This document shows positions 1-64,000 of a stretch of DNA of 64,000 nt, one piece after another; the first letter of the stretch is position 1; the number at the start of each line of letters is the position of its first letter. Below the pieces are notes generated by a model. It had not been told where the DNA came from and did no database searches. It was given only the letters and a program-made list of their open reading frames with translations. The DNA lies in the NCBI RefSeq assembly GCF_000801315.1, contig NZ_CP010054.1:1860001-1924000 (forward strand). Direction: 5' to 3'. The DNA is from Hymenobacter sp. DG25B. Lineage in GTDB: Bacteria > Bacteroidota > Bacteroidia > Cytophagales > Hymenobacteraceae. A program made the translations under genes and the position numbers.

Positions 1-549
1 CGCAACCACGCTATTCTGGGCACCAGCGAGCAGTGCATCGCCACCTACCCCGGCGACCTGGCCGTGGCCCTCATTGCCCTGGATGCCGTGCTGCACCTGG
101 AAAGCGCCAAAGGCAAAGCCCGCCGCGTGCCCCTGCTGGACTTTTACCTCACGCCCGGCAACACGCCCCAGCGCGAAACCACGCTGGAGCCCGGCGAGCT
201 GATTACGGCTGTTACCGTGCCGGCCGCCGCGCACGCCCGCAAATCCAAATACCTGAAAGTGCGCGACCGGGCCAGCTATGCCTTTGCGCTGGTGTCGGCG
301 GCGGTGGGGCTCGATGTGCAGGGCGGCATTATCCGCTCGGCTAGGGTAGCTCTGGGCAGCGTGGGCACCAAGCCCTGGCGTGCTCAGGCCGCCGAGCAGC
401 TGCTGGTAGGCAAAGCACCCACGGAAGAGAATTTTCGGGCGGCGGCCGCGCTGGCGGTGCAGGGAGCCAACCCCCAGAAGCACAACGCTTTCAAGGTAGA
501 GCTGGCGCAGAACACGCTGGTGCGGGCCCTGCAGGAAGTGGCTGGTTAA
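1..549 (+). CDS. Xanthine/aldehyde dehydrogenase FAD-binding subunit (YagS-like), 5' end outside window
   Basis: The frame is open from base 1, so the N-terminus lies outside the window; 182 codons are visible. The first residues (NRHAILGTSEQC, then YPGDLAVALIALDA) match the FAD-binding domain of molybdenum hydroxylase medium subunits of the YagS/CoxM type, and the rest fits the CO-dehydrogenase flavoprotein C-terminal domain (LVSAAVGLDV, ARVALGSVGTKPWRA). In this family the subunit carries electrons from the Fe-S subunit to FAD. The Mo-binding subunit follows 78 bp downstream, and two maturation genes follow that, so this is one operon. A 2Fe-2S subunit gene is expected just upstream. Family assignment is firm; substrate is unknown. 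Confidence 0.9.
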   Translation, partial: RNHAILGTSEQCIATYPGDLAVALIALDAVLHLESAKGKARRVPLLDFYLTPGNTPQRETTLEPGELITAVTVPAAAHARKSKYLKVRDRASYAFALVSAAVGLDVQGGIIRSARVALGSVGTKPWRAQAAEQLLVGKAPTEENFRAAAALAVQGANPQKHNAFKVELAQNTLVRALQEVAG

Positions 550-627
550 GGTATTTAAGAAATTGATAATCAGTAGGGTGGGCTCGTTTGCTTCGTGCCG
601 CGCTTCAGATGCTAAAGGATTGATTAC

Positions 628-2937
628 ATGAGCAGTGAACCAAAGTTTTTTGAACAGCCCGCCGGTGGGGTAGTGGGCAAGCCCATGGACCGGGTAGATG
701 GTCGGGCGAAGGTGACGGGCGCGGCCCGGTACTCAGCCGAGTTTCCGCTGCCGGGGCTTACGTATGCCGTGCTGGTCACCAGCGCCGTAGCCAATGCCAG
801 GGTAACGCTGGATACCAACGAGGCCGGGCGGGCGCCGGGCGTGCTGGCCGTATTCACCCACCAGAACATTCCCAAGCTGGCCGTGCTGCCCGACAGCCCC
901 GACCGGCCCAAAGGCTGGACCCCGCCCATGAAGTACATGCCCCTCTCTAACAACGAGGTGCAGTACGCCAACCAGCCCATTGCCGTGGTAGTAGCCGATT
1001 CCCTGGAGCGAGCCCAGCATGCCGCCACGCTGGTGAAAGTAAGCTACCAGGCCAACGAGCCCATTGCCAGCTTCCTGGACCCCAAAGCCAAGCTTTTTGA
1101 CCCCCTGGCTATTCAGGATGGTAAGGTGCCGGCGCGGAAAGTGCGCGGCAACCCCAAGGCGGTATTTGCCCAGTCGGCGGTGCAGCACAAGGCCACCTAC
1201 ACGCACGCCATCAACCACCACAACCCCATGGAGCCCGGTGCTACCACCGCGGTATGGGAAGGCAACCGCCTCACGGTATATGACGCCACCCAGGGCATTA
1301 CCCGTACTCAGACTTCTCTGGCCGCCACGTTTGGCCTGCCCCGCGACCAGGTGCGCGTCATTACCCAATACCTGGGTGGCGGCTTTGGCTGCAAAGGCTC
1401 CTGCTGGCCGCACACGGTATTGGCCGCGCAGGTAGCCCGTGGAGTGGGCCGCCCGGTAAAACTGGTGCTCACCCGGCCCCAGATGTTTACCTCCCTGGGC
1501 CACCGCGAAGACCAGACCCAGACCTTGCAGGTGGGCGCCACCAAGGAAGGCAAAATCACGGCCCTGATCCACGAAAAAACCTCCACTACGTCGCCCTGGG
1601 ACAATTACGCCGAGTCGAACAGCAAGATTATTGGCATGCTGTACGCCAGCCCCAATTTTGAGGCCACCTACCAGTTGGCCCGCGCCAATGTGATGCCCTC
1701 CACCTTTATGCGCGCCCCCGGGGAGGCCCCGGGCTCGTTCGCCATTGAGTCTTCGCTGGATGATATTGCTTACCAGCTCGGCCTCGACCCCATTGAAATC
1801 CGGCTGCGGAATTACGCCGATAAAGACCCCAACGATGGGAAAGCGTGGTCGAGCAAGAGCCTGAAGGAGTGCTACGCCCGCGGCGCCGAGCTGTTTGGGT
1901 GGAGCAAGCGCAACCCCAAGCCCGGCCAGACCCGCGAGGGTCGCTACCTGGTGGGCATGGGCATGGCCACCGCCAGCTACCCGGTGCACAGCTCCCAGGG
2001 CACGGCCCGCATCCGGCTGTTTGCTGATGGGCGCGCCGTAGTGCAAAGCGGCGCCACGGATCTGGGCACCGGCACTTACACCGTAATGACGCAAACCGCC
2101 GCCGATGTGCTGGGCCTGCCGCCGGAGCGCATCCGGTTTGAGCTGGGCGATACCACGCTGCCCACGGCGCCTAACTCCGGTGGCTCCGTAGCCGCAGGCA
2201 CGGTGTCCTCGTCTATTTTTGTGGCCGCGCAGGATGTGTGGCGCAAGGTGAAGGAGCTGGCTATCGGCGACAAAAAATCACCCTTGTACCGGGCCAAGCC
2301 GGAAGATATTGTAGTGGAAGGGGGTAAGCTGATGCTGAAGAAGGACCGCAGCAAAGCGGAGCCTTTTGCCGCCATCCTGGAGCGCGCCCGGCTCTCTGAT
2401 ATCGAAAGCACAGGCATGGGCCGCTACGGCGCCGGCTTTGAGGGCGACGATAAAACCACGGACTCCGGCGGGCAGCCCAAAGAGTACTCCATGCACTCTT
2501 TTGGCGCGCATTTCTGCGAGGTGAAGGTAGACCCCGAGCTGGGCACCGTACGCGTAACGCGCTGGGTGGGCGTGCACGGCGCCGGCCGCATCCTCAACGC
2601 CAAAACCGCCCGCAGCCAGATGATTGGCGGCGCTATTTTCGGCATCGGCTCCGCGCTGATGGAAGCCACCGAGCGCGACCAGAACTTTGCCCGCTACGTG
2701 AATTCTGACCTGGCCGGCTACCACGTACCTGTGCAGGCCGATATTCCGGACATGACCATTGAGTTTGTGGACGAAAAGGACCCCTACATCAATGCCATGG
2801 GGGTGAAGGGCATCGGCGAGCTGGGCATGGTGGGCGTGGCCGCGGCCGTGGCCAATGCCGTGTATCATGCCACCGGGAAACGCATCCGCAGCCTGCCCAT
2901 TACGCCGGATAAGCTGCTGGGGCAAGCAGCAGTTTAG
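628..2937 (+). CDS. Xanthine/aldehyde dehydrogenase molybdenum-binding subunit (YagR-like)
   Basis: 769 aa, the usual length for the large catalytic subunit of a three-subunit molybdenum hydroxylase. The N-terminal a/b hammerhead domain begins near residue 20 (MDRVDGRAKVTGAARYSAEF). Molybdopterin-binding signatures follow: GGGFGCKG near residue 250, FMRAPGEAPG near residue 360, and GVKGIGELGMVGVAAAVANA close to the C-terminus, where the Glu of GIGE is the expected catalytic base. It should bind Mo-cytosine dinucleotide and hydroxylate an aldehyde or N-heterocycle. The context (FAD subunit upstream, XdhC and MocA-like genes downstream) agrees. No signal peptide is seen at the chosen start, although YagR relatives can be periplasmic. 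Substrate cannot be read from sequence. Confidence 0.93.
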   Translation: MSSEPKFFEQPAGGVVGKPMDRVDGRAKVTGAARYSAEFPLPGLTYAVLVTSAVANARVTLDTNEAGRAPGVLAVFTHQNIPKLAVLPDSPDRPKGWTPPMKYMPLSNNEVQYANQPIAVVVADSLERAQHAATLVKVSYQANEPIASFLDPKAKLFDPLAIQDGKVPARKVRGNPKAVFAQSAVQHKATYTHAINHHNPMEPGATTAVWEGNRLTVYDATQGITRTQTSLAATFGLPRDQVRVITQYLGGGFGCKGSCWPHTVLAAQVARGVGRPVKLVLTRPQMFTSLGHREDQTQTLQVGATKEGKITALIHEKTSTTSPWDNYAESNSKIIGMLYASPNFEATYQLARANVMPSTFMRAPGEAPGSFAIESSLDDIAYQLGLDPIEIRLRNYADKDPNDGKAWSSKSLKECYARGAELFGWSKRNPKPGQTREGRYLVGMGMATASYPVHSSQGTARIRLFADGRAVVQSGATDLGTGTYTVMTQTAADVLGLPPERIRFELGDTTLPTAPNSGGSVAAGTVSSSIFVAAQDVWRKVKELAIGDKKSPLYRAKPEDIVVEGGKLMLKKDRSKAEPFAAILERARLSDIESTGMGRYGAGFEGDDKTTDSGGQPKEYSMHSFGAHFCEVKVDPELGTVRVTRWVGVHGAGRILNAKTARSQMIGGAIFGIGSALMEATERDQNFARYVNSDLAGYHVPVQADIPDMTIEFVDEKDPYINAMGVKGIGELGMVGVAAAVANAVYHATGKRIRSLPITPDKLLGQAAV

Positions 2938-2962
2938 CTTTTAGCTGTTTAGAGAGTCCCCA

Positions 2963-3057
2963 GAACGTCATGCAGAGCAAAGCATCTTGCTCGCGTCATC
3001 AGATTACCATTGCAACATCAGCACGCGAGATGCTTCGCTTTGCTCCGCATGATGTTC
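2963..3057. repeat. Intergenic palindrome, class B (GTCATGCAGAGC ends)
   Basis: An imperfect inverted repeat of about 95 bp between the Mo-subunit gene and xdhC. The left arm begins GAACGTCATGCAGAGC and the right arm ends GCATGATGTTC; inner arms carry AAGCATCT and GCGAGATGCTTCGC. Similar copies are at 26907, 52552 and 57440. It would form a long RNA hairpin within the operon transcript. Confidence 0.85.
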
Positions 3058-3103
3058 TACTTTCTACAGCTTCATTAGCCATCAGCCAAGAGCTTAAAAT
3101 AAC

Positions 3104-4288
3104 ATGACGGAGCTACAACGCCTGCTACATGCCTACGATGCCTACCGGGCTGCGGGGCAGGCCTGTGCGCTGGCCTCCGTGGTAGCGGTGGCCGGCTCGG
3201 CCTACCGGCGACCGGGCGCCCGCATGCTGGTAACGGATGACGGGCAGCTGACGGGTGCTATCAGCGGGGGCTGTCTGGAAGGGGATGCCCGCCAGCGCGC
3301 CCGCCGCACCATTCAGCAGGGCCGCCCCACGCTCATCACCTATGACTCCACCGACCCCGATGACGACCTGCAGTTTGGCTCGGCGCTGGGGTGCCAGGGC
3401 GTGGTGCAGATTCTGCTGGAACCCCTCGATTTTCAGAACCCCGATAACCCGATGGAACTCCTGCGCCGCTGGGCCACCGGGCCGGAAGAAATGGGCGTGC
3501 TGGCCACCATCTACAGCGTGGAAAGCCAAGAGGCAGCGCAAGTTGGGCATCGGCTTTTGCTGACTGCCAGCGGCCGGCTGGAAGGTACCATTGCCGTAGA
3601 AACCGAAGGGTACGAAGCTATATTAGCCGATGCCCGGGCGGTTTTATTGGCCGGGCAGCCGGCCACGCGCCGCTATGCTGTGGGGGCTGGTAATATGGGG
3701 GTTAGTCTGGAAATACTGCGGCCGCCGGTTGGGCTTACGGTTTACGGGGCGGGCAATGACGTGCAGCCGCTGGTGCGGCTGGCGGCTGGTTTAGGCTGGC
3801 GGGTTTCGGTAGTAGATGGCCGGCCGGCCCAGGCGCAGGCCAGGCGCTTTCCGGAGGCCGAAACCGTGCGGGTGCTGCCCCTGGAGCAAGTGCCACATCA
3901 GCCTGCTACTGATGGCTTTGTCCTGCTGATGACGCACAATTATTACTATGATCTGGCGGTGCTGCGGCATCTGCTCCCCGGCCCCCCGCGCTACATTGGC
4001 TTGCTGGGCCCGCGCAAAAAATATGAGCGGCTCCTGACGGATTTGCAGCAGGACTTTCCGGAAGCGGCGCAGCGGCTGGCCGGCCGCGTATACAGTCCGG
4101 TGGGGCTAAACCTGGGTGCCGAAACGCCGGAAGAAATAGCTCTGTCCGTGGTGGCCGAAATTCAGGCGGTGCTGGCTGGCCGGCCCGCGGGTTTCCTGCG
4201 GGATTCGCCGCACCCCATTCACCCGCCCTTACAGGCAGATGCTCCATATTTGAGAGAAGGCAGGGTAGAGGTTACCTGCAGTTTATAA
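3104..4288 (+). CDS. XdhC/CoxI family molybdenum-enzyme maturation protein
   Basis: 394 aa. The N-terminal XdhC/CoxI domain is recognised by VVAVAGSAYRRPGARMLV and SGGCLEGDARQRAR (residues about 23-70). The C-terminal XdhC Rossmann domain begins near residue 208 (LTVYGAGNDVQPLVRLAAGLG) and contains HNYYYDLAVL and YIGLLGPRKKYERLL. Members of this family bind molybdenum cofactor, support its sulfuration and insert it into xanthine dehydrogenase-type enzymes. It sits between the Mo subunit and a MocA-like gene on the same strand, as expected. A palindromic repeat occupies most of the 166 bp before it. Family is certain; the exact step is inferred from XdhC. Confidence 0.93.
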   Translation: MTELQRLLHAYDAYRAAGQACALASVVAVAGSAYRRPGARMLVTDDGQLTGAISGGCLEGDARQRARRTIQQGRPTLITYDSTDPDDDLQFGSALGCQGVVQILLEPLDFQNPDNPMELLRRWATGPEEMGVLATIYSVESQEAAQVGHRLLLTASGRLEGTIAVETEGYEAILADARAVLLAGQPATRRYAVGAGNMGVSLEILRPPVGLTVYGAGNDVQPLVRLAAGLGWRVSVVDGRPAQAQARRFPEAETVRVLPLEQVPHQPATDGFVLLMTHNYYYDLAVLRHLLPGPPRYIGLLGPRKKYERLLTDLQQDFPEAAQRLAGRVYSPVGLNLGAETPEEIALSVVAEIQAVLAGRPAGFLRDSPHPIHPPLQADAPYLREGRVEVTCSL

Positions 4289-4311
4289 TCCATTTCCACA
4301 GCTTTTGCTTT

Positions 4312-4341
4312 CTGTCATCCTTCGCAAAGCTCAGGATGACA
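4312..4341. repeat. Collapsed class A palindrome remnant
   Basis: A 30-bp near-perfect palindrome made only of the outer ends of the class A repeat: CTGTCATCCT, an 11-base centre containing GCAAAGC, then AGGATGACA. Full copies are about 100 bp (7052, 32745, 33812, 56519), so this looks like a copy that has lost its inner part. Confidence 0.75.
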
Positions 4342-4355
4342 ATGAATAAATACCT

Positions 4356-4958
4356 ATGCCCACCCTACTGCTTCTGGCTGCCGGCTCTTCTTCCCGCTTA
4401 GGACAACCCAAGCAGCTTTTACATTTTGAAGGAAAGTCTTTGTTGCGGCGGGCAGCAGAAACAGCCGTGGCTGCCAACCTGGGCCCGGTGGTGGTAGTGA
4501 CGGGTGCTTTGCACGAGCTGCTGCTGCCGGAACTGGCCGATTTGCCGGTCACTGTAACGCGCAATCAGGAGTGGGAGCGGGGGATGGGCTCATCCATCAA
4601 AGCGGGACTTGTGGTGGCCGAAGCAGCCGGCCCCGTAACCAGCGTACTCATCATGCTCTGCGACCAGCCTCTGATAACCCCGGAGCTGCTACGCCGCTTG
4701 CACCAGGAGCACCAGCAGAATTCATTGCCCATCACTGCCACCGAATACGAGGGCATCAGCGGGGTGCCGGTACTGTTTGCGCCGGACATGCTGCCACTAT
4801 TGCGCGCCCTGCCCGATGGTGCCGGCGCCCGCCAGCTGCTGCAGCAACATCCCGCCTGGGTAGCCGCCGTGGCATTTCCGGCGGCGGCGCTGGATATAGA
4901 TACCCCCGCGCAGTATGAACGCCTGCTGCAAGAGCCTCCTGCTACTCAGGTGCGCTGA
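4356..4958 (+). CDS. MocA-like molybdenum cofactor nucleotidyltransferase
   Basis: 200 aa, the normal length for a MobA-like NTP transferase. The N-terminus has the nucleotide-binding signature LLLAAGSSSRLGQPKQLL (residues 3-20). It also has RNQEWERGMGSSIKAGL near residue 70 and the metal-binding LCDQPLITPELL near residue 106, which are hallmarks of the MocA/MobA family. MocA converts Mo-molybdopterin to the cytosine dinucleotide form used by xanthine-dehydrogenase-type enzymes; position at the end of this operon makes the cytidylyl version most likely. It ends 76 bp before the transporter start chosen here. MobA (guanylyl) activity is the alternative and is less likely in this context. Confidence 0.88.
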   Translation: MPTLLLLAAGSSSRLGQPKQLLHFEGKSLLRRAAETAVAANLGPVVVVTGALHELLLPELADLPVTVTRNQEWERGMGSSIKAGLVVAEAAGPVTSVLIMLCDQPLITPELLRRLHQEHQQNSLPITATEYEGISGVPVLFAPDMLPLLRALPDGAGARQLLQQHPAWVAAVAFPAAALDIDTPAQYERLLQEPPATQVR

Positions 4959-5034
4959 CCAACCCACAACCGGGAGAAAGCGCATGAGTAAAATCCCGCT
5001 ATCTTGCCCAACGTCATCCTCTCATTCTGCCTTC

Positions 5035-6435
5035 ATGACTACTATTTCTGCCGCTTCGGCAGCTGCTCCGGTAGCAGTTCCCAAAAACAACAAGCGCATT
5101 ACCAACGGCTGGACGATGTATGACTGGGCCAACTCAGTATACCCGCTGGTTATCACCTCGTCCATCTTTCCCATCTATTGGAGCGGCGTGGTTAAGTCCA
5201 TCACGCACAGCGACAGTGGCAAGAGTCCCGTCGATTTTCTGGGGCTGCAGATACCGGGCTCCTCGCTGCTGACTTATGCTATTTCCGCGGCGTTCCTGCT
5301 TATTGCCCTGCTGAGTCCTTTTCTAACTTCGCTGGCCGATTATTCCGGCCGCAAGAAGCTGTTTCTGCAGTTTTTCTGCTACCTGGGCGCTGCTTCCTGC
5401 GCCGGGCTGTACTTCTTTACGGATAGTACGCTCACAGCCTCCACGTTCATCTTTATTGCGGCCACGGTGGGCTTCTCGGGCTCTATTGTGTTCTACAACT
5501 CCTACCTGCCGGATATTGCCTCCGAAGACCAGTATGACCGGCTTTCCGCCCGGGGCTTTTCCATGGGGTATGTGGGCTCGGTTATTCTGCTGGTGATTTG
5601 CCTGGTCATCAACCAGTTCCATGATACGTTTGGCGTTTCCCAGGGCCAGGCCGCGCGGCTGTCGTTTTTGCTCACGGGGTTATGGTGGGCCGGTTTTGCC
5701 CAGATTCCCTTCTTCACGCTGCCCAAAGACCCCGGCCGCGCCGCTGGTGCCACCAATGGCGACAGTGGTTGGGTGCTGAATGGCTTCCGGGAGCTGGCCA
5801 AAGTGTGGAATCAGCTCCAGCATCTGCCCAACCTGAAGAAGTTTCTGCTGGCCTATTTCACCTACAATATGGGGGTGCAAACGGTGATGTACGTGGCCAC
5901 GCTCTTCGGCACCGACGAGCTGCACCTGGACGACTCCTCCCTGATTATCACCATCCTGCTGCTGCAGGTAGTAGCTATTCTGGGCGCTTACCTGTTTGCG
6001 CGCTTGTCAGAGGCCATTGGAAATACCCGGGCGCTGAGCTGGTCGGTGGTGATTTGGGCTTTGATCTGCATTGCGGGCTACTTTGTGCAGGCGGGCTGGT
6101 CGTTCTACGCTTTGGCTTCCGTTATCGGGCTTACTATGGGAGGCATTCAGAGTTTGTCGCGCTCCACTTATTCCAAGATTATTCCGGAAAACACGCCCAA
6201 CACGGCCTCTTTCTTCAGCTTTTTTGATGTGACGGAGAAGCTCAGCATTGTGATTGGCACCGCCGTATTTGGCGTCATTGCCCAAATTACCGGCTCTATG
6301 CGCTACAGTATTCTGGCCCTCATCGTGTTCTTTATCCTGGGCCTGTTTTTCCTGCTCCGGCTGCGGGGCAGGAAGCTGCGCGAAGTAAACGAGGCTGATC
6401 CACAGCTGGCTACCGGCCTGAGCTACGACCGGTAA
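5035..6435 (+). CDS. MFS transporter, UMF1 (Atg22-like) family
   Basis: About 466 aa with roughly twelve hydrophobic helices. The N-terminal NGWTMYDWANSVYPLVITSS is typical of the UMF1/Atg22-like branch of the major facilitator superfamily, and SLADYSGRKKLFLQF after helix 2 is the usual cytoplasmic loop motif. Relatives are annotated as effluxers; the substrate is unknown. I chose the start at 5035 because a TATCTTGC box at about 5000-5007 resembles the Bacteroidota -7 element and would place the transcription start between this ATG and the upstream in-frame ATG codons at 4915 (inside mocA) and 4984. The 4984 start remains possible. It is a separate unit from the molybdenum operon, though transcription may run on. 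Confidence 0.87.
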   Translation: MTTISAASAAAPVAVPKNNKRITNGWTMYDWANSVYPLVITSSIFPIYWSGVVKSITHSDSGKSPVDFLGLQIPGSSLLTYAISAAFLLIALLSPFLTSLADYSGRKKLFLQFFCYLGAASCAGLYFFTDSTLTASTFIFIAATVGFSGSIVFYNSYLPDIASEDQYDRLSARGFSMGYVGSVILLVICLVINQFHDTFGVSQGQAARLSFLLTGLWWAGFAQIPFFTLPKDPGRAAGATNGDSGWVLNGFRELAKVWNQLQHLPNLKKFLLAYFTYNMGVQTVMYVATLFGTDELHLDDSSLIITILLLQVVAILGAYLFARLSEAIGNTRALSWSVVIWALICIAGYFVQAGWSFYALASVIGLTMGGIQSLSRSTYSKIIPENTPNTASFFSFFDVTEKLSIVIGTAVFGVIAQITGSMRYSILALIVFFILGLFFLLRLRGRKLREVNEADPQLATGLSYDR

Positions 6436-6494
6436 AAACCGGCAGGCCCGGTCTGGTGTTGCTGCAGCACCTATCCATTCCACCCATTTCAACT

Positions 6495-7013
6495 ATGTCC
6501 ACTACCTCCAACTCTACTCTGCAAGCGGCCCTGGGCCAGGAGCTAAAGCAGGAGCTTGCCATTACGCGCCGCCTGCTGGAGCGCGTGCCCACCGAGAAAT
6601 TCGACTGGCAGCCTCACCCCAAATCTATGAAGCTAGGCACGCTGGCCTCGCATATGGCCAACCTAGTGGGCTTCCTGGAAATATCATTACAGGGCGCCGA
6701 AACTAACATGGCAGCCCTCAAACGCCCGGATGCACCTACCACCACCGACGAGCTGCTGCGCCACTTCGACGTAAACGCCGAAAGCATTCAGGCCGCCTTG
6801 TCCCGGGTAGATGATGCTACTTTCCACGACGTGTGGACGATGCGCAATAACGAGAAGGTAATTATGGCCATGCCCCGCACTATGGTGGCGCGCATTCTGG
6901 TGCTCAACCACCTGATTCATCACCGCGGCCAGCTCAGCGTGTACCTGCGCCTGCTGGATATCCCGGTGCCCGCCATCTACGGCGGCTCCGCCGACGAAGC
7001 GCCGCAGCGGTAA
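6495..7013 (+). CDS. DinB family protein
   Basis: 172 aa from the ATG at 6495, which is followed by a typical DinB four-helix start (ALGQELKQELAITRRLLERVPTEKFDWQPHPKSM in two adjacent helices). The three putative metal-ligand histidines are seen as ASHMANLVGF, and LNHLIHHRGQLSVYLRLL near the C-terminus. The DinB/YfiT-like family includes metal-dependent thiol transferases and many proteins of unknown role, so the activity is not known. It is 59 bp downstream of the transporter on the same strand and is followed by a class A palindrome ending in a T-run, which may end transcription. An in-frame ATG at 6456 exists but falls before the conserved region. Confidence 0.88.
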   Translation: MSTTSNSTLQAALGQELKQELAITRRLLERVPTEKFDWQPHPKSMKLGTLASHMANLVGFLEISLQGAETNMAALKRPDAPTTTDELLRHFDVNAESIQAALSRVDDATFHDVWTMRNNEKVIMAMPRTMVARILVLNHLIHHRGQLSVYLRLLDIPVPAIYGGSADEAPQR

Positions 7014-7051
7014 GCGCCTGACCGCAAACCAGCCATCTGAATTCAAAAAGT

Positions 7052-7163
7052 AAACGTGTCATCCTGAGCAAAGCGAAGGACTTTATCACGCTGAACGATA
7101 ATCGTAACAACGACTTGTTCTTGCGTGATAAAGTCCTTCGCTTTGCTCAGGATGACACGTTTT
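7052..7163. repeat. Intergenic palindrome, class A (GTCATCCTGAGC ends)
   Basis: An inverted repeat of about 110 bp between convergent genes. The left arm runs AAACGTGTCATCCTGAGCAA then AGCGAAGGACTTTATCACG; the right arm is its near-exact reverse complement and runs into a T-run (7159-7166). It may double as a terminator for the DinB gene. Confidence 0.9.
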
Positions 7164-7190
7164 TTTGTACTTTACTTTAGATAGGCTTTT

Positions 7191-8849
7191 CTATTTCTTC
7201 TCAAATACCTGCTCGCCGGCAATAAACGTGCGGAGCACTTTGGCGCCGCGCAGCTTCTCCTTGGGGGCTTCCAGTAGATCCGTATCCAGCACCACAAAGT
7301 CGGCGGCCAGGCCGGGGCGGATGCTGCCTTTTTGCTTGTCCTCGAAGGCGGCGTGGGCGGCCCAGGTGGTCATGCCCCGCAGGGCATCGGGGCGGCTGAG
7401 GGCATTTTCCATCTGGAAACCGCCGGCCGGGTAGTTCTTGGCATCCTGGCGGGCCACGGCCGAATGAAAGCCAAAGAGCGGATTGATGTCTTCCACCGGG
7501 AAGTCCGAGCCCAGGGCCACCTGCCCGTATTGCTTGCGCAGGTCGTTGAAGGCGTAGGCGGTTTTCAGGCGCTCAGCTCCCAGCCGCTCGCCGGCCCAGT
7601 ACATATCAGAAGTAGCGTGCGTGGGCTGCACCGAGGGCACAATGCCATATTCCCCAAACTTGGGCACATCGGCTTTGCTCACTACCTGGGCGTGCTCTAT
7701 GCGCCAGCGCCGGTCTTTCTGGCCTTTTAGGGCCTCGCCGTAAATATCCAGGAGCAGGCGGTTGCTGGAATCACCAATGGCGTGGGTGTTCATCTGAAAT
7801 TTGCTGGCCGCTATTTTCTTGGCCAGGGCGCGGTAGTCGGCCACGGAAGACAGCAGGAAGCCGGTTTCTTTGGGCCGGTCGGCGTAGGGGTGAAGCAGGC
7901 AGGCACCGCGGGAGCCCAGGGCACCATCGGCATAGATCTTAAAGCTGCATACCGTAAGGCGGTCCTGGAAAACGGGGCCGTTTTTGAGGTAGAAATCGAA
8001 GTTTTCTTTTGTGGGAGCCAGCATGGCGTACAGACGCATTTTCAGCTTGCCTTGCTGATGCAGGGCCGCCATCCGGTCGATGTTGGCTTTTTCGAGGCCG
8101 GCATCGGCGAGGCTGGTGAGGCCCACGGCTACGCATTGCTGCTGGGCCTGCAGCAGGGCCTTGTCGGCTTCGGCCGGGGTAGGCTCCGGAATCTTAACGG
8201 AAACCAGATCCACGGCATTATCTACCAGCAAACCAGTAAGCTTACCGTTGGCATCTTTGGTAATAACCCCGCCACTGATGGGCGTACGGGTGGTAATGCC
8301 CGCCAGGTCCAGCGCCTTCTGATTCACCAGTGCCGCGTGCCCATCTACCCGAATGATATACACCGGGGTGTTGGGGAACAGCGCATCCAGCGTGTCTTTG
8401 GTGGGAAACTGCTTGTTGGCCCAGTCGTTCTGGTCCCAGCCGCGGCCGGTAAGCCAGGCGGCCTGGGGCTGCGCTTGGCGGTGTTGCTGCAGCTTGCTCA
8501 CTACCTCGGCCCAGGAGGTAGTACCTACCAGGTTGGCATCGCGCAGGCCCAGGGCGTAGCGGTAGAAGTGGCAGTGGGCATCGTAAAAGCCAGGGTACAC
8601 AAACTGCCCTCTGGCATCTACTTCCTGTGCGCCCTGGTATTTGTCCCGAATAGCATCGGCGGAGCCTACGGCCAGAAACTGGCCATCTTTCACGGCAAAA
8701 GCCTGGGCTTTGCTGAAGGCCGAATCAACAGTGTATACGGTGGCGTTATACACCACCAGGTCGGCGGGCTGGCGGGAGGAGGCAGAGGGCTGGCAGGCGG
8801 CGCTGCTCAGTAGGGCCAGAACGGGGAGGTAGCGGAGCAATGGGGTCAT
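7191..8849 (-). CDS. Amidohydrolase family 3 lipoprotein (YtcJ-like)
   Basis: 552 aa from the ATG at 8849, which gives a clear lipoprotein signal: MTPLLRYLPVLALLSSAAC with the lipobox Cys. The mature part is a metal-dependent amidohydrolase of the YtcJ/amidohydrolase_3 group: FYDAHCHFYRY (metal-binding HxH), LTSLADAGLEKANIDRM, MNTHAIGDSSNRLLLDIY, RIEHAQVV and ALGSDFPVEDINPL (the catalytic Asp). It should be anchored in an envelope membrane and hydrolyse an amide or related bond; substrate unknown. An in-frame ATG at 8864 would add five residues. A TACTTTCG sequence lies over that upstream ATG (8854-8861), which argues for the inner start and a very short leader. Confidence 0.9.
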   Translation of the reverse strand: MTPLLRYLPVLALLSSAACQPSASSRQPADLVVYNATVYTVDSAFSKAQAFAVKDGQFLAVGSADAIRDKYQGAQEVDARGQFVYPGFYDAHCHFYRYALGLRDANLVGTTSWAEVVSKLQQHRQAQPQAAWLTGRGWDQNDWANKQFPTKDTLDALFPNTPVYIIRVDGHAALVNQKALDLAGITTRTPISGGVITKDANGKLTGLLVDNAVDLVSVKIPEPTPAEADKALLQAQQQCVAVGLTSLADAGLEKANIDRMAALHQQGKLKMRLYAMLAPTKENFDFYLKNGPVFQDRLTVCSFKIYADGALGSRGACLLHPYADRPKETGFLLSSVADYRALAKKIAASKFQMNTHAIGDSSNRLLLDIYGEALKGQKDRRWRIEHAQVVSKADVPKFGEYGIVPSVQPTHATSDMYWAGERLGAERLKTAYAFNDLRKQYGQVALGSDFPVEDINPLFGFHSAVARQDAKNYPAGGFQMENALSRPDALRGMTTWAAHAAFEDKQKGSIRPGLAADFVVLDTDLLEAPKEKLRGAKVLRTFIAGEQVFEKK

Positions 8850-8886
8850 GCAGCGAAAGTACATAACTCCGCCGCTTCAGCTGGCA

Positions 8887-9318
8887 TTAGCTGGTTACGG
8901 CATCCCGCAGGGCACACTGCTGCAGCCACTCAAGCGCCGCGGCTTCATCAGTAAAGCGCTGCAGCTGGTAAGGGCGGCCATCTAAAACGGAAAGGTCCGG
9001 AATGCTGGAATTGGTCAGAACGCCGGCCAGCTGGTGCGGGGCCATGAGGTAGGCCAGGTAGGTGGTACGGCCCAGGCGGGGTTGTACCTGGGGGTAAAAC
9101 TTCTCCATCATCCAGGCCACATCATTGCCATCCACAAAAGTGCGACGGCGGATATCTACCAGCCAGTAGCGGCACTGGTGCTGCTCGGCTTCATCCAGTA
9201 GTTTGCCATAGCCCCGGTGTAGCTCAAATGGCATCACCGAGCGCATCCAGCGGCCTATTATAAACTGCAGGTCGGGGCGGTACTCTATGGAAAGGTAGGA
9301 GGGGGCCGACGAAGGCAT
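8887..9318 (-). CDS. Hypothetical protein, STAS/SpoIIAA-like
   Basis: 143 aa from the ATG at 9318; a GTG two codons upstream is the alternative. The pattern (YLSIEYRPDLQFIIGRWM, then a helix, YWLVDIRRRTFVDGNDVAWM, then AYLMAPHQLAGVL and a last helix AALEWLQQC) resembles short STAS or SpoIIAA-like alpha/beta proteins that are common as single genes in Hymenobacter relatives. No catalytic motif is visible and I do not know the function. It lies between the amidohydrolase and AMP nucleosidase genes on the same strand. Confidence 0.75.
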   Translation of the reverse strand: MPSSAPSYLSIEYRPDLQFIIGRWMRSVMPFELHRGYGKLLDEAEQHQCRYWLVDIRRRTFVDGNDVAWMMEKFYPQVQPRLGRTTYLAYLMAPHQLAGVLTNSSIPDLSVLDGRPYQLQRFTDEAAALEWLQQCALRDAVTS

Positions 9319-9357
9319 ACGCACTGAAATGGGCTGCTACGGTGGTAAAAATACGGA

Positions 9358-9384
9358 AGGCCACGGGGATTTTTCCCGTGGCCT
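9358..9384 (-). terminator. Terminator hairpin after AMP nucleosidase gene
   Basis: A 10-bp GC-rich stem (AGGCCACGGG pairing with CCCGTGGCCT) around a T-rich loop lies 33 bp past the amn stop codon. On the minus strand the hairpin is followed by a run with several T residues, consistent with a Rho-independent terminator. Confidence 0.7.
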
Positions 9385-9416
9385 CCAGAAATAACATACC
9401 AAAAAATAAATATTGC

Positions 9417-10190
9417 TTACTCGAAGCGCATGTGCTTTACCGACTCACCGGAGTTTTTCAGCTCCAGCAACGAGTCGATACCAATTTGCAGGTGCGCGGT
9501 TACGTAGTCGGTAGTTACTTTTTTGTCGCTCTCGGCCGTTTTCACGCCTTCCGGGGTCATGGGGTTGTCGCTCACCAGCAGCAGGGCGCCGTGGGGAATT
9601 TCGTTCACGAAACCTACCGTGAAAATGGTAGCGGTTTCCATATCCACGGCCATGGCCCGGATCTGGCGCAGGTACTCCTTGAAGTTCTCGTCGTGCTCCC
9701 ACACGCGGCGGTTGGTGGTATATACCGTGCCGGTCCAGTAGTCTTTCTCGTGCTTCTTGATCATGGACGATACGGCGCGCTGGAGGCGGAAGGAGGGCAG
9801 CGCCGGAATTTCGGCGGGCAGGTAGTCATCGGAAGTACCCTCGCCGCGAATGGCCGCGATAGGCAGGATCAGGTCGCCGAGCTTGGTTTTGTTTTTCAGG
9901 CCGCCGCACTTGCCCAGGAACAGGGCCGCTTTGGGCTTCACGGCCGAAAGAAGGTCCATCACCGTAGCCGCCATGGGCGAGCCCATGCCGAAGTTGATGA
10001 TGGTGATGCCATCGGCCGTAGCCGTTTGCATGGGCTTATCCAGGCCGCGCACCTCCACACCGAAATGCTCGGCGAACATACTCACGTAATTGATAAAGTT
10101 GGTAAGCAGGATATACTGACCAAATTCCTTCAACGGCACACCGGTATAGCGGGGCAGCCAGTTTTCTACAATGTCAGATTTTGATTTCAT
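9417..10190 (-). CDS. amn: AMP nucleosidase
   Basis: 257 aa, matching the short Bacteroidota form of AMP nucleosidase, which lacks the N-terminal regulatory domain of the E. coli enzyme. It belongs to the PNP/UDP phosphorylase superfamily: INFGMGSPMAATVMDLL near residue 68, LFLGKCGGLKNKTKLGDLILP near residue 90, and RAMAVDMETATIFTVGF near residue 180, where the Glu is the expected ribose ligand, followed by LLLVSDNPMTPEGVK. The reaction is AMP + water to adenine + ribose 5-phosphate, in purine salvage and adenylate control, in the cytosol. It stands alone with its own terminator. Confidence in the family is high. Confidence 0.92.
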   Translation of the reverse strand: MKSKSDIVENWLPRYTGVPLKEFGQYILLTNFINYVSMFAEHFGVEVRGLDKPMQTATADGITIINFGMGSPMAATVMDLLSAVKPKAALFLGKCGGLKNKTKLGDLILPIAAIRGEGTSDDYLPAEIPALPSFRLQRAVSSMIKKHEKDYWTGTVYTTNRRVWEHDENFKEYLRQIRAMAVDMETATIFTVGFVNEIPHGALLLVSDNPMTPEGVKTAESDKKVTTDYVTAHLQIGIDSLLELKNSGESVKHMRFE

Positions 10191-10280
10191 AGGCGAAGAA
10201 TATGGTGGGAATAGGTTGCAAAAAAGCCGTCGACCTTTACGAACGACGGCAGCCAGATAAAAAGCGAAACAGTGGGGCCG

Positions 10281-10288
10281 TACCTTTG
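10281..10288 (+). promoter_or_regulatory. Promoter -7 element TACCTTTG directly before a start codon
   Basis: An exact match to the Bacteroidota TAnnTTTG -7 element ends only 6 bases before the ATG at 10295. Using the spacing seen at rnpB (box end to RNA 5' end about 6 nt), transcription would begin at or next to the start codon, giving a leaderless or nearly leaderless mRNA. Confidence 0.65.
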
Positions 10289-10294
10289 GAGGTG

Positions 10295-10744
10295 ATGCAA
10301 GAGCTGAACCTGCCGCCTTTCGAGTACAAAGTTACACAATCTGGCGTAAATTCGCTGATCTGGGACGTTTTGCGCCGTAAAAACGTGGTACTCACCCCCG
10401 AGGAATGGGTGCGCCAGCACGTGGTGCATTACCTGATCAACCACTTGGGCTACCCCAAAGGCCTGCTGAGCTTGGAGCGCGGCCACCGCTACAACCAGCG
10501 CCAGAAACGCACGGATTTATGCGCCCTGGGCCCCGCCGGGCAACCGTTATTATTGGTAGAGTGCAAAGCGCCCTCCGTGCCCATTACGGCTGCCGTAGCC
10601 CAGCAGGCCGCCGTGTATAACCAAACCATTGGGGCCCCGTTGCTGCTGCTCACTAACGGCCTGCAGCACTTCTGCTGGCGCGTCAATTTTGAGAAGCGCA
10701 CCAACGAGCGGCTCAATGAAGTGCCGCCGTACCCGGGGCAGTAG
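10295..10744 (+). CDS. Orphan HsdR N-terminal-domain protein
   Basis: 149 aa. The sequence resembles the N-terminal nuclease domain of type I restriction HsdR subunits: LTPEEWVRQHVVHYLINHLGYPKGLLSLERG, then RTDLCAL and LLVECKAPS, which give the D and ExK of a PD-(D/E)XK core. No helicase part, HsdM or HsdS is nearby, so it is not a restriction system here. Short orphan proteins of this type are widespread in Bacteroidota and their role is unknown to me. The start at 10295 is supported by the -7 box ending at 10288; the in-frame ATG at 10202 lies upstream of that promoter. The gene is divergent from amn. Confidence 0.85.
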   Translation: MQELNLPPFEYKVTQSGVNSLIWDVLRRKNVVLTPEEWVRQHVVHYLINHLGYPKGLLSLERGHRYNQRQKRTDLCALGPAGQPLLLVECKAPSVPITAAVAQQAAVYNQTIGAPLLLLTNGLQHFCWRVNFEKRTNERLNEVPPYPGQ

Positions 10745-10919
10745 CCGGCGTAAATCCGCTGCGGATATTTGTCAGCGTTTTGCTTTATTGAGCAACAAGT
10801 GAGGTGCTGGGCAGGTGCAGTGGCTGGTGGCAGGCGCTACAGTAGGATAGCGCACCCAAACGGACTAACAGAAAGTGCTTTGCAGGAGAAATAAAGGGTT
10901 GTTAACCGAACATGCCGTG

Positions 10920-12803
10920 ATGCAACAGGATATTTTATCGGCGGGTAATTTCTTCGATTTCGAGCGCAGCGCGGAAGCGGTTTTCGCTTTGGACATGGCC
11001 GGTGATTTTCAGTGGGCCAATGCCCGCTTTGCCGGGTTGCTGGGGCAGCCGGCCGGGCAACTGGCGGGTACCAGCCTGTACCATTTGCTGCTGCCCGAAG
11101 AGGTAGAACAGGGCCAGCAGCAGGTGCGCAAAGCGGCGGCCGGGGAGGTGGTCTGCTTTGAGACCCGGCTGGGCTTAAACCACCACCAGGCAGAGGTAAG
11201 CCTTCATTTGTTTCCCCTGCTGACCAACCACCAAATTGCCGGCGTATATGGCTTTGCCAAGCCCCTCAGCGCCCAGCGGCTGGCCAGCCAGCACCTGCGG
11301 GAGCGGGAGCATCAGCTCTCGGTTATTTTCGACACCATGGCCGATATAACCTTTGTGCTGGATGTGGAACCCCAGGGGCGCTACCGGTTCACCTTCGCTA
11401 ATAAAGCCTTCCAAAAAACCACCGGCCTGACCCCGGAAAAGGTGGTGGGCAGCTACGTGCAGGATATTATTCCGGAACCATCACTCAGCCTGGTTTTAGA
11501 GAAATACCAGCAGGCCGTAACTACGCGGCAGCGTGTAAGCTGGCTGGAAACCTCTGACTACCCCACGGGCCAGGTAACGGGAGAAGTCAGTGTGACGCCC
11601 GTGCTGGATGAAAGCGGCACCTGCGCCCAGCTGGTAGGAATTGTGCACGACCTGACCGAGCAAAAGAAGGTGGAAGCCGCCCTGCTTCTCAGCAACGAGC
11701 GGTTTCAATATGTATTGAGGGCCACCTCCGATGCTATTTATGACTGGGATATAGCGACCGACTCCATCTATTGGGGCGAGGGACTGGAAACCTTGTTTGG
11801 CTACCGGCTGGAGCAAAATCCTACCCACTTCAACCTGTGGTCCGTTAGCGTACACCCCGATGATGTGGAGGCGGTGCTGGGCGGGCTGATGCGGGAGGTA
11901 AATGAAACCACCCACACGCTCTGGCAGGGGCAATACCGCTTCCGAAAAGCAAATGGTACCTGGGCAGTGGTCTTCGATAGAGGCTATATTGTGCGGGATG
12001 CGGATGGCCGGCCCCTGCGCATGATAGGCTCCATGCAGGACGTAACGGAGCGCCGGGAGGCCGAGGAGCGGCAGCACCTGATGGCGGATAAGCTGTTCAA
12101 GCAAAATGCTGACTTACAGCAGTTCGCGTATATTGTCTCGCATAACCTGCGGGCGCCGTTGGCCAATGCCATGGGTTATGTTGATTTGCTGACGCGTGTG
12201 GAGAAGGAGTCGGAGGTGTTTGAGGAGTCGATGAAGAACCTGCAGGCCAGCGTGCAGCAGCTGGATGAGATTCTAACCGACGTAAACCGCATTCTGGCCG
12301 TGCGGGACAAGCAGGGCGGCTACCGGCCCGAGCCCGTAGCCCTGGCGGCAGTTTGCCGGCAGGCATTGTTTGGGCTGGAAGAGCCCTTGCAGGAGTGCGG
12401 TGGCGAACTGATCTGCCACATACCGGAAGAGCTCATGGTGCCTGGAAACCGCGCCTATTTCCACAGCATCTTTCATAACCTGATTTCCAACGCCATTAAG
12501 TACCGCTCCGATGAACGGCCCCTGCGTATTGAAATTAAAGCGGAAAGCGCGCCCGGCGCTGGCACCACCATCACCATTTCTGATAATGGCTCGGGTTTTG
12601 ATCAGGAGAAGGCGGGCGAGGATATTTTTCAGCTTTACCGGCGTTTCCACACCCATAAAAAAGGCCGCGGAATCGGCTTATTCCTGGTGAAATCCCATGT
12701 GGAATCCATGGGCGGCCGGGTTACAGTTCGTAGTCAGGTAAACCAGGGTACCCAATTTATTCTTTATTTTAGCCGCCATGCAGATGAAAACCTACCTGAT
12801 TGA
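10920..12803 (+). CDS. PAS-domain sensor histidine kinase
   Basis: 627 aa, no obvious membrane segment, so probably cytosolic. Three PAS domains lie at about residues 12-125, 135-255 and 260-385 (the last with PAC signature RMIGSMQDVTERREAEE). They are followed by the phospho-acceptor helix LQQFAYIVSHNLRAPLANAM (His near 410) and an ATPase domain with the N box NLISNAIKYRSDE, DNGSGFD and the G-rich GRGIGLFLVKSHVESMGG. The 3' end overlaps the response regulator gene by 26 bp, so the two are translationally coupled and almost certainly partners. The signal sensed is unknown. An earlier in-frame ATG (10875) precedes the conserved part. Confidence 0.9.
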   Translation: MQQDILSAGNFFDFERSAEAVFALDMAGDFQWANARFAGLLGQPAGQLAGTSLYHLLLPEEVEQGQQQVRKAAAGEVVCFETRLGLNHHQAEVSLHLFPLLTNHQIAGVYGFAKPLSAQRLASQHLREREHQLSVIFDTMADITFVLDVEPQGRYRFTFANKAFQKTTGLTPEKVVGSYVQDIIPEPSLSLVLEKYQQAVTTRQRVSWLETSDYPTGQVTGEVSVTPVLDESGTCAQLVGIVHDLTEQKKVEAALLLSNERFQYVLRATSDAIYDWDIATDSIYWGEGLETLFGYRLEQNPTHFNLWSVSVHPDDVEAVLGGLMREVNETTHTLWQGQYRFRKANGTWAVVFDRGYIVRDADGRPLRMIGSMQDVTERREAEERQHLMADKLFKQNADLQQFAYIVSHNLRAPLANAMGYVDLLTRVEKESEVFEESMKNLQASVQQLDEILTDVNRILAVRDKQGGYRPEPVALAAVCRQALFGLEEPLQECGGELICHIPEELMVPGNRAYFHSIFHNLISNAIKYRSDERPLRIEIKAESAPGAGTTITISDNGSGFDQEKAGEDIFQLYRRFHTHKKGRGIGLFLVKSHVESMGGRVTVRSQVNQGTQFILYFSRHADENLPD

Positions 12804-13185
12804 TGACGATGACCTCGGTATTTACCTCACTGAGCAGTTGTTGCGGGCACAGGGTTTTTCAAATTGTATTTCCACTTTTCAATCCGCAACGGAAGCCTTA
12901 GAAACCTTGGTGGGCGAAAAGAGAGTGGCCGCGCCCGATGTGGTGTTTCTGGACCTGAACATGCCCGTAATGAGCGGCTGGGACTTTCTTGACGCCCTGG
13001 CTCCTTACCAAAACGAGCTGCTGGGCCGCTGCCGCATTTATATTCTTACATCCTCCCTGGCTTTGTCGGATATGGAAAAAGCCAAGCAATACGCCTTGGT
13101 AACCGGCCTGATTCACAAGCCCATTGATAGTGAGGAAATCCGGGCTATCCATTCTCAAATGGCCGAAGAGGCGGAGAACAGGTAA
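12778..13185 (+). CDS. Single-domain response regulator (CheY-like)
   Basis: 135 aa consisting of a receiver domain only. The acidic pocket is YLIDDDDLG, the phospho-acceptor is Asp59 in VVFLDLNMPVMSGWDFL, Thr/Ser is in YILTSSLALSD, and Lys is in GLIHKPID. It has no output domain, so it acts by protein contact, as is common for small regulators paired with PAS kinases in Bacteroidota. Start at 12778 overlaps the kinase gene; the ATG at 12784 is equally possible. It converges on the phosphatase-like gene that ends at 13197. Confidence 0.9.
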   Translation: MQMKTYLIDDDDLGIYLTEQLLRAQGFSNCISTFQSATEALETLVGEKRVAAPDVVFLDLNMPVMSGWDFLDALAPYQNELLGRCRIYILTSSLALSDMEKAKQYALVTGLIHKPIDSEEIRAIHSQMAEEAENR

Positions 13186-13196
13186 TCTGGGAGCAG

Positions 13197-15160
13197 TTAA
13201 TGCTCTGGCGGCTGCTGGACGGTGGGTTGCGCTTTAGTGCGCAGGTATAGCCGGTTATCTATCAGGCCGTTTACGTAGAGCTGCACGCAGGCCTTTAGCT
13301 CATTACCATATTGCCGGCGCTTTTGCGGATCAGGCTTCGCCAGTGGCACAGCAGGCAGCCGGTGGGTTTGATACGGATAAAGCCGCACCTGGTCGTCGGC
13401 TGTGAGCTCCGTTACAAAATCAGAGTGCACCAGAAACCACGAGCCGCCGCTCAGGAAAATCGCCCGGCCAGTGTTTGTGGTGTCAAAAACGGAGTAGCCG
13501 AAGGGAAGCAGCTTGCCCGGGGCAGGTACGCGTAAATAATCGAGCACGGTGGCGGGCACATCGGCCTGCTGCGTGATGCGGTGCACATTGGCCGCCGGCA
13601 AGGGCTGGCCGGGATGGAAAACCAACAGAGGCGTTTTGTAGCTGCCCAGCGTGTTCTGGTAGCCGCGGCGGTCGGTTTGGGACGTGTGGTCGGCCAGCAG
13701 GATGAACAGCGTATTCCGGTACCAGGGCTGCCGGCTGGCCGTGGCAAAAAACCGGCGCAAGGCAAAATCGGTGTAGCCAATGGCGGCATGAATGGGCAGC
13801 GTGCCCTTAGGGAATCGGCCGCTGTACTGCGGCGGTACCGTGAAGGGCTCGTGCGAGGACAGCGTGAACAGCGTAGCAAAAAACGGCTGCTGTTGCCGGC
13901 TTAGCTGCTGGCTGAAATACTGCAGGTAGGGCTCATCAAAAATACCCCAGTGCCCATCGTAATCCGGGCTTTGGCGGGCTCCCGGGTATTCGCTCAGGCC
14001 GTAGTAGCGCTGTATTCCAGCCACCCCGGCAAACGTATTAAAGCCCATAGAGCCGTTTTCGGCCCCGTGAAATACGGACGTGGTATAGCCCTGCCTGCTG
14101 AGGATTTCGCCCAGCCCGTGCAGCTCATTGGTTTGAAAGTTGGAGGTGATGAACGGGCTTTCCAGCAAGGCCGGTAGTCCCGCCAGCACGGCCGGCAGCG
14201 CTTCAATAGAACGCCGGCCATTGGCATAATGCTCCCGAAAAAGCCCCCCCCGTGCGTAGCCAGGGAATCAAAGAAAGGCGTGTAGCCGCCGTGGCCGCCG
14301 TTTTCTACGCCGGTGTATTCCGAGGCGAAGCTCTCCAGCAAGAGTACTACCACATTGTCGCGGCGCGGTGCCGGGGCTGGCGACTTTAGGGCCGGGGATG
14401 CTGCCAAAGCCTGCTGCAAATCAGCCTCAGAATCGAAATAGCGGCGGTGTTCCAGGTTCTCGTAGCCCAGACTTTTCAGGAAGGTGAAGGTGCTGTTGAG
14501 GGCTAGGTGGCCCAGCGTGGCGGGTTGCTGGGCAAAGGCCGCGCCCGTGCGCAGGGGTTTCAGCTGCAGCCCTCCCCGGATGCCCAGTACGGTAAAGCCT
14601 ATCACCAGTAACGCCTCCAACAGCTGCAGCCACCGCCGACTTGCTTGCGAGCGGAATGTTGAGGTAGCTATTCCATCACCCTCGGGCTGCTTTATTTCCG
14701 GCATGGGGTAGAAGTACCACAGCGCCACCAGCAGCAGTAAAAACGGAAGTATTAGAAACCAGTAGTTACCCACCAGCTGCCCGGCCTGCCGCTGCACATC
14801 AGCCCCAATGGTGGTCAGCTCATTGCTGGTGCGGCGGCCAATAAATTTGAAGTACTCCCAATCCACAATGTTGAGAGCAATGCCTAGGGCATTCAGCAGC
14901 AGGTACAGGCCCCACAACAGCCGTTGCCACCGGCGCCCCAAGGCTGGGACCATAGACAGTGTTACAAACGGCAGATTCAGGAGCAGCAGCGCCGAAATAT
15001 CGAACCGGAACCCGTGCCAGAAGGCCAGCGCTATCTGACCCGCCGAAGCTTCCTGAAAGGTCTCGTAATTGAAAGCATAAAACCCCGCGCGCAGCAGCAC
15101 ATACACCCCCAGCAGGAGGGCAAACCGACGGAGCAGTAAACGCAGCGGGAGGGAGGGCAT
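13197..15160 (-). pseudogene. LTA synthase-like sulfatase/phosphatase, frameshifted at a G8 tract
   Basis: Two overlapping reading frames make one protein of about 650 aa. The first (from 15160) has five or so N-terminal membrane helices and then the alkaline-phosphatase-superfamily start DNVVVLLLESFASEYTG (metal-ligand Glu). The second continues with YANGRRSIEALPAVLAGLP, HWGIFDEPYLQYF, LSSHEPFTVP and LLADHTSQTD. Continuity is lost at a run of eight G (minus strand; C run at 14244-14251), where changing the run by one base up or two down restores the frame. LtaS-like enzymes transfer glycerophosphate or other head groups at the membrane; in Bacteroidota the substrate is unknown. The break may be a sequencing error, a real mutation or a phase-variable tract. 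Confidence 0.85.
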
Positions 15161-15173
15161 CGGGCAGAATAAG

Positions 15174-15779
15174 CTACTCAGCCGGGCGGAAGCGGATGCG
15201 CTGCCCGCTGGGCAAATCCTTTATCTGCCGGTAGAAATCGGCCAGCCACTGCAGCCGCTCGGCCGCGGGTTTGGGCTGGATGGTGGGCGTTTGTTTTTCC
15301 GTAGCCACGCACACCGGCGGATACAGGCTCAGGAGCTGCCCGGGCTGCAATACGCCGCCGCGCTGCTGGAAGCTGCGCAGGGGCTCCATACCCAGGGCAT
15401 CGAGTGGAAATTTTTCGGCCCCGAACAGGAAGTGCTTGAAGTCTACTTCCAGGTCGGCCAGCTCGCCGGTTTCAGTATCCAGGAACAGCACCGCGTCGCC
15501 GCGCAGCAGAAACTGGTTGCCCACGCAGTCCTGGGCAAACGGAATGTCGGCCTCCTGAACCGTGTCATACACGCGCCAGAAGGCATGCAGGCCCTGCCAG
15601 GCCTCAGAGAGGGAGTGCCACGCAGGCTCCGAAACGCAGCCCCGAATGTGCAGGCCGCCAAAGTACGCCACCACGCCATTCTGCTCGCGCAAAAAGGCCT
15701 GCAGGTAGGAGGGCAGCCGGGCAAACGTGACCAGGTCGGTCAGCTCGCCGCCGGTGTAAATAATGCCTTTCATTTTCAA
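15174..15779 (-). CDS. SMI1/KNR4 (SUKH)-like protein
   Basis: 201 aa (199 if it starts at the second ATG, 15773). It has the layout of SUKH superfamily proteins: LPSYLQAFLREQNGVVAYFGG with the conserved N-G near residue 35, then the beta-strand core IPFAQDCVGNQFLLRGDAVLFLD and TGELADLEVDFKHFL. SUKH proteins often act as immunity proteins for contact-dependent toxins, but many chromosomal copies have unknown roles, and no toxin gene is next to this one. It lies 13 bp past the start of the phosphatase-like gene on the same strand, so it may be the first gene of that unit. Assignment is by pattern only. Confidence 0.65.
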   Translation of the reverse strand: MKMKGIIYTGGELTDLVTFARLPSYLQAFLREQNGVVAYFGGLHIRGCVSEPAWHSLSEAWQGLHAFWRVYDTVQEADIPFAQDCVGNQFLLRGDAVLFLDTETGELADLEVDFKHFLFGAEKFPLDALGMEPLRSFQQRGGVLQPGQLLSLYPPVCVATEKQTPTIQPKPAAERLQWLADFYRQIKDLPSGQRIRFRPAE

Positions 15780-15940
15780 TTAGTAATTGAGACTTAGTAA
15801 TTAAGAATTGGATAGACTACCATTTGCCGGGCCGCTACGGAGTGGCTTTGATCTGCAAAAATTAAAAATTGAGCGTTCTGGCAGCTTCATTGCCACCAAA
15901 ACGCTCAATTCTTAATTACTAATTCTCAATTACTAATTGG
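15777..15940. repeat. Nested AT-rich inverted repeat
   Basis: Outer arms of about 35 bp (15777-15812 and 15904-15940) are inverted copies built of AATTAGTAATTGAG and TTAGTAATTAAGAATTG words. Inside is a second palindrome, ATTGAGCGTT (from 15867) against AACGCTCAAT (to 15910). It fills the gap between the SUKH-like gene and ald. Base composition is far lower in GC than the neighbours. Confidence 0.8.
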
Positions 15941-15942
15941 AG

Positions 15943-17069
15943 TTACGCAACCGCCACTTCCATTACAGACTCTACCGACTCCAGGGGCAGGCCCCAGGCT
16001 TCTGCTACGCCTTTGTATACTACTTTGCCATTCACCACGTTCAGGCCGAGGCGCAGGGCCTCGTCGCGGCGGCAGGCTTCCTGCCAGCCCAGGTTGGCCA
16101 GCTTCACGGCGTAAGGCAGCGTAGCGTTGGTCAGGGCCAGGGTAGAGGTGTAGGGCACCGCGCCGGGCATGTTGGCCACGCAGTAATGCACAATATCGTC
16201 GATGATGAAGGTAGGATCCTCGTGGGTGGTGGGCTTGCAGGTTTCGATGCAGCCACCCTGGTCCACGGCCACGTCTACCAGCACGGTGCCGGGCTTCATG
16301 GTTTTCAGCATGTCGCGCGTGATGAGGTGGGGGCCTTGGCACCCGGAATCAGCACGGCGCCAATGATGAGGTCAGAGGTTTTGATGGCTTCGCGGATGTT
16401 GTACTCGTTGGAGTACTGCGTTACCACGTTTTTGGGCATGAAGTCGTCCAGCTCGCGCAGGCGGTTCAGGTTGATGTCCATTACGGTAACCTGCGCGCCC
16501 AGACCGGCGGCAATTTTAGCAGCCTGCGTGCCTACAATACCGGCACCCAGTACCAGCACGTTGGCGGGCTTCACGCCGGGTACGCCGCCCAGCAGAATGC
16601 CACGGCCTTTCAGGGGCTTCTCCAGGTATTTAGCGCCTTCCTGCGGGGCCATGCGGCCGGCCACTTCGCTCATGGGGATGAGCAGGGGCAGGGCGCGTGA
16701 GGGCAGCTCTACGGTTTCGTAGGCCAGGCACACGGCTTTGCGCTCAATCATGGCGTGGGTCAGCTCCTCGCCGGAGGCAAAGTGGAAGTAGGTGAACAGC
16801 AGCTGGTTTTCCTTGATGAGGGGATACTCCGAGGCAATCGGCTCCTTCACCTTCACAATCATTTCAGCCTTGGCATATACATCGGCAATGGTAGGCAGGA
16901 TGGTAGCCCCGGCCTGCTCATACTCGGCATCCTGGAAACCGCTGCCCAAACCGGCAGTAGACTGCACATATATATCGTGGCCATGCTTGCGGAATTCAGC
17001 TACGCCAGCGGGCGTTAGGCCCACACGGTTTTCGTTATTCTTAATTTCTTTCGGTACGCCGATAATCAT
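15943..17069 (-). pseudogene. ald: Alanine dehydrogenase, single-base frameshift
   Basis: The N-terminal frame (from 17069) starts [20 protein letters not shown], carries the substrate lysine region MIVKVKEP and the NAD-binding [21 protein letters not shown], and goes out of frame after [13 protein letters not shown]. The next frame resumes with [20 protein letters not shown] and ends SVMEVAVA. Together they give about 373 aa, the normal length. One missing base in a five-base C run on the coding strand (G run 16329-16333) explains the break: adding one C restores [14 protein letters not shown]. Alanine dehydrogenase interconverts alanine and pyruvate plus ammonia. Every other part looks intact, so this may be an assembly error or a very recent mutation. 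Confidence 0.9.
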
Positions 17070-17121
17070 GGCAGAAAGCTAAGGTGAGGGTGGGTGGAGA
17101 AAATTGCCTTAAAAGCGGGGG

Positions 17122-17129
17122 CAAAGATA
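17122..17129 (-). promoter_or_regulatory. ald promoter -7 element (TATCTTTG)
   Basis: The minus strand has TATCTTTG, an exact TAnnTTTG match, 53 bp before the ald start codon. No convincing TTG -33 element is seen at 19-21 bp upstream. Confidence 0.55.
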
Positions 17130-17164
17130 AGTTGGAAATCAATGAGGAGACAGGGTAAAAAGAA

Positions 17165-17196
17165 ACTGTCATTCTGAAAGATTCCAGAATGACAGT
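17165..17196. repeat. Short hairpin with GTCATTCTG ends
   Basis: A 12-bp perfect stem (ACTGTCATTCTG and CAGAATGACAGT) around a 7-base or slightly longer loop. Its ends resemble the class A palindrome (GTCATCCTGAG), and it lies downstream of the DUF1573 gene and upstream of ald. There is no T-run, so it is more likely a small repeat copy than a terminator. Confidence 0.6.
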
Positions 17197-17232
17197 CAGC
17201 AGAATTTTTCCGTTCAGGTTACTTACCCTTTG

Positions 17233-18006
17233 TTACTTAAACGGTACCACAGCGTCACTTTCCTTTACCATGCTACCGGCGTTCAGGTCTTTCACCACGT
17301 TGGCCTTCAGCTTCAGCTTGGTATCGCCGTTCAGGTCGTTGGAGTTCAGGGTGACTTCGTCCAGCATGGCACCCAGCTTGCGCTGGCTGTAAATCAGCTC
17401 CAGCACGGCACTTTGGCCGGGCTTAATAGGAGCGGGCGTGCTTTTCAAACCCACGCAGTTGCAGCTGCTGACCACCGCTCCCAGCACCAGGTCCGATTTG
17501 CCGGTGTTGCGTACCGTGAAGCGCGCTATAGGCTGCTGACCGGCTTCCATCTTGCCAAAATCATGCACGGTGCGGTCCAGCACCAGGTGCGGCGACTGGG
17601 CCAGCTGGGCCGGCGTCAGGGCCTTTTTCATTTCATCCTTGGCCAGCACGGTGCCCTGAATAGTGAGGGTTTTGCTGGGCGTGGCCGCATTGCTGGTGAT
17701 GGTAACGGTTTTGTTGAACACGCCCAGATGGCCGGTGCTGTTGTACACGGCCTTCACCATGCCGCTTTTGCCGGGCAGCACGGGCGTTTTGGTCCAGTCC
17801 GGGGTGGTGCAGCCGCAGCTGGCCCGCACATCATTAATCACAATGGGTTGATTGCCCGTGTTTTTAAACCGAAACTCGTGGACGGCCTGAGTGCCTTCGG
17901 CAATTTTACTGAAGTCGTGCAGGTCTTTATCAAAGGTGATAACACCCTGGGCGCGGGCGCCCAACGTCAGCAACAGGGCAAACAAGAGCGTGCAAAGATG
18001 TTTCAT
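17233..18006 (-). CDS. Secreted protein with two DUF1573 domains
   Basis: 257 aa from the ATG at 18006, which gives a signal peptide (MKHLCTLLFALLLTLGARA, cut before QG). Two DUF1573 (ASH-like immunoglobulin) repeats follow: the first around residues 24-120 (LHDFSKIAEGTQAVHEFRFKNTG, ASCGCTTPDW) and the second around 140-240 (VHDFGKMEAGQQPIARFTVRNTG, SSCNCVGLKSTPAPIKPGQS). Both contain the C-x-C pair characteristic of the family. These proteins are frequent in the Bacteroidota envelope; function is unknown. A longer upstream reading frame starting at 18249 is open but overlaps the divergent E1 promoter and does not look coding. Confidence 0.87.
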   Translation of the reverse strand: MKHLCTLLFALLLTLGARAQGVITFDKDLHDFSKIAEGTQAVHEFRFKNTGNQPIVINDVRASCGCTTPDWTKTPVLPGKSGMVKAVYNSTGHLGVFNKTVTITSNAATPSKTLTIQGTVLAKDEMKKALTPAQLAQSPHLVLDRTVHDFGKMEAGQQPIARFTVRNTGKSDLVLGAVVSSCNCVGLKSTPAPIKPGQSAVLELIYSQRKLGAMLDEVTLNSNDLNGDTKLKLKANVVKDLNAGSMVKESDAVVPFK

Positions 18007-18170
18007 GGCAATACCCACCCCAGAGGCTGGCTTTAGAAAAGGTAAACAGATAGAGTAGCTGGCCGGCACACCCGGCGCGCCCCCCAATGAAAGGGGCCGC
18101 CCCGCAGCGCTTCCCTTCAAAGATAGCCAAAAACACTGTGCGCCCGTACAGGGCTGAAAAAGACCCACGG

Positions 18171-18200
18171 TTGATGGTCGCGCCCAAATCCGTACTTTTG
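18171..18200 (+). promoter_or_regulatory. Promoter of the fused E1 dehydrogenase gene
   Basis: TTG at 18171-18173, a 19-bp spacer, and TACTTTTG at 18193-18200: a full match to the Bacteroidota housekeeping promoter. The predicted start near 18206 leaves a leader of about 70 nt before the ATG at 18278. Confidence 0.8.
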
Positions 18201-18277
18201 ACCCGCCGACCGGAGTAACCGCGGCCGCCGCGGCGCGTTTTTGCCGCACTCATTCTTTCCCCGCCCACCCGACCCGT

Positions 18278-20695
18278 ATGCCCACCCCTGCATCCGCCGA
18301 AATCACCGCTGCCGCTACGCTCAGCAAAGAAGACCTGCTCCGCGACTATCGTTTGGGCTGGGAAAGCCGCCACGCCTCGCTGGCGGGCCGCAAGGAAGTA
18401 TTCATGGGCAAAGCCAAATTTGGCATCTTCGGTGATGGCAAAGAGCTGCCCCAACTGGCCATGGCCCGCGCCTTCCAGAACGGCGACTTCCGCAGCGGCT
18501 ACTACCGCGACCAGACCTTCATGCTCTCCATTGGCGAGCTCACGCTGCAGCAGTACTTCGCCCAGCTCTATGCCCACCCCGACGTAGAAGCTGAGCCAGC
18601 CACCGGCGGCCGCGCCATGAACGGCCACTTTGCTACCCGCCTGCTGGACGAGGACGGTAACTTCAAGCCCCAGACCAACACCAAGAATTCTTCCGCCGAT
18701 ATTTCGCCCACTGCCGGCCAGATGCCGCGCCTGGTGGGCCTGGCTTACGCCAGCAAGCTCTACCGCCAGAACCCCGAGCTGCACGACCGCACCGATTTTT
18801 CCATCAACGGCAATGAGGTAGCCTTCGGCACCATCGGCAACGCCAGCACCTCCGAGGGCATGTTCTTCGAGGCCCTGAATGCCGCCGGCGTGCTCCAGAT
18901 TCCCATGCTGATGAGCGTGTGGGACGACCACTACGGCATTTCAGTGCCCGCCGAGTACCAGACCACCAAGCAGAACATCAGCGAAATTCTGATGGGCCTG
19001 CAGCGTGAGGGCGAAGGCCAGCAGGGCTTCGAAATTTTTGTGGTGAAGGGCTGGGACTATCCGGCCCTGGTAGATACCTACCAGCGCGCCGCCGAGCTGT
19101 GCCGCACCCAGCACGTGCCCGTGCTCATTCACGTAACCGAAGTAACCCAGCCCCAGGGCCACAGCACCAGTGGCTCGCACGAGCGCTACAAGAGCAAAGA
19201 CCGCCTCAGCTGGGAAGAAGCCCACGACTGCATGCTCAAAATGCGCGAGTGGATGCTCTCTGAAGGCCACGCCACGGAAGAGGAGCTCACGCAGATTGAA
19301 AATGAGAGCCGGGACGTAGTAAAGCAGGCCCGTGTAGCGGCCTGGGACGCTTTCTTCACGCCCATCAAGCAGGAGCGCGACGAAACCGTGGCCCTGCTGA
19401 ATAAGCTGGTAGCTGAAACCGGCACCGAAAACAGCCTGCACGAACTGGTAGAGCACCTGGAGCACAACACCACGCCCATCCGCGCTGATCTGGTGCGCAC
19501 CGTGCGCCGCGCTTTGCGCCAGGTGCGCAGCCAGCGCAGCGGCGCCCGCCGCGACCTGCAGAACTGGCTGGAGCAGGCCCTGGCCGAAAACGCCGACCGG
19601 TACAACTCCTACCTGTACAGCCAGAGCGAGCAGGCCGTGGGCAACATCGAGGTTGTCCCCGCTGAGTTTGCTGCCGATGCTCCGATTGTTGACGGCCGCG
19701 AGGTGCTGCAGGCCTGCTTTGATGCCAACTTCCGCCGCGACCCTACCATCTTCGCCATTGGGGAGGACGTGGGTAAAATTGGTGACGTAAACCAGGCGTT
19801 TGCGGGCTTGCAGGACAAGTTTGGCGAGCTGCGCGTAACGGATACCGGCATTCGGGAGTGCACCATTGTGGGGCAGGGCATCGGCGCCGCGTTGCGCGGC
19901 CTTCGTCCCATCACCGAAATCCAGTATCTGGACTACCTGCTGTACGCCATTCAGATTCTCTCTGATGATGTGGCCTGCCTGCAGTACCGCACCAAAGGCG
20001 GCCAGAAAGCCCCCCTCATTGTGCGCACCCGCGGCCACCGGCTGGAGGGCATCTGGCACTCCGGCTCACCCATTCAAATGATTCTGGGCTCCATCCGCGG
20101 CATGCACCTGTGCGTACCGCGCGACATGACGCAGGCGGCTGGTTTCTACAACACGCTGCTGCGCTCCGATGAGCCGGCCATTGTGATTGAGTGTCTGAAC
20201 GGCTACCGCCTGAAAGAGCGTATTCCGCAGAACGTAGGCGAGTTCACCGTGCCCCTGGGCATGCCCGAAACCCTGCGCCCGGGTACGGATGTAACGGTGG
20301 TTACCTACGGCTCTATGTGCCGCATCGTGATGGATGCTGCCAAGCAGCTGGCCGAGGTGGGTATCTCCATTGAAGTTATTGATGTGCAGACCCTGCTGCC
20401 CTTCGATCTGGAGCACGTGATTACCGACAGCATCCGGAAAACCAACCGTGTGCTCTTCGCCGATGAAGATGTGCCTGGCGGCGCTACGGCCTACATGCTG
20501 CAGCAGGTTTTGGACGAGCAGGATGCCTATCAGTACCTCGACTCTGCTCCGCGCTGCCTGGCCGCCCAGCCCCACCGCCCGCCCTACGGCTCCGATGGCG
20601 ACTACTTCAGCAAGCCCAACGCAGAAGATGTTTTCGATGTGGTGTATGAGCTGATGCACGAAGCTGACCCCAAGCAGTTTCCGGCCATCTACTAA
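18278..20695 (+). CDS. 2-oxo acid dehydrogenase E1, fused alpha and beta subunits
   Basis: 805 aa, a natural fusion common in Bacteroidota. The N-terminal half is an E1 alpha subunit: FRSGYYRDQTFMLSIGELT, SPTAGQMPRLVGLAYASKL, and the thiamine diphosphate region FGTIGNASTSEGMFFEALNAA. The C-terminal half (from about residue 475) is E1 beta: REVLQACFDANFRRDPTIFAIGEDVG, RVTDTGIRECTIVGQGIGAAL, TRGHRLEGIWHSGSPIQ, and VTVVTYGSMCRIVMDAA. E1 decarboxylates a 2-oxo acid using thiamine diphosphate and passes the acyl group to the E2 lipoyl domain. Similarity in style is closest to branched-chain 2-oxo acid or pyruvate dehydrogenases; which one is unclear. E2 and E3 genes are not in the window. Confidence 0.92.
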   Translation: MPTPASAEITAAATLSKEDLLRDYRLGWESRHASLAGRKEVFMGKAKFGIFGDGKELPQLAMARAFQNGDFRSGYYRDQTFMLSIGELTLQQYFAQLYAHPDVEAEPATGGRAMNGHFATRLLDEDGNFKPQTNTKNSSADISPTAGQMPRLVGLAYASKLYRQNPELHDRTDFSINGNEVAFGTIGNASTSEGMFFEALNAAGVLQIPMLMSVWDDHYGISVPAEYQTTKQNISEILMGLQREGEGQQGFEIFVVKGWDYPALVDTYQRAAELCRTQHVPVLIHVTEVTQPQGHSTSGSHERYKSKDRLSWEEAHDCMLKMREWMLSEGHATEEELTQIENESRDVVKQARVAAWDAFFTPIKQERDETVALLNKLVAETGTENSLHELVEHLEHNTTPIRADLVRTVRRALRQVRSQRSGARRDLQNWLEQALAENADRYNSYLYSQSEQAVGNIEVVPAEFAADAPIVDGREVLQACFDANFRRDPTIFAIGEDVGKIGDVNQAFAGLQDKFGELRVTDTGIRECTIVGQGIGAALRGLRPITEIQYLDYLLYAIQILSDDVACLQYRTKGGQKAPLIVRTRGHRLEGIWHSGSPIQMILGSIRGMHLCVPRDMTQAAGFYNTLLRSDEPAIVIECLNGYRLKERIPQNVGEFTVPLGMPETLRPGTDVTVVTYGSMCRIVMDAAKQLAEVGISIEVIDVQTLLPFDLEHVITDSIRKTNRVLFADEDVPGGATAYMLQQVLDEQDAYQYLDSAPRCLAAQPHRPPYGSDGDYFSKPNAEDVFDVVYELMHEADPKQFPAIY

Positions 20696-20701
20696 GCCAC
20701 C

Positions 20702-20750
20702 AAATCAAACGCCCACCCTTTCGAGAATCGGAAGGGTGGGCGTTTGATTT
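20702..20750. terminator. Bidirectional terminator between E1 gene and lipoprotein gene
   Basis: A long perfect stem (AAATCAAACGCCCACCCTT and its complement) with an 11-base loop, flanked by A-rich and T-rich ends on both strands. It ends both convergent genes. Confidence 0.85.
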
Positions 20751-20769
20751 TGACGAAATGGATGGCTCC

Positions 20770-21333
20770 TTAGGGAATGATGATGGAGGAAGTAGTTACG
20801 GTGTTGCTCTCGTGCAGGGCCCGGTCTACAATGGTGACTCTAAACCGGACTTCGGAACCCGATGGAAAGGACCCCACGAAGAAGGTCTGCCCAAAGTTCA
20901 GGTCGCCTTTAATGGGCTCAGACCGGTCGGTAGTGGTCAGGCGCGGAAAGCGGCTGTCGTAGGGAAACGCAAAATCAACCGGCCGGAATTCCCCGTCTTC
21001 TCCCTTCAGTAGGGGCTGAAAGAAATAGTTGTTGTAAAAGCGGTTTGGCGTTCGGTTGGGGTCCGTCGAGTTTGGGTTGTACTGATTATGGGGCGGGAGG
21101 GTGTCAGTGGGGCCCAGGCCCAGGTCGCCGTCCCCGTCTTTGAAAGAAACCGTTACCGTCACGGAATCATAAACGCCCGTTACCGGGGATTTGCGCTCCA
21201 GCTTGATAGCCTTAAACTCGATGCTGGGCGTATCCGGATAATCAGGCGGCGTGATGCAGGCATTCAGTAGCAGACCGCTACCGAAAATCAGCGCTGCATA
21301 TTTAAAAAAACGAAAGGTAGCAGTGGTGGCCAT
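20770..21333 (-). CDS. Lipoprotein of unknown function
   Basis: 187 aa from the ATG at 21333. The N-terminus is a lipoprotein signal (FFKYAALIFGSGLLLNAC, lipobox Cys near residue 24). The mature part begins with ITPPDYPDTPSIEF and has VTVTVSFKDGDGDLGLG near residue 60, then an Asn/Pro-rich stretch and a beta-rich C-terminus ending RALHESNTVTTSSIIIP. Calcium-like DGDGDLG loops followed by beta strands recur in Bacteroidota cell-surface lipoproteins of unknown function. The upstream in-frame ATG at 21381 would only add an arginine-rich stretch. It converges on the E1 gene through a shared terminator. Confidence 0.85.
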   Translation of the reverse strand: MATTATFRFFKYAALIFGSGLLLNACITPPDYPDTPSIEFKAIKLERKSPVTGVYDSVTVTVSFKDGDGDLGLGPTDTLPPHNQYNPNSTDPNRTPNRFYNNYFFQPLLKGEDGEFRPVDFAFPYDSRFPRLTTTDRSEPIKGDLNFGQTFFVGSFPSGSEVRFRVTIVDRALHESNTVTTSSIIIP

Positions 21334-21429
21334 ACGAATAGAAATACCTCTTAATAGGCGGGAAAAGGTACGGATTCTCAACGAAGCACCCCGTACTTTG
21401 TTGCTTTCCCAAAACCCAGTTGTACGCTA

Positions 21430-22431
21430 ATGAGTTTCCGCCAGCAGCATCTCCAGGCGTTGGACAGTTTAACCCCAGCTTCTTTTGAAGCGGCTGCGCT
21501 GGCGCTTTTTCGGCACCAGGCCGCGCAGTGCCTACCCTACAGGGAATACCTGACGCAGTTGGGCCGGAAAGCAGACCGGATAGAGCGCCTGACGGACATT
21601 CCGTTTCTGCCCATTGAGTTCTTCAAAACGCACGAGGTGCGTACGCTGCCGCTGGAGTGGGAGCCCCAGGAATTATATCTGAGCAGCGGCACTACGCTGC
21701 AGCAGCGCAGCCGGCATTTTGTACGCGAGCCGCAGCTGTACCGGCGCAATGCCGCGCGCATTTTTGAGCAATACTACGGCCCGCTCACGGACTGGATTTT
21801 CCTGGCTTTGCTGCCTTCCTATCTGGAGCAGGGGCACTCCTCGTTGGTAGCCATGGTAGAGCATTTTGCGGCCGCTTCCGGGCAGGAGCAACCGGCTTTT
21901 TTCCTGCGCAACCACGCCGCGCTTCTGCAAGCAATAAGTAAAGCCAGGCAAGTGCCCGGTCGCCGCATTATGCTCATTGGAGTATCGTATGCGCTGCTGG
22001 ATCTGGTAGCGGAATATGGTGCCGCGCCGGCTCTGCAAAACCTCACGGTGCTGGAAACGGGCGGTATGAAAGGGCGCCGGCGCGAAATGATTCGGGAAGA
22101 GCTGCACGCGGAGCTGCAGCAGGCCTTTGGCCCGGCCGGTATTCATTCCGAGTACGGCATGACGGAGCTGCTCTCCCAGGCGTACAGCCTCGGCGACGGC
22201 CGCTTCCACGCGCCTACCCAGCTGCGCATCCTCCTCCGCGACCCATCCGACCCTTTCGCCCTGAGTGAAACCCGCCCCGATGGCGCCATCAACGTAATAG
22301 ACCTGGCCAACGTGGACAGCTGCGCCTTCATCGAAACCAAAGACCTGGCCCGTATGCACCCCGATGGTTCTTTTGAAGTGCTGGGGAGAATGGATAATTC
22401 AGATATTCGGGGCTGCAACCAGCTGGCATAA
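21430..22431 (+). CDS. LuxE/PaaK-family acyl-protein synthetase-like protein
   Basis: 333 aa, typical of the LuxE-like domain proteins in Bacteroidota. Motifs: FLPIEFFKTHEVRTLPLEW (residues about 57-76), YLSSGTTLQQRSRHF (the adenylate-forming phosphate-binding loop), LPSYLEQGHSSLVAMVEHF, LETGGMKGRRREMIREEL, IHSEYGMTELLSQAYS and the closing FEVLGRMDNSDIRGCNQL. LuxE activates fatty acids as acyl-AMP; relatives here probably activate a carboxylic acid whose identity is unknown. It is followed 42 bp later by a membrane glycosyltransferase gene on the same strand, so an envelope-modification role is possible but unproven. Confidence 0.88.
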   Translation: MSFRQQHLQALDSLTPASFEAAALALFRHQAAQCLPYREYLTQLGRKADRIERLTDIPFLPIEFFKTHEVRTLPLEWEPQELYLSSGTTLQQRSRHFVREPQLYRRNAARIFEQYYGPLTDWIFLALLPSYLEQGHSSLVAMVEHFAAASGQEQPAFFLRNHAALLQAISKARQVPGRRIMLIGVSYALLDLVAEYGAAPALQNLTVLETGGMKGRRREMIREELHAELQQAFGPAGIHSEYGMTELLSQAYSLGDGRFHAPTQLRILLRDPSDPFALSETRPDGAINVIDLANVDSCAFIETKDLARMHPDGSFEVLGRMDNSDIRGCNQLA

Positions 22432-22473
22432 CGCCACGCCTGCTTTCCTCTCGCTTCGCCACCGCCTCATTTT

Positions 22474-24084
22474 ATGCCCGCAGAATTTCGGACTGACACC
22501 TGGCGGCCCTGGGTAGTAGGTGGCTTTTTTGGGATGCTGGTGCTGCTGGGCCTGCTGGTGCATAACGACTACGGCGTTTCTACCGATGAGCCGGCGCACC
22601 ATATGCACGGCATGGTAAACGTGAAGTACATAGCCGACATGGTGGCACCCGAGCTAGCCCGTCGTCAGCCCCAATATGCCCGCATTCCGCCCCTGCCTGG
22701 CTACTTTGATAATGGCCACGGCGTGCTGTTTGAAATACCGGTGAGTTTGCTCAGCCCGCTACTGGCCCACGGCGATTCTGCCGTGTACTATCGTATTCGC
22801 CACTTGCTGATCTTTCTGGTTTTTGTGGCGGGGGTGTGGGCGCTCTACCGGCTGGCTGCGCTGCGCTTCCGCAGCTGGCGGTGGGGGCTGGTGGCAGCCA
22901 GTGCCCTGGTACTCTCCCCGAGGCTGTTTGCAGAGGCCTTCTACAACGCACAGGATGGCGTGTTTATGGCCTTATTTGCGGTGGCCATGTACACCATGGC
23001 CCGACTCACGCAGCGGCCCACCACCGGGCGGGTGCTACTCCACAGTGTGGCCTGCGCCGTGGCCATCGATGTCCGTATTCTGGGTGTGATGTTGGTAGCT
23101 TTCACGCTGGGGTGGCTGAGTTGGCAGTTGGTTTTTCCGGCAGAACATGGGCCAAAGCGCCGGCAGATGCTCCTATATACAGGCCTATACCTGGCCACTA
23201 CGGCCGTATTGGTGGTAGCGGGCTGGCCGTTTCTGTGGGAAAACCCAGCCGGCAACTTCCTGTATGCCTTCCAACGGCTGAGTAGCTACCCCTGGGAAGG
23301 GCGCAATTTTTACCTGGGCGTGCTGCGCCCCGGCAGTGCCACGCCCTGGCACTATGCCCCTGTCTTGATAGCCATTACCACTCCCTGGCCTTATCTAGCA
23401 GCCGCACTGGGTGCGTGGGTTATCTGGCTTAAAAACCTGCTGCGCACGCCTCGGCAATTGGGCAGCTGGGCAGGGCAGTTTGATGCCGTGGTGGTGGCCT
23501 GGCTGCTGGGGCCGCTGCTGATGGTTATAGCGCTTCACTCCGCGCTCTACAACGGCTGGCGACACTTATACTTTGTTTACCCGGCGCTGCTTCTGTTGGG
23601 CGTAGGTGGGGTGCGTGCCGTAATAAACTGGGCCCGGCAGCGCGCGGAAAGACGCTGGGCGCAATATGTGGTAGCAGGTAGCTTGCTGGCCGGCATGCTG
23701 CAAACAGCCTACCGCATGGTGCGGGACCATCCGCAACAGCAGGTCTATTTTAGCCTGATTCCGCCCGCCGTAGTGGCCCGGCAGTTCGACCGTGACTATT
23801 GGGGGCTTTCGTATCGGGCGGGGCTGGAATGGCTGCTGGCCGCTGATTCCTCGGCCCGTATCCGGATAGGCTCCCCGCGCAGCGACCTGCTTTATAATAA
23901 CACCCTGATTTTGCCGCTGGCCCAACGCCAACGACTGCAATTTGTGAGCCCGCCCTATACGGCCGGTACCTACGTGTTTACCAACTACGCCCGCTACGGC
24001 CTGCAGGCCAGCGACACACTCGGCCGCAAGGTATATGACCTGTGGGTACATGACCTACCCACGCTGGGCATTTTTCGGCGTTGA
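22474..24084 (+). CDS. Membrane glycosyltransferase-like protein (GT39/ArnT type)
   Basis: 536 aa with about ten membrane helices. After the first helix comes NDYGVSTDEPAHHMHG, matching the first-loop Asp/Glu motif of GT-C glycosyltransferases (PMT, ArnT and dolichyl-phosphate-mannose-like families). AEAFYNAQDGVFMALFAVAMYTMA and GWPFLWENPAGNFLYAFQ are also typical of this group. A soluble C-terminal region of about 100 residues follows the last helix. It likely transfers a sugar from a polyprenyl-linked donor on the outer side of the inner membrane. It is downstream of a LuxE-like gene and closed by a strong terminator. Donor and acceptor cannot be deduced. Confidence 0.8.
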   Translation: MPAEFRTDTWRPWVVGGFFGMLVLLGLLVHNDYGVSTDEPAHHMHGMVNVKYIADMVAPELARRQPQYARIPPLPGYFDNGHGVLFEIPVSLLSPLLAHGDSAVYYRIRHLLIFLVFVAGVWALYRLAALRFRSWRWGLVAASALVLSPRLFAEAFYNAQDGVFMALFAVAMYTMARLTQRPTTGRVLLHSVACAVAIDVRILGVMLVAFTLGWLSWQLVFPAEHGPKRRQMLLYTGLYLATTAVLVVAGWPFLWENPAGNFLYAFQRLSSYPWEGRNFYLGVLRPGSATPWHYAPVLIAITTPWPYLAAALGAWVIWLKNLLRTPRQLGSWAGQFDAVVVAWLLGPLLMVIALHSALYNGWRHLYFVYPALLLLGVGGVRAVINWARQRAERRWAQYVVAGSLLAGMLQTAYRMVRDHPQQQVYFSLIPPAVVARQFDRDYWGLSYRAGLEWLLAADSSARIRIGSPRSDLLYNNTLILPLAQRQRLQFVSPPYTAGTYVFTNYARYGLQASDTLGRKVYDLWVHDLPTLGIFRR

Positions 24085-24105
24085 TTGGCGTGACCTGGTT
24101 CCAAA

Positions 24106-24137
24106 AAAAAGCCTGACCAAATCCGGTCAGGCTTTTT
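24106..24137. terminator. Bidirectional terminator
   Basis: An eight-base GC-rich stem GCCTGACC/GGTCAGGC with flanking A and T runs on each side sits between the convergent glycosyltransferase and protease genes. Confidence 0.85.
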
Positions 24138-24181
24138 CCTTCTTCTGAGCGCCGCAGAAATTCTTCCCGCGCACCTTTTAA

Positions 24182-25408
24182 CTACAAGTGGGCAATCGGG
24201 TCGGGCTTGCCGTCGGGGTCCGACTTCACGTAGCCGCTGCGGGTAAAGCTCTTGCCACGCATCAGCAGCACCCCGGCCATGTGCGGGGTAGCCATAGAGG
24301 TACCGCTCATGGTAGCGTACTGGCCGCCTTTATAAGTAGAGGTGATACTTACGCCGGGCATGCAATAGTCTACCGGTGGGTTGCCGAAGCAGGAGAAAGA
24401 AGCCCAGGTATCGAGGTTGTTCATGGCCGAGATGGTGAACACATTGGCGTTATTCACGCGGGCCGGGGAGTGCAGCGTGGCGCTCTTGGCATCATTGCCG
24501 GCAGCTACGGCGAATAGAATGCCTTTGTTGGCAGCGCGGGTCACCGCATCGTCCAGGGCCTGGGAGGTGCCGCCACCCAGGCTCATGTTGGCCACGTTAC
24601 CAGCCTTTGCATTAGCGGCAACATAATCAATACCGGCAATGACGCCGGAAGAGGTGCCGCTGCCATCGGCAGCCAGCACTTTCACGGCTACTAAGGTAGC
24701 TCCGGCAGCCACGCCTACTACGCCTACCAGGTTGTTTTTGGCAGCAATAGTACCGGCTACGTGCGTGCCGTGGCCGTTGCCATCATTTGCGGTGGTTGCA
24801 TCCGTGCCGGAGGTGATGAAAGTGCGGCTGCGGGTTTTGTCTACTGTCAGGTCGGGGTGAGTCAGGTCGATGCCGGTGTCGATAATCCAGGCGACTTTGC
24901 CCACGCCGCTGCCGTAGCCCACGCGCTTGATGCCGTAGGGGACGGTTTGCGTGGAGGTAGTGGTGGTAGTGCCGGTGGTTTGTTCAATGGTAATAACCTG
25001 GTCGGCTTCCACGTACGCCACGCTGGCATCCTGCGCCAACTGGGCGGCCTCGTCGGCCGTTAGCTCAGCGGAAAAGCCTTTCAGGGCATGGCCGTAGGCG
25101 CGCTCAACTTTCTCCGGGCGCAGGCCGCGCTGTTTCAGCAGACCCTGGGCCACTCCTTTCACTTTCTTGATTTTTTCCTCGTAGGCTTCACTGCCCAGCG
25201 TTACGCTGCCTTCTTTCAGCACCACAATGTAGCGGCCGGGAATTACCTGACCAACGGCTTTGGCATCGGCCGCGGCGCTAACTGCACCGCTAATGCCCGG
25301 CTCGGCGGGCGCTATGGTGTCTTTGGCGCAGCCGGCCAGCATTGCTATACTCAGCGTGGCGGCGCTTACTACGGTTCCTACCCGGAAATTCAGCAAGGAT
25401 TTTGACAT
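24182..25408 (-). CDS. Subtilisin-family serine protease lipoprotein
   Basis: 408 aa from the ATG at 25408 (MSKSLLNFRVG). The signal ends in a lipobox, ATLSIAMLAGC, so it should be anchored in the envelope. An I9-type propeptide follows (GRYIVVLKEGSVTLG to VAYVEADQVI, residues about 53-135). The S8 catalytic domain has Asp in VAWIIDTGIDLTHPDL, His in NDGNGHGTHVAGTIAAK and Ser in SGTSMATPHMAGVLLM, with the oxyanion Asn in FAVAAGNDA. The frame is open further upstream, but that region contains the shared terminator and lacks a signal. It probably degrades extracellular protein after removing its own propeptide. No T9SS tail is present. Confidence 0.92.
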   Translation of the reverse strand: MSKSLLNFRVGTVVSAATLSIAMLAGCAKDTIAPAEPGISGAVSAAADAKAVGQVIPGRYIVVLKEGSVTLGSEAYEEKIKKVKGVAQGLLKQRGLRPEKVERAYGHALKGFSAELTADEAAQLAQDASVAYVEADQVITIEQTTGTTTTTSTQTVPYGIKRVGYGSGVGKVAWIIDTGIDLTHPDLTVDKTRSRTFITSGTDATTANDGNGHGTHVAGTIAAKNNLVGVVGVAAGATLVAVKVLAADGSGTSSGVIAGIDYVAANAKAGNVANMSLGGGTSQALDDAVTRAANKGILFAVAAGNDAKSATLHSPARVNNANVFTISAMNNLDTWASFSCFGNPPVDYCMPGVSITSTYKGGQYATMSGTSMATPHMAGVLLMRGKSFTRSGYVKSDPDGKPDPIAHL

Positions 25409-25558
25409 GAAAGGGAATTGGAATGATAGAAAAACACTAATGGGGGGCTGAATCGACTGATTTCTGCCCTTAGGGGCTTGAAAAGGTGCAATTCGCTGAT
25501 TTATTTTCCTCAGACAGTAACCTAATCCCAATGGTTCCGTAGCGCTTCCCTTAAAATG

Positions 25559-25593
25559 AAAAAAGCCCCTGCCAGTGAATGGCAAGGGCTTTG
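25559..25593. terminator. Terminator after the NtrC-type regulator gene
   Basis: Stem AAAGCCCCTGCCA/TGGCAAGGGCTTT with a five-base loop and an A/T-rich flank, located 27 bp past the regulator stop codon and upstream of the protease start. Confidence 0.8.
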
Positions 25594-25619
25594 ATAATTA
25601 AAGGATAAGCTTAGTAGGT

Positions 25620-26777
25620 TTATTTACCAGCGTAAGCTTTGGCATCGTCTTCCGTAATGGTGTCGTCGCTCATAATTACGAGGCGCTCCACCACGTTGCG
25701 CAGCTCCCGGATATTGCCGCGCCAGTCCAGTCCCTGCAGGTATTTCAGGGCGGCATCATCTACCTTCTTGGGCTTATTGCCGTAGTCGTTGGCAATGTCC
25801 TGCAGGAATTTCTGCACCAGCTCCGGAATGTCCTCGCGCCGCTCGTTGAGGGACGGTACTTTGATCAGGATAACGGAGAGGCGGTGGTAAAGGTCTTCGC
25901 GGAAGTTGCGCTCGGCAATTTCGTGCTGCAGGTCTTTGTTGGTAGCGGCCAGCACGCGCACGTTCACGGAAATTTCCTTCTCGCCGCCCACGCGGGTAAT
26001 CTTGTTTTCCTGCAGGGCGCGCAACACTTTGGCCTGGGCCGAAAGACTCATGTCGCCGATTTCGTCCAGGAACAGCGTGCCGCCATCGGCCTGCTCAAAC
26101 TTGCCGATGCGCTGCTTTACCGCCGAAGTAAACGAGCCTTTCTCGTGCCCGAACAGCTCCGACTCAATTAACTCGGAAGGAATGGCGGCGCAGTTCACTT
26201 CCACCAGGGGGCCGTTGTTCCGGTTGCTGAGCTCGTGCAGCTGCCGGGCCACCATTTCCTTGCCTGCTCCGTTGGGGCCGGTAATAAGCACGCGGGCATC
26301 GGTAGGAGCCACCTTCTCAATAGCCTTGCGCACAGCTTCCAGGGCCTTGGAAGAGCCCACCATTTCGGAGCTCTTGGCTACTTTCTTCTTCAGCGTTTTG
26401 GTTTCGGCTACCAGCTTGGTGCGGTCCAGGGCGTTGCGCACGGTTACCAGCAGGCGGTTGAGGTCTGGTGGCTTTTGCAGGAAGTCGTAGGCGCCTTTCT
26501 TGGTGGCATCCACGGCCATTTCTACGTTGCCGTGGGCCGATACCATGATGAAAGCGGCATCGGGGGCGACTATGCGGGCGCGCTCCAATACCTCAATGCC
26601 ATCCATTTTGGGCATTTTGATGTCGCAGAGCACTACATCGTACTTGTCTTTGATGAGCATATCCAGGCCGGTGGGGCCGTCCTCGGCCTGATCTACCTGG
26701 TAATTTTCGTACTCCAGAATCTCCTTAAGGGTGTTCCGGATGGCTTTTTCGTCGTCAATTATGAGAATGCGGGGCAT
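25620..26777 (-). CDS. NtrC-type sigma-54 response regulator lacking a DNA-binding domain
   Basis: 385 aa. Receiver domain at residues 1-120 with Asp52 in VVLCDIKMPKMDG. The AAA+ domain begins near 140: Walker A GPNGAGKE, HEKGSFTSAVKQRIGKFEQA (variant of the GAFTGA sigma-54 contact loop), Walker B GGTLFLDEIGDMS, the arginine region NFREDLYHRLSV and LDWRGNIRELRNVVERL. The protein stops ten residues after that at DAKAYAGK, so the C-terminal Fis-type helix-turn-helix is missing. It may act from solution on sigma-54 RNA polymerase, as is known for FleT- or CtcC-like activators. The partner kinase is not adjacent. Confidence 0.9.
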   Translation of the reverse strand: MPRILIIDDEKAIRNTLKEILEYENYQVDQAEDGPTGLDMLIKDKYDVVLCDIKMPKMDGIEVLERARIVAPDAAFIMVSAHGNVEMAVDATKKGAYDFLQKPPDLNRLLVTVRNALDRTKLVAETKTLKKKVAKSSEMVGSSKALEAVRKAIEKVAPTDARVLITGPNGAGKEMVARQLHELSNRNNGPLVEVNCAAIPSELIESELFGHEKGSFTSAVKQRIGKFEQADGGTLFLDEIGDMSLSAQAKVLRALQENKITRVGGEKEISVNVRVLAATNKDLQHEIAERNFREDLYHRLSVILIKVPSLNERREDIPELVQKFLQDIANDYGNKPKKVDDAALKYLQGLDWRGNIRELRNVVERLVIMSDDTITEDDAKAYAGK

Positions 26778-26906
26778 GTGCGGAGAAAGAGCGAATGAAG
26801 GAAATCAAAGTAACGAAAAGCCAGCCGCAAACGGGTGCATCTTTGCCGGAAAGCCGGATAAATGTTGAGTTAAGCTATTTTGGAATATGACTAAAACACC
26901 TTAGAC

Positions 26907-27000
26907 CGTCATGTCGAGCGAAGTCGAAGCATCTCGCATGCTGACGTTGCCAAACTATTTACCACACTAGCGAGATGTCTCGGCTACGCTCGACATGACG
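26907..27000. repeat. Intergenic palindrome, class B (GTCATGTCGAGCG ends)
   Basis: An inverted repeat of 94 bp with outer arms CGTCATGTCGAGCG and CGCTCGACATGACG and inner arms GAAGCATCTCGC and GCGAGATGTCTCGG. It occupies most of the 307-bp gap between the regulator promoter region and the end of the glycoside hydrolase gene; nothing else is seen there. Confidence 0.9.
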
Positions 27001-27084
27001 TTCTTTCGACTTCCTGAATGGTTTCATTGTAATATGCTTGCAGCCGGGTTCTAAGCTGTTCAGAGAAAGAGTTGCGGCCAACTA

Positions 27085-29724
27085 TCAGCGCAGCACTATC
27101 AATTCAATATCCAAGAAAGGGCGGGCATCGGAGCCGGTGGAAGTGCCGGAGTGAAGCAGCACCTGTAACACTTCTGCTTCGGCCAGCGGCAGTGTGGCCG
27201 GGCCGGGCGCCTGGAAGGTGAAGGGTAGAAAGCCGGGGTAGGGGCGCGGGAGTAGCACCTGGCTGCCCAACTGGAAGGAGCTGAGCGGCACGCGTGCTTC
27301 CTGCATGTCAGCGCCCAGCTCCACGTTAGCCACGTAAGCCGCGGCATCCCGGGTAATGAGTACCAGCTGAACGCGGCCCGCGCCGGCACCTTTGCGGCCC
27401 CGGACAACTAACTCCTTCATGTTGGTCAGGTCGCTGGCGCGGGGAGCCAGCCGGTCGCGGAAGTAGGTGCGGAGGAAGGCAATAGGGGCATTATCAGGGG
27501 TGGTGGGGGCCGCGGTGCCGGTAGTGGGTGGGCTTTGCAGCAGGCGCAGGGCTACGGCACCGGTTGGGATAGTTATATAATCAGCCCAGCCGCCACCGGT
27601 TATACCGCCGGCTTCTATCCGGGGCTGGTCCTGGGCAGCCTGGAACAGCGGCAGGGCGGCATCAGCTGCTACTATGGGCGCTTCCCAGTATTCCCGGGGC
27701 ACAAAGTCCCAGTCTTTGGGCGAACCGGTGAGGGGACCGGGGAAACTGGTATTCTGGCCCTGGTGCTTCACTACCACCCAGTAGCGCAGCAAACCAGGGT
27801 ACAGCAATTCGGCGGGTACGGTGACTTCGGCGGTGGTCAGGGTGAGGCGGCGCATGGGCAGCGTGCGGGTAGGGCCATAGAAGTGCTGCGCCACCAGCAG
27901 CATGGAATCAGCGGCCTCCACCCCCGCAATAGTAGCCTGCAGCGTAGCCGCCCGGCCGGCCGACAGCTGAGCCGGGGCCGTGTGCACTACCTGCACTTGT
28001 CTGGTAGTGGGGGCCGGGGCTACAAACTCGCCCAGCTGGATAGCGCCCAGCCTGGTTTGCGCGGTGAAGGAACCGGTGTTTTTGCCCCGGGCCGCTACCA
28101 GGTACACGCCCGGCTGTAGTCGCACAGTGCCGTTGCTGGCCCGAGCCTGGAATGTGTTGCCTTTGTCCAGGCCGCGCACCGTGAAATCAGCCCCTAAACC
28201 AGGCAGTGTAAGGCGCATGGGCTGGGTGTTCCAGAAGATGTGTGTGACGGTCTGGCGCAGGGAGGTTTTGGCAAATGGGTCGCGCACGGCAATGGCATCT
28301 GGCATTACTTCCAGCCGCCACATGCCGTTGGCCAGGCGGTCCAGAAAGTAAGCGCCGGTGCCTTCATAATTAACTACTACCGAGGAGCCCGTGCCGGCCA
28401 CCCGGCGCAGCGCTGCTGGTTTGCGCGGCCTGGTAGTGGTGGTGCCGGTGTACAGAAATTCCTCGTCGGCATTCAGCTCGCTCAGGCCGGCGCGGTAGCT
28501 CACCCGGAAGTTGTTGAACACGGAATCTTTGGGGAAGGCGGGAAACTGCTGGTCGCGCTTTACCTGCCGGAAAACCCGGCCCGCAATCAGCAGACTAATG
28601 GCTTTGGCCGGCGTGTAGGCCAGGTTCAGGTAGTGCGTCTGGTACTCGGTGTTGGCGTAGGCAATGGCCAAGGGGTCGTAGGCAAACTGGGTGGCCCACT
28701 GGAAGCCGGCGCCCCGGAAGCTGCGCGCCATCATGGGGTACATCAGCGGCTGCAGAATGTCACCGGATTCAAACTCATACACCAACCGGGGCTTACTAGT
28801 GAAACGCGGGTCCTGGCGGTACGGCGTAGGGTACTGCTGCACATAAGGCAAGGGGTTGCCGCGCAGCGTGTGCCCGTTTACCAGCCCCGAGGGGTACCAC
28901 TGAAACGTGAAGCCATCCACCGGGCTGCTGAGAATGGCGTTGGATACCGTCGGGCTTTCGGCAATGTTGTAGAAAATGGGCTTGCGGTAGCCGGTGGCCC
29001 GCATAGCCGCCACCATGCGCTGCACAAAGCTGCTCACTTCCGCCTCAGGCTGGCTGTAGTGCGGCTCGTTGCACACCTCGTAGGCAATGATGTCGGGGTC
29101 CTCGCGGTTGAGCTGCTTGGTGTAGGGGTTGCGGTGGTTGAGGAACTGGGTGAGGTAGTTTTCCTGGGCCTTAATGGCGCGCGGAATCCGGTAGGCTTTG
29201 TTCTTGGGGTAAATGCTGGAAAAGCCCGTCATGGCCGTGTCGGGCTCGGGGTAGCCGTTGCCCCAGTAGGCAATGGGCGTGAGCAGGATTTTAATGTTGC
29301 GCTGCTTGAGCTTCTGAATCAGATAATCGAAGAGGCGCAGGTGCTCGTTGTCCAGCAGGTTGCCGGCCGTGTCGGTTATTTCCACATCCCAGACGTGCAC
29401 CCGAAACGCATCAATGCCCAATCGGGAAAGGTGATATACATCCTCGTCGATGGCCTGCTCCAGATTCACGCCCAGCTTTTTGTGCGCGCGGTAGGAGTAG
29501 GCGAAGGGCGTAGTATAGTTCACCCCAAACAGGGCTACTTCCTGCCGGCTGCCCTGCCAGCGAATGACCCCGGCGGGGTCAATGTAAATATCGGCGGTAG
29601 CGGGAGGGGCTTTTTGGGCGCTGGCTTTGGGCAGACTCAGGGTCAGAAACAAGCCAGCCAGTAAGTAGACTAGATAACTTTTACGGGGAAGGCCAACCGA
29701 CCCGGAAGGGAATAAATAATTCAT
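27085..29724 (-). CDS. Secreted glycoside hydrolase-like protein, clan GH-A
   Basis: 879 aa with a signal peptide (YLVYLLAGLFLTLSLPKASA). The N-terminal half is a TIM barrel of the GH5/cellulase type: ALFGVNYTTPFAYSYRAHKKLG, GIDAFRVHVWDVEI, ILLTPIAYWGNGYPEP, and the acid/base motif IIAYEVCNEPHYSQPEAE near residue 215. A likely nucleophile is Glu in LVYEFESGDILQP near residue 325. The C-terminal half is beta-rich and has no motif I recognise. Clan GH-A members cleave beta-mannan, beta-glucan and similar polymers; the substrate is not clear. No T9SS tail is obvious. The gene is alone between the class B repeat and rnpB. Confidence 0.82.
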   Translation of the reverse strand: MNYLFPSGSVGLPRKSYLVYLLAGLFLTLSLPKASAQKAPPATADIYIDPAGVIRWQGSRQEVALFGVNYTTPFAYSYRAHKKLGVNLEQAIDEDVYHLSRLGIDAFRVHVWDVEITDTAGNLLDNEHLRLFDYLIQKLKQRNIKILLTPIAYWGNGYPEPDTAMTGFSSIYPKNKAYRIPRAIKAQENYLTQFLNHRNPYTKQLNREDPDIIAYEVCNEPHYSQPEAEVSSFVQRMVAAMRATGYRKPIFYNIAESPTVSNAILSSPVDGFTFQWYPSGLVNGHTLRGNPLPYVQQYPTPYRQDPRFTSKPRLVYEFESGDILQPLMYPMMARSFRGAGFQWATQFAYDPLAIAYANTEYQTHYLNLAYTPAKAISLLIAGRVFRQVKRDQQFPAFPKDSVFNNFRVSYRAGLSELNADEEFLYTGTTTTRPRKPAALRRVAGTGSSVVVNYEGTGAYFLDRLANGMWRLEVMPDAIAVRDPFAKTSLRQTVTHIFWNTQPMRLTLPGLGADFTVRGLDKGNTFQARASNGTVRLQPGVYLVAARGKNTGSFTAQTRLGAIQLGEFVAPAPTTRQVQVVHTAPAQLSAGRAATLQATIAGVEAADSMLLVAQHFYGPTRTLPMRRLTLTTAEVTVPAELLYPGLLRYWVVVKHQGQNTSFPGPLTGSPKDWDFVPREYWEAPIVAADAALPLFQAAQDQPRIEAGGITGGGWADYITIPTGAVALRLLQSPPTTGTAAPTTPDNAPIAFLRTYFRDRLAPRASDLTNMKELVVRGRKGAGAGRVQLVLITRDAAAYVANVELGADMQEARVPLSSFQLGSQVLLPRPYPGFLPFTFQAPGPATLPLAEAEVLQVLLHSGTSTGSDARPFLDIELIVLR

Positions 29725-29764
29725 GAGCGAAAGCTACGCGAAGAAACACTGGGCTACAACGCAG

Positions 29765-29796
29765 AACGGCCGCCGCAGGATTGTGCGACGGCCGTT
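29765..29796 (-). terminator. Hairpin downstream of rnpB
   Basis: A 13-bp stem (AACGGCCGTCGCA with TGCGGCGGCCGTT, one wobble pair) starts seven bases past the RNase P RNA 3' end. It has no clear T-run, so it is either a weak terminator or a 3' stabilising structure. Confidence 0.6.
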
Positions 29797-29802
29797 TGCT
29801 GT

Positions 29803-30250
29803 GGGTGATGAGTCTATAAGCCGGGTTTTGTCCGCGTTGCCGCGGCCCCACCATTTATCTAGGCCAGTTCTCGCGAAAAGGCTCCATCAACCTACCCGCT
29901 GGCGCCGGACGAGCCGCCCGGTGCAGGCCCGAAGGCCCACGTACCAGCTTATTTGGTCTTTCAACCCCTGAGGTTTACCCAGCCGACGCGGTTGCCCGGC
30001 CGCTGGTGCGCTCTTACCGCACCTTTTCACCCTTACCAAAGGTGAAATTGAGAATTTGTGAGATTGTGAAATTCACAACTTCACCTTTCACAACTTCACC
30101 GCCTGGCGGTAGTTTTCTGTGGCACTGGCTGTCCTGGCTTACTTTACGCTTACCAGTCCTTCCCGTTAGGAAGCAGGGTGCTCTGCGTTGCCCGGACTTT
30201 CCTCGTCGCCATTCTTGCGTAAGGCGCCGCGGTGGGGCGACCCATCACTG
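29803..30250 (-). ncRNA. rnpB: RNase P RNA, bacterial class A
   Basis: Read on the minus strand, the region has the universal RNase P RNA core: GAGGAAAGTCCGGGC near the 5' end, the GGTAAGGGTGAAAAGGTGCG and GTAAGAGCGCACC block in the middle, the GGGTAGGTTGATGGAGCC region, and AAAACCCGGCTTATAGACTC near the 3' end. P1 can be drawn exactly: GTGATGGGT (30248-30240) with ACTCATCAC (29813-29805). It is the catalytic RNA that matures tRNA 5' ends with RnpA. The P12 arm is enlarged by two direct copies of GGTGAAGTTGTGAA and their complement. The promoter box ends at 30255. Open frames across this region are not genes, but see the overlapping ORF at 30166-30768. Confidence 0.95.
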
Positions 30251-30768
30251 CGGGTAAAGGTACGAATAATGAAACCTAAGTCCTGATTAGTGAGATTCGC
30301 TAATTCTTGTTGAGCAATTGACCCTTTAACGCCAGGAAGGCCACTTAATCGTTGTAATGCTTTAATGGCGGGTTGTTTCAAGACTGAATGTTTTCTAGCC
30401 AACTCTGCCATAGCTGTTATTGCGGCATCCTGAATAGCGCTTCCGACTGGTAATGTAATTACTGCGCTGTCAAGTGCTTGTTGAACTTGGTTGGAGTCAT
30501 TAATATTTGGATTGCGCATTAACAGATATTCTATAGCCTTCTCTGAAACATGGTAAGCCGCACGAGCATGTGCTAATGATAGAATTTCATTGAATGTTGT
30601 TAATAGTTTGATATCCAACTCCACTTCAGCTGTATGCTTCAATCTAATTTCTGCTTGAAGTTTAAGCTTGTATTCACGGGTAATTGTTAAAATACTATAG
30701 ATAGCAGTTAGACATGTGGCGAATCCTCCCACTGCTAACCCCCAAGTTTTAATGTCTTCTGAAGTCAT
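30166..30768 (-). CDS. Hypothetical membrane protein whose 3' end overlaps rnpB
   Basis: 200 aa. One membrane helix near the N-terminus (WGLAVGGFATCLTAIYSILTI), then a helical region with charged residues (ITREYKLKLQAEIRLKHTAEVELDIKL split over two turns) and HEAT-like helices (AIQDAAITAMAELARKHSV, PAIKALQRLSGL). I do not recognise a family. The DNA is clearly richer in A and T than its neighbours, which suggests recent transfer. Natural-looking protein ends near FIIRTF; the last 28 or so codons (SDGSPHRGALRKN onwards) are simply the rnpB promoter and 5' end translated. The original stop may have been lost when the gene was placed next to rnpB. Confidence 0.65.
   Translation of the reverse strand: MTSEDIKTWGLAVGGFATCLTAIYSILTITREYKLKLQAEIRLKHTAEVELDIKLLTTFNEILSLAHARAAYHVSEKAIEYLLMRNPNINDSNQVQQALDSAVITLPVGSAIQDAAITAMAELARKHSVLKQPAIKALQRLSGLPGVKGSIAQQELANLTNQDLGFIIRTFTRSDGSPHRGALRKNGDEESPGNAEHPAS
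30255..30262 (-). promoter_or_regulatory. rnpB promoter -7 element (TACCTTTA)
   Basis: TACCTTTA on the minus strand, one base off TAnnTTTG, ends six bases before the first base of the P1 helix. It lies inside the coding sequence of the gene at 30166-30768. The spacing calibrates the transcription start for other promoters here. Confidence 0.7.
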
Positions 30769-30803
30769 CTTTTAGAGTAGTAATTTATTTGTAGCTAAAC
30801 CTA

Positions 30804-32666
30804 CTACTTACCCTCCCACAAATTATCCTTCGGGTTGCTATCCGGTACCAGCGTAGCGCCCAGCTTCACCTTCGTCACTACCTTATCAGAAGGCACTGGA
30901 ATGGTGACGGATTTGGCGCCGGTTTCCCACACGGCAATGGTGCGGTGAATCTGCTGGGTAGAGTTATCGGCGAAGGTTACAGTTAGGTCTACCGGCACGG
31001 GCTTGGTGCCCTTGGCTTCCACTACAATCTGGGACTGGTTGCCCTGCTTGGTTACGCTGGCAATGGCCAGGTCGGGGTAGCCGCCCTCGAAGAACCAGCG
31101 CTGCCAGAACCAGTTGAGGTTGCGGCCGGCCCCGGCGTTCATGGAGTTGAAGAAATCGTAGGGCATGGGGTGCTTGCCGTTCCAGTTGCGGATGTAGGTG
31201 TGCAGCGCCTTCGTGAACAACTCATCGCCCAGTAAATCCTTCACATACAGGTAGCCCAGGCCGGGCTTGGGGTAGGAGTTGAGGAAGAATGGCGTGCCAT
31301 TTTGCTGGGTCGTCAGCGTCACGATGGGCATGTCCTGCTCCGTATCGGCGGCGCGGGCGTAGGGCGCAATACCGTAGTCGTCGTCCAGGGTGGGGTCAAT
31401 CATTTTGGAGATGATCCACTCGCCAATGGTGGCCCAGCCTTCATCCATCCAGCCGTACTTGGTTTCGTTGATGCCCATGTAGAACGGGAACATCGTGTGG
31501 AATATCTCGTGGTCGGTGAGGGTAATGGCGTCGGCGCGGGATTCGGTGGGGTTGTCATTCACCATCATGGGATACTCCATCTGGTCGAGGCCATCGAAAA
31601 TGGTTTCGTGGGAGTAGGGGAAAGGCCACTTCGGGAAGTCGTAGCTCATGGCCTGCACCGTTTTGCGGGCAAAGTGAATCACCTCCTCGTAGTCCTTGTG
31701 CTTGGTGTTGTACACGGCATCTACGCGGGTGCGGCGCTTGGTAGCGGGGTCCACTATCAGGCTGGTAGATTGCCACACGTAGTGGTCGGCGGTGGCAAAC
31801 ACGAAGTCGGTTACATTCTTCGCCTCAAACTGCCAGGTGTTGGTGGCATTCTGGGCCGTGATGTCACGGCGCTTTGCGTCTTCTTCGGTGATGATGCTGG
31901 TGATGCGGTCCTTCTTTTCCGCATCGCGCAGGCGCTTGGCGTACTTTTTCTGGAGGACCTGGTCGGTGTTTTTCAGGTCGCCGGTGGCCCACACCACAAA
32001 GTTTTTGGGCACCGTAATGGCGGCTTTGAAGTTGCTGAAGTCGTTGTAGAACTCCTGCGAGCCGATGTAGGGCAGGCGGTTCCAGCCATCAATATCGTCG
32101 TACACGGTGATGCGCGGAAAGAAGTAGGCCACGAAATGCGCGCCTTCCTCAATCTCGCCGGTGCGCATATGCGAGCCTTTGTTGAGCGTGTAGGAGTAGC
32201 TGATGGCCACGCGCGCCGTTTGCCCCGGCGCCAGCGGCTTGATGCTCACGGGCATATTGGTGGCATCAATTTTCAGCTTGGCCACATCCTCGGCCTCGCC
32301 GTTCACACTGAGTTGCGCAATCTTCACCCCATCGTGCAGGTCTTCGGGCTTCACCGACGATACCCGCGGGGCACCTTTCTGGTAGTAGTTGGGGTAAAGC
32401 TTAAACCAGATCTGCCGCAGCGAATCGGGGCTGTTGTTGACGTAGGCAATATCCACCGTGCCCTGCACCAGGCGGGTAGCGGGGTCGAAGTTGATGTTGA
32501 GGGTGTAGTCGGCGGTGTTTTGCCAGTATTTGGGGCCGGGCTTGCCGTCTTCGGAACGGGTGCCTTTCTGGTAAGTGGCCTGCAGATTGCGCGGAATAGG
32601 TAGGGCTTGCTGGGCAAGAACGGGGGCGCTAGCCAACAGCAGCGCGGCAAGAAGCTTCAGAGTCAT
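30804..32666 (-). CDS. M1 family metallopeptidase, secreted
   Basis: 620 aa from the ATG at 32666, giving a signal peptide (MTLKLLAALLLASAPVLAQ). The N-terminal beta domain (YTLNINFDPATRLVQGTVDIAYVNN) is that of M1 aminopeptidases. The zinc site is HEIFH followed 18 residues later by Glu in WMDEGWATIGEW, a correct HExxH-x18-E pattern (around residue 385). GAMEN is replaced by DQMEYPMMV just upstream, as in many Bacteroidota M1 proteins. It likely removes N-terminal residues from peptides in the periplasm or outside. No lipobox or T9SS tail is seen. A further upstream in-frame ATG (32696) would spoil the signal peptide. Confidence 0.92.
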   Translation of the reverse strand: MTLKLLAALLLASAPVLAQQALPIPRNLQATYQKGTRSEDGKPGPKYWQNTADYTLNINFDPATRLVQGTVDIAYVNNSPDSLRQIWFKLYPNYYQKGAPRVSSVKPEDLHDGVKIAQLSVNGEAEDVAKLKIDATNMPVSIKPLAPGQTARVAISYSYTLNKGSHMRTGEIEEGAHFVAYFFPRITVYDDIDGWNRLPYIGSQEFYNDFSNFKAAITVPKNFVVWATGDLKNTDQVLQKKYAKRLRDAEKKDRITSIITEEDAKRRDITAQNATNTWQFEAKNVTDFVFATADHYVWQSTSLIVDPATKRRTRVDAVYNTKHKDYEEVIHFARKTVQAMSYDFPKWPFPYSHETIFDGLDQMEYPMMVNDNPTESRADAITLTDHEIFHTMFPFYMGINETKYGWMDEGWATIGEWIISKMIDPTLDDDYGIAPYARAADTEQDMPIVTLTTQQNGTPFFLNSYPKPGLGYLYVKDLLGDELFTKALHTYIRNWNGKHPMPYDFFNSMNAGAGRNLNWFWQRWFFEGGYPDLAIASVTKQGNQSQIVVEAKGTKPVPVDLTVTFADNSTQQIHRTIAVWETGAKSVTIPVPSDKVVTKVKLGATLVPDSNPKDNLWEGK

Positions 32667-32744
32667 AAAAGGCAGAAGATTTCTGCAAAGTAACACCCTG
32701 CACCTTTAGGCCTGATATGGATTATACTTTCTGCCAAAACCACT

Positions 32745-32848
32745 CTGTCATCCTGAGCCCAGCGAAGGACCTCCTCACGTTGGAACGAGTCGTTGTTACG
32801 CAAGTCGTTTAGTTGTGAGAAGGTCCTTCGCTGGGCTCAGGATGACAG
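32745..32848. repeat. Intergenic palindrome, class A
   Basis: About 104 bp with outer arms CTGTCATCCTGAGCCCAGCG and its near-perfect complement ending GGATGACAG; GAAGGACCT and AGGTCCTTC sit at the inner ends. The two arms share the same variant (CCCAGCG/CGCTGGG), so they changed together, which points to selection for pairing or to conversion between arms. Confidence 0.9.
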
Positions 32849-32890
32849 ATGTAATGATGCGGGAGGTTATAAAATGGATGCTGCAGAAGC

Positions 32891-33784
32891 CTACTGCATT
32901 TGCGCACATATCTGCCGCAAAATCTCTTCCCAATGCTTCAGATACAGCATGTGGCCTTCGCCGGGTAGCATATTTATGTGGGTATGCGGGATGCGCTCCG
33001 TGAGGTAATGCAGGCTTTCCGGGGGCCAGATGGTGTCGGCGGTGCCGTGCCAGATGGTAGTGGGAGCGGTAATGGCCGATAGGGAAAAGGAGAGAGGCTG
33101 GCAGATGGCCCGACTATCGAAATAAACGCCCTGACCCTCGTGTTTGAAACCCTGCACGGCGGCGTCGCGCAGCAGGGCGCGGTTGGTTGGTTGAAACCCC
33201 ACTACCTGTTCCGGCGGGCCGAAGATGAGCTTTAGAAATTCGTCAATGGTAGCTTCAGGGTCGGTGTGCCACTTCTCGCTGATTTCGGCGAAGGCCAGCT
33301 TGCCCAGCGTGGGCAGGTATTCATTGGCGTAGCGCACAGCCTTCCAGCCCACCGTGAAGTCCTGGTAAGCCGCCGGGTCGCCGAAGGGCAGGATGGTGCT
33401 CAGCAGATGCAGCGGGCCTACCCGCGCGGGATACAGCGCGGCCAGCGCCAGCGCGTGCAGCCCACCCGCCGACCAGCCCGTAACCCCCAGCCGCCCCGGC
33501 ACCCGCAACGCCTCCACCGCATACACCACATCGGCCGCGAACGAAGCCAGCGTCAGGTTCTCATCCACATCCGACTGGCCCGCCCCCGGCCGGTCCGGGG
33601 CCAGCACCTGCAAACCCAATTCCGCCAGCAGCTCCGCACACGCCGGCACCGACAGCCCCGAGGAGGCGTAGCCATGGTGGAAAATAACAGCCGGATGCGC
33701 AGGGTTGCCATAACGCGTAAGGCCCAGCCGGCGGCCGTCTGGTAAGGGAACGGTAAGTGGCTGTGCGGTGGTTGGGATGGACAT
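32891..33784 (-). CDS. Alpha/beta hydrolase
   Basis: 297 aa, no signal peptide, so cytosolic. Standard alpha/beta hydrolase fold: HGYASSG (oxyanion loop) near residue 37, LAPDRPGAGQSD near 60, the nucleophile elbow VTGWSAGGLHALALAA (Ser near 104), the acid in IWHGTADTIWPPESL (Asp near 250), and the catalytic His in LPGEGHMLYLKHWEEIL near residue 280. The substrate is not evident; relatives include esterases and C-C hydrolases. It stands alone between two class A palindromes. Confidence 0.9.
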   Translation of the reverse strand: MSIPTTAQPLTVPLPDGRRLGLTRYGNPAHPAVIFHHGYASSGLSVPACAELLAELGLQVLAPDRPGAGQSDVDENLTLASFAADVVYAVEALRVPGRLGVTGWSAGGLHALALAALYPARVGPLHLLSTILPFGDPAAYQDFTVGWKAVRYANEYLPTLGKLAFAEISEKWHTDPEATIDEFLKLIFGPPEQVVGFQPTNRALLRDAAVQGFKHEGQGVYFDSRAICQPLSFSLSAITAPTTIWHGTADTIWPPESLHYLTERIPHTHINMLPGEGHMLYLKHWEEILRQICAQMQ

Positions 33785-33811
33785 TAAGAGGGAAATCGAT
33801 ATAAATAAAAA

Positions 33812-33915
33812 CTGTCATCCTGAACAAAGCGAAGGACCTTAATACGCTAAAACGAGTCGTGGGTACGAGTATCGTTCTAACGTGATAAGGTCCTTCGCTT
33901 TGCTCAGGATGACAG
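33812..33915. repeat. Intergenic palindrome, class A
   Basis: About 104 bp, arms CTGTCATCCTGAACAAAGCG and CGCTTTGCTCAGGATGACAG with GAAGGACCTTA / AAGGTCCTTC at the inner ends and a weakly paired centre. It lies between the start of the hydrolase gene and the end of the Smr-domain gene on the same strand. Confidence 0.9.
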
Positions 33916-33934
33916 GTGTGTTTGGTTACTTGCG

Positions 33935-35035
33935 TTACTTCAGGCGAACCAGGGTTGCGCCGTAGCCGAACTTCTCTTTGCGGGCATCCTCAAAAAACTT
34001 AATGTCGCGGTTGCGGCTCAGTAGCTTGTGGATTTCCTTGCGCAGGGTGCCGTTGCCGGCGCCGTGAATGAAGACAATTTCGTGCATGTTGGTGGCCAGG
34101 GCCCGGCTCAGGGCATCTTCAAACACATCCAGCTGCAGCTTGAGCATGGCGGTGTTGGAGAGGCCTTCGGCTCCCTCGGGGCGCAGGGCCTCAATGTGCA
34201 GATCCAGCTCGTGCGGCGGCGCTACCAGGGCTTTAGCCGGTTCCGGCGCCGGCGCAATGGCGGCCGGTTTAGCGGGGGCATCGCCAGAAAGCTGCTGCTT
34301 TAAGGCTTCGGCCAGTTTTTCGGGTGGCAGGGCCAGAGCCGCGGCGGGTTTCTCATCCAGCTGAAACAGGTAGGCTTCGCGCTGAAGCAGCGGGGCCTGC
34401 TGCCGGCTCTTGTAGAATGTAGCCGCTTTGAAGGCCACGCGCTTGGTGAGCAGCTCAAACGCCGAAGCGCCGTTTACCTGGTGCGGCAGTACCTGCAGCA
34501 CATAGGCGGGCCACTGTTCAAAATCCTTCAGGTGCAAGTGGGCCAGCGGCTTGCTGGCCTGCTTGGGCCCCAGCTTATCGGCTACCAGACCGCGGTAAGG
34601 GCGGTCGGGGCGCTCCTCGCCGCAGGTGAACAGCACATCGGCCTCGGTATTGTTGAGCAACTGTACCGAAAGCAGCTCCGGTGCCTGGTGGGTGAGGGCC
34701 AGGTACAGGCCTTTCTGCGCGGCGGGCAGCGGGGCCGGGGCTTTGGGCTGATCGGGCTGTGCGGCGCCCTGGCTGGCCGGGGCCGCAGCGGACGCGCTGA
34801 CCGGTCGGGCGGCCGCTGGCTTGGTGCCTTTTCCCATCTGGCCGGGTTTGAGAACAGGAGCGGTGCGGTCGAAGGCTTTGCCTTCTTCGGCGGCTACTAC
34901 TACCACCTCGCGGCGCAGTACGGGAATGGTAAAATCGTTATCAATAGCTACTTCTACCAGGTCGTTGTCGAGGATGCGGGTAATAATGCCCTCTTCGCGG
35001 CCGGTCAGTAGGCGGACTCTGTCTCCTACGTTCAT
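33935..35035 (-). CDS. DUF2027/Smr-domain protein
   Basis: 366 aa from the ATG at 35035 (MNVGDRVRLLTGREEG). The N-terminal segment is KOW/Tudor-like, followed by an Ala/Pro-rich linker with LKPGQMGKGTKPAAA, a central DUF2027 domain (GLYLALTHQAPELLSVQLLN), and a C-terminal Smr domain: ELDLHIEALRPEGAEGL, then IVFIHGAGNGTLRKEIHKLL near residue 330 and KFGYGATLVRLK at the end. The HGxGxG signature is intact. Smr domains bind nucleic acids and can nick DNA or RNA; in MutS2 and related proteins they act in recombination or ribosome rescue. The frame stays open upstream to 35365, but that part is shadow of the next gene. Confidence 0.88.
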   Translation of the reverse strand: MNVGDRVRLLTGREEGIITRILDNDLVEVAIDNDFTIPVLRREVVVVAAEEGKAFDRTAPVLKPGQMGKGTKPAAARPVSASAAAPASQGAAQPDQPKAPAPLPAAQKGLYLALTHQAPELLSVQLLNNTEADVLFTCGEERPDRPYRGLVADKLGPKQASKPLAHLHLKDFEQWPAYVLQVLPHQVNGASAFELLTKRVAFKAATFYKSRQQAPLLQREAYLFQLDEKPAAALALPPEKLAEALKQQLSGDAPAKPAAIAPAPEPAKALVAPPHELDLHIEALRPEGAEGLSNTAMLKLQLDVFEDALSRALATNMHEIVFIHGAGNGTLRKEIHKLLSRNRDIKFFEDARKEKFGYGATLVRLK

Positions 35036-35141
35036 ATCAAAAAAGAAAAAAGTCAGTTGGAATAGGTGCAACAAAGGTAACGCGCAAAAAACGCCCGCGG
35101 CTGAGCCAAACGTATGAAACGACTCCGTAATTAGGCTGGGG

Positions 35142-36050
35142 CTACCAGTACAGCCCGTGCAGCACCATGCCGCGCCGCTTGTTATACTCCAAAGCCGGGG
35201 CGGGCAGATGAAAAATACTGGCCACGTAGAACACCCGGCGCAGGAGCTTGCTGCGCGTGGGAATACGGCGCAAATCAACATCCAGGGAAAGGTAGTACTG
35301 GCGGTAGGGGTGCAGGCCCAGGGCGGCGTTGGCGTCCGCATCGTTGTACACCATTTGCTGGGCACCGTAGCCCAGGGCGGGCTGCAGCCAGCGCGGCCAG
35401 CGGCTGGTGGCGGGCAGCCAGGCTCTGATATCGGCGCACAGCCAGTAGGTTTGGCCGTTGTAGTCTTTCAGGTGCTTTTCGGCCAGGCTTTGGCCCAATA
35501 CGTTGGGGCGCAGGCCGGCGTAGCGGGTGGTATGGAAGGAATACTTGGGCATGAAGCGCACGTCCTGCCAGGCCAGCTGCTGGGCCAGTACCCCCGCCGA
35601 GCCCAGAAAATTGGCGGCCAGATCGGTAGCGGAAGCGCCATACTGCGGGTCGCGGCCGTCCAGCAGCTCAATGGGGCTTTGCAGCAGAAAACCCACCATG
35701 CTGCCGTACCAGATGGCCTTTTTTTGCGGCACTCCCGACCACTGCAGCATATCCACAGCGCCGCGGCTTTCGTGAAAGGCACCCCAGAAGTGGCCGGCTT
35801 TGTCCATCTGCTTCCACTCCGGCAGGTCATTAAACCAGTGTAATTCAGTGCGGGGGCCGGTGTACCACCCTTCGCTCAGCAGATAAAGCGTGCCAGCGTA
35901 GGCAGCCGTGCCCGCGCCCAGCAACAAGGGCAGTCGGTGGGCGGAAGTAGTGCGGGCGGTATCGGGGGAAGCCAGCGGCACCTGGGCCGCGCCGCGCAGG
36001 GCCGTGAGCAGGAGCAGGCAAAATCCGAATGTACGCGCGTACCACGCCAT
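35142..36050 (-). CDS. DUF2279 family envelope protein
   Basis: 302 aa from the ATG at 36050, with signal peptide (TFGFCLLLLTALRGAAQ). DUF2279 features: WFNDLPEWKQMDKAGHFWGAF (Asp-Lys-x-x-H motif) near residue 75, then QSPIELLDGRDPQYGASATDLAANFLG near residue 120. The family is predicted to be envelope-located and remains uncharacterised. A TAGTTTTG promoter element at 36093-36100 fits this start and rules out the in-frame ATG at 36095, which would precede the transcription start. Confidence 0.85.
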   Translation of the reverse strand: MAWYARTFGFCLLLLTALRGAAQVPLASPDTARTTSAHRLPLLLGAGTAAYAGTLYLLSEGWYTGPRTELHWFNDLPEWKQMDKAGHFWGAFHESRGAVDMLQWSGVPQKKAIWYGSMVGFLLQSPIELLDGRDPQYGASATDLAANFLGSAGVLAQQLAWQDVRFMPKYSFHTTRYAGLRPNVLGQSLAEKHLKDYNGQTYWLCADIRAWLPATSRWPRWLQPALGYGAQQMVYNDADANAALGLHPYRQYYLSLDVDLRRIPTRSKLLRRVFYVASIFHLPAPALEYNKRRGMVLHGLYW

Positions 36051-36092
36051 ATTTCCTCTTTTTTGCCGGCACAGAGGGGCGCGGTCATCCCT

Positions 36093-36100
36093 CAAAACTA
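36093..36100 (-). promoter_or_regulatory. Promoter -7 element (TAGTTTTG) of the DUF2279 gene
   Basis: Exact TAnnTTTG on the minus strand. The start of transcription would be near 36087, giving a leader of about 37 nt. No good -33 TTG was found. Confidence 0.55.
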
Positions 36101-36241
36101 CAATAAAACCGCCGCTGTCCTTTGGTAGCCCAGCTCGGCGGTGGTATCTTTAAGATTCGGAACCCTGCGTTTACGACGAATTTTCGCTGTTTTCGTCTCC
36201 TTCGCGAAATTCCTTCTGTTTTCCCACACAACTTCTGTTTA

Positions 36242-39121
36242 ATGAAATCACTTCGACTTCTCATGCTATGGCTGGTCAGCCTGGCCACGCTGCCCGTAGT
36301 GCAGGCCCAGGTGGTTACGGCCCAGCCAACCTTCTTCACGGCTACCGATCAGGTGACGCTTACCTTCGACGCAACTCAGGGTACTGGTGGTTTGAAAGGC
36401 TACACCGGTGACGTATACATCTGGACTGGCGTTATCACGGACAAGAGCACCAATGATAGTGATTGGAAAGCCGTGGTGGGTACGAGCTTTAGCGCTCCTA
36501 TTGCTAAGGAGAAGATGACGCGTAGCACCACCAATGCTAACCTCTATACCATCACCCTCACTCCCCGTACCTACTACGATAAGCTTGCTGCTACGGATAA
36601 GATCCTGAAGCTGGCAATGGTTTTCCGGGGTGCCAATGGCTCACCTGAAGGCAAGGGCACCGGCGGCAAAGACATTCTGGTGGATGTGGCGCAAACGTCT
36701 GCGCTGTCCGTACGACTCACCAGCCCCACCACGGGCCAGTTCGTTACTAAAAATTCCAGCGTAAGCGTATCGGGCACGGCCTCGGCGGCATCTACTCTCA
36801 CCCTTACGCTGAATGGCACGCAGGTAGATCAGAAAACCAGCGCTACCACCCTGACCAAGGACGTTACCCTGACCCAGGAGGGAAGCAATGTGCTGAAACT
36901 AACGGCTACCAACGGCGGCGTTACGGCCACAGACGAAGTAACCGTGTTTGTAAGCCCGGCTACTACCATTGCCGCTCTGCCAGCAGGTGCCAAGAAAGAT
37001 GGAGTTACTTATCTGAATGGCGGCACGTCCGTTATTCTGAGTTTGACGGCCCCAAACAAGACCACCGCTTACGTCCTCGGCGACTTCAATAACTGGCTGG
37101 CGGACACCAAGTACCAGATGAGCAAAACCAGCGCCACCGACAACGTGAACACGCGCTGGTGGGTGAAGATTGACGGTCTCACGGCCGGTCAGGAGTATGC
37201 TTATCAGTATCTGGTAGATGGTGTGCGCGTAGCGGACCCCTACACCGAGAAAGTGCTGGACCCCAATAATGACCAGTACATTCCGGCTGTTACCTACCCT
37301 AACCTGAAGGCGTACCCCACCGGCAAAACCACCGGCATTGTATCCGTACTGCAAACCAATGCCCCGGAGTATACCTGGCAGGTAACCAACTTCCAGCGTC
37401 CCAGTAAGTTGGATATGGTGGTATATGAGCTGCTGGTGCGCGACTTTGTAGCGCGCCACGATTACAAAACCGTCACCGATTCTCTGGATTATATTAAACG
37501 CTTGGGTATTAATGTACTGGAGCTGCTGCCCGTAAACGAGTTTGAAGGCAACGAAAGCTGGGGCTACAATCCCTCGTTCTACTTTGCTCCTGACAAGTAC
37601 TACGGCACCAAGAACGACCTGAAGAAACTCATCGACGAAGCGCACAAGCGCGGTATTGCCGTGGTGCTGGATATGGTTCTGAACCACTCCTTCGGCCAGA
37701 GCCCCATGGTGCAGCTATACAGCAGCAACAGCCCCTGGTTCAATGCTACGCCTACGCACCCTTATAACGTAGGTACTGACTTCAACCACGAAAGCGACTA
37801 TACCCGCTATTTCTCGAAAGAAGTAATCAAGTTCTGGCTGCAGGAGTACCACATCGATGGCTACCGCTATGACCTGGCGGGCGGTTTCAGCCAGGTGCAG
37901 AAAACAGAGGCTACTTATGAGTCGGTATTTGACCAGTCGCGGGTGAATATCTGGAAAGACTACTACGCCGCGCAGCAGGCGGCCAGCGCCGGCTCCTATG
38001 CCATTCTGGAAACGTTTGTGGCTACTGAAGAAGCCAAGGCACTGTCCGCCGCCGGCCTCATGCTGTGGGGCAAAATGACCACCAACTACAATGAGGCCAC
38101 CATGGGCTACAACGATGGCAGCAAGTCGGACTTCAGCTATGGCTACTTCAAGCAGCGCGGCTTCACGGAGCCCAACCTGGTTACCTACATGGAAAGCCAC
38201 GACGAGGACCGCCTGATGTACAAGAACCTGCGTTTTGGCAACAGCGCAGGCTCTTACTCGGTGAAGAACCTGAATACGGCCCTGGCCCGTCAGGAATTGG
38301 CAGCCGCTTTCTTCTTTACCGTGCCCGGCCCGCGCATGATCTGGCAGTTTGGCGAGGTTGGCTACGACAAGGGCATCTTTATGTGCCCTGACGGCAAGTA
38401 CCCCGGTGATGATGAAACCGACCCTAAAAACTACGGCAAAGACCAGAGCTGCAAGCTCAGCAACAAGCCGGCCCTGTGGGACTACTACGACAATGCCAAC
38501 CGTCGTCGCCTCTACGATGTATACCGCAGCCTGATTCAGTTGAAGAAGGATGAGCCGGTATTTGAGAACTACACCTCCTTCACGCAGGATGTTGGCGGCG
38601 CCGTGAAATCCATTCACCTGAACAACACGGACCAGAATGTTACGGTGCTGGGCAACTTCGATGTGAAGTCGGCTACGGTGAACCCCAAGTTCCAGAAAGC
38701 GGGCACCTGGTACAACTACCTGGACGGCACCAGCCTCAAAATCAAGAATACCGACAGCACCTTCACGCTGGCTCCCGGGCAGTACTACGTGTATCTATCG
38801 AAGAAAGTAGCCAAGCCGGCGGGTACGGTGCTGGCTACGCGCAACGAGCGGGCTGCTATGGCGCTGGGCTACTCAGTGGCTCCTAACCCCACCAGCTCGG
38901 TCGCCCTGCTGCGCTACACGCTGCCCCAGGCTACGGCCGTGCAAGTAACGGTACTGAACCTGCTGGGCGCCACCGTGCGTACGCTGCCCGGCACGGGCAA
39001 GCAGTCGGCCGGGGCGCATACTCTCAGCATCCCGGTGGAAAACCTGGCCAACGGTATCTACCTCATTCGTATGCAGGCCGGTGAGCAGCAGGTAACCACC
39101 CGCCTGCAGGTGCAGCACTAA
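36242..39121 (+). CDS. Secreted GH13 alpha-amylase with T9SS sorting domain
   Basis: 959 aa from the ATG at 36242, which gives signal peptide MKSLRLLMLWLVSLATLPVVQA. Domains in order: a beta-rich region (about 25-155), an Ig-like region (VRLTSPTTGQFVTKNSSVSV, about 158-240), CBM48-like SLTAPNKTTAYVLGDFNNWL (about 260-350), the GH13 barrel (about 395-800), and a T9SS type A tail (YSVAPNPTSSVALLRYTLP to the end). GH13 regions are DMVLNHS (near 478), GYRYDLAGGF with the nucleophile Asp (near 540), ILETFV with the Glu acid/base (near 588), and MESHDEDRL (near 650). It should cleave starch or similar alpha-glucan at the cell surface or outside and feed the SusCDE system nearby. Confidence 0.93.
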   Translation: MKSLRLLMLWLVSLATLPVVQAQVVTAQPTFFTATDQVTLTFDATQGTGGLKGYTGDVYIWTGVITDKSTNDSDWKAVVGTSFSAPIAKEKMTRSTTNANLYTITLTPRTYYDKLAATDKILKLAMVFRGANGSPEGKGTGGKDILVDVAQTSALSVRLTSPTTGQFVTKNSSVSVSGTASAASTLTLTLNGTQVDQKTSATTLTKDVTLTQEGSNVLKLTATNGGVTATDEVTVFVSPATTIAALPAGAKKDGVTYLNGGTSVILSLTAPNKTTAYVLGDFNNWLADTKYQMSKTSATDNVNTRWWVKIDGLTAGQEYAYQYLVDGVRVADPYTEKVLDPNNDQYIPAVTYPNLKAYPTGKTTGIVSVLQTNAPEYTWQVTNFQRPSKLDMVVYELLVRDFVARHDYKTVTDSLDYIKRLGINVLELLPVNEFEGNESWGYNPSFYFAPDKYYGTKNDLKKLIDEAHKRGIAVVLDMVLNHSFGQSPMVQLYSSNSPWFNATPTHPYNVGTDFNHESDYTRYFSKEVIKFWLQEYHIDGYRYDLAGGFSQVQKTEATYESVFDQSRVNIWKDYYAAQQAASAGSYAILETFVATEEAKALSAAGLMLWGKMTTNYNEATMGYNDGSKSDFSYGYFKQRGFTEPNLVTYMESHDEDRLMYKNLRFGNSAGSYSVKNLNTALARQELAAAFFFTVPGPRMIWQFGEVGYDKGIFMCPDGKYPGDDETDPKNYGKDQSCKLSNKPALWDYYDNANRRRLYDVYRSLIQLKKDEPVFENYTSFTQDVGGAVKSIHLNNTDQNVTVLGNFDVKSATVNPKFQKAGTWYNYLDGTSLKIKNTDSTFTLAPGQYYVYLSKKVAKPAGTVLATRNERAAMALGYSVAPNPTSSVALLRYTLPQATAVQVTVLNLLGATVRTLPGTGKQSAGAHTLSIPVENLANGIYLIRMQAGEQQVTTRLQVQH

Positions 39122-39161
39122 TTTGGCTAATGGCTGATGGCTATTAGCTTCTTACACCATA

Positions 39162-39197
39162 AAAAGAGCCGCCTCACATTTGTGAGGCGGCTCTTTT
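39162..39197. terminator. Bidirectional terminator
   Basis: A 16-bp perfect stem (AAAAGAGCCGCCTCAC) with a four-base loop between convergent amylase and sugar kinase genes, with A and T runs on both sides. Confidence 0.9.
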
Positions 39198-39254
39198 ATT
39201 TACTGTGATGCCGTTTAGCAAGCCATCAGCTATTAGCTAACAGCCACACGGCTT

Positions 39255-40097
39255 TTAGCCATTGATGTGGTATTGCACCAGGTCATCGATAGGGGAGCGG
39301 ATGATTTTACCCACTTCCATGCCGTGGCTTTTGGCCACCTGCTCCAGCACGTCGCGGAAGTTATAGCCCACGGAGCCCACGCAGTTGAAGGAGTAGTTCT
39401 GGAAGTTGGGATAATGCGTTACCAGGTTGCGGAAGAAGGTTTCAAACCCATCCAGTACAATCTCGCGGCAGTAGCTGATGTTGTTGTGGTCGTAGGCAAA
39501 CTTGCTGAACGAGGCCAGGAAGCGGTTGGGCAGGGGCTGGTTGTAGAGACGGTCAAAGATTTCCTCATTGGTCAGGCCATACTGGTCTTTAAAGGCATCC
39601 TGTAAACCATCGGGCAGGTAGCCGCGCATGAAGTCGCGCAGCAGGCGCTTGCCAATGAACGAGCCGCTGCCTTCATCGCCCAGGAAATACCCCAGCGAAT
39701 CAATGTTCAGCTCCACGTCTTTGCCATTATACAGGCAGGTGTTGGTGCCGGTACCCAGAATGGCGGCAAAGCCCATATTGCGGCCCAGCAGGGCCCGGGC
39801 AGCGGCCAGCAAATCGTGGCCCACATATACTTTCGAGCTGGTGAAAACCTGCCGCATAGCGCGCTCTACAATCTCTACCTTCTCCGGGACGGAGCAGCCG
39901 GCGCCATAGTAATATACTTCCGTCACTTCCGCGCGGGGCAGCGTATCAGGCAGGCTCTTTTCCAAAGAGGCTACTATACCGGGCGTATCAATAAAATACG
40001 GGTTGTAGCCTTCGGTGTTGAAATAGATTTTGGTGCCCGCATTGTCAATCTGGCACCAGTTGGTTTTGGTAGAGCCGCCGTCGGCAATAATGATCAT
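39255..40097 (-). CDS. N-acetylglucosamine kinase-like (BadF/BadG ATPase family)
   Basis: 280 aa, normal for this group. The phosphate-1 loop is ADGGSTKTNWCQID at the N-terminus; TGYNPYF-like EGYNPYFID follows; LGTGTNTCLYNG and LGYFLGDEGSGSFIGKRLLRDF complete the ASKHA nucleotide-binding fold and are typical of Bacteroidota N-acetylglucosamine kinases. The reaction is ATP-dependent phosphorylation of an amino sugar, though a glucose-like substrate cannot be excluded here beside a starch locus. A TATCTTTA box on the minus strand at 40136-40143 is a plausible -7 element. The gene is convergent with the amylase gene. Confidence 0.85.
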   Translation of the reverse strand: MIIIADGGSTKTNWCQIDNAGTKIYFNTEGYNPYFIDTPGIVASLEKSLPDTLPRAEVTEVYYYGAGCSVPEKVEIVERAMRQVFTSSKVYVGHDLLAAARALLGRNMGFAAILGTGTNTCLYNGKDVELNIDSLGYFLGDEGSGSFIGKRLLRDFMRGYLPDGLQDAFKDQYGLTNEEIFDRLYNQPLPNRFLASFSKFAYDHNNISYCREIVLDGFETFFRNLVTHYPNFQNYSFNCVGSVGYNFRDVLEQVAKSHGMEVGKIIRSPIDDLVQYHING

Positions 40098-40468
40098 ATG
40101 AGAAGGGTTGGACGTTTGCAGAACTAGAGGAGGGGTAAAGATAACAGGACCGGAAAATTAATAACCGCGCCAGCGGAATAAGATTGAACAAATACCAGCG
40201 CTTTCCGACCTGGTAGCCAGTGGTTTCATTTGTGCAAAATGATGGCCGATTGCAACCTTTTTCTAGGTAAGTTGCTAAAGCATAAGAACAACGTCTGCTA
40301 CCTTACGCCCACTGCTGCTGAGCTTGCATCAAGGAATTCCAATTCTTTCCTCTTTATGGCGCTGACAGCACCTGGCCAGGGGTAAATTCGCTTGGTTTAG
40401 CCGTTTCTCACGTTACTTTTTGCATTACCACCTTTCCATTTTTCATGTCCTAAACCTTTACCATTCCA
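40098..40468. other. Intergenic region without a gene
   Basis: 371 bp between divergent genes. I find no coding region and no long repeat. It holds the likely kinase promoter (TATCTTTA, minus, 40136-40143) and a plus-strand TACTTTTTGC near 40415-40424 that may serve the next gene. Confidence 0.6.
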
Positions 40469-41572
40469 ATGAGAAAATTACTTACTCTCGCTGCGGCAGG
40501 CGCCTTAGCGTCCGCTGCCTTTACTGCCCAGGCCCAAGTGGTATTAGACGGCCAAGTGCTGCCAACGGAGAACTACACGAAAATAGGTGAGTATACCAGC
40601 ACCGTGCGAGGCTTCGGCCCACATGGCCTGGCAGCACTTTATGCCAAAACCACCGATACCAAACTGTACATTGCCCTGACTGGTGCGCTGGAAACTAATG
40701 GTAACTCTTTTCAGATATATCTGAACATACCTGGAAAAACAGGAGTGCCTTCTGGTACTGCCTTACCCGCCAGCAATATTACCGGCACTTCCTTTCAGGC
40801 GGCAAAGCCTGTAATGGAAATGGAAGTTGACTATGCCTTTGGTGTGAAAGGTGGTGCCACGGCTTCTACCGGAAGCATTATTGATTATACCCGCCTGGTA
40901 GGCACAGGTACAGATGCTAAAGCTACGGATCAAGTAATTGGAGACTTAGCTAATCTGGGTACAGCAGTAACTGTACCGGCCGCTACCACGGGTAATCTGA
41001 ACAAAACCAGAATGGCGTTTCTTAATGTCAACTTACTCACGGCTCATACCGGGACGGAAGGACTGGAAATTGAGTTGGATAAAGCTGATTTAGGCATTGC
41101 CAATGATGCCGTGATACAGCTATTCGCAGCGCAGAATAACGGTGACGGTGGCTTCTTCTCTTCGGATGTTATTCCGGAGGTGACGGGAAATACGGCACCG
41201 CAAACTGCTCCCATCGGCACTAATAATGAAGGTAACCTAGGAACCAACCCCAATTTTGTTACGCTTCCTGGAACCCAGGTTATTAATTATACGGCCACTA
41301 TCACGGCCAGCCGTGCGGAAGTAGCGCGTACCCTCGGTTTTGGTATTTACCCTAATCCCGCCCGCGAAGCTAAAATCGTGTATACGGTGCAAGGCCGGCA
41401 GGATGTAGCCCTAGAAGTGGTGAACCTGCTGGGCCAGCGCGTACGCACGCTGGCGGCTGTTAAGCAGGCAGGTCGGCAGGAGTATAAGCTCTCTGATTTG
41501 CGGGCCGGTACTTACCTGGTAAAGCTGCGCGTAGGCGACCAGCTGACCAGCCAGAAGCTGGTGATTAACTAA
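40469..41572 (+). CDS. Secreted T9SS-cargo protein of unknown function
   Basis: 367 aa with signal peptide MRKLLTLAAAGALASAAFTAQA. The mature region begins QVVLDGQVLPTENYTKIGEY and is beta-rich, with LYIALTGALETNGNSFQIYL near residue 70, consistent with a carbohydrate-binding or DOMON-like jelly roll. The last 75 residues are a T9SS type A sorting domain: LGFGIYPNPAREAKIVYTVQ, LEVVNLLGQRVRTLA and YLVKLRVGDQLTSQKLVIN. It should be exported through the outer membrane by T9SS. Position beside susE/D/C suggests a role in glycan handling, but no catalytic motif is visible. Confidence 0.87.
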   Translation: MRKLLTLAAAGALASAAFTAQAQVVLDGQVLPTENYTKIGEYTSTVRGFGPHGLAALYAKTTDTKLYIALTGALETNGNSFQIYLNIPGKTGVPSGTALPASNITGTSFQAAKPVMEMEVDYAFGVKGGATASTGSIIDYTRLVGTGTDAKATDQVIGDLANLGTAVTVPAATTGNLNKTRMAFLNVNLLTAHTGTEGLEIELDKADLGIANDAVIQLFAAQNNGDGGFFSSDVIPEVTGNTAPQTAPIGTNNEGNLGTNPNFVTLPGTQVINYTATITASRAEVARTLGFGIYPNPAREAKIVYTVQGRQDVALEVVNLLGQRVRTLAAVKQAGRQEYKLSDLRAGTYLVKLRVGDQLTSQKLVIN

Positions 41573-41594
41573 TTGCAGAACTGTATTAGCAACA

Positions 41595-41627
41595 AAAAAG
41601 CCCCGCTGCTCAGCAGCGGGGCTTTTT
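41595..41627. terminator. Bidirectional terminator
   Basis: GCCCCGCTGCT and AGCAGCGGGGC form a compact perfect palindrome with A5-6 before and T5 after, between the convergent T9SS cargo gene and susE. Confidence 0.9.
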
Positions 41628-41649
41628 ATTTAAAGCTCAACGAGCAGTC

Positions 41650-42702
41650 CTATTGCTTAGCTAAGGAATAGCTATAGTTGCCCTTGCCTTTGCTTAAATC
41701 AAGGGTAATCGTATAGGTGCCAGCCTCGGTAATCTGGATGTTTTTACCATCGTAGTCAGGCATACCATTAGGCTCGTTGTCGCCAAAGTTCTTGTCGGCA
41801 TCCCAGCTGTTGGTACGGAACTTCATTTCACCAGCTTTAAGAGCGGTAGTAATGGTCCATACGCCTTTGGTAGCGTCATAGGTCATGGGCGTATCAGAAT
41901 TCCAATCATTGGCCGTAGCGGAGCCAATGATGCCCCAGGACGTCTTGAGCAGGGAATAGCTGTTAGTATTCAGGTTTACAATGATTCTGTAGTAGCCGGC
42001 ACCTGGAATCATCAGGTCGCTGCCTTTCGGCTTCAGACCAAAGGCAGTACCATCGCTACCAAAGTCATTGTCCCAGTTGCGGGCAGGCGTGAATTTGAAG
42101 CCACCAGCTTCCGTGAAGTTCACGTAGCCTTCATACACCTTATCATCAGCGGGCGAGGCCAGCAGAGGAGCCGTTTGCGGGCTCCAGCCCTGATGGTTAC
42201 CCGGTACATAAAGGGCCGGATAGGTAATGAAAGAAAGATAAGGAGAGCCTGACAGGGTAGTAGAAGCCGACATCATGGCTTTTACTGGGTTTGCAGGCGC
42301 ATTCGTGGTCAGGTTAGAAACCACCCGTACCTCTACCTGCGAGTCGGTGCCCGGGGTCAGACCAAGCGCCAGCATAGCAGCGTTAATTTCACTTACGGTG
42401 AAGGTCTTTTCCAAGCTGCTGCCCGCGTTGACGTTATACGGTTTCGCAAACTTGTTGTCCTTCTTGTCAAACTGGATAGTGTACGTTTGGGCAGCGCTAT
42501 AGCCATAGGAGGCTGGCTTCCAGGTATACTTTACAGCAGGCGAGCTGGCATTTTCCTGTACCAGCGAAACGCTGGCAGCAGAAGCCGTGAGCGTAGGAGC
42601 GTCACCTGGCTGAGCTACAACTTTTACTTCATCCTTCTCGCAAGAAGAAAAAAGAAAGACGGCTGCACAGACCCCTACTAGTTGGGTAAGCCAATTTTTC
42701 AT
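41650..42702 (-). CDS. susE: SusE-type outer membrane starch-binding lipoprotein
   Basis: 350 aa with lipobox VFLFSSC (Cys near residue 21). The first domain is the SusE N-terminal Ig-like fold (VKYTWKPASYGYSAAQTYTIQF). It is followed by two starch-binding modules: YVPGNHQGWSPQTAPLL near residue 165, and a second near 260 with WGIIGSATANDWNSDTPM and MKFRTNSWDADKNFGDN. SusE-like proteins sit on the outer surface and bind starch beside SusC/SusD. It is the last gene of a susC-susD-susE operon. Bacteroides SusE is the closest named relative; specificity for starch is inferred from the amylase next to it. Confidence 0.9.
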   Translation of the reverse strand: MKNWLTQLVGVCAAVFLFSSCEKDEVKVVAQPGDAPTLTASAASVSLVQENASSPAVKYTWKPASYGYSAAQTYTIQFDKKDNKFAKPYNVNAGSSLEKTFTVSEINAAMLALGLTPGTDSQVEVRVVSNLTTNAPANPVKAMMSASTTLSGSPYLSFITYPALYVPGNHQGWSPQTAPLLASPADDKVYEGYVNFTEAGGFKFTPARNWDNDFGSDGTAFGLKPKGSDLMIPGAGYYRIIVNLNTNSYSLLKTSWGIIGSATANDWNSDTPMTYDATKGVWTITTALKAGEMKFRTNSWDADKNFGDNEPNGMPDYDGKNIQITEAGTYTITLDLSKGKGNYSYSLAKQ

Positions 42703-42812
42703 GTTTTACAGATCGTTAAAACGAATGTGGGATTGGGAAAAGCTTCTCTAACGGGTGTTGAACAGCAACCTGCCGGCGCTTTGTTCAACGCCCGTTAGAA
42801 AACTTTATCCGA

Positions 42813-44408
42813 TTAATAACCTGGGTTTTGCTTCAGGTTCGGGTTAGCAATCAGGTCGGTAGTAGGAATGGGGAACAGCACGCGGAAGTTATCCACGGCA
42901 GCACCCTCTTTCACGCCACCTTTGAAAGGCCATACATACTCGCCACCGGTGTATTTGCCGAAGCGAATCAGGTCCGTGCGGCGGTGACCTTCCCAGTACA
43001 GCTCACGGCCGCGCTCATCCAGAATATCTTCCAGATCAACGGAGGCCAGTGCCGTAGCGCCAGCCCGCTCACGTACCGTGTTAACCGCATCCAGCGCCGT
43101 GCGGCCACCCACGGGGGCACCACCACGCAGAACTGCTTCGGCGTACATCAGGTAATCATCAGCCAGACGGAACATGGGGAAGTCCGTGTCGGGGAAGTTG
43201 CCTTCCGTGTCGGAACCCTGAGCGCCGGTGGAAGTCACGTTCTTAAACTTCGTAATGGCATAGCCATCCGTGAAGGTGAAGATGTCGTTGATTTCCTTTT
43301 TCTGGCCGGGCGTGTAGAACAGAGCACGCTCATCGGTGCTTTCAGCTTCGCCGGGGAACAACTCCACCAGGTTTTTCTTGGTGCGGTTACCGCCCCAGCC
43401 GCCATTGATACCGAACTCAGCCGGGCTCATGCTGCCACCTACTGCCGCGTGCACCAGGAAGGTCATGCCACCGTAGGTTTTGGTGTGCAGGCCGTCAAAT
43501 GCTACCGGGAAGATAACTTCGTCACGGGCAGCGGTTTTGTCGTTGTCAGCCAGGAAAAGCTCCTCGTAGTTAGGGGCCAGGCTGTACGTGTTAGCGTCCA
43601 GAACTTTTGCCGCATAAATGGCCGCGTCGTTGTTGCGCTCTTTGCCGGTGTATACCTGGGCATTCAGATACAGCTTCGAGAGTAGCATCCAGGCCGCCGC
43701 CTTATCGGCACGGGCATACACTGCTTTGGGGGCCAGCAGGTCGGCATCAATAGCCTTCAGCTCTTTCTCGATATAATCGAAAACAAACTGGCGCGACTGC
43801 TGCGGCGGAGGCGTGCTGCCTACGGTCGAAGTTTCATCGGCGAAAGGAATGTTACCGAACATATCGATACCATGCCAGTAGCTGAGGGCACGCAGGAAGC
43901 GGGCCTCGGCGCGGTAGGTTCTGATCTTGGCCTGCTCGGTTTCCGAGATGCCCCGCTCGTTCAGCTTCTCCGGCGTGGTCTGCCGGATGAACTCGTTGCA
44001 GAGGGAAATCTGGTAGAAAATACGGTCGTAAATAGCCCGTACAAACTCGTTGTTAGCGTTCCAGGTCAGCTTGTTGTAGTCGGGCAGGTTGCCGTCGTTC
44101 CAGCCAATGATAGCCTCATCCGTGGTCAGTTCCTGGGCACCCCAGTACTGACGCAGATAGTTGGAGAAGCCTTCATCAATACCGGTAATATCGGGCAGGC
44201 CCGCAGGACCTTCCTGACCACTCACGGCCAGCGTGGCATACAGACGCGCCAATACCTGCTGAATCTGGGCGGGGTCGCGGTAAACTACCTCTGTGTTGGT
44301 CAGAAAGTCAGGCGACTGGTCCAGCTCACTCACGCACGACGAAAGTGGTGAAAGAGAAGCAGCAAGCAGCATGGCTACCCCTATACTGCGTACAAATTTA
44401 TTTTTCAT
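42813..44408 (-). CDS. susD: SusD/RagB family nutrient-binding lipoprotein
   Basis: 531 aa. Lipobox LAASLSPLSSC gives acylation at about Cys25, followed by VSELDQSPDFL. The family pattern is present: helical TPR-like segments (VYRDPAQIQQVLARLYATLA, TYRAEARFLRALSYWHGIDMFG near residue 165), RFRLADDYLMYAEAVLRGG-like FPMFRLADDYLMYAEAVL near 425, and the C-terminal LYWEGHRRTDLIRFGKY and ANPNLKQNPGY. SusD caps the SusC transporter and captures oligosaccharide. It starts 11 bp after the susC stop codon, so the two are co-expressed. Confidence 0.95.
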   Translation of the reverse strand: MKNKFVRSIGVAMLLAASLSPLSSCVSELDQSPDFLTNTEVVYRDPAQIQQVLARLYATLAVSGQEGPAGLPDITGIDEGFSNYLRQYWGAQELTTDEAIIGWNDGNLPDYNKLTWNANNEFVRAIYDRIFYQISLCNEFIRQTTPEKLNERGISETEQAKIRTYRAEARFLRALSYWHGIDMFGNIPFADETSTVGSTPPPQQSRQFVFDYIEKELKAIDADLLAPKAVYARADKAAAWMLLSKLYLNAQVYTGKERNNDAAIYAAKVLDANTYSLAPNYEELFLADNDKTAARDEVIFPVAFDGLHTKTYGGMTFLVHAAVGGSMSPAEFGINGGWGGNRTKKNLVELFPGEAESTDERALFYTPGQKKEINDIFTFTDGYAITKFKNVTSTGAQGSDTEGNFPDTDFPMFRLADDYLMYAEAVLRGGAPVGGRTALDAVNTVRERAGATALASVDLEDILDERGRELYWEGHRRTDLIRFGKYTGGEYVWPFKGGVKEGAAVDNFRVLFPIPTTDLIANPNLKQNPGY

Positions 44409-44419
44409 GTTGGGATTTT

Positions 44420-47400
44420 TTAGAAGCCGATGTTCAGACCAAGCGTGAACGTGCGGGGACGAGGATAAATGGTGTTGTCGATGCCGTTAAATACCTCCGG
44501 GTCAAGACCTTTATAGTTCGTTACCACGAAAGCATTCTGAACAGACAACGAAAGGTTTACGTTCGCCTTGTCCTGGGCAATTTTGCCCACATTATAACCA
44601 AGTGTAATGTTCTCCATGCGCAGGAAAGAAGCATTCTCGATGTAGTAATCGGAGAAGTACTGCGCGGTGCTGAACTTAGAGTCCAGAACCTCCGGCGTGG
44701 TGTTGTTCAGGAAGCCGGTAGAACCCTGCGTGAAGGTAGAAGCGGAGCGCAGGTTGTTGTACACATAGTTGTCAAGGCTGGAGCGCATGGTGAAGGCCAG
44801 GCTGGCCTTGCCATAGCTCACGTTAGAGCCGAAGCCCAACAGCATTTTGGGGCGCGAAGACTTATAACGGTAGCGGTCCAGGTTGTTCACGATACCATCA
44901 TTGTTACGGTCTACATATACGCCTTCCAGAGGCTTGCCATCGGTGCCGTATACCTGCTGGTATACATAGAACGACTGAGCTGGGAAGCCCACCGTGTTTA
45001 CCTGAACCTGGTTGCCGGTGCCACCACCAATAGCATCACCGGTGAGGTTACCAACGGAGTTGGGTACTTCCACGGTGTTGAGACGGGTAATTTCGTTCTC
45101 ATTGTAGTTGCCGTTAGCATTCAGCGTCCAGTTGAATTTGTCGCCGCGAATAACATCTACATTCAGAACAGCTTCCACACCTTTGTTGGTCAGGCTGCCT
45201 ACGTTAAAGTTGCCTTCGTTCGAGAGGTTGGCCAGAGCAGCTACCTGAATAAAGTTCAGCAGGTCTTTGGTGTCGCGCTTATATACGTCTACCGAACCCG
45301 AGAAACGGTTGTCCATGAAACCATAGTCCAGACCTACGTTATAGGTAGTAGTGGTTTCCCACTTCAGGCCTGCATTGTAGAAACCGGCACGGCTGGTAGT
45401 AATGAACTGGTTGCCCAACTGATACTGGGCGGTGTTGCGGCTAGGCGTGTACAACGACTGGTAGCCATACAGACCAGAGTAGTTGTTGCCCTGACCCAGG
45501 TCCTGCTGGCCGGTCTGGCCGTAGCCGAAACGCAGTTTCAGGTCAGAAATAGCCGAAGAGCTGGCAAGGAAGTCCTCACCCTTGATGCGCCAGGCGAAGG
45601 CACCGGAAGGGAAGTAACCCCAACGGTTGCTCTCAGGGAAGCGCGAAGAACCGTCGGCCCGCATAGTAGCGGTGAACAGGTACTTGTCTTTGATGTTGTA
45701 GTTGGCACGGCCGTAGAACGACAGCAGGCGGTAGCCCGGATCGTAGTAGTCCTTACCGCTGATAGGCATGGTAGCAGGCGTGAAAACCTCGCCAGTTACG
45801 GTGCGGTCATCAAACACGAAGGTCTTGTAGTCGAAAGCCTGGTAGGAGTGACCGGCCAGCAGTTCCAGACGACCAACACCCACTTCTTTGTCGTACTTCA
45901 GGTAAGCTTCCAGCAGCTTGTTGTCGTTGTCAGCAGCATACTGGTTAGCCTGGCCTTTGCCCAGACGAGCCCCTACGAAGGTAGCCGAGTTAGGATCTAC
46001 ATATACGGTGCCGCGGCCCCGCTGAATGTCGTAACCCAGGTTCAGGTTAGCGCTCAGACCATCCACGAAGGGCAGGCGGTAATCCAGCTGTACGTTGCCG
46101 ATGCTACGCTTCACCGTGCTACGGTCGCGGCGCTGGTTGATCAGGCCAACCGGGTTGCGGGGAGCCAGCGTATTCACGTTGCCATCCTTATCCAGGAACT
46201 GGAAGTAGCCGCCGTATTTAGCGTAGCGGGGGTCGGAGGAGTAAACCGGCTGGGTAGGATCAAAGAATACAGCTGACGACACAGCGCTGCCGGCCGAGAA
46301 GTTGTTGTCAATCCAGGAGCCTTTCAGGTTCAGGGTAACACGCAGCTTGTTGTCCAGCAGCATAGGCGTCAGGCTGATGGCGCCCGTGTAGCGCTTCAGG
46401 TCGTTGTTCAGCAGCAGGCCTTCCTGGTCCAGGTAGCCACCCGAAACGCGGAAAGGAATAGCGCCTGCCGAACCACCAATGCTGATGTTATTGTCGGTGG
46501 TGTTGGCGGTGCGGAAAATCTCCTTCTGCCAGTTGGTGTTGGAGTTGCCAACAATCGTTTTCTGCTCTGCGTTGCCGCGGGCGTTTACCAGGGCGCGGAA
46601 CTCCGGACCGTTCAGTACGTCCACGAATTTGGTAGCCTCCGAAATAGAGTTCTGGGAGCTAACGGTTACCGAAAGCTTCTCACCCTGCACCCCACGCTTG
46701 GTGGTTACCAGGATAACGCCGTTCGATGCCCGCGAACCGTAAATGGCCGTAGCCGAAGCATCTTTCAGCACCGTGATGCTTTCGATGTCGTTCGGGTTAA
46801 TCATGGACAGGGCGTTGGGCGCACCGTCAAGCTTCTGATTGTCAACGGGTACACCGTCAATGATAATCAGCGGGTCGTTGGAGGCCGAAAGGGAAGAGCC
46901 CCCGCGGATGCGGATAGAAGAAGCCGTGCCGGGAGCACCACCACCGGTGGTAATCTGCAGACCAGCTACTTTACCCTGCACCAGTTGCTCGGGGTTGGTC
47001 ACCTGGCCTTTTACGAACTGCTTCTCCGAAATCTGCTCTACGGCACCCGTCAGGTCCTGCTTGCGCGCGGTACCGTAACCGATAACAACGGCTTCATTCA
47101 GTAGGGTGGTGTTTTCGGCCAGGTTCACGTCAAGGGCGGAGTTCTGACCGGCCTGAACGGTTACGTTACGGCGCGTGGTGGTAAAGCCTACGAAGGAAGC
47201 AATAACCACATGCGGGCCGGCTGGAATGTTCTGAATCGAGAACTGACCATCGGAGTTGGTGGAAGTGCCCAGCGAGGTGCCTTCAATAAGCACTGTTACG
47301 CCTGGCAGCCCTTGGGCCTTTTCGTCCACTACCCGCCCACTAATGGAGCCGGTTTGGGCGAATGCGCTGGTAAAACCAGTGCACAAGAACAACAGCAGAA

Positions 47401-47431
47401 ACAGTAGTTTCGGCAGATAATGGTGTTTCAT
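44420..47431 (-). CDS. susC: SusC/RagA TonB-linked outer membrane transporter
   Basis: 1003 aa from the ATG at 47431, which gives signal peptide YLPKLLFLLLFLCTGFTSAFA. The carboxypeptidase-like domain comes first (SISGRVVDEKAQGLPGVTVL), then the TonB-box/plug region (NEAVVIGYGTARKQDLTGAV, VTNPEQLVQGKVAGLQI, SIRIRGGSSLSASNDPLIII, SATAIYGSRASNGVIL) and a 22-strand barrel ending with RTFTLGLNIGF. It imports oligosaccharides across the outer membrane using TonB energy with SusD. Reading frame is open 63 codons further upstream but without any signal sequence. SusD and SusE follow on the same strand. Confidence 0.95.
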   Translation of the reverse strand: MKHHYLPKLLFLLLFLCTGFTSAFAQTGSISGRVVDEKAQGLPGVTVLIEGTSLGTSTNSDGQFSIQNIPAGPHVVIASFVGFTTTRRNVTVQAGQNSALDVNLAENTTLLNEAVVIGYGTARKQDLTGAVEQISEKQFVKGQVTNPEQLVQGKVAGLQITTGGGAPGTASSIRIRGGSSLSASNDPLIIIDGVPVDNQKLDGAPNALSMINPNDIESITVLKDASATAIYGSRASNGVILVTTKRGVQGEKLSVTVSSQNSISEATKFVDVLNGPEFRALVNARGNAEQKTIVGNSNTNWQKEIFRTANTTDNNISIGGSAGAIPFRVSGGYLDQEGLLLNNDLKRYTGAISLTPMLLDNKLRVTLNLKGSWIDNNFSAGSAVSSAVFFDPTQPVYSSDPRYAKYGGYFQFLDKDGNVNTLAPRNPVGLINQRRDRSTVKRSIGNVQLDYRLPFVDGLSANLNLGYDIQRGRGTVYVDPNSATFVGARLGKGQANQYAADNDNKLLEAYLKYDKEVGVGRLELLAGHSYQAFDYKTFVFDDRTVTGEVFTPATMPISGKDYYDPGYRLLSFYGRANYNIKDKYLFTATMRADGSSRFPESNRWGYFPSGAFAWRIKGEDFLASSSAISDLKLRFGYGQTGQQDLGQGNNYSGLYGYQSLYTPSRNTAQYQLGNQFITTSRAGFYNAGLKWETTTTYNVGLDYGFMDNRFSGSVDVYKRDTKDLLNFIQVAALANLSNEGNFNVGSLTNKGVEAVLNVDVIRGDKFNWTLNANGNYNENEITRLNTVEVPNSVGNLTGDAIGGGTGNQVQVNTVGFPAQSFYVYQQVYGTDGKPLEGVYVDRNNDGIVNNLDRYRYKSSRPKMLLGFGSNVSYGKASLAFTMRSSLDNYVYNNLRSASTFTQGSTGFLNNTTPEVLDSKFSTAQYFSDYYIENASFLRMENITLGYNVGKIAQDKANVNLSLSVQNAFVVTNYKGLDPEVFNGIDNTIYPRPRTFTLGLNIGF

Positions 47432-48169
47432 TAAGTAAGGGGTTGGATGTAAGGGAAAAAAAGGTTCAGAATTTCTACCGTTGGACGTACCATCGGGCAT
47501 CGCAGATAAGTACAATTTTTTGTGAGCAGTACCGGTTTTTAGAAGGCACATTGTCTTGCCTCTGGGTTCAGATTGATGAAGAATCTTCGCAAGATAAAGT
47601 TTTGAAAGGGACAAAAACAATGTGAGCCCTTCATGGAACCAGTATTGTAATAAGTCTATTTTGCTGGCGAAATTTCGCTATTCCTCAATCGTTTGCTGTT
47701 CAGCCAGTCTCTTCTCTCTGCCAGCGAAAGTAAAACCGCTCTAAGTCAAAATGTTTTTCTTTGGCCCTGGTGGCTATAATATCCGATTTTTCTTCGATTC
47801 TAATGAAGGAAGCAGGTTTTCAGGAAGGTGCAAAGAGTCAAAACAACCGGAGTTTTACCGGGAAGGACGGGAAGCACGCGAGGCCGCTGCAGGAGCGAAA
47901 TTGGGTTCAAAATCCAGGGCAAGCTCGATTTTTAAATCGTTGGCGGAAGGATTTTTTTATTTGTCTCTGCCGGCGTGAAGGTAGATGACTGGCTTTTTTT
48001 AGCAATAACGGCCGCCACCGCCGGTGAAGGCAGCAGTGCAATACCAGTTTCTAAGCCGAGCAAAAGTAGCAGGGGGTAGGGTGCCGGTAAGCCGGTTCTC
48101 TTATGCCGGGATATAATTATAGCATAAATAATATACAGGGTGCGGTTGGTTTGTGTAGCTTCGCATAGT
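47432..48169. other. Long noncoding region upstream of susC
   Basis: About 740 bp between divergent genes. No reading frame here has coding character. It contains AT-rich stretches, a GCGAAATTTCGC palindrome near 47667-47678, and a possible plus-strand TAGCTTCGC element at 48155-48163 for the next gene. I could not place a good TAnnTTTG element for susC. Regulation of the operon probably depends on this region. Confidence 0.6.
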
Positions 48170-48760
48170 ATGAAACGTATTTTGTTTGCTCTTCTCTTGG
48201 GGGCGTTTCTTTCTGGTGGCGGCGCTATGGCGCAGGGGCGGGCAGCGGCACGGGGCGGCAAAGCTACCTCAGTCTCCCGTATCCAGACGGTGCGGCTGGA
48301 TGACCCCATTCTGGTATTTTACCGCGAAAAACCGCCCGGCAATGCGGCCCAGCAGCTGGTAATGGATGCTAAGGTGCTGCCCCAATTAGCCAAACTTCCC
48401 TTTGAGGAGCTGATAGCCCGGCCCGATATCTACTTTGATGGCATCGACAACCGGGAGATACCGGGCTCCGCCAAAAACAAGGATAAACTGCGGCTGGTAG
48501 GCTCCTATGGCTTATCCAACTCCAAGCGCCAGCCAGCCGGCGACGGCCGCAGCCAGTATGTGCACCTGCGCAAACCCAAGCAGGGGGTATTTTATGTTTT
48601 TCAGGATGATGCCAGCCAGTACCGTTCCCTGGTAAATGATGGGCACGGCGGCTCCCGGGTAGATTTTCAGGCCAACGTGCTGCCCGGTATCGATTCTGTG
48701 CGGGCTGTATACGTGCTGCGCCTTCTGGACCCCGCGCAACGCGGCGCCAGCATTCGGTGA
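48170..48760 (+). CDS. Secreted hypothetical protein
   Basis: 196 aa from the ATG at 48170, which begins a signal peptide (MKRILFALLLGAFLSGGGAMAQ). The mature protein has an Arg/Gly-rich start (GRAAARGGKA), then VRLDDPILVFYREKPPGNAAQ, LPQLAKLPFEELIARPDIYFDG and RSQYVHLRKPKQGVFYVFQDD. No family is recognised and no catalytic residues stand out. It precedes the starch-binding esterase gene by 40 bp on the same strand, so both may be transcribed together from a promoter near 48155. It probably acts in the envelope. Confidence 0.7.
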   Translation: MKRILFALLLGAFLSGGGAMAQGRAAARGGKATSVSRIQTVRLDDPILVFYREKPPGNAAQQLVMDAKVLPQLAKLPFEELIARPDIYFDGIDNREIPGSAKNKDKLRLVGSYGLSNSKRQPAGDGRSQYVHLRKPKQGVFYVFQDDASQYRSLVNDGHGGSRVDFQANVLPGIDSVRAVYVLRLLDPAQRGASIR

Positions 48761-48800
48761 CCTTGTCCCGGAGTTTACCCAATCTATTGCCTGCCTGATT

Positions 48801-50225
48801 ATGCGCATAAAACACCTTTTGACCCTTTCGGCTTTATTCCTGACGGCCGCCGCCGCGCAGGCGCAGGTTACGTTTAAGCTGACGGCCGTTCCCGCCAGCA
48901 CCCCTGCCACCGATGCTATTTATGTAGCGGGCTCCTTCAACGGCTGGAACCCCGGCAGCACCGCCCTGACCAAGAACCCGGACGGCACCTATCAGATAAC
49001 CCTGCCAAAAAGCACTGGCTCCATTGAGTTCAAATTTACCCGGGGCACCTGGGAGAAAGCCGAAACCGATGCCAAAAACAGCGACGTAGCCAACCGCACC
49101 TACACCTTTGGAGCGGCTCCCGCCACCGTAGAGTTGCAGGTGCAGAACTGGAAAGACCTGGGCGGGGGCACCACGGCCTGCGCCAGCACCGCCCTGCAGC
49201 CCAATGTGCAGGTGGTAAGCGCCAGTTTTGCCATGCCGGAGCTAAACGGCCGCACCCGCCGCGTGCTCATTTATCTGCCCAACGACTATGCCACCACCGC
49301 GCGTCGCTACCCGGTATTATATATGCACGATGGGCAGAATGTGTTTGATAAATGCACCAGCTTTTCCGGGGAGTGGGGCGTAGACGAAGCCTTAAGCCAA
49401 TTGCAGCAGGCGGGGCAGGACCCAACGGGCGCCATTGTGGTAGCTGTGGATAATGGGGGCAATTCCCGCCTGGATGAGTACTCGCCCTGGCGCAATGAGA
49501 AGTACAAAGCCGGCGGAGAAGGAGATAAGTACGTCGATTTCCTGGCCCAGACCCTGAAGCCTTACATTGATGCCCATTTTCGTACCCTCACGGGCCGGGA
49601 GTACACCGGCCTGGCTGGCAGCAGTATGGGCGGCTTGATTTCCGTGTACGCCGCTCTCAAGTACCCGGACTTATACAGCAAAGTGGGCGTGTTCTCGCCG
49701 GCTTTCTGGTTTGCCAAAGAACCCCTGTTTGAGTACGTGCGCAAAACCGGGTACAAGCAGCCTACTAAATTCTACTTTGTATCGGGTACTACCGAAGACG
49801 AAACCATGGTGCCGCTGATGGCCGCCATGCGCGACTCTTTACAGAAGCTGGGCTTCGCGGCTGCGGATATGAGCTTCCGGCCTGTGGAAGATGGCAAGCA
49901 TGCGGAGTGGTTCTGGAAGCGCGAGTTTCCGGCGGCCTACCAGTGGCTGTTTCCGGCCGCTACGCCCACCAGCACCAAAAATAACCGCCCGGCGCTGGCC
50001 TTTAGCGCTTATCCTAACCCCGCGCAAGGGCAGCTTTCGGTGCAGCTGCCAGCCGGCGTGAAAGATGCCAAAGTGGAAATTATGGATGGCACCGGCCGGC
50101 AGGTGGCCAAAGCCAAGGTGCGGAATGGCGGAACCGTAGATGTTAGCCGACTGGCCAAAGGCTGGTACGTGCTACGCGTAGCGGCGGGCAAGGAGGTTGG
50201 CTCCCAGGCTTTTATGAAGCAGTAG
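48801..50225 (+). CDS. Secreted esterase with starch-binding domain and T9SS tail
   Basis: 474 aa with signal peptide MRIKHLLTLSALFLTAAAAQA. An N-terminal CBM20/48-like domain (residues about 22-115) has AIYVAGSFNGWNPGSTALTK and IEFKFTRGTWEKAETD. The catalytic domain is of the esterase D family: RVLIYLPNDYATTARRYPVLYMHDGQN, then the nucleophile elbow TGLAGSSMGGLISVYAAL (Ser near 275) and a late His in VEDGKHAEWFWKREFP. It ends with a T9SS type A domain (FSAYPNPAQGQLSVQLP to the end). It should be a surface or extracellular ester hydrolase acting on a carbohydrate; acylated glycans or a polymer-bound ester are possible. The starch-binding module links it to the nearby amylase and SusCDE. Confidence 0.87.
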   Translation: MRIKHLLTLSALFLTAAAAQAQVTFKLTAVPASTPATDAIYVAGSFNGWNPGSTALTKNPDGTYQITLPKSTGSIEFKFTRGTWEKAETDAKNSDVANRTYTFGAAPATVELQVQNWKDLGGGTTACASTALQPNVQVVSASFAMPELNGRTRRVLIYLPNDYATTARRYPVLYMHDGQNVFDKCTSFSGEWGVDEALSQLQQAGQDPTGAIVVAVDNGGNSRLDEYSPWRNEKYKAGGEGDKYVDFLAQTLKPYIDAHFRTLTGREYTGLAGSSMGGLISVYAALKYPDLYSKVGVFSPAFWFAKEPLFEYVRKTGYKQPTKFYFVSGTTEDETMVPLMAAMRDSLQKLGFAAADMSFRPVEDGKHAEWFWKREFPAAYQWLFPAATPTSTKNNRPALAFSAYPNPAQGQLSVQLPAGVKDAKVEIMDGTGRQVAKAKVRNGGTVDVSRLAKGWYVLRVAAGKEVGSQAFMKQ

Positions 50226-50264
50226 CGTTCTGATTAAAATTTTGGCCTGAACAGCACTTTCTGC

Positions 50265-50294
50265 TTGCTTCGTAAAAAGGCCGGCTTACCTTTG
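50265..50294 (+). promoter_or_regulatory. trp operon promoter
   Basis: TTG at 50265-50267, 19 bases, then TACCTTTG at 50287-50294: a complete Bacteroidota promoter. Transcription should begin near 50300 and run first into a small hairpin (CAGCC/GGCTG, 50301-50315), then the leader peptide gene. Confidence 0.85.
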
Positions 50295-50326
50295 CACCCG
50301 CAGCCTCTCAGGCTGTCTTTTCTCTG

Positions 50327-50404
50327 ATGACAACTCAATTGACTTTGCAGGCATGGTGGTGGCCCCTCGGAATCTCCGGACGGGACAACCTGTGCGTGCG
50401 TTAG
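50327..50404 (+). CDS. trpL: trp operon leader peptide with three consecutive Trp codons
   Basis: A 25-codon open frame, ATG at 50327 to TAG at 50402-50404, with TGG TGG TGG at codons 10-12 (50354-50362) in the context LQAWWWPLG. Tryptophan is the rarest amino acid and three in a row in so short a peptide is the classic trp leader signature. The predicted transcription start is about 27 bp upstream. The Rho-independent hairpin begins 34 bp past the stop, and trpE follows. Starved ribosomes would stall on the Trp codons and change folding of the transcript. Too short to be found by ordinary gene callers. Confidence 0.9.
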   Translation: MTTQLTLQAWWWPLGISGRDNLCVR

Positions 50405-50438
50405 AGTTGTATCAATCAACTTCGCATCGACTTAACAG

Positions 50439-50466
50439 AAAGCCCGGCCACCCGCCGGGCTTTTTT
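50439..50466 (+). terminator. trp attenuator
   Basis: Stem AAAGCCCGGC (50439-50448) with GCCGGGCTTT (50454-50463), loop CACCC, and a T-run through 50466, all upstream of trpE (50513). One antiterminator candidate is GGACGGG (50378-50384) with CCCGGCC (50443-50449), one mismatch. A perfect alternative GGTGGCC (50358-50364) with GGCCACC (50446-50452) overlaps the Trp codons. Which one forms needs folding analysis. Confidence 0.88.
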
Positions 50467-50512
50467 ATTGCTGCCCGGCGTTGGAACCCTCTCTCAACCA
50501 CCAGCCCCGCAT

Positions 50513-51928
50513 ATGCAAACCTTCCAGCTCACCACCCGTTTCCAGCGCGTACTGGCCGATACCGTAACCCCCGTAGGCCTCTACCTGCGCCTCCGCGACC
50601 GGTACCCCAACTGCCTGCTGCTGGAAAGCTCCGATTACCACGGCCAGCAGAACGCCTTTAGCTACCTGGCTTTTGACCCGCTGGCCCGGTTTGAGCTGCG
50701 CGGTGGCGAACTGGCTCTGAGCTTCCCGGACGATACCACCCACACCGAAACGCTGGCGGAGCCCCGGCAGGCGCTGGCACGGCTGCAGCAGTTCTCCAAC
50801 AGCTTCCAGACCGAAGAAACCGGCCACGACTTCATCACCGGCGGACTGTTCGGGTACATTGGCTACGAGGCCGTGCAGTACTTCGAGGACCTGGAGCTAA
50901 ACACCGCAAAGCAGCCGGCCGGAGAGATTCCGGATATTCTGTATAGCACCTATCGCTACGTTATTGCCGTCAATCACTTCCGCAATGAGCTGTTTGTGTT
51001 TGAGCACACTCTGGCCGGCGAGCCCGCGGACGAAAGCGGCCTTACCCGGCTCGTGAACCTGATTCGCAACCCTTCGCTACCGGATTTCAAGTTTCAGGCA
51101 GTAGGTGAGGAGCAGACCAACCAAACCGACGAGGAGTTTCTGGAGGTGCTAGCGCAGGGGCAGCAGCACTGCCGCCGCGGCAACGTGTTCCAGATAGTAT
51201 TGTCGCGCCGCTTTCAGCAGGGTTTTTCGGGGGATGAGTTCAACGTGTACCGCGCCCTGCGCTCCATCAATCCCTCGCCGTACCTATTTTACTTCGACTA
51301 CGGCTCCTTCAAGATTTTTGGCTCCTCGCCCGAAACCCAACTACTGGTGAAAGGCCGCCAGGCCAGCCTGTATCCCATTGCCGGCACCTTCCGCCGCACC
51401 GGCCACGATGCCGAAGACGCCGCCCTGGCCCAGAAGCTGGCTGATGACCCCAAGGAAAACGCCGAGCACGTGATGCTGGTGGACCTGGCCCGCAACGACC
51501 TGGCCCGCCACGGCGACAAAGTAGAAGTAAAGGTGTTCCGCGAAATTCAGTTTTATTCCCACGTCATTCACCTCGTAAGTGAAGTAACGGCCCAACTGGC
51601 CCCCAAGGCCAGTTCCCTGCAGGTAGTAGCCGATACCTTCCCGGCCGGTACTCTTTCCGGCGCGCCCAAGCACCGCGCCATGCAGCTTATTGATGGCCTG
51701 GAACCCACCGCCCGCGGCTACTACGGCGGCGCCATTGGCCACCTGGGCTTCAACGGCGACTTCAACCACGCCATCATGATTCGCTCTTTCCTGAGCACGG
51801 CCAACCAGCTCTACTTCCAGGCCGGGGCCGGGGTAGTAGCTGCCTCCGATATCAACTCCGAACTGCAGGAAGTGCACCACAAGCTGGCCGCCCTGCGCAA
51901 AGCTTTGAAAGAAGCAGAACTGGTTTAG
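50513..51928 (+). CDS. trpE: Anthranilate synthase component I
   Basis: 471 aa from the ATG at 50513. The N-terminal domain holds the feedback site LLESSDYHGQQNAFS, an LLES-x10-S match, so inhibition by tryptophan is likely. The chorismate-binding domain includes NVFQIVLSRRF, the SSPET region, YPIAGTFRRTG, VDLARNDLARHG, and FPAGTLSGAPKHRAMQLID. With TrpG glutaminase it makes anthranilate from chorismate and glutamine, the first step of tryptophan synthesis. It is the first structural gene after the attenuator, and trpG follows 48 bp later. Confidence 0.95.
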   Translation: MQTFQLTTRFQRVLADTVTPVGLYLRLRDRYPNCLLLESSDYHGQQNAFSYLAFDPLARFELRGGELALSFPDDTTHTETLAEPRQALARLQQFSNSFQTEETGHDFITGGLFGYIGYEAVQYFEDLELNTAKQPAGEIPDILYSTYRYVIAVNHFRNELFVFEHTLAGEPADESGLTRLVNLIRNPSLPDFKFQAVGEEQTNQTDEEFLEVLAQGQQHCRRGNVFQIVLSRRFQQGFSGDEFNVYRALRSINPSPYLFYFDYGSFKIFGSSPETQLLVKGRQASLYPIAGTFRRTGHDAEDAALAQKLADDPKENAEHVMLVDLARNDLARHGDKVEVKVFREIQFYSHVIHLVSEVTAQLAPKASSLQVVADTFPAGTLSGAPKHRAMQLIDGLEPTARGYYGGAIGHLGFNGDFNHAIMIRSFLSTANQLYFQAGAGVVAASDINSELQEVHHKLAALRKALKEAELV

Positions 51929-51976
51929 GTAGTCTTACCCGCCCCCAGAACGACCAAATTATAAGCCCACCCAACG

Positions 51977-52546
51977 ATGAAACTTCTCGTTCTCGATAAT
52001 TACGACTCCTTCACCTACAACCTCGTGCAAGTGCTGCGGGAGCTGGGTCATACCGATAATGTCACCATCATCCGCAACGATAAGCTGACGGTGGAAGACG
52101 TGGCCGCATACGATGCCATCCTGCTTTCCCCCGGTCCCGGCCTGCCTTCCGAAGCTGGCCTGATGCCGGAAATTATCCGTCAGTATGCACCCACTAAACG
52201 CATTTTAGGCGTATGTCTGGGGCACCAAGGTTTGGCTGAGAGCTTTGGTGGCGAGCTGTACAACCTGCCGCAGGTGCTGCACGGCCTGGCCACCGAAGCA
52301 GAAGTGGTAGCCGAAGACAGAATGTTCGCCGGCCTGCCCGCGCGCTTCAAAGTGGGTCGCTACCATTCCTGGAGCGTACGGCCCGAGTCGGTGCCCGACA
52401 CGCTGGAGGTTACCGCACTGGATGAAAACGGGCAGGTGCTGGCCTTCCGCCACCGCGAGTATGACGTGCGCGGCGTGCAGTTCCACCCCGAGTCTATCCT
52501 GACGGAGCACGGCCACCAAATGCTGCGCAACTGGCTGTCTACATAA
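51977..52546 (+). CDS. trpG: Anthranilate synthase component II (glutamine amidotransferase)
   Basis: 189 aa, a stand-alone class I glutaminase. Motifs: VLDNYDSFTYNLVQVLRELG at the start, LSPGPGLPSEAG, the nucleophile Cys in ILGVCLGHQGLAESFGG near residue 80, and the His-Glu pair in GVQFHPESILTEHG near residue 170. It supplies ammonia to TrpE. In this group the same subunit may also serve aminodeoxychorismate synthase; no pabB is in the window. A class B palindrome separates it from trpD. Confidence 0.95.
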   Translation: MKLLVLDNYDSFTYNLVQVLRELGHTDNVTIIRNDKLTVEDVAAYDAILLSPGPGLPSEAGLMPEIIRQYAPTKRILGVCLGHQGLAESFGGELYNLPQVLHGLATEAEVVAEDRMFAGLPARFKVGRYHSWSVRPESVPDTLEVTALDENGQVLAFRHREYDVRGVQFHPESILTEHGHQMLRNWLST

Positions 52547-52551
52547 AAGCC

Positions 52552-52643
52552 CGTCATGCAGAGCGCAGCGAAGCATCCCGCGTGCTGACGTTGCCAGTGT
52601 AATTACCACACTAGCGAGATGCTTCGCTGCGCTCTGCATGACG
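52552..52643. repeat. Class B palindrome inside the trp operon
   Basis: A 92-bp inverted repeat right after the trpG stop. Arms CGTCATGCAGAGCGCAGCGA and TCGCTGCGCTCTGCATGACG are perfect complements; inner arms carry AGCATCCCGCG / GCGAGATGCT. Confidence 0.9.
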
Positions 52644-52697
52644 TTCAGTTTAAAATCAGCGTAATCCCCTTTAATCCGCATTATCCGCTGTTCGATT

Positions 52698-53690
52698 TTG
52701 AAACAGATTCTCAACCAATTATTTGACCAGCAGCTGCTCTCGCATAGTGAGGCGCGGGAAGCCATGCTGCGCATCGGTCAGGGCGAAGCCAATGCGTCGG
52801 AAATGGCGGCCTTCATGACGGTGTACCGCATGCGCCCCATTTCGGTACCGGAGTTGGCTGGTTTCCGCGACGCGCTGCTCAGCCTGAGCCGCGACCCGGA
52901 ACTGGGCACCCGCGACACGGTAGACATTGTAGGCACCGGCGGCGACGGCAAAGACACGCTGAACATCAGCACGCTGGCCTGCTTTGTGGTGGCCGGCGCG
53001 GGCTATAAAGTAACCAAGCACGGCAACATCGGGGTATCCTCGGTGTGCGGCTCTTCGGATGTGCTGGCACAGCTGGGCGTAGGGTTTGGGGCCAGTAATG
53101 AAGTACTGCAGCGTCAGCTGGAGCGGGCTAATATCTGCTTTCTGCATGCGCCATCCTTCCACCCGGCCATGCGCCATGCGGGTCCGGTGCGCCGCGAGTT
53201 GGGCGTGCGCACCTTCTTCAATATTCTGGGGCCGCTCGTAAATCCGGCCCGCCCTAAGTTTCAGGTGGCAGGCACTTTCAGCCTGGAGCTGTTGCGGTTG
53301 TATAACTATCTGCTGCAGCAAACTGATACCCGCTACGCCGTAGTGCACGCCCTAGATGGCTACGATGAACTCTCCTTAACGGCCACCGCCAAACTGGCCA
53401 CGCCGGTAGGGGAGCGGCTGCTCACCGCGGCAGATTTTGGGTTGACCACCACGCTGCCCGCAGAGCTGGCCGGCGGCCGCACCGCCGCCGAATCGGCGCA
53501 GCTGTTTCTGGATGTGCTGGAAGGCCGGGCTACCCGCGCCCAGCGCGACGTGGTAACGGTCAACGCCGCCCTCGCCATTGGCTGCCTGGAACCTGACTTC
53601 AGCCTCGCCGCTGCCTTAGCCGCGGCGCAGGAGTCCTTGGACTCCGGCCGCGCCCGCCAGGCATTAGAGAAGCTGGTTGCCTCGCAGTAG
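52698..53690 (+). CDS. trpD: Anthranilate phosphoribosyltransferase (TTG start)
   Basis: 330 aa. The best start is TTG at 52698 (KQILNQLFDQQLLSHSEA follows the initiator and fits the family N-terminus); there is no ATG before the conserved helices. Key motifs: MRPISVPELAGFRDALL, the PRPP-binding DIVGTGGDGKDTLNIST near residue 75, KHGNIGVSS-VCGSSDVLAQLG (the commoner form is KHGNRSVSS), and HPAMRHAGPVRRELGVRTFF with NILGPLVNPA. It transfers the phosphoribosyl group to anthranilate. It lies between two palindromic repeats within the operon. Confidence 0.93.
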   Translation: MKQILNQLFDQQLLSHSEAREAMLRIGQGEANASEMAAFMTVYRMRPISVPELAGFRDALLSLSRDPELGTRDTVDIVGTGGDGKDTLNISTLACFVVAGAGYKVTKHGNIGVSSVCGSSDVLAQLGVGFGASNEVLQRQLERANICFLHAPSFHPAMRHAGPVRRELGVRTFFNILGPLVNPARPKFQVAGTFSLELLRLYNYLLQQTDTRYAVVHALDGYDELSLTATAKLATPVGERLLTAADFGLTTTLPAELAGGRTAAESAQLFLDVLEGRATRAQRDVVTVNAALAIGCLEPDFSLAAALAAAQESLDSGRARQALEKLVASQ

Positions 53691-53785
53691 CGCGAAGCTC
53701 CAGCTTCGTGCCTCGTCCGCGCCAGTCTCACAGTTAATTATCCATCATTTCGTTCAACAATACGCGAAGCTGGAGCTTCGCGCTA
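53689..53785. repeat. Class C palindrome inside the trp operon
   Basis: Inverted copies AGCGCGAAGCTCCAGCTTCG (53689-53708) and CGCGAAGCTGGAGCTTCGCGCT (53763-53784), each nearly self-palindromic, separated by an AT-rich stretch. It overlaps the trpD stop codon and reaches the trpC start. Its sequence is unrelated to classes A and B. Confidence 0.85.
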
Positions 53786-53786
53786 C

Positions 53787-54611
53787 ATGCAAACCCAAAT
53801 GACTATTCTCGATAAAATCATTGCCCACAAACGGCAGGAAGTAGCTACCCGCCAGGGCCTAGTACCCGCCAAATTGCTGGAGCAAAGCCTCTATATGAAT
53901 GCCCAGCCGCTGAGCCTGCGCCGGTACCTGCAGCGCGATGATCTGAGCGGCATCATTGCTGAATTCAAGCGGAAGTCGCCGAGCAAAGGCGTGATTAATG
54001 CGCATGCCCCGGTAGAGCGCACCACCTTGGGCTACATGCAGGCCGGCGCTTCCGCCTTGTCTATTCTCACGGATACCGAGTTTTTCGGCGGCAAAAATGA
54101 GGACCTGACCACTGCCCGCCGTTACAATTTCTGCCCCATCCTGCGCAAGGATTTCGTGGTGGATGAGTATCAGATTCTGGAAGCCAAAAGCATTGGGGCC
54201 GATGCCGTGCTGCTCATTGCCGCCGTGCTCTCACCGGAAGAAGTGCTGCGCCTGGGCCGCCTGGCCAAAAGCCTGGGGCTGGAAGTGCTGCTCGAAATCC
54301 ACAACGCCGAAGAGCTGGTCCGCACCCTGCACCCCGATGCCGTGAGCCTGGTGGGCGTGAACAACCGCAACCTGCACGACTTCTCCGTGAGCCTGGATAC
54401 TTCCGGCGAGCTGGCCCAGCGCATTCCTGAGGAGTTTGTGAAAGTGACGGAAAGCGGGCTGACCTCGGCTGCCGAGATTGAAGCCCTGCGCGCCGTAGGT
54501 TACCGCGGTTTCCTCATCGGCGAAACGTTCATGCGCAACAGTCGGCCGGAGAAAGCCTGCGCCGCGCTGGTGCAGCAATTGCGCCACACCGAGGCCGTAA
54601 CACTACTCTAA
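53787..54611 (+). CDS. trpC: Indole-3-glycerol phosphate synthase
   Basis: 274 aa from 53787; the ATG at 53799 (MTILDKIIAHKRQEV) is equally good. TIM-barrel motifs: IIAEFKRKSPSKGVINAHAP (substrate and catalytic Lys), ALSILTDTEFFGGKNEDL, PILRKDFVVDEYQILEAKSIGADAVLLI split in two strands, LLEIHNAEEL, LVGVNNRNLHDFSVSLD, VTESGLTSAAEIEAL and GFLIGETFMR. It closes the indole ring by decarboxylating carboxyphenylaminodeoxyribulose phosphate. Its stop codon overlaps the trpF start (TAATG). Confidence 0.95.
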   Translation: MQTQMTILDKIIAHKRQEVATRQGLVPAKLLEQSLYMNAQPLSLRRYLQRDDLSGIIAEFKRKSPSKGVINAHAPVERTTLGYMQAGASALSILTDTEFFGGKNEDLTTARRYNFCPILRKDFVVDEYQILEAKSIGADAVLLIAAVLSPEEVLRLGRLAKSLGLEVLLEIHNAEELVRTLHPDAVSLVGVNNRNLHDFSVSLDTSGELAQRIPEEFVKVTESGLTSAAEIEALRAVGYRGFLIGETFMRNSRPEKACAALVQQLRHTEAVTLL

Positions 54612-55306
54612 TGAGCCTTCGCCTGAAAGTTTGCGGCATGGCGCGGCCCGATAACCTGCGCACGGTGGCCGCGCTGGCCCCCGATTTTCTGGGGTTCATC
54701 TTCTACCCCAAGTCCAGGCGCTTTGCGGGCGCTACTCTGCAGCCGGCTGACACGGCGGCTTTGCCCGCCGGGATTCAGAAAGTGGGGGTGTTTGTAGATG
54801 AAAAGCTGGAAGTAATGCAGGCCCGGGTACGGGAATTTCACCTGGACTTGGTGCAGCTGCACGGCTCCGAAACGCCCGAAACCTGCGCGACGCTACAAGA
54901 TTCGGGCATCCCCGTCAGCAAAGCTTTTGCGGTAGGCGAAACGTTCGACTTTTCAGTGCTGGCGCCTTACGTGGGCCACGTTACCTACTTTCTTTTCGAT
55001 ACGGCCGGGGCTCAGCCCGGCGGCAATGGCACCCCCTTCAACTGGCAGCTGCTGGAACAATACCACCTGCAGGTGCCTTATTTCCTGGCCGGGGGGCTGG
55101 CGCTGGAACATGCCGCCGAATTACGCAACCTCTGCCTGCCCGGCTTGTTTGCACTGGACCTGAACAGTCGGTTTGAAACCGAGCCAGGCGTGAAAGATGC
55201 CGGGCAACTAGGGCAGTTTTTTGATCAGATAAGCATCGTTTCAACTTCCGCCCCAAAGCCGCCCAAACCTCATTCGGCTAATAGCCATCAGCCAACAGCT
55301 CAATAA
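54611..55306 (+). CDS. trpF: Phosphoribosylanthranilate isomerase
   Basis: 231 aa, starting in the trpC stop codon (TAATG), so translation is coupled. Motifs: [18 protein letters not shown] with the catalytic Cys, [60 protein letters not shown] with the catalytic Asp, and [14 protein letters not shown]. It carries out the Amadori rearrangement before TrpC. The C-terminus has a tail of about 20 residues ([15 protein letters not shown]) made from a GCTAATAGCCATCAGCC repeat word, which probably adds nothing to function. Confidence 0.93.
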
Positions 55307-55308
55307 TC

Positions 55309-56505
55309 ATGAAACCAACCTACCAGCAACCTACGGAGCGCGGCTACTACGGCCAGTTTGGCGGCGCTTTCATCCCTGAAATGCTCTACCCCAACGTAGA
55401 GGAGCTGCGCCAGCAATACCTCGATATTCTGGCCGAGCCGGAGTTTCAGGAGGAATACCAGATGCTGCTCCGGGACTATGTGGGCCGCCCTACACCGCTG
55501 TTTGAGGCCAAGCGCTTATCGGAGAAATATAATACCCGCGTTTTCCTGAAGCGGGAGGACCTGTGCCACACCGGCGCCCACAAAATCAATAATACCGTGG
55601 GCCAGATTCTGCTGGCCAAACGTCTGGGAAAAACCCGCATTATTGCCGAAACCGGCGCGGGCCAGCACGGCGTGGCCACCGCCACGGTGTGTGCCCTCAT
55701 GGGGATGCAGTGCATCGTGTATATGGGCGAGGTGGACATGGAGCGGCAGAAGCCCAACGTGTACCGCATGCGCCTGCTGGGGGCCGAGGTGCGCGCCGCC
55801 ATGAGCGGCAGCCGCACGCTGAAAGATGCCACCAACGAGGCCATCCGGGACTGGATTTCCAACCCCGTAAATACGCACTACATCATTGGCTCCGTAGTAG
55901 GCCCGCACCCGTACCCTGATCTGGTGGCGCGGCTGCAGGCAATCATCAGCGAGGAGATGCGCAAGCAGCTGCTGGAAAAAACCGGTTCCGAGCTGCCGCA
56001 GTACGTGGTGGCCTGTGTGGGCGGCGGCTCCAACGCGGCGGGTGCTTTCTATCATTTTCTGGAAGAGCCTTCGGTGCAACTGGTAGCGGTGGAAGCGGCT
56101 GGTCATGGCATTTATTCCGGCCACTCGGCGGCTACCTCGGTGCTGGGTACGCCGGGTGTTATTCACGGTGCCCGCACGCTGCTGATGCAGGATGAGGAAG
56201 GCCAGATTACCGAGCCGTATTCCATTTCGGCGGGGCTTGATTACCCGGGAATTGGCCCCCTGCACGCTTTCCTGGCCGATGCCGGCCGGGCCCGGTTTAT
56301 CAGCATTGAAGACGAGGATGCCCTGCGTGCCGTCTCGGAGCTGAGCCGCCTGGAAGGCATTATCCCGGCTCTGGAAACGGCGCACGCCCTGGCCGCGCTG
56401 GACCAGCTGGGCGCCGGCCCCAATGATGTGGTGGTGGTAAACCTCTCCGGCCGCGGCGACAAAGACCTGGAAACTTACCTGAAGTACGCCGATACTATTC
56501 TGTAA
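55309..56505 (+). CDS. trpB: Tryptophan synthase beta subunit
   Basis: 398 aa. PLP lysine in [21 protein letters not shown] near residue 90, then [32 protein letters not shown] for the phosphate loop, and [16 protein letters not shown] at the end. It joins indole with serine to give tryptophan in the alpha2-beta2 complex. It begins 2 bp after trpF. A class A palindrome lies between it and trpA. Confidence 0.96.
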
Positions 56506-56518
56506 CCACTCACAACAT

Positions 56519-56616
56519 CTGTCATCCTGACGAAGGAAGGACCTTATCACGTCAGGTCACGGCCGCACGATATTGTTCACGCGGGGTAAGGTCCTTCGCC
56601 AAGCTCAGGATGACAG
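56519..56616. repeat. Class A palindrome inside the trp operon
   Basis: A 98-bp inverted repeat with CTGTCATCCTGA and GCTCAGGATGACAG at the ends and GAAGGACCTTATCACG / GGGGTAAGGTCCTTCG inside. The left arm lacks a few bases found in other copies. It ends 11 bp before the trpA start. Confidence 0.88.
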
Positions 56617-56627
56617 AAAGAATTACA

Positions 56628-57407
56628 ATGAATCGAATAAAAAACGTCTTCGATAAAAAGCAGAAAGGCCTGCTCAATATCTATTTCACGGCCGGCTACC
56701 CCACGCTGGATTCCACGGTGCCGCTGCTCACGGCCCTGACCACGGCTGGCGCAGACCTGATTGAAATCGGGATGCCCTTCTCTGACCCCCTGGCCGATGG
56801 CCCCGTCATTCAGCAGAGCAGCTCCGTGGCGCTGAAAAACGGCATGAACCTGCGGGTATTGTTTCGCCAGCTGGCTGATATCCGGAGCCACGTGCCTGAC
56901 ACGCCAATTCTGCTCATGGGCTACCTGAACCCGGTGATGCAATTTGGGGTGGAAAACTTCTGCCGCGAGGCGGCGGCGGTGGGAGTGGACGGCATTATCC
57001 TGCCCGATCTGCCCCTGGACGACTATGTGGCCGAATACCAGGAAATCTTCCAGCGCTATAACATGCGCCCTGTCTTCCTGATCACGCCGCAAACCGCTCC
57101 GGAGCGCATCCGCCGCATCGACGACCTGACGGATTCCTTCCTTTACCTGGTATCCGGCCCCGGCACTACGGGCGGGGCCAATACCCAGGCCGAAGGGGTG
57201 CAGGACGCCTATTTCCAGCGCATCGAGGACATGAAGCTGCGCAACCCGCGCTTAATCGGTTTCGGTATCGGTGACAAAGCTTCTTTCCAAAACGCCTGCC
57301 GGTACGCCGAAGGCGCCATCATCGGCTCCGCCCTGATCCGCGCCCTCGATGACACGGATGATGCCCCGGCTGCGGCTAGCCGCTTTGTGCAGTCTGTGCT
57401 TCAGTAA
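56628..57407 (+). CDS. trpA: Tryptophan synthase alpha subunit
   Basis: 259 aa from the ATG at 56628; the in-frame ATG at 56610 is inside the palindrome. Catalytic Glu in GADLIEIGMPFSDPLADGPV near residue 48, catalytic Asp in DGIILPDLPLDDY near residue 125, YLVSGPGTTGGANTQAEG, and IGFGIGDKASFQNACRYAEGAIIGSALIRAL near the end (in two strands). It cleaves indole glycerol phosphate and channels indole to TrpB. Confidence 0.95.
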   Translation: MNRIKNVFDKKQKGLLNIYFTAGYPTLDSTVPLLTALTTAGADLIEIGMPFSDPLADGPVIQQSSSVALKNGMNLRVLFRQLADIRSHVPDTPILLMGYLNPVMQFGVENFCREAAAVGVDGIILPDLPLDDYVAEYQEIFQRYNMRPVFLITPQTAPERIRRIDDLTDSFLYLVSGPGTTGGANTQAEGVQDAYFQRIEDMKLRNPRLIGFGIGDKASFQNACRYAEGAIIGSALIRALDDTDDAPAAASRFVQSVLQ

Positions 57408-57439
57408 GCCGCAAAATCAGAACGTCATAAATAGTAGCT

Positions 57440-57536
57440 CGTCATGTCGAGCGTAGCCGAGACATCTTGCTAGTGTGGTAAATAGTTAGCACCATAACAT
57501 CAGCACGCGAGATGTCTCGGCTGCGCTCGACATGAC
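57440..57536. repeat. Class B palindrome between trpA and the DAHP synthase gene
   Basis: About 97 bp with arms CGTCATGTCGAGCGTAGCCG and CGGCTGCGCTCGACATGACA and inner GAGACATCTTGC / GCGAGATGTCTC. A partial CGTCAT half-site stands just before it at 57423. Confidence 0.88.
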
Positions 57537-57563
57537 AGATGACTTTTCTTTCTTCTTCTCCAA

Positions 57564-58577
57564 ATGATCATCCAACTCGAACCCAATATTTCAGCCGCTG
57601 CTCAGGCGGATATTGAAGCCCGCATTCAGGCGCTCAAATACAAAGTAACTGACGTTAAAACCCAGCGCGCCCACTACCTGGTGGCTATCGGCAAAGCCGA
57701 TATCGACCTGCGCGCCATTGGGCAGCTGCCGGGCATCCTCGATATTCATCGGGTATCGGACGATTACAAGCTGGTGAGCCGCAAATGGCGCGTGCGCCCC
57801 ACCGTGCTGGACCTCGGCAACGGCGTGCGGATCGGAGAGGGGAGCCTCACGCTGGCCGCCGGCCCGTGCAGCATTGAGAGTGAAGCCCAGATGGAGCTGA
57901 TTATGCAGCACCTGGTGGATAATGACGTGCGCATCATGCGCGGCGGCGTGTTTAAGCCCCGTTCCTCGCCGTACTCTTTCCGCGGTTTGGGCATGGATGG
58001 CCTGAAGCTGTTTCACCAGATGGCCCGCGCCCGCGGCATCAAGATTGTGACGGAGGTAATGCAGGTGTCGCAGGTAGAGGAGATGCACGATTACGTGGAT
58101 GTGTTCCAGGTAGGCGCGCGCAACACCCAGAACTTCAACCTGCTGGATGCCCTGGGTGGCGTAGATAAGCCCGTGATGATCAAGCGCGGTATTTCCGGCA
58201 CCATTGAAGAGCTGTTGTCTTCGGCGGAATACGTTTTTTCCGGAGGCAATGAAAAGCTGATTCTCTGCGAGCGGGGCATCCGCACGTTCGAAACAGCCTC
58301 GCGCAATACGCTGGATTTGAACGCTGTGCCCATTCTGAAAGAGAAAACCCACCTGCCCGTTATTGTAGACCCGTCGCACGGCATTGGCATTCGGGAGCAT
58401 GTGGCGCCCATGGCCCTGGCCGGCGTTATGGCCGGTGCCGATGGCATCATCTACGAAGCGCACGAAAAGCCGGAAGAAGCTGCCTCCGATGGGCAGCAGA
58501 CGCTGAACTTTGCGGAGTCGGAGCGCCTGATTCGCAATTTGCGCCGGGTGTATGCCCTGCGCCAGGAGCTGGAATAA
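57564..58577 (+). CDS. aroF: DAHP synthase, type I-beta with N-terminal regulatory domain
   Basis: 337 aa. Residues 1-70 form a ferredoxin-like domain as in Thermotoga DAHP synthase (IIQLEPNISAAAQADIEARI), linked with tyrosine-type feedback control there. The catalytic barrel starts near 90: LAAGPCSIESEAQMELI, KPRSSPYSFRGLGMDGL, VDVFQVGARNTQNFNLL, IKRGISGTIEELLSSAEY, LCERGIRTFE and VIVDPSHGIGIREHV. It condenses PEP with erythrose 4-phosphate, the first step to all aromatic amino acids. It follows trpA after 156 bp and a palindrome, so it is probably in the trp transcript. The gene symbol could also be aroG. Confidence 0.93.
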   Translation: MIIQLEPNISAAAQADIEARIQALKYKVTDVKTQRAHYLVAIGKADIDLRAIGQLPGILDIHRVSDDYKLVSRKWRVRPTVLDLGNGVRIGEGSLTLAAGPCSIESEAQMELIMQHLVDNDVRIMRGGVFKPRSSPYSFRGLGMDGLKLFHQMARARGIKIVTEVMQVSQVEEMHDYVDVFQVGARNTQNFNLLDALGGVDKPVMIKRGISGTIEELLSSAEYVFSGGNEKLILCERGIRTFETASRNTLDLNAVPILKEKTHLPVIVDPSHGIGIREHVAPMALAGVMAGADGIIYEAHEKPEEAASDGQQTLNFAESERLIRNLRRVYALRQELE

Positions 58578-58665
58578 ACCCCCAACGAAGCTCAGAAAGG
58601 AGCTTTTTCAGACCCTTTGAAAAAATAATTCCCCTTTTTGGATACAACTAATTAGCTGTTGCCTA

Positions 58666-58673
58666 TATATTTG
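58666..58673 (+). promoter_or_regulatory. Promoter -7 element (TATATTTG) of the first phhA unit
   Basis: Exact TAnnTTTG. With the rnpB spacing, transcription starts about 58679-58681, one to three bases before the leader ATG (58682), so the leader peptide mRNA would be almost leaderless. A TTTTTG at 58635-58640 is too far away (25 bp) for a normal -33 element. Confidence 0.75.
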
Positions 58674-58681
58674 CAATCAGT

Positions 58682-58771
58682 ATGCAGAACCAATCCGTGA
58701 AATGCTTTTATCTAACCCCGATTCGCAATATGCGAAACGGAGTTGGGCTGCATTGCCGGTACAGAAGCTAA
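58682..58771 (+). CDS. Leader peptide with Phe-Tyr codons for phenylalanine hydroxylase 1
   Basis: A 29-codon frame (ATG 58682, TAA 58769-58771). Codons 9 and 10 are TTT TAT (Phe-Tyr, 58706-58711) in VKCFYLTP; a second Tyr is codon 27. Codons 20-23 (GGA GTT GGG CTG) double as the antiterminator strand. A ribosome stalled at codons 9-10 leaves that strand free, while one that reaches the stop covers or passes it. A terminator and then phhA follow. No protein function is expected beyond attenuation. Confidence 0.85.
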   Translation: MQNQSVKCFYLTPIRNMRNGVGLHCRYRS

Positions 58772-58806
58772 GAGCGCTACATGCTACTTACTCGCTGAAA
58801 ACCACA

Positions 58807-58841
58807 AAAGCCCGACTCCTTCCAGGAGCCGGGCTTTTTTT
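58807..58841 (+). terminator. Attenuator of phenylalanine hydroxylase 1
   Basis: Stem AGCCCG-A-CTCCT (58809-58820) with AGGAG-C-CGGGCT, three-base loop TCC, T-run 58835-58841 directly touching the ATG at 58842. The competing pair is GGAGTTGGGCT (58739-58749) with AGCCCGACTCC (58809-58819): eleven base pairs with one G-U. This is a readable antiterminator. Confidence 0.9.
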
Positions 58842-59585
58842 ATGTCCAATACGATGTTCGCGCAACACTACGACCAGTACACTGCTCAGGACCAATTAGT
58901 ATGGAAAGTTCTGTTCGACCGCCAGACTGCGCTGCTGCACAAGCGGGCCTGCTCCGCCTTTGCGCAGGGCCTCAAGCGCATTGGTTTCCACCGCAACGCC
59001 ATTCCTAAGTTTGAGGAAGTGAACGAGCGGCTGGGTAGCTATACCGGTTGGGAACTGGTGGCGGTGCCCGGTATGGTAGATGATGCTACTTTCTTTGCCT
59101 TGCTGGCGGAGAAGAAGTTTCCCGCCACCACCTGGATCCGGCCCATGCGGCAGTTCGACTTCATTGAGGAAGCCGACCTGTTTCATGATATCTTCGGGCA
59201 CGTGCCGTTGCTGTCGGACGCGGCGTTTGCCAACTTCCTCCACTTCCTGGGTCACGTAGCCCGCCTGCACCTAAACGATGCGCAGGGGTTGCAGCGCCTG
59301 CGTGCACTCTACTGGTTCACGGTAGAATTTGGGTTGGTAATGGAAGAGGGCAAGCCGCGCATCTACGGGGCGGGTCTGCTCTCCTCGGCCGGCGAAACGC
59401 ACCACTGTGTAGATGATGAAACCATCCGCCGTGACTTCGACCTCGCTTCCGTATTGCACACGCCCTTCACTGAAGTGCGCTTCCAGGAACAGTATTTTGT
59501 TTTGCCTAATTGGGAGCAGCTCACGGAAAGTGTAGCTGAGCTGGCCGCGTTGCTTTCAACCAACTGGCAGCTGAAAACCGTCTAG
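58842..59585 (+). CDS. phhA: Phenylalanine 4-hydroxylase, copy 1
   Basis: 247 aa from the ATG at 58842, right at the end of the attenuator T-run; ATG at 58854 is the alternative. It is a single-domain bacterial aromatic amino acid hydroxylase. The iron ligands are His115 and His120 in DLFHDIFGHVPLL and Glu162 in YWFTVEFGLV. Pterin and substrate regions GWELVAVPGMVDD and FPATTWIRP are present, as is IYGAGLLSSAGE. It oxidises phenylalanine to tyrosine with tetrahydropterin and oxygen. There is no ACT domain, so control is likely at the leader. A second copy lies 215 bp downstream with its own leader. Confidence 0.95.
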   Translation: MSNTMFAQHYDQYTAQDQLVWKVLFDRQTALLHKRACSAFAQGLKRIGFHRNAIPKFEEVNERLGSYTGWELVAVPGMVDDATFFALLAEKKFPATTWIRPMRQFDFIEEADLFHDIFGHVPLLSDAAFANFLHFLGHVARLHLNDAQGLQRLRALYWFTVEFGLVMEEGKPRIYGAGLLSSAGETHHCVDDETIRRDFDLASVLHTPFTEVRFQEQYFVLPNWEQLTESVAELAALLSTNWQLKTV

Positions 59586-59611
59586 CGGCTTGTTTCTTCC
59601 GGTTTGCCTCC

Positions 59612-59619
59612 TAACTTTA
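59612..59619 (+). promoter_or_regulatory. Promoter -7 element (TAACTTTA) of the second phhA unit
   Basis: One base off TAnnTTTG. Transcription would start near 59625, the A of the leader ATG, so the leader is predicted to be leaderless. Confidence 0.6.
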
Positions 59620-59624
59620 CTTCC

Positions 59625-59711
59625 ATGATTCGGCTTGTCTCCCGCTATTACGCTTATGCTTATTACGCTCCCTGCAGGAGCGGAGCGGCTATGGCGTGTC
59701 AGGGAGGATAA
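59625..59711 (+). CDS. Leader peptide with five Tyr codons for phenylalanine hydroxylase 2
   Basis: A 28-codon frame (ATG 59625, TAA 59709-59711) with Tyr at codons 8, 9, 11, 13 and 14, read as SRYYAYAYYAPC (TAT TAC GCT TAT GCT TAT TAC, 59646-59666). The antiterminator strand GAGCGGA (59678-59684) begins 12 bases after the last Tyr codon. The peptide ends AMACQGG. Such clustering is typical of amino acid leader peptides and fits control by charged tRNA-Tyr. No other role is likely. Confidence 0.9.
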   Translation: MIRLVSRYYAYAYYAPCRSGAAMACQGG

Positions 59712-59735
59712 GTACTTAACTCCGACATACTTCTT

Positions 59736-59769
59736 AAGCCTGCTTCCGCTCTGCGGAGGCAGGCTTTTT
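59736..59769 (+). terminator. Attenuator of phenylalanine hydroxylase 2
   Basis: A 13-bp stem, AAGCCTGCTTCCG (59736-59748) with CGGAGGCAGGCTT (59754-59766), one wobble, followed by T residues. The competing pair is GAGCGGA (59678-59684) with TCCGCTC (59745-59751), extendable by further pairs with one bulge. It stands 32 bp before the phhA start. Confidence 0.9.
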
Positions 59770-59800
59770 CTTTTTCACGCCTTCACATTTCCTTTTTCAT

Positions 59801-60574
59801 ATGATGTCCTCCTCTGCTTCCGTTCTCGCCGCCACCACCGCCACCGTAGCCACGCTGCCACTCATGGAGCAGCAATATGCCCACTACACCGCCGCCGACC
59901 AGCACGTTTGGCAGCTGCTGTTCGACCGCCAATCGGCGTTGCTGCCGGGGCGCGCGGCCGAGCCTTTTCTGGAAGGCCTGCGGGAAATAGGGTTTCACCG
60001 CCACGCCATTCCTGATTTTGCGGAAGTTAATCCGCGGCTAAAAGCACTTACTGGCTGGGAACTGGTGGTAGTGCCCGGCATTGTAGATGATGCCGTATTC
60101 TTTGGCCTGCTGGCCGATAAGAAGTTTCCTGCCACCACGTGGCTGCGCAAGCTGGAGCAGCTGGACTACCTGGAAGAGCCCGATATGTTTCATGACGTAT
60201 TCGGCCATGTGCCGCTGCTGATGAACCCGGAGTTTGGAGCCTTTTTGCAGGAACTAGGCGAAGCCGCTGTGCAGCATTTCCAGCGCTGGCCCGGCACGCT
60301 GGAGCTGTTCACGCGCCTGTACTGGTTCACCGCCGAGTTTGGCCTGCTCCGTCAGCCCAACGGCCTGCGCATTTACGGGGCGGGTCTGCTTTCCTCACAC
60401 GGGGAAGTAAAGTTCAGCCTCAGCGAAAAGCCTACCCGCCTGGAGTTCAGCCTGGATGGCGTGCTGACTACGCCCTTTGAGAAAGACCATTTTCAGGAGC
60501 TGTACTTCATACTGGAAAGCATGGACCAGCTAGGCGAAAGCCTGACCCAGCTTAAGGCGCGACTGGTAGAATAG
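59801..60574 (+). CDS. phhA: Phenylalanine 4-hydroxylase, copy 2
   Basis: 257 aa from the first ATG (59801). A later start at codon 22 (MEQQYAHYTAADQ) would align exactly with copy 1 and removes a Ser/Ala/Thr-rich leader. Iron ligands by the longer numbering are His131 and His136 in DMFHDVFGHVPLL and Glu179 in YWFTAEFGLL. The other motifs (GWELVVVPGIVDD, FPATTWLRK, IYGAGLLSSHGE) match copy 1, and about half of all residues are the same by eye. The same reaction is expected. It has its own promoter, Tyr leader and attenuator, so the two copies can be regulated separately. It ends at a strong terminator. Confidence 0.95.
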   Translation: MMSSSASVLAATTATVATLPLMEQQYAHYTAADQHVWQLLFDRQSALLPGRAAEPFLEGLREIGFHRHAIPDFAEVNPRLKALTGWELVVVPGIVDDAVFFGLLADKKFPATTWLRKLEQLDYLEEPDMFHDVFGHVPLLMNPEFGAFLQELGEAAVQHFQRWPGTLELFTRLYWFTAEFGLLRQPNGLRIYGAGLLSSHGEVKFSLSEKPTRLEFSLDGVLTTPFEKDHFQELYFILESMDQLGESLTQLKARLVE

Positions 60575-60594
60575 TTGTTGAGTGGAATGCACGA

Positions 60595-60630
60595 AAAAGC
60601 CCGGGTCCGTTGCAGCGGAGCCGGGCTTTT
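60595..60630. terminator. Bidirectional terminator after phhA copy 2
   Basis: AAAAGCCCGG and CCGGGCTTTT form the outer stem, TCCG and CGGA the inner one, around a short loop; it sits between the convergent phhA and lipoprotein genes. Confidence 0.88.
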
Positions 60631-60656
60631 ATAATGCATACACTACTTCACACCTG

Positions 60657-61205
60657 TTACTTGGCTTTGCCAGTCACATTAAACTTGAGGGCGCCATTCA
60701 CAAACATTTGTTGCTCAATGGCCCGGCGGGTGGTGCCTTTCAGCTCCACCGTAAACTCCGGGGCCTGCAGATACTGCTTCAGGTCCAGGCTGTTATCCAC
60801 CGTGAGGCTGATGCTTTGCGTATTGGTTTCAGCGTTGGTGAAGGTTCCGAGCTTAGCCGACTGACCGTTGGCCTTGATGTACACTTCACCACCAGAAATC
60901 AGCCCGAAGTTGTCGTTGGAATTGGAGGTGCCCGTCAGGGTAAATACCGCCGATTCAAGCGTTACTTTCTCTACCGCTGCTTTATTTTTGTCGAGCTCGG
61001 CCTGCAAGCCGGAGGTCTGTGAAACGGTGGTGGAGAAATTGGTTTGAGTAGTAGGATTGAGAGTAAAATTCAGATTCGCCACGTTATAATTGAAGTTCAC
61101 TTTAACGGCATTCTTAATTTTGTCGCAGGAGGTTAGTGAGGCGCTAACACACAGAAAAACAAGGGCAACGAGCACGCGGGCTGAACGGGAGGTAAGAGTT
61201 TGCAT
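60657..61205 (-). CDS. Lipoprotein of unknown function
   Basis: 182 aa. Signal and lipobox VLVALVFLCVSASLTSC (acylated Cys near residue 27). The mature region (VKVNFNYNVANLNFTLNPTT) is a Thr/Ser/Asn-rich beta sandwich with ESAVFTLTGTSNSNDNFG, VYIKANGQSAKLGTF and ISLTVDNSLDLKQYLQAP. No catalytic residue or named family was recognised; beta-rich lipoproteins of this kind are common on the Bacteroidota surface. It is convergent with phhA and divergent from the LytTR regulator gene. Confidence 0.85.
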   Translation of the reverse strand: MQTLTSRSARVLVALVFLCVSASLTSCDKIKNAVKVNFNYNVANLNFTLNPTTQTNFSTTVSQTSGLQAELDKNKAAVEKVTLESAVFTLTGTSNSNDNFGLISGGEVYIKANGQSAKLGTFTNAETNTQSISLTVDNSLDLKQYLQAPEFTVELKGTTRRAIEQQMFVNGALKFNVTGKAK

Positions 61206-61393
61206 GGGTGAAAGTTTGGAATTAGGGAAGAGGAATAAGAATTTGCCGACGGGGCTTTCTTTCTAATCAGAAAGCAAGTCTGAAACTATAAGCCCGGCGC
61301 CAGGGCTGCACAGGCAAGTCTACCAGACCGGGGGAAAAGTCGATGGGCTGGTTGGCCTGTCTACCAGATCCGGATTTCATTCCTTTCTCGCTT

Positions 61394-62185
61394 ATGATGC
61401 CTGCTACCGAGCCTCCCATTACCTGCCTGGTGCTGGAAGATGACCTGCTGATGCGTGACCTGGTAGGTAGCTTTGTGGAGCAGGTGCCTGCTTTGCAGCT
61501 GATAGGACTGCACGAGCAGCCGTTGGCGGCATTTGAGCAGCTGGCCCGGCAACCCGCCGATTTGCTTATCTCTGATATAGAAATGCCAGGCCTGAACGGG
61601 CTGGAGCTGGTGCGGGCGCTACGGCAGCCGCCCCTGGTCATATTTATGACCTCACACCAGAAATACGCGGCCCAGAGTTATGAGGTAGATGCCGTCGACT
61701 ATTTGCTCAAGCCGCTGGCCTTCGACCGGTTTCTGCGGGCCATTGATAAAGCCCGCCAGCTATTGCAGCATCGGCGGGCGGCCCGGCTCATAAACGAGCC
61801 ATCTCCTGCACCCTGGCCGCCGTCAACCCCCGGCAGCTCATCCCAAGAGGATTACTTTTTCATCCGGACAGAAATGCAGTTTGTGAAGCTGCGTTATGAT
61901 GAAGTGGCTTACATTGAGGCCATGCGTGACTTTAGCAAGGTTTTCCTGGAAGATGGTACCGTGCACATCACCCTGGTGAATTTGAAAAACATTGAAAGCC
62001 AGTTGCCGGCGCCGCTTTTTGTGCGCACCCATCGGTCCTTCCTGGTCAATGCTAGCAAGATTGAAGTGATTACCAATCAGGATGTGAAGCTGTTGAAAGT
62101 GGCCGTGCCGCTCAGCCAGACCTACCGCGACGAGGTGACGGAGCGGGTAGTGCAAAACCGTTTGATTACGCGCCGCTCCGGTTAG
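61394..62185 (+). CDS. LytTR-family response regulator
   Basis: 263 aa from ATG 61394 (ATG 61397 is equally possible). The receiver domain has the acidic pair in LVLEDDLLMRDLV and phospho-acceptor Asp61 in LLISDIEMPGLNGLELV, with the Thr in FMTSHQKYAAQSYEVDAVDYLLKPL. A Pro-rich linker (PSPAPWPPSTPGSSS) leads to the LytTR DNA-binding domain: YFFIRTEMQFVKLRYDEVAYIEAM, ITLVNLKNIESQLPA and FVRTHRSFLVNASKIEVI. The downstream kinase gene is convergent (8 bp between stops), so the two could be partners although not in one operon. Confidence 0.92.
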   Translation: MMPATEPPITCLVLEDDLLMRDLVGSFVEQVPALQLIGLHEQPLAAFEQLARQPADLLISDIEMPGLNGLELVRALRQPPLVIFMTSHQKYAAQSYEVDAVDYLLKPLAFDRFLRAIDKARQLLQHRRAARLINEPSPAPWPPSTPGSSSQEDYFFIRTEMQFVKLRYDEVAYIEAMRDFSKVFLEDGTVHITLVNLKNIESQLPAPLFVRTHRSFLVNASKIEVITNQDVKLLKVAVPLSQTYRDEVTERVVQNRLITRRSG

Positions 62186-62193
62186 GCCATCAG

Positions 62194-64000
62194 CTACGCT
62201 ACAATACTAAGTGCCGCCGCCTGCGGGAAAGTGCAATAGAAGGTAGTGCCCCGGCCCGGGCCGGCACTTTCTGCCCATAATCGGCCGCCGTTGCGGGCCA
62301 CAAAATCCCGGCACAGCACTAAGCCCAGCCCGGTACCGCTTTCCTGAGCAGTGCCAGCCGTACTACGCGCGGGCTCGGCAGGACTCAGCAATGCCTGTAA
62401 CGCTTCCGCTGATAAGCCTACTCCGGTATCGGCCACAGCTAGCTGCCAGGACCCACCTTCCTGGGTGCTGCTTACCTGCACCTGGCCGCCAGCGGAAGTA
62501 AACTTAATAGCGTTGCTGAGCAGGTTACGCAGCACCAGCCGTACCATATCGGGGTCGGCCCAGGCCCATTCGGTGGCCTCCAGCGTGTGTAGCAGGGCAA
62601 TATTCTTTTGCTCAGCGGCAGTGCGCAGCAGACGGAAGTTTTCCTCCACAGCTTCCTGCAGGCGCACGGCTTCGGGGTTTACCCGCTCGGAGGCCTGCAT
62701 CTGCACGGCTGCCCAGCTGAGGAGGTTGTCAATCAGCGCCAGGGTCTGGTCAAGGGTTTGGTTGAGGCGCTGGGCGTATTGGATGAGTTTTTCCTGGGGT
62801 AGCTGCCGGATATTAAGCAGAGAAACAAAGGCGTGCAGCGAGTTGAGCGGGCCGCGCAGGTCATGACCAATAATAGAAAAGAGCCGGTCTTTGGTAGCGT
62901 TCAGCTGGGCCAGCGCAGTTCGTTGCTCCTCAATCTCCCGGTTCTTGCGGGAGAGGATTTTATTGATGCGCCAAAGCATAAGCCCGGCGCCTAACACCAC
63001 TACAAAACCCAGCGCCAATGCCCCCAACAGCAACCTTTGCTGGTGCAGGCGCTGCTGTTGCAATTGCTGGTTTTTACGCAGCAACTGCACTCGCTGGCGT
63101 TCCCGGCTTAAATCGAAGGCGCCCTGCAAACGGCCAATGGCTTCTGATTTTTCGTGGCTGAACACGGAGTCGCGCAGGGTGGCGGCTTGTTCCGCAAAGC
63201 CTAATGCTTGTTGAAAGTTGCCGCGCTCTTTTGCCAGGTGAGCCAGCAAATCGGCCGCCACCAGCTCGTCGGCCCGGATGCCGAGCTTATGGGCCAGTTG
63301 CAGGCTCTCGCGGGCCAGTAGCTCTGCCTGGGCGTTGTTGTGCAGGGCGGCGTACGTTTGGGCCGCCCGGTTTAGCCCGGTTATCAGCAGATTTTGCTCG
63401 CCCAACTGGCGAAGCCCGGCCAACGCTTTCTGATGATAAGCCAGTGCCTCCTCATGGCGTCCTAACTCATAGCTAATCTGCCCTAAAGCGCTGGCCGAAA
63501 CTGCCTCGAAGGGACTTTGCTGTTCCCTGAATATCTGCTGTGCCTGCAGGTAAGCCTGCTGCGCCGCCTGTAAATTCTTTTGCCCGGCGTAGGCGTCGCC
63601 CAGGTTATTATAACAGAGGGCGACATAAGCCAGATTGCCCGCCTGGCGGAACAACTCGGCCGATTTTCGGGTGTACTCAATGGCCCGGGGGTAGTCCTTC
63701 TCAAACAAGTAAATATTGCCGATGCTGGCCGCCGTATAAGGCTTTAAATCATTTAATTTATACTGTTCTTCCAGGCTGCTGGCCCGCAGATAATATACCA
63801 GCGCCTGCGGATATTTTCCCTGGCGCGTAAAGGCATCGGCTAGGTCGCCGGCGAAGTCTATCTGCCAGCGGGGCAGGGCCAAAAGCTGGCTGAGCTGCAA
63901 CCCCTGGCGGGCATACCGCCGCACCTGGTCAAAGTTGCCCAGCATGTTGCCCGTTAAGGTAAGGCTGCGGTAGGCGCGCAGCAGGAGCGGGTTTTGGTTG
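62194..64000 (-). CDS. TPR-containing sensor histidine kinase, 5' end outside window
   Basis: At least 600 residues are visible; the frame stays open to base 64000 (NPLLLRAYRSLTLTGN before the ATG at 63945), so the true start lies outside. TPR repeats come first (KYPQALVYYLRASSLEEQY, YPRAIEYTRKSAELFRQAGN, RHEEALAYHQKALAGLRQLG), then one membrane helix (LLGALALGFVVVLGAGLML), a coiled coil, the phospho-acceptor FSIIGHDLRGPLNSLHAFVS and the ATPase with VLRNLLSNAIKFTSAGG and GTGLGLVLCRDFVARNGGRLW. Such proteins are typical of Bacteroidota, with the TPR part in the periplasm. The signal is unknown; the LytTR regulator opposite is a candidate partner. Confidence 0.92.
   Translation of the reverse strand, partial: NQNPLLLRAYRSLTLTGNMLGNFDQVRRYARQGLQLSQLLALPRWQIDFAGDLADAFTRQGKYPQALVYYLRASSLEEQYKLNDLKPYTAASIGNIYLFEKDYPRAIEYTRKSAELFRQAGNLAYVALCYNNLGDAYAGQKNLQAAQQAYLQAQQIFREQQSPFEAVSASALGQISYELGRHEEALAYHQKALAGLRQLGEQNLLITGLNRAAQTYAALHNNAQAELLARESLQLAHKLGIRADELVAADLLAHLAKERGNFQQALGFAEQAATLRDSVFSHEKSEAIGRLQGAFDLSRERQRVQLLRKNQQLQQQRLHQQRLLLGALALGFVVVLGAGLMLWRINKILSRKNREIEEQRTALAQLNATKDRLFSIIGHDLRGPLNSLHAFVSLLNIRQLPQEKLIQYAQRLNQTLDQTLALIDNLLSWAAVQMQASERVNPEAVRLQEAVEENFRLLRTAAEQKNIALLHTLEATEWAWADPDMVRLVLRNLLSNAIKFTSAGGQVQVSSTQEGGSWQLAVADTGVGLSAEALQALLSPAEPARSTAGTAQESGTGLGLVLCRDFVARNGGRLWAESAGPGRGTTFYCTFPQAAALSIVA

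Follow-up and report, generated by a model that had tools for sequence, protein, structure and literature searches.

A tyrosine-rich leader and candidate transcription attenuator upstream of the phenylalanine hydroxylase gene phhA2 in Hymenobacter

Attenuation by leader peptides has long been known for Trp, Phe, His and Thr, and a leader called aroR, attributed to Neshat in 2014, reportedly lies before aroF in C. glutamicum. T-box leaders also have a terminator as output, but they bind tRNA directly and without translation. The phhA gene of Pseudomonas is under the protein activator PhhR, in a catabolic induction.

The gene studied here, phhA2 of Hymenobacter sp. DG25B, lies in a window of 64,000 nt (the whole stretch of DNA that was analysed, whose positions are used below). 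Unlike the PhhR-controlled phhA of Pseudomonas, which is also a regulated phenylalanine hydroxylase gene, phhA2 would be subject to product-limited attenuation. Its upstream region resembles trpL and pheL of E. coli, as described in excerpts of PMC11802643, in having a short ORF rich in codons for the product, alternative 1:2, 2:3 and 3:4 pairings and a terminator before the structural gene. It differs from trp-, phe- and his-type leaders because the leader codon is Tyr alone, the gene is predicted to encode a monooxygenase making Tyr from Phe, the leader AUG is predicted at or near +1 and no Rfam family matched at gathering score. The C. glutamicum aroR is similar in its Tyr-containing leader peptide and in the attenuation of an aromatic pathway gene, but its codons are Phe-Tyr-Phe, it controls DAHP synthase and its reported response is to Phe, with none to Tyr (same excerpts of PMC11802643); a Tyr codon in a leader that reportedly does not answer Tyr implies that Tyr codons alone are no proof of Tyr sensing. 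The trpL/rnTrpL attenuator RNA of Sinorhizobium meliloti also starts at the AUG of its leader ORF, although it concerns Trp, belongs to a plant symbiont of another phylum and was shown experimentally (PMC7298713, in part). RNA-level control of tyrosine genes is listed under Tyr T-box leaders in the consulted part of PMC1262725, and these share with phhA2 a regulation at the RNA level tied to tyrosine.

No match to Rfam leader families was obtained at gathering score in the 64-kb window, where a bacterial RNase P RNA of class A was located elsewhere (29801-30248, minus strand), nor was any Rfam match at that score found in 12 loci (the phhA2 locus, the pheA region of the same genome and ten relatives). 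Relaxed thresholds gave eight sub-threshold matches, the best one to a viral element with 24 against 140 bits, and membership of an Rfam family was rejected. The T-box model was absent from the matches in the window, in the 12 loci and in the relaxed-threshold scan. In the open-access literature, from which subscription papers are mostly absent, we found neither a tyrosine-only leader attenuator nor a leader attenuator at a phenylalanine hydroxylase gene; in excerpts of a paper on Flavobacterium psychrophilum (PMC9723704), leader-peptide attenuation before amino-acid operons is mentioned in a main text that does not contain the word tyrosine. The phhA2 attenuator is most likely of a known type, with Tyr-only codons and a phenylalanine hydroxylase target that are new within the open-access literature searched.

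Our results suggest, with a probability of roughly 0.85, that phhA2 is controlled by a conserved ribosome-mediated transcription attenuator, which most likely senses charged tRNA-Tyr and is predicted to respond to tyrosine. The features of this region are the following.

59612-59619, plus strand: promoter -7 box TAACTTTA (consensus TAnnTTTG, last base differs).
59625-59711, plus strand: leader ORF of 28 codons, ATG to TAA, stop included, MIRLVSRYYAYAYYAPCRSGAAMACQGG.
59646-59666, plus strand: Tyr codon cluster Y-Y-A-Y-A-Y-Y (TAT TAC GCT TAT GCT TAT TAC).
59667-59681, plus strand: helix 1:2, GCTCC-ctgca-GGAGC, immediately 3' of the Tyr cluster.
59677-59686, plus strand: antiterminator 5' strand (region 2), GGAGCGGAGC.
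59742-59752, plus strand: antiterminator 3' strand (region 3), GC-T-TCCGCTCT, overlapping the terminator 5' arm and loop.
59736-59775, plus strand: intrinsic terminator, a 14-bp stem (59736-59766) followed by T5-C-T5.
59801-60574, plus strand: phhA2, phenylalanine 4-monooxygenase, 257 aa (NCBIfam, PF00351).

The leader lies between phhA1 and phhA2, both of them phenylalanine hydroxylase genes. The 28-codon frame with five Tyr in seven codons that an earlier note on this DNA had described was borne out by the sequence, and no other residue upstream was nearly as enriched as Tyr. The TAYTAYNNNTAYNNNTAYTAY pattern occurred once in the 4.36-Mb genome, at the phhA2 leader; as its backwards control also appeared once on each strand, the motif by itself says little, and the argument rests on conservation and position. 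A longer, 35-aa frame begins with TTG; since transcription is predicted to start just before the ATG, this form is unlikely to be produced. In 21 Hymenobacter leaders N/S was 0.24 of expectation (pairwise, not tree-corrected). Sequence, enrichment and coding constraint together point to a short ORF, predicted to be translated, with several codons for the putative regulatory amino acid. The PhhA2 protein scored above the cut-off of two NCBIfam models (NF008877, E 2.8e-80, 269.2 vs 247 bits; TIGR01267, 265.6 vs 264.75 bits), at equivalog level for phenylalanine 4-monooxygenase, a predicted activity whose expected product is tyrosine, in support of the idea that the downstream enzyme makes this amino acid.

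The predicted +1 was near 59624, leaving a 5' UTR of about 1 nt. In 28 of 54 nonredundant leaders TAnnTTT[GA] was found 3-8 nt before the leader ATG, and the other 6-nt bins of the same leaders contained a mean of 0.47 and a maximum of 3. As the sigmaA box of F. psychrophilum spans -12 to -5 (excerpts of PMC9723704), the +1 would be at the AUG or up to a few nt before it, and the distance of the -7 box from the leader ATG suggests that the mRNA is probably almost leaderless. Leaderless mRNAs make up 5.5% in F. psychrophilum, and 5' UTRs shorter than 10 nt about 3.7% in B. thetaiotaomicron, according to parts of PMC9723704 and PMC7366714; the trpL of S. meliloti is a precedent for a leaderless attenuator ORF (PMC7298713, in part).

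All 30 genomes with phhA2, found among 120 genomes of the genus, had the Tyr leader. We then compared 81 phhA loci, comprising the one in the window and 80 taken from genome contigs, which were chosen by similarity to phhA2 and not at random. A short ORF with at least 4 Tyr in 8 codons was present within 300 nt upstream in 58 of them (51 of 73 nonredundant loci), against a mean of 0.32 and a maximum of 2 in 100 dinucleotide shuffles and 0/81 on the reverse strand. Runs of Ala (20/81; shuffle mean 5.06, maximum 10) and of Ile (11/81; mean 2.14, maximum 6) also exceeded every shuffle, though by far less than Tyr; Ala codons were interleaved with Tyr in many leaders, and some leaders mixed His with Tyr. 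The arrangement of the Tyr codons drifted among loci (YYAYAYY, YYYAATYY, YYYYY, YYYHYYH, YHYHYYY), with Tyr richness maintained, and the Hymenobacter phhA2 leaders contained at most one Phe codon beside at least five Tyr.

The expectation that a Tyr-rich frame and a terminator would precede phhA was upheld among the phhA2-like loci, 62 of 81 having both a leader (at least 3 Tyr in 9) and a terminator, a count that includes weak ones (such as L042 and L048) and scores two loci (L056 and L063) as lacking a terminator because the cut-off fell inside it. By the same rule, 17 of the 81 loci had no Tyr leader. The expectation did not extend to the phylum. Across the order the leader was patchy, appearing in 6 of 40 genera that were hand-picked from 58 with a match and fetched. 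Among the phylum matches listed, at least 4 Tyr in 8 were found in 5 of 20 short-type phhA regions, in 0 of 20 long-type ones (both sets hand-picked) and in 0 of the 30 best-scoring other phhA regions (selected automatically; one of them, L125, was out of register on a short contig), and phylum-wide conservation was rejected on these counts.

The terminator stem was formed by AAGCCTGCTTCCGC (59736-59749) and GCGGAGGCAGGCTT (59753-59766), with the T5-C-T5 run at 59765-59775. A terminator with a T-run had been proposed with 13 bp; it is present, but we counted 14 bp including one G-U. The competing GAGCGGA/TCCGCTC pair was confirmed at 59678-59684 with 59745-59751, and it extends to the longer pairing of regions 2 and 3 listed above. 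The 150-nt fold of 59626-59775 had a z of -5.06, and none of 200 shuffles was as stable. In 21 Hymenobacter sequences 93.3% of the cells were paired in helix 1:2, 98.1% in the antiterminator (59677-59686 with 59742-59752) and 99.7% in the terminator. Two cells of helix 1:2, the middle pair of which was broken in 7 of the 21, and seven of the terminator had changed on both sides, and the numbers of pairs with such a change were equalled by 90 and 234 of 500 shuffles, respectively; the antiterminator had no two-sided changes, being too conserved within Hymenobacter for covariation to be informative.

A second alignment (A2) contained 19 loci hand-picked from the 41 outside Hymenobacter that had both a leader and a terminator. 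Here pairing was seen in 81.7% of the antiterminator cells and 92.3% of the terminator cells; changes on both sides affected nine cells of the antiterminator, distributed over four pairs, and 21 of the terminator. The covariation scores of both structures were above all 500 shuffles, and the two-sided-pair counts were matched by 79 (antiterminator) and 24 (terminator) of 500; the structures were taken from a single row (L064) and are therefore favoured in the sliding control. When antiterminator strands were swapped between loci, outside Hymenobacter 30 of 39 loci paired better with their own strand than the swapped combinations did on average (Wilcoxon p 3e-5), as did 41 of 54 over all loci; the swap within Hymenobacter was uninformative (7/15, p 0.43).

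A masking model, which counts antiterminator pairs with the ribosome footprint hidden at a chosen codon, gave, averaged over 53 loci, 10.1 pairs for a ribosome at the last Tyr, 3.5 for one at the stop codon and 5.0 for ribosome-free RNA, the last Tyr exceeding the stop in 49 of 53. For the sequence of the window itself the values were 13.7, 13.3 and 0.9, so that the model separated only the ribosome-free state and not the stop from the last Tyr. A ribosome at the stop codon fails to block the antiterminator in this model, and refolding after its release would be required. The region thus has an intrinsic terminator between the leader and the structural gene, and an antiterminator pairing mutually exclusive with it that is predicted to be free when the ribosome is at the regulatory codons, the stop state of the window being unseparated in the model.

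The leader, its Tyr codons, the two competing helices, the terminator and the promoter-box spacing, together with their conservation, are seen in the sequence and its comparisons; from this arrangement we infer the pausing of the ribosome, its timing and the tyrosine response as follows. Transcription would begin at the leader AUG or only a few nt away from it, and the first ribosome would load on an almost leaderless RNA and trail the RNA polymerase. When Tyr-tRNA is short, the ribosome would pause on the Tyr codons at 59646-59666; on an assumed footprint, a ribosome with the last of them in the A site would reach forward to about 59676, so that region 1 (59667-59671) would be covered and region 2 still accessible. 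Region 2 could then pair with region 3 before the 3' arm of the terminator is made, and phhA2 would be transcribed. When Tyr-tRNA is plentiful, the ribosome would reach the stop, helix 1:2 or another structure of the leader would take region 2, and the 59736-59766 terminator would form and stop transcription. More PhhA would convert Phe to Tyr, closing a product loop.

The upstream gene, phhA1, has a leader of a different type.

58666-58673: phhA1 box TATATTTG, with the AUG 8 nt behind it.
58682-58771: phhA1 leader ORF, 29 aa, MQNQSVKCFYLTPIRNMRNGVGLHCRYRS, no amino-acid run.
58739-58749 with 58809-58819: phhA1 antiterminator, read by eye.
58807-58837: phhA1 terminator hairpin, read by eye.

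The pattern scan gave the phhA1 hairpin on the minus strand only, perhaps because the T-run was counted into the stem. The phhA1 leader peptide resembled those of phhA1-type genes throughout the genus, which were run-free and 24-32 aa long, with an N/S of 0.49 of expectation (59 leaders) and with alignment gaps inside the ORF that were multiples of three in the rows viewed (every second one). Sixty other phhA regions of the genus, from 58 genomes, were inspected; the regions fetched for the genus came from all but 31 of the 119 genomes with a phhA match. A run-free ORF lay behind a promoter-like box in 49 of the 60, a selection made by a box-plus-ATG rule, so that the box spacing is no independent evidence; six had at least 4 Tyr, one of them (L223) judged spurious. 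The run-free phhA1 leader may be an arrest peptide or another sensor. More distant phhA genes of the genus (L232-L244) carried a run-free ORF of a different kind, similar to MRHQFVNCINTLMTAPKQGGYGLRLALTEEEA, between a TAnnTTCG box and a terminator-like hairpin. The claim that control of phhA2 is independent of the first copy held for sequence and leader type, phhA1 having its own box, run-free leader and terminator, but read-through from phhA1 may occur, because the pattern scan listed no plus-strand terminator-like site from the end of phhA1 (59585) to 59735.

Arrest peptides generally need fixed residues. It is unlikely that the Tyr-rich peptide acts as one, stalling in a sequence-specific manner when nascent chain and ribosome sense, for example, a pterin, a drug or one of the free amino acids Phe and Tyr, and acting through the same hairpins: the drifting order of its Tyr codons, with Tyr richness kept, and the pathway-matched codons of companion leaders in the genome (see below) argue against this, even though the conserved phhA1 leader, which shares the layout of box, AUG, antiterminator and terminator, suggests that phhA leaders can apparently work without runs of cognate codons. 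A terminator that merely ends the phhA1 transcription unit, or dampens constitutively, with an incidental leader ORF, would agree with the position of the element in the phhA1-phhA2 gap of this genome. We consider this very improbable, as Tyr leader and terminator also preceded phhA in loci where only a single phhA was seen, the leader was under coding constraint (N/S as above), the promoter box was spaced against the leader AUG and the antiterminator was conserved.

The signal itself might be Phe or the general aromatic supply instead of Tyr alone, since Phe is the substrate of PhhA and the Tyr-containing aroR reportedly answers Phe (PMC11802643, in part); the scarcity of Phe codons beside Tyr in the Hymenobacter phhA2 leaders, in contrast to the pheA leaders of the genus, which mix both, makes this the least probable reading of all, and attenuation through charged tRNA-Tyr is preferred.

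Both tyrA (PF02153) and pheA are present in the genome carrying the phhA2 leader, and PhhA2 was therefore rejected as its sole tyrosine route. Mutant fitness in Echinicola vietnamensis, a relative in the phylum, supports a tyrosine-making phenylalanine hydroxylase beside a dehydrogenase (excerpts of PMC7311316). Six genus genomes at least 99% complete had neither tyrA nor pheA, and all kept phhA2 and its Tyr leader; these genomes (G001, G003, G022, G060, G087 and G117), which retained two phhA copies, are predicted Phe auxotrophs making Tyr from Phe. Beyond these six, G097 (81% complete) likewise had no tyrA match, and G096 (81% complete) and G006 had only a weak one; for pheA (PF00800), 14 of the 120 genus genomes gave no match, namely the six already named and eight more. 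In a Fisher comparison, which takes no account of relatedness and treats G006 as tyrA-positive, tyrA-less genomes were 6/30 against 0/84.

We propose tentatively, at somewhat less than even odds, that an almost leaderless, Tyr-only attenuator runs a biosynthetic phenylalanine hydroxylase and that the Hymenobacter duplicates have split by leader type, phhA2 reading Tyr-tRNA and the run-free phhA1 peptide sensing something else through its nascent chain; in species without tyrA and pheA, this loop would govern the one route to tyrosine that was seen. If so, PhhA would be run as a biosynthetic enzyme in lineages with the Tyr leader, the leader would offer a way to report tRNA-Tyr charging in Bacteroidota, and what became of the phhA duplicates could be tested.

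Other aromatic genes of the same genome also had leaders. A WWW leader, MTTQLTLQAWWWPLGISGRDNLCVR, with a terminator-like hairpin preceded trpE (anthranilate synthase) of the trp operon at 50327-50466 of the window, and two tandem Phe/Tyr leaders, MHTPAARFYFSYYFYYGKP and MRSATAPFRFFFRYYFYYRKQRGPFCMF, preceded the pheA-tyrA operon (prephenate dehydratase, aminotransferase, prephenate dehydrogenase and DAHP synthase).

L114 4112-3823 (G000:C1 386822-387111), minus strand: tandem Phe/Tyr leaders, each with a terminator-like hairpin behind it.

At least one Phe/Tyr leader was found before pheA in 30 of 30 genus loci examined, without shuffle control, and two in 19; of the 41 genomes searched, 36 had a match, and the loci come from these. 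The WWW before trpE and the Phe/Tyr codons before pheA suggest that leader codon content follows the pathway product. Finally, an inverted repeat was observed between trpA and the DAHP synthase gene at 57441-57536 of the window, with two 30-nt arms, 93% complementary, and a 36-nt spacer.
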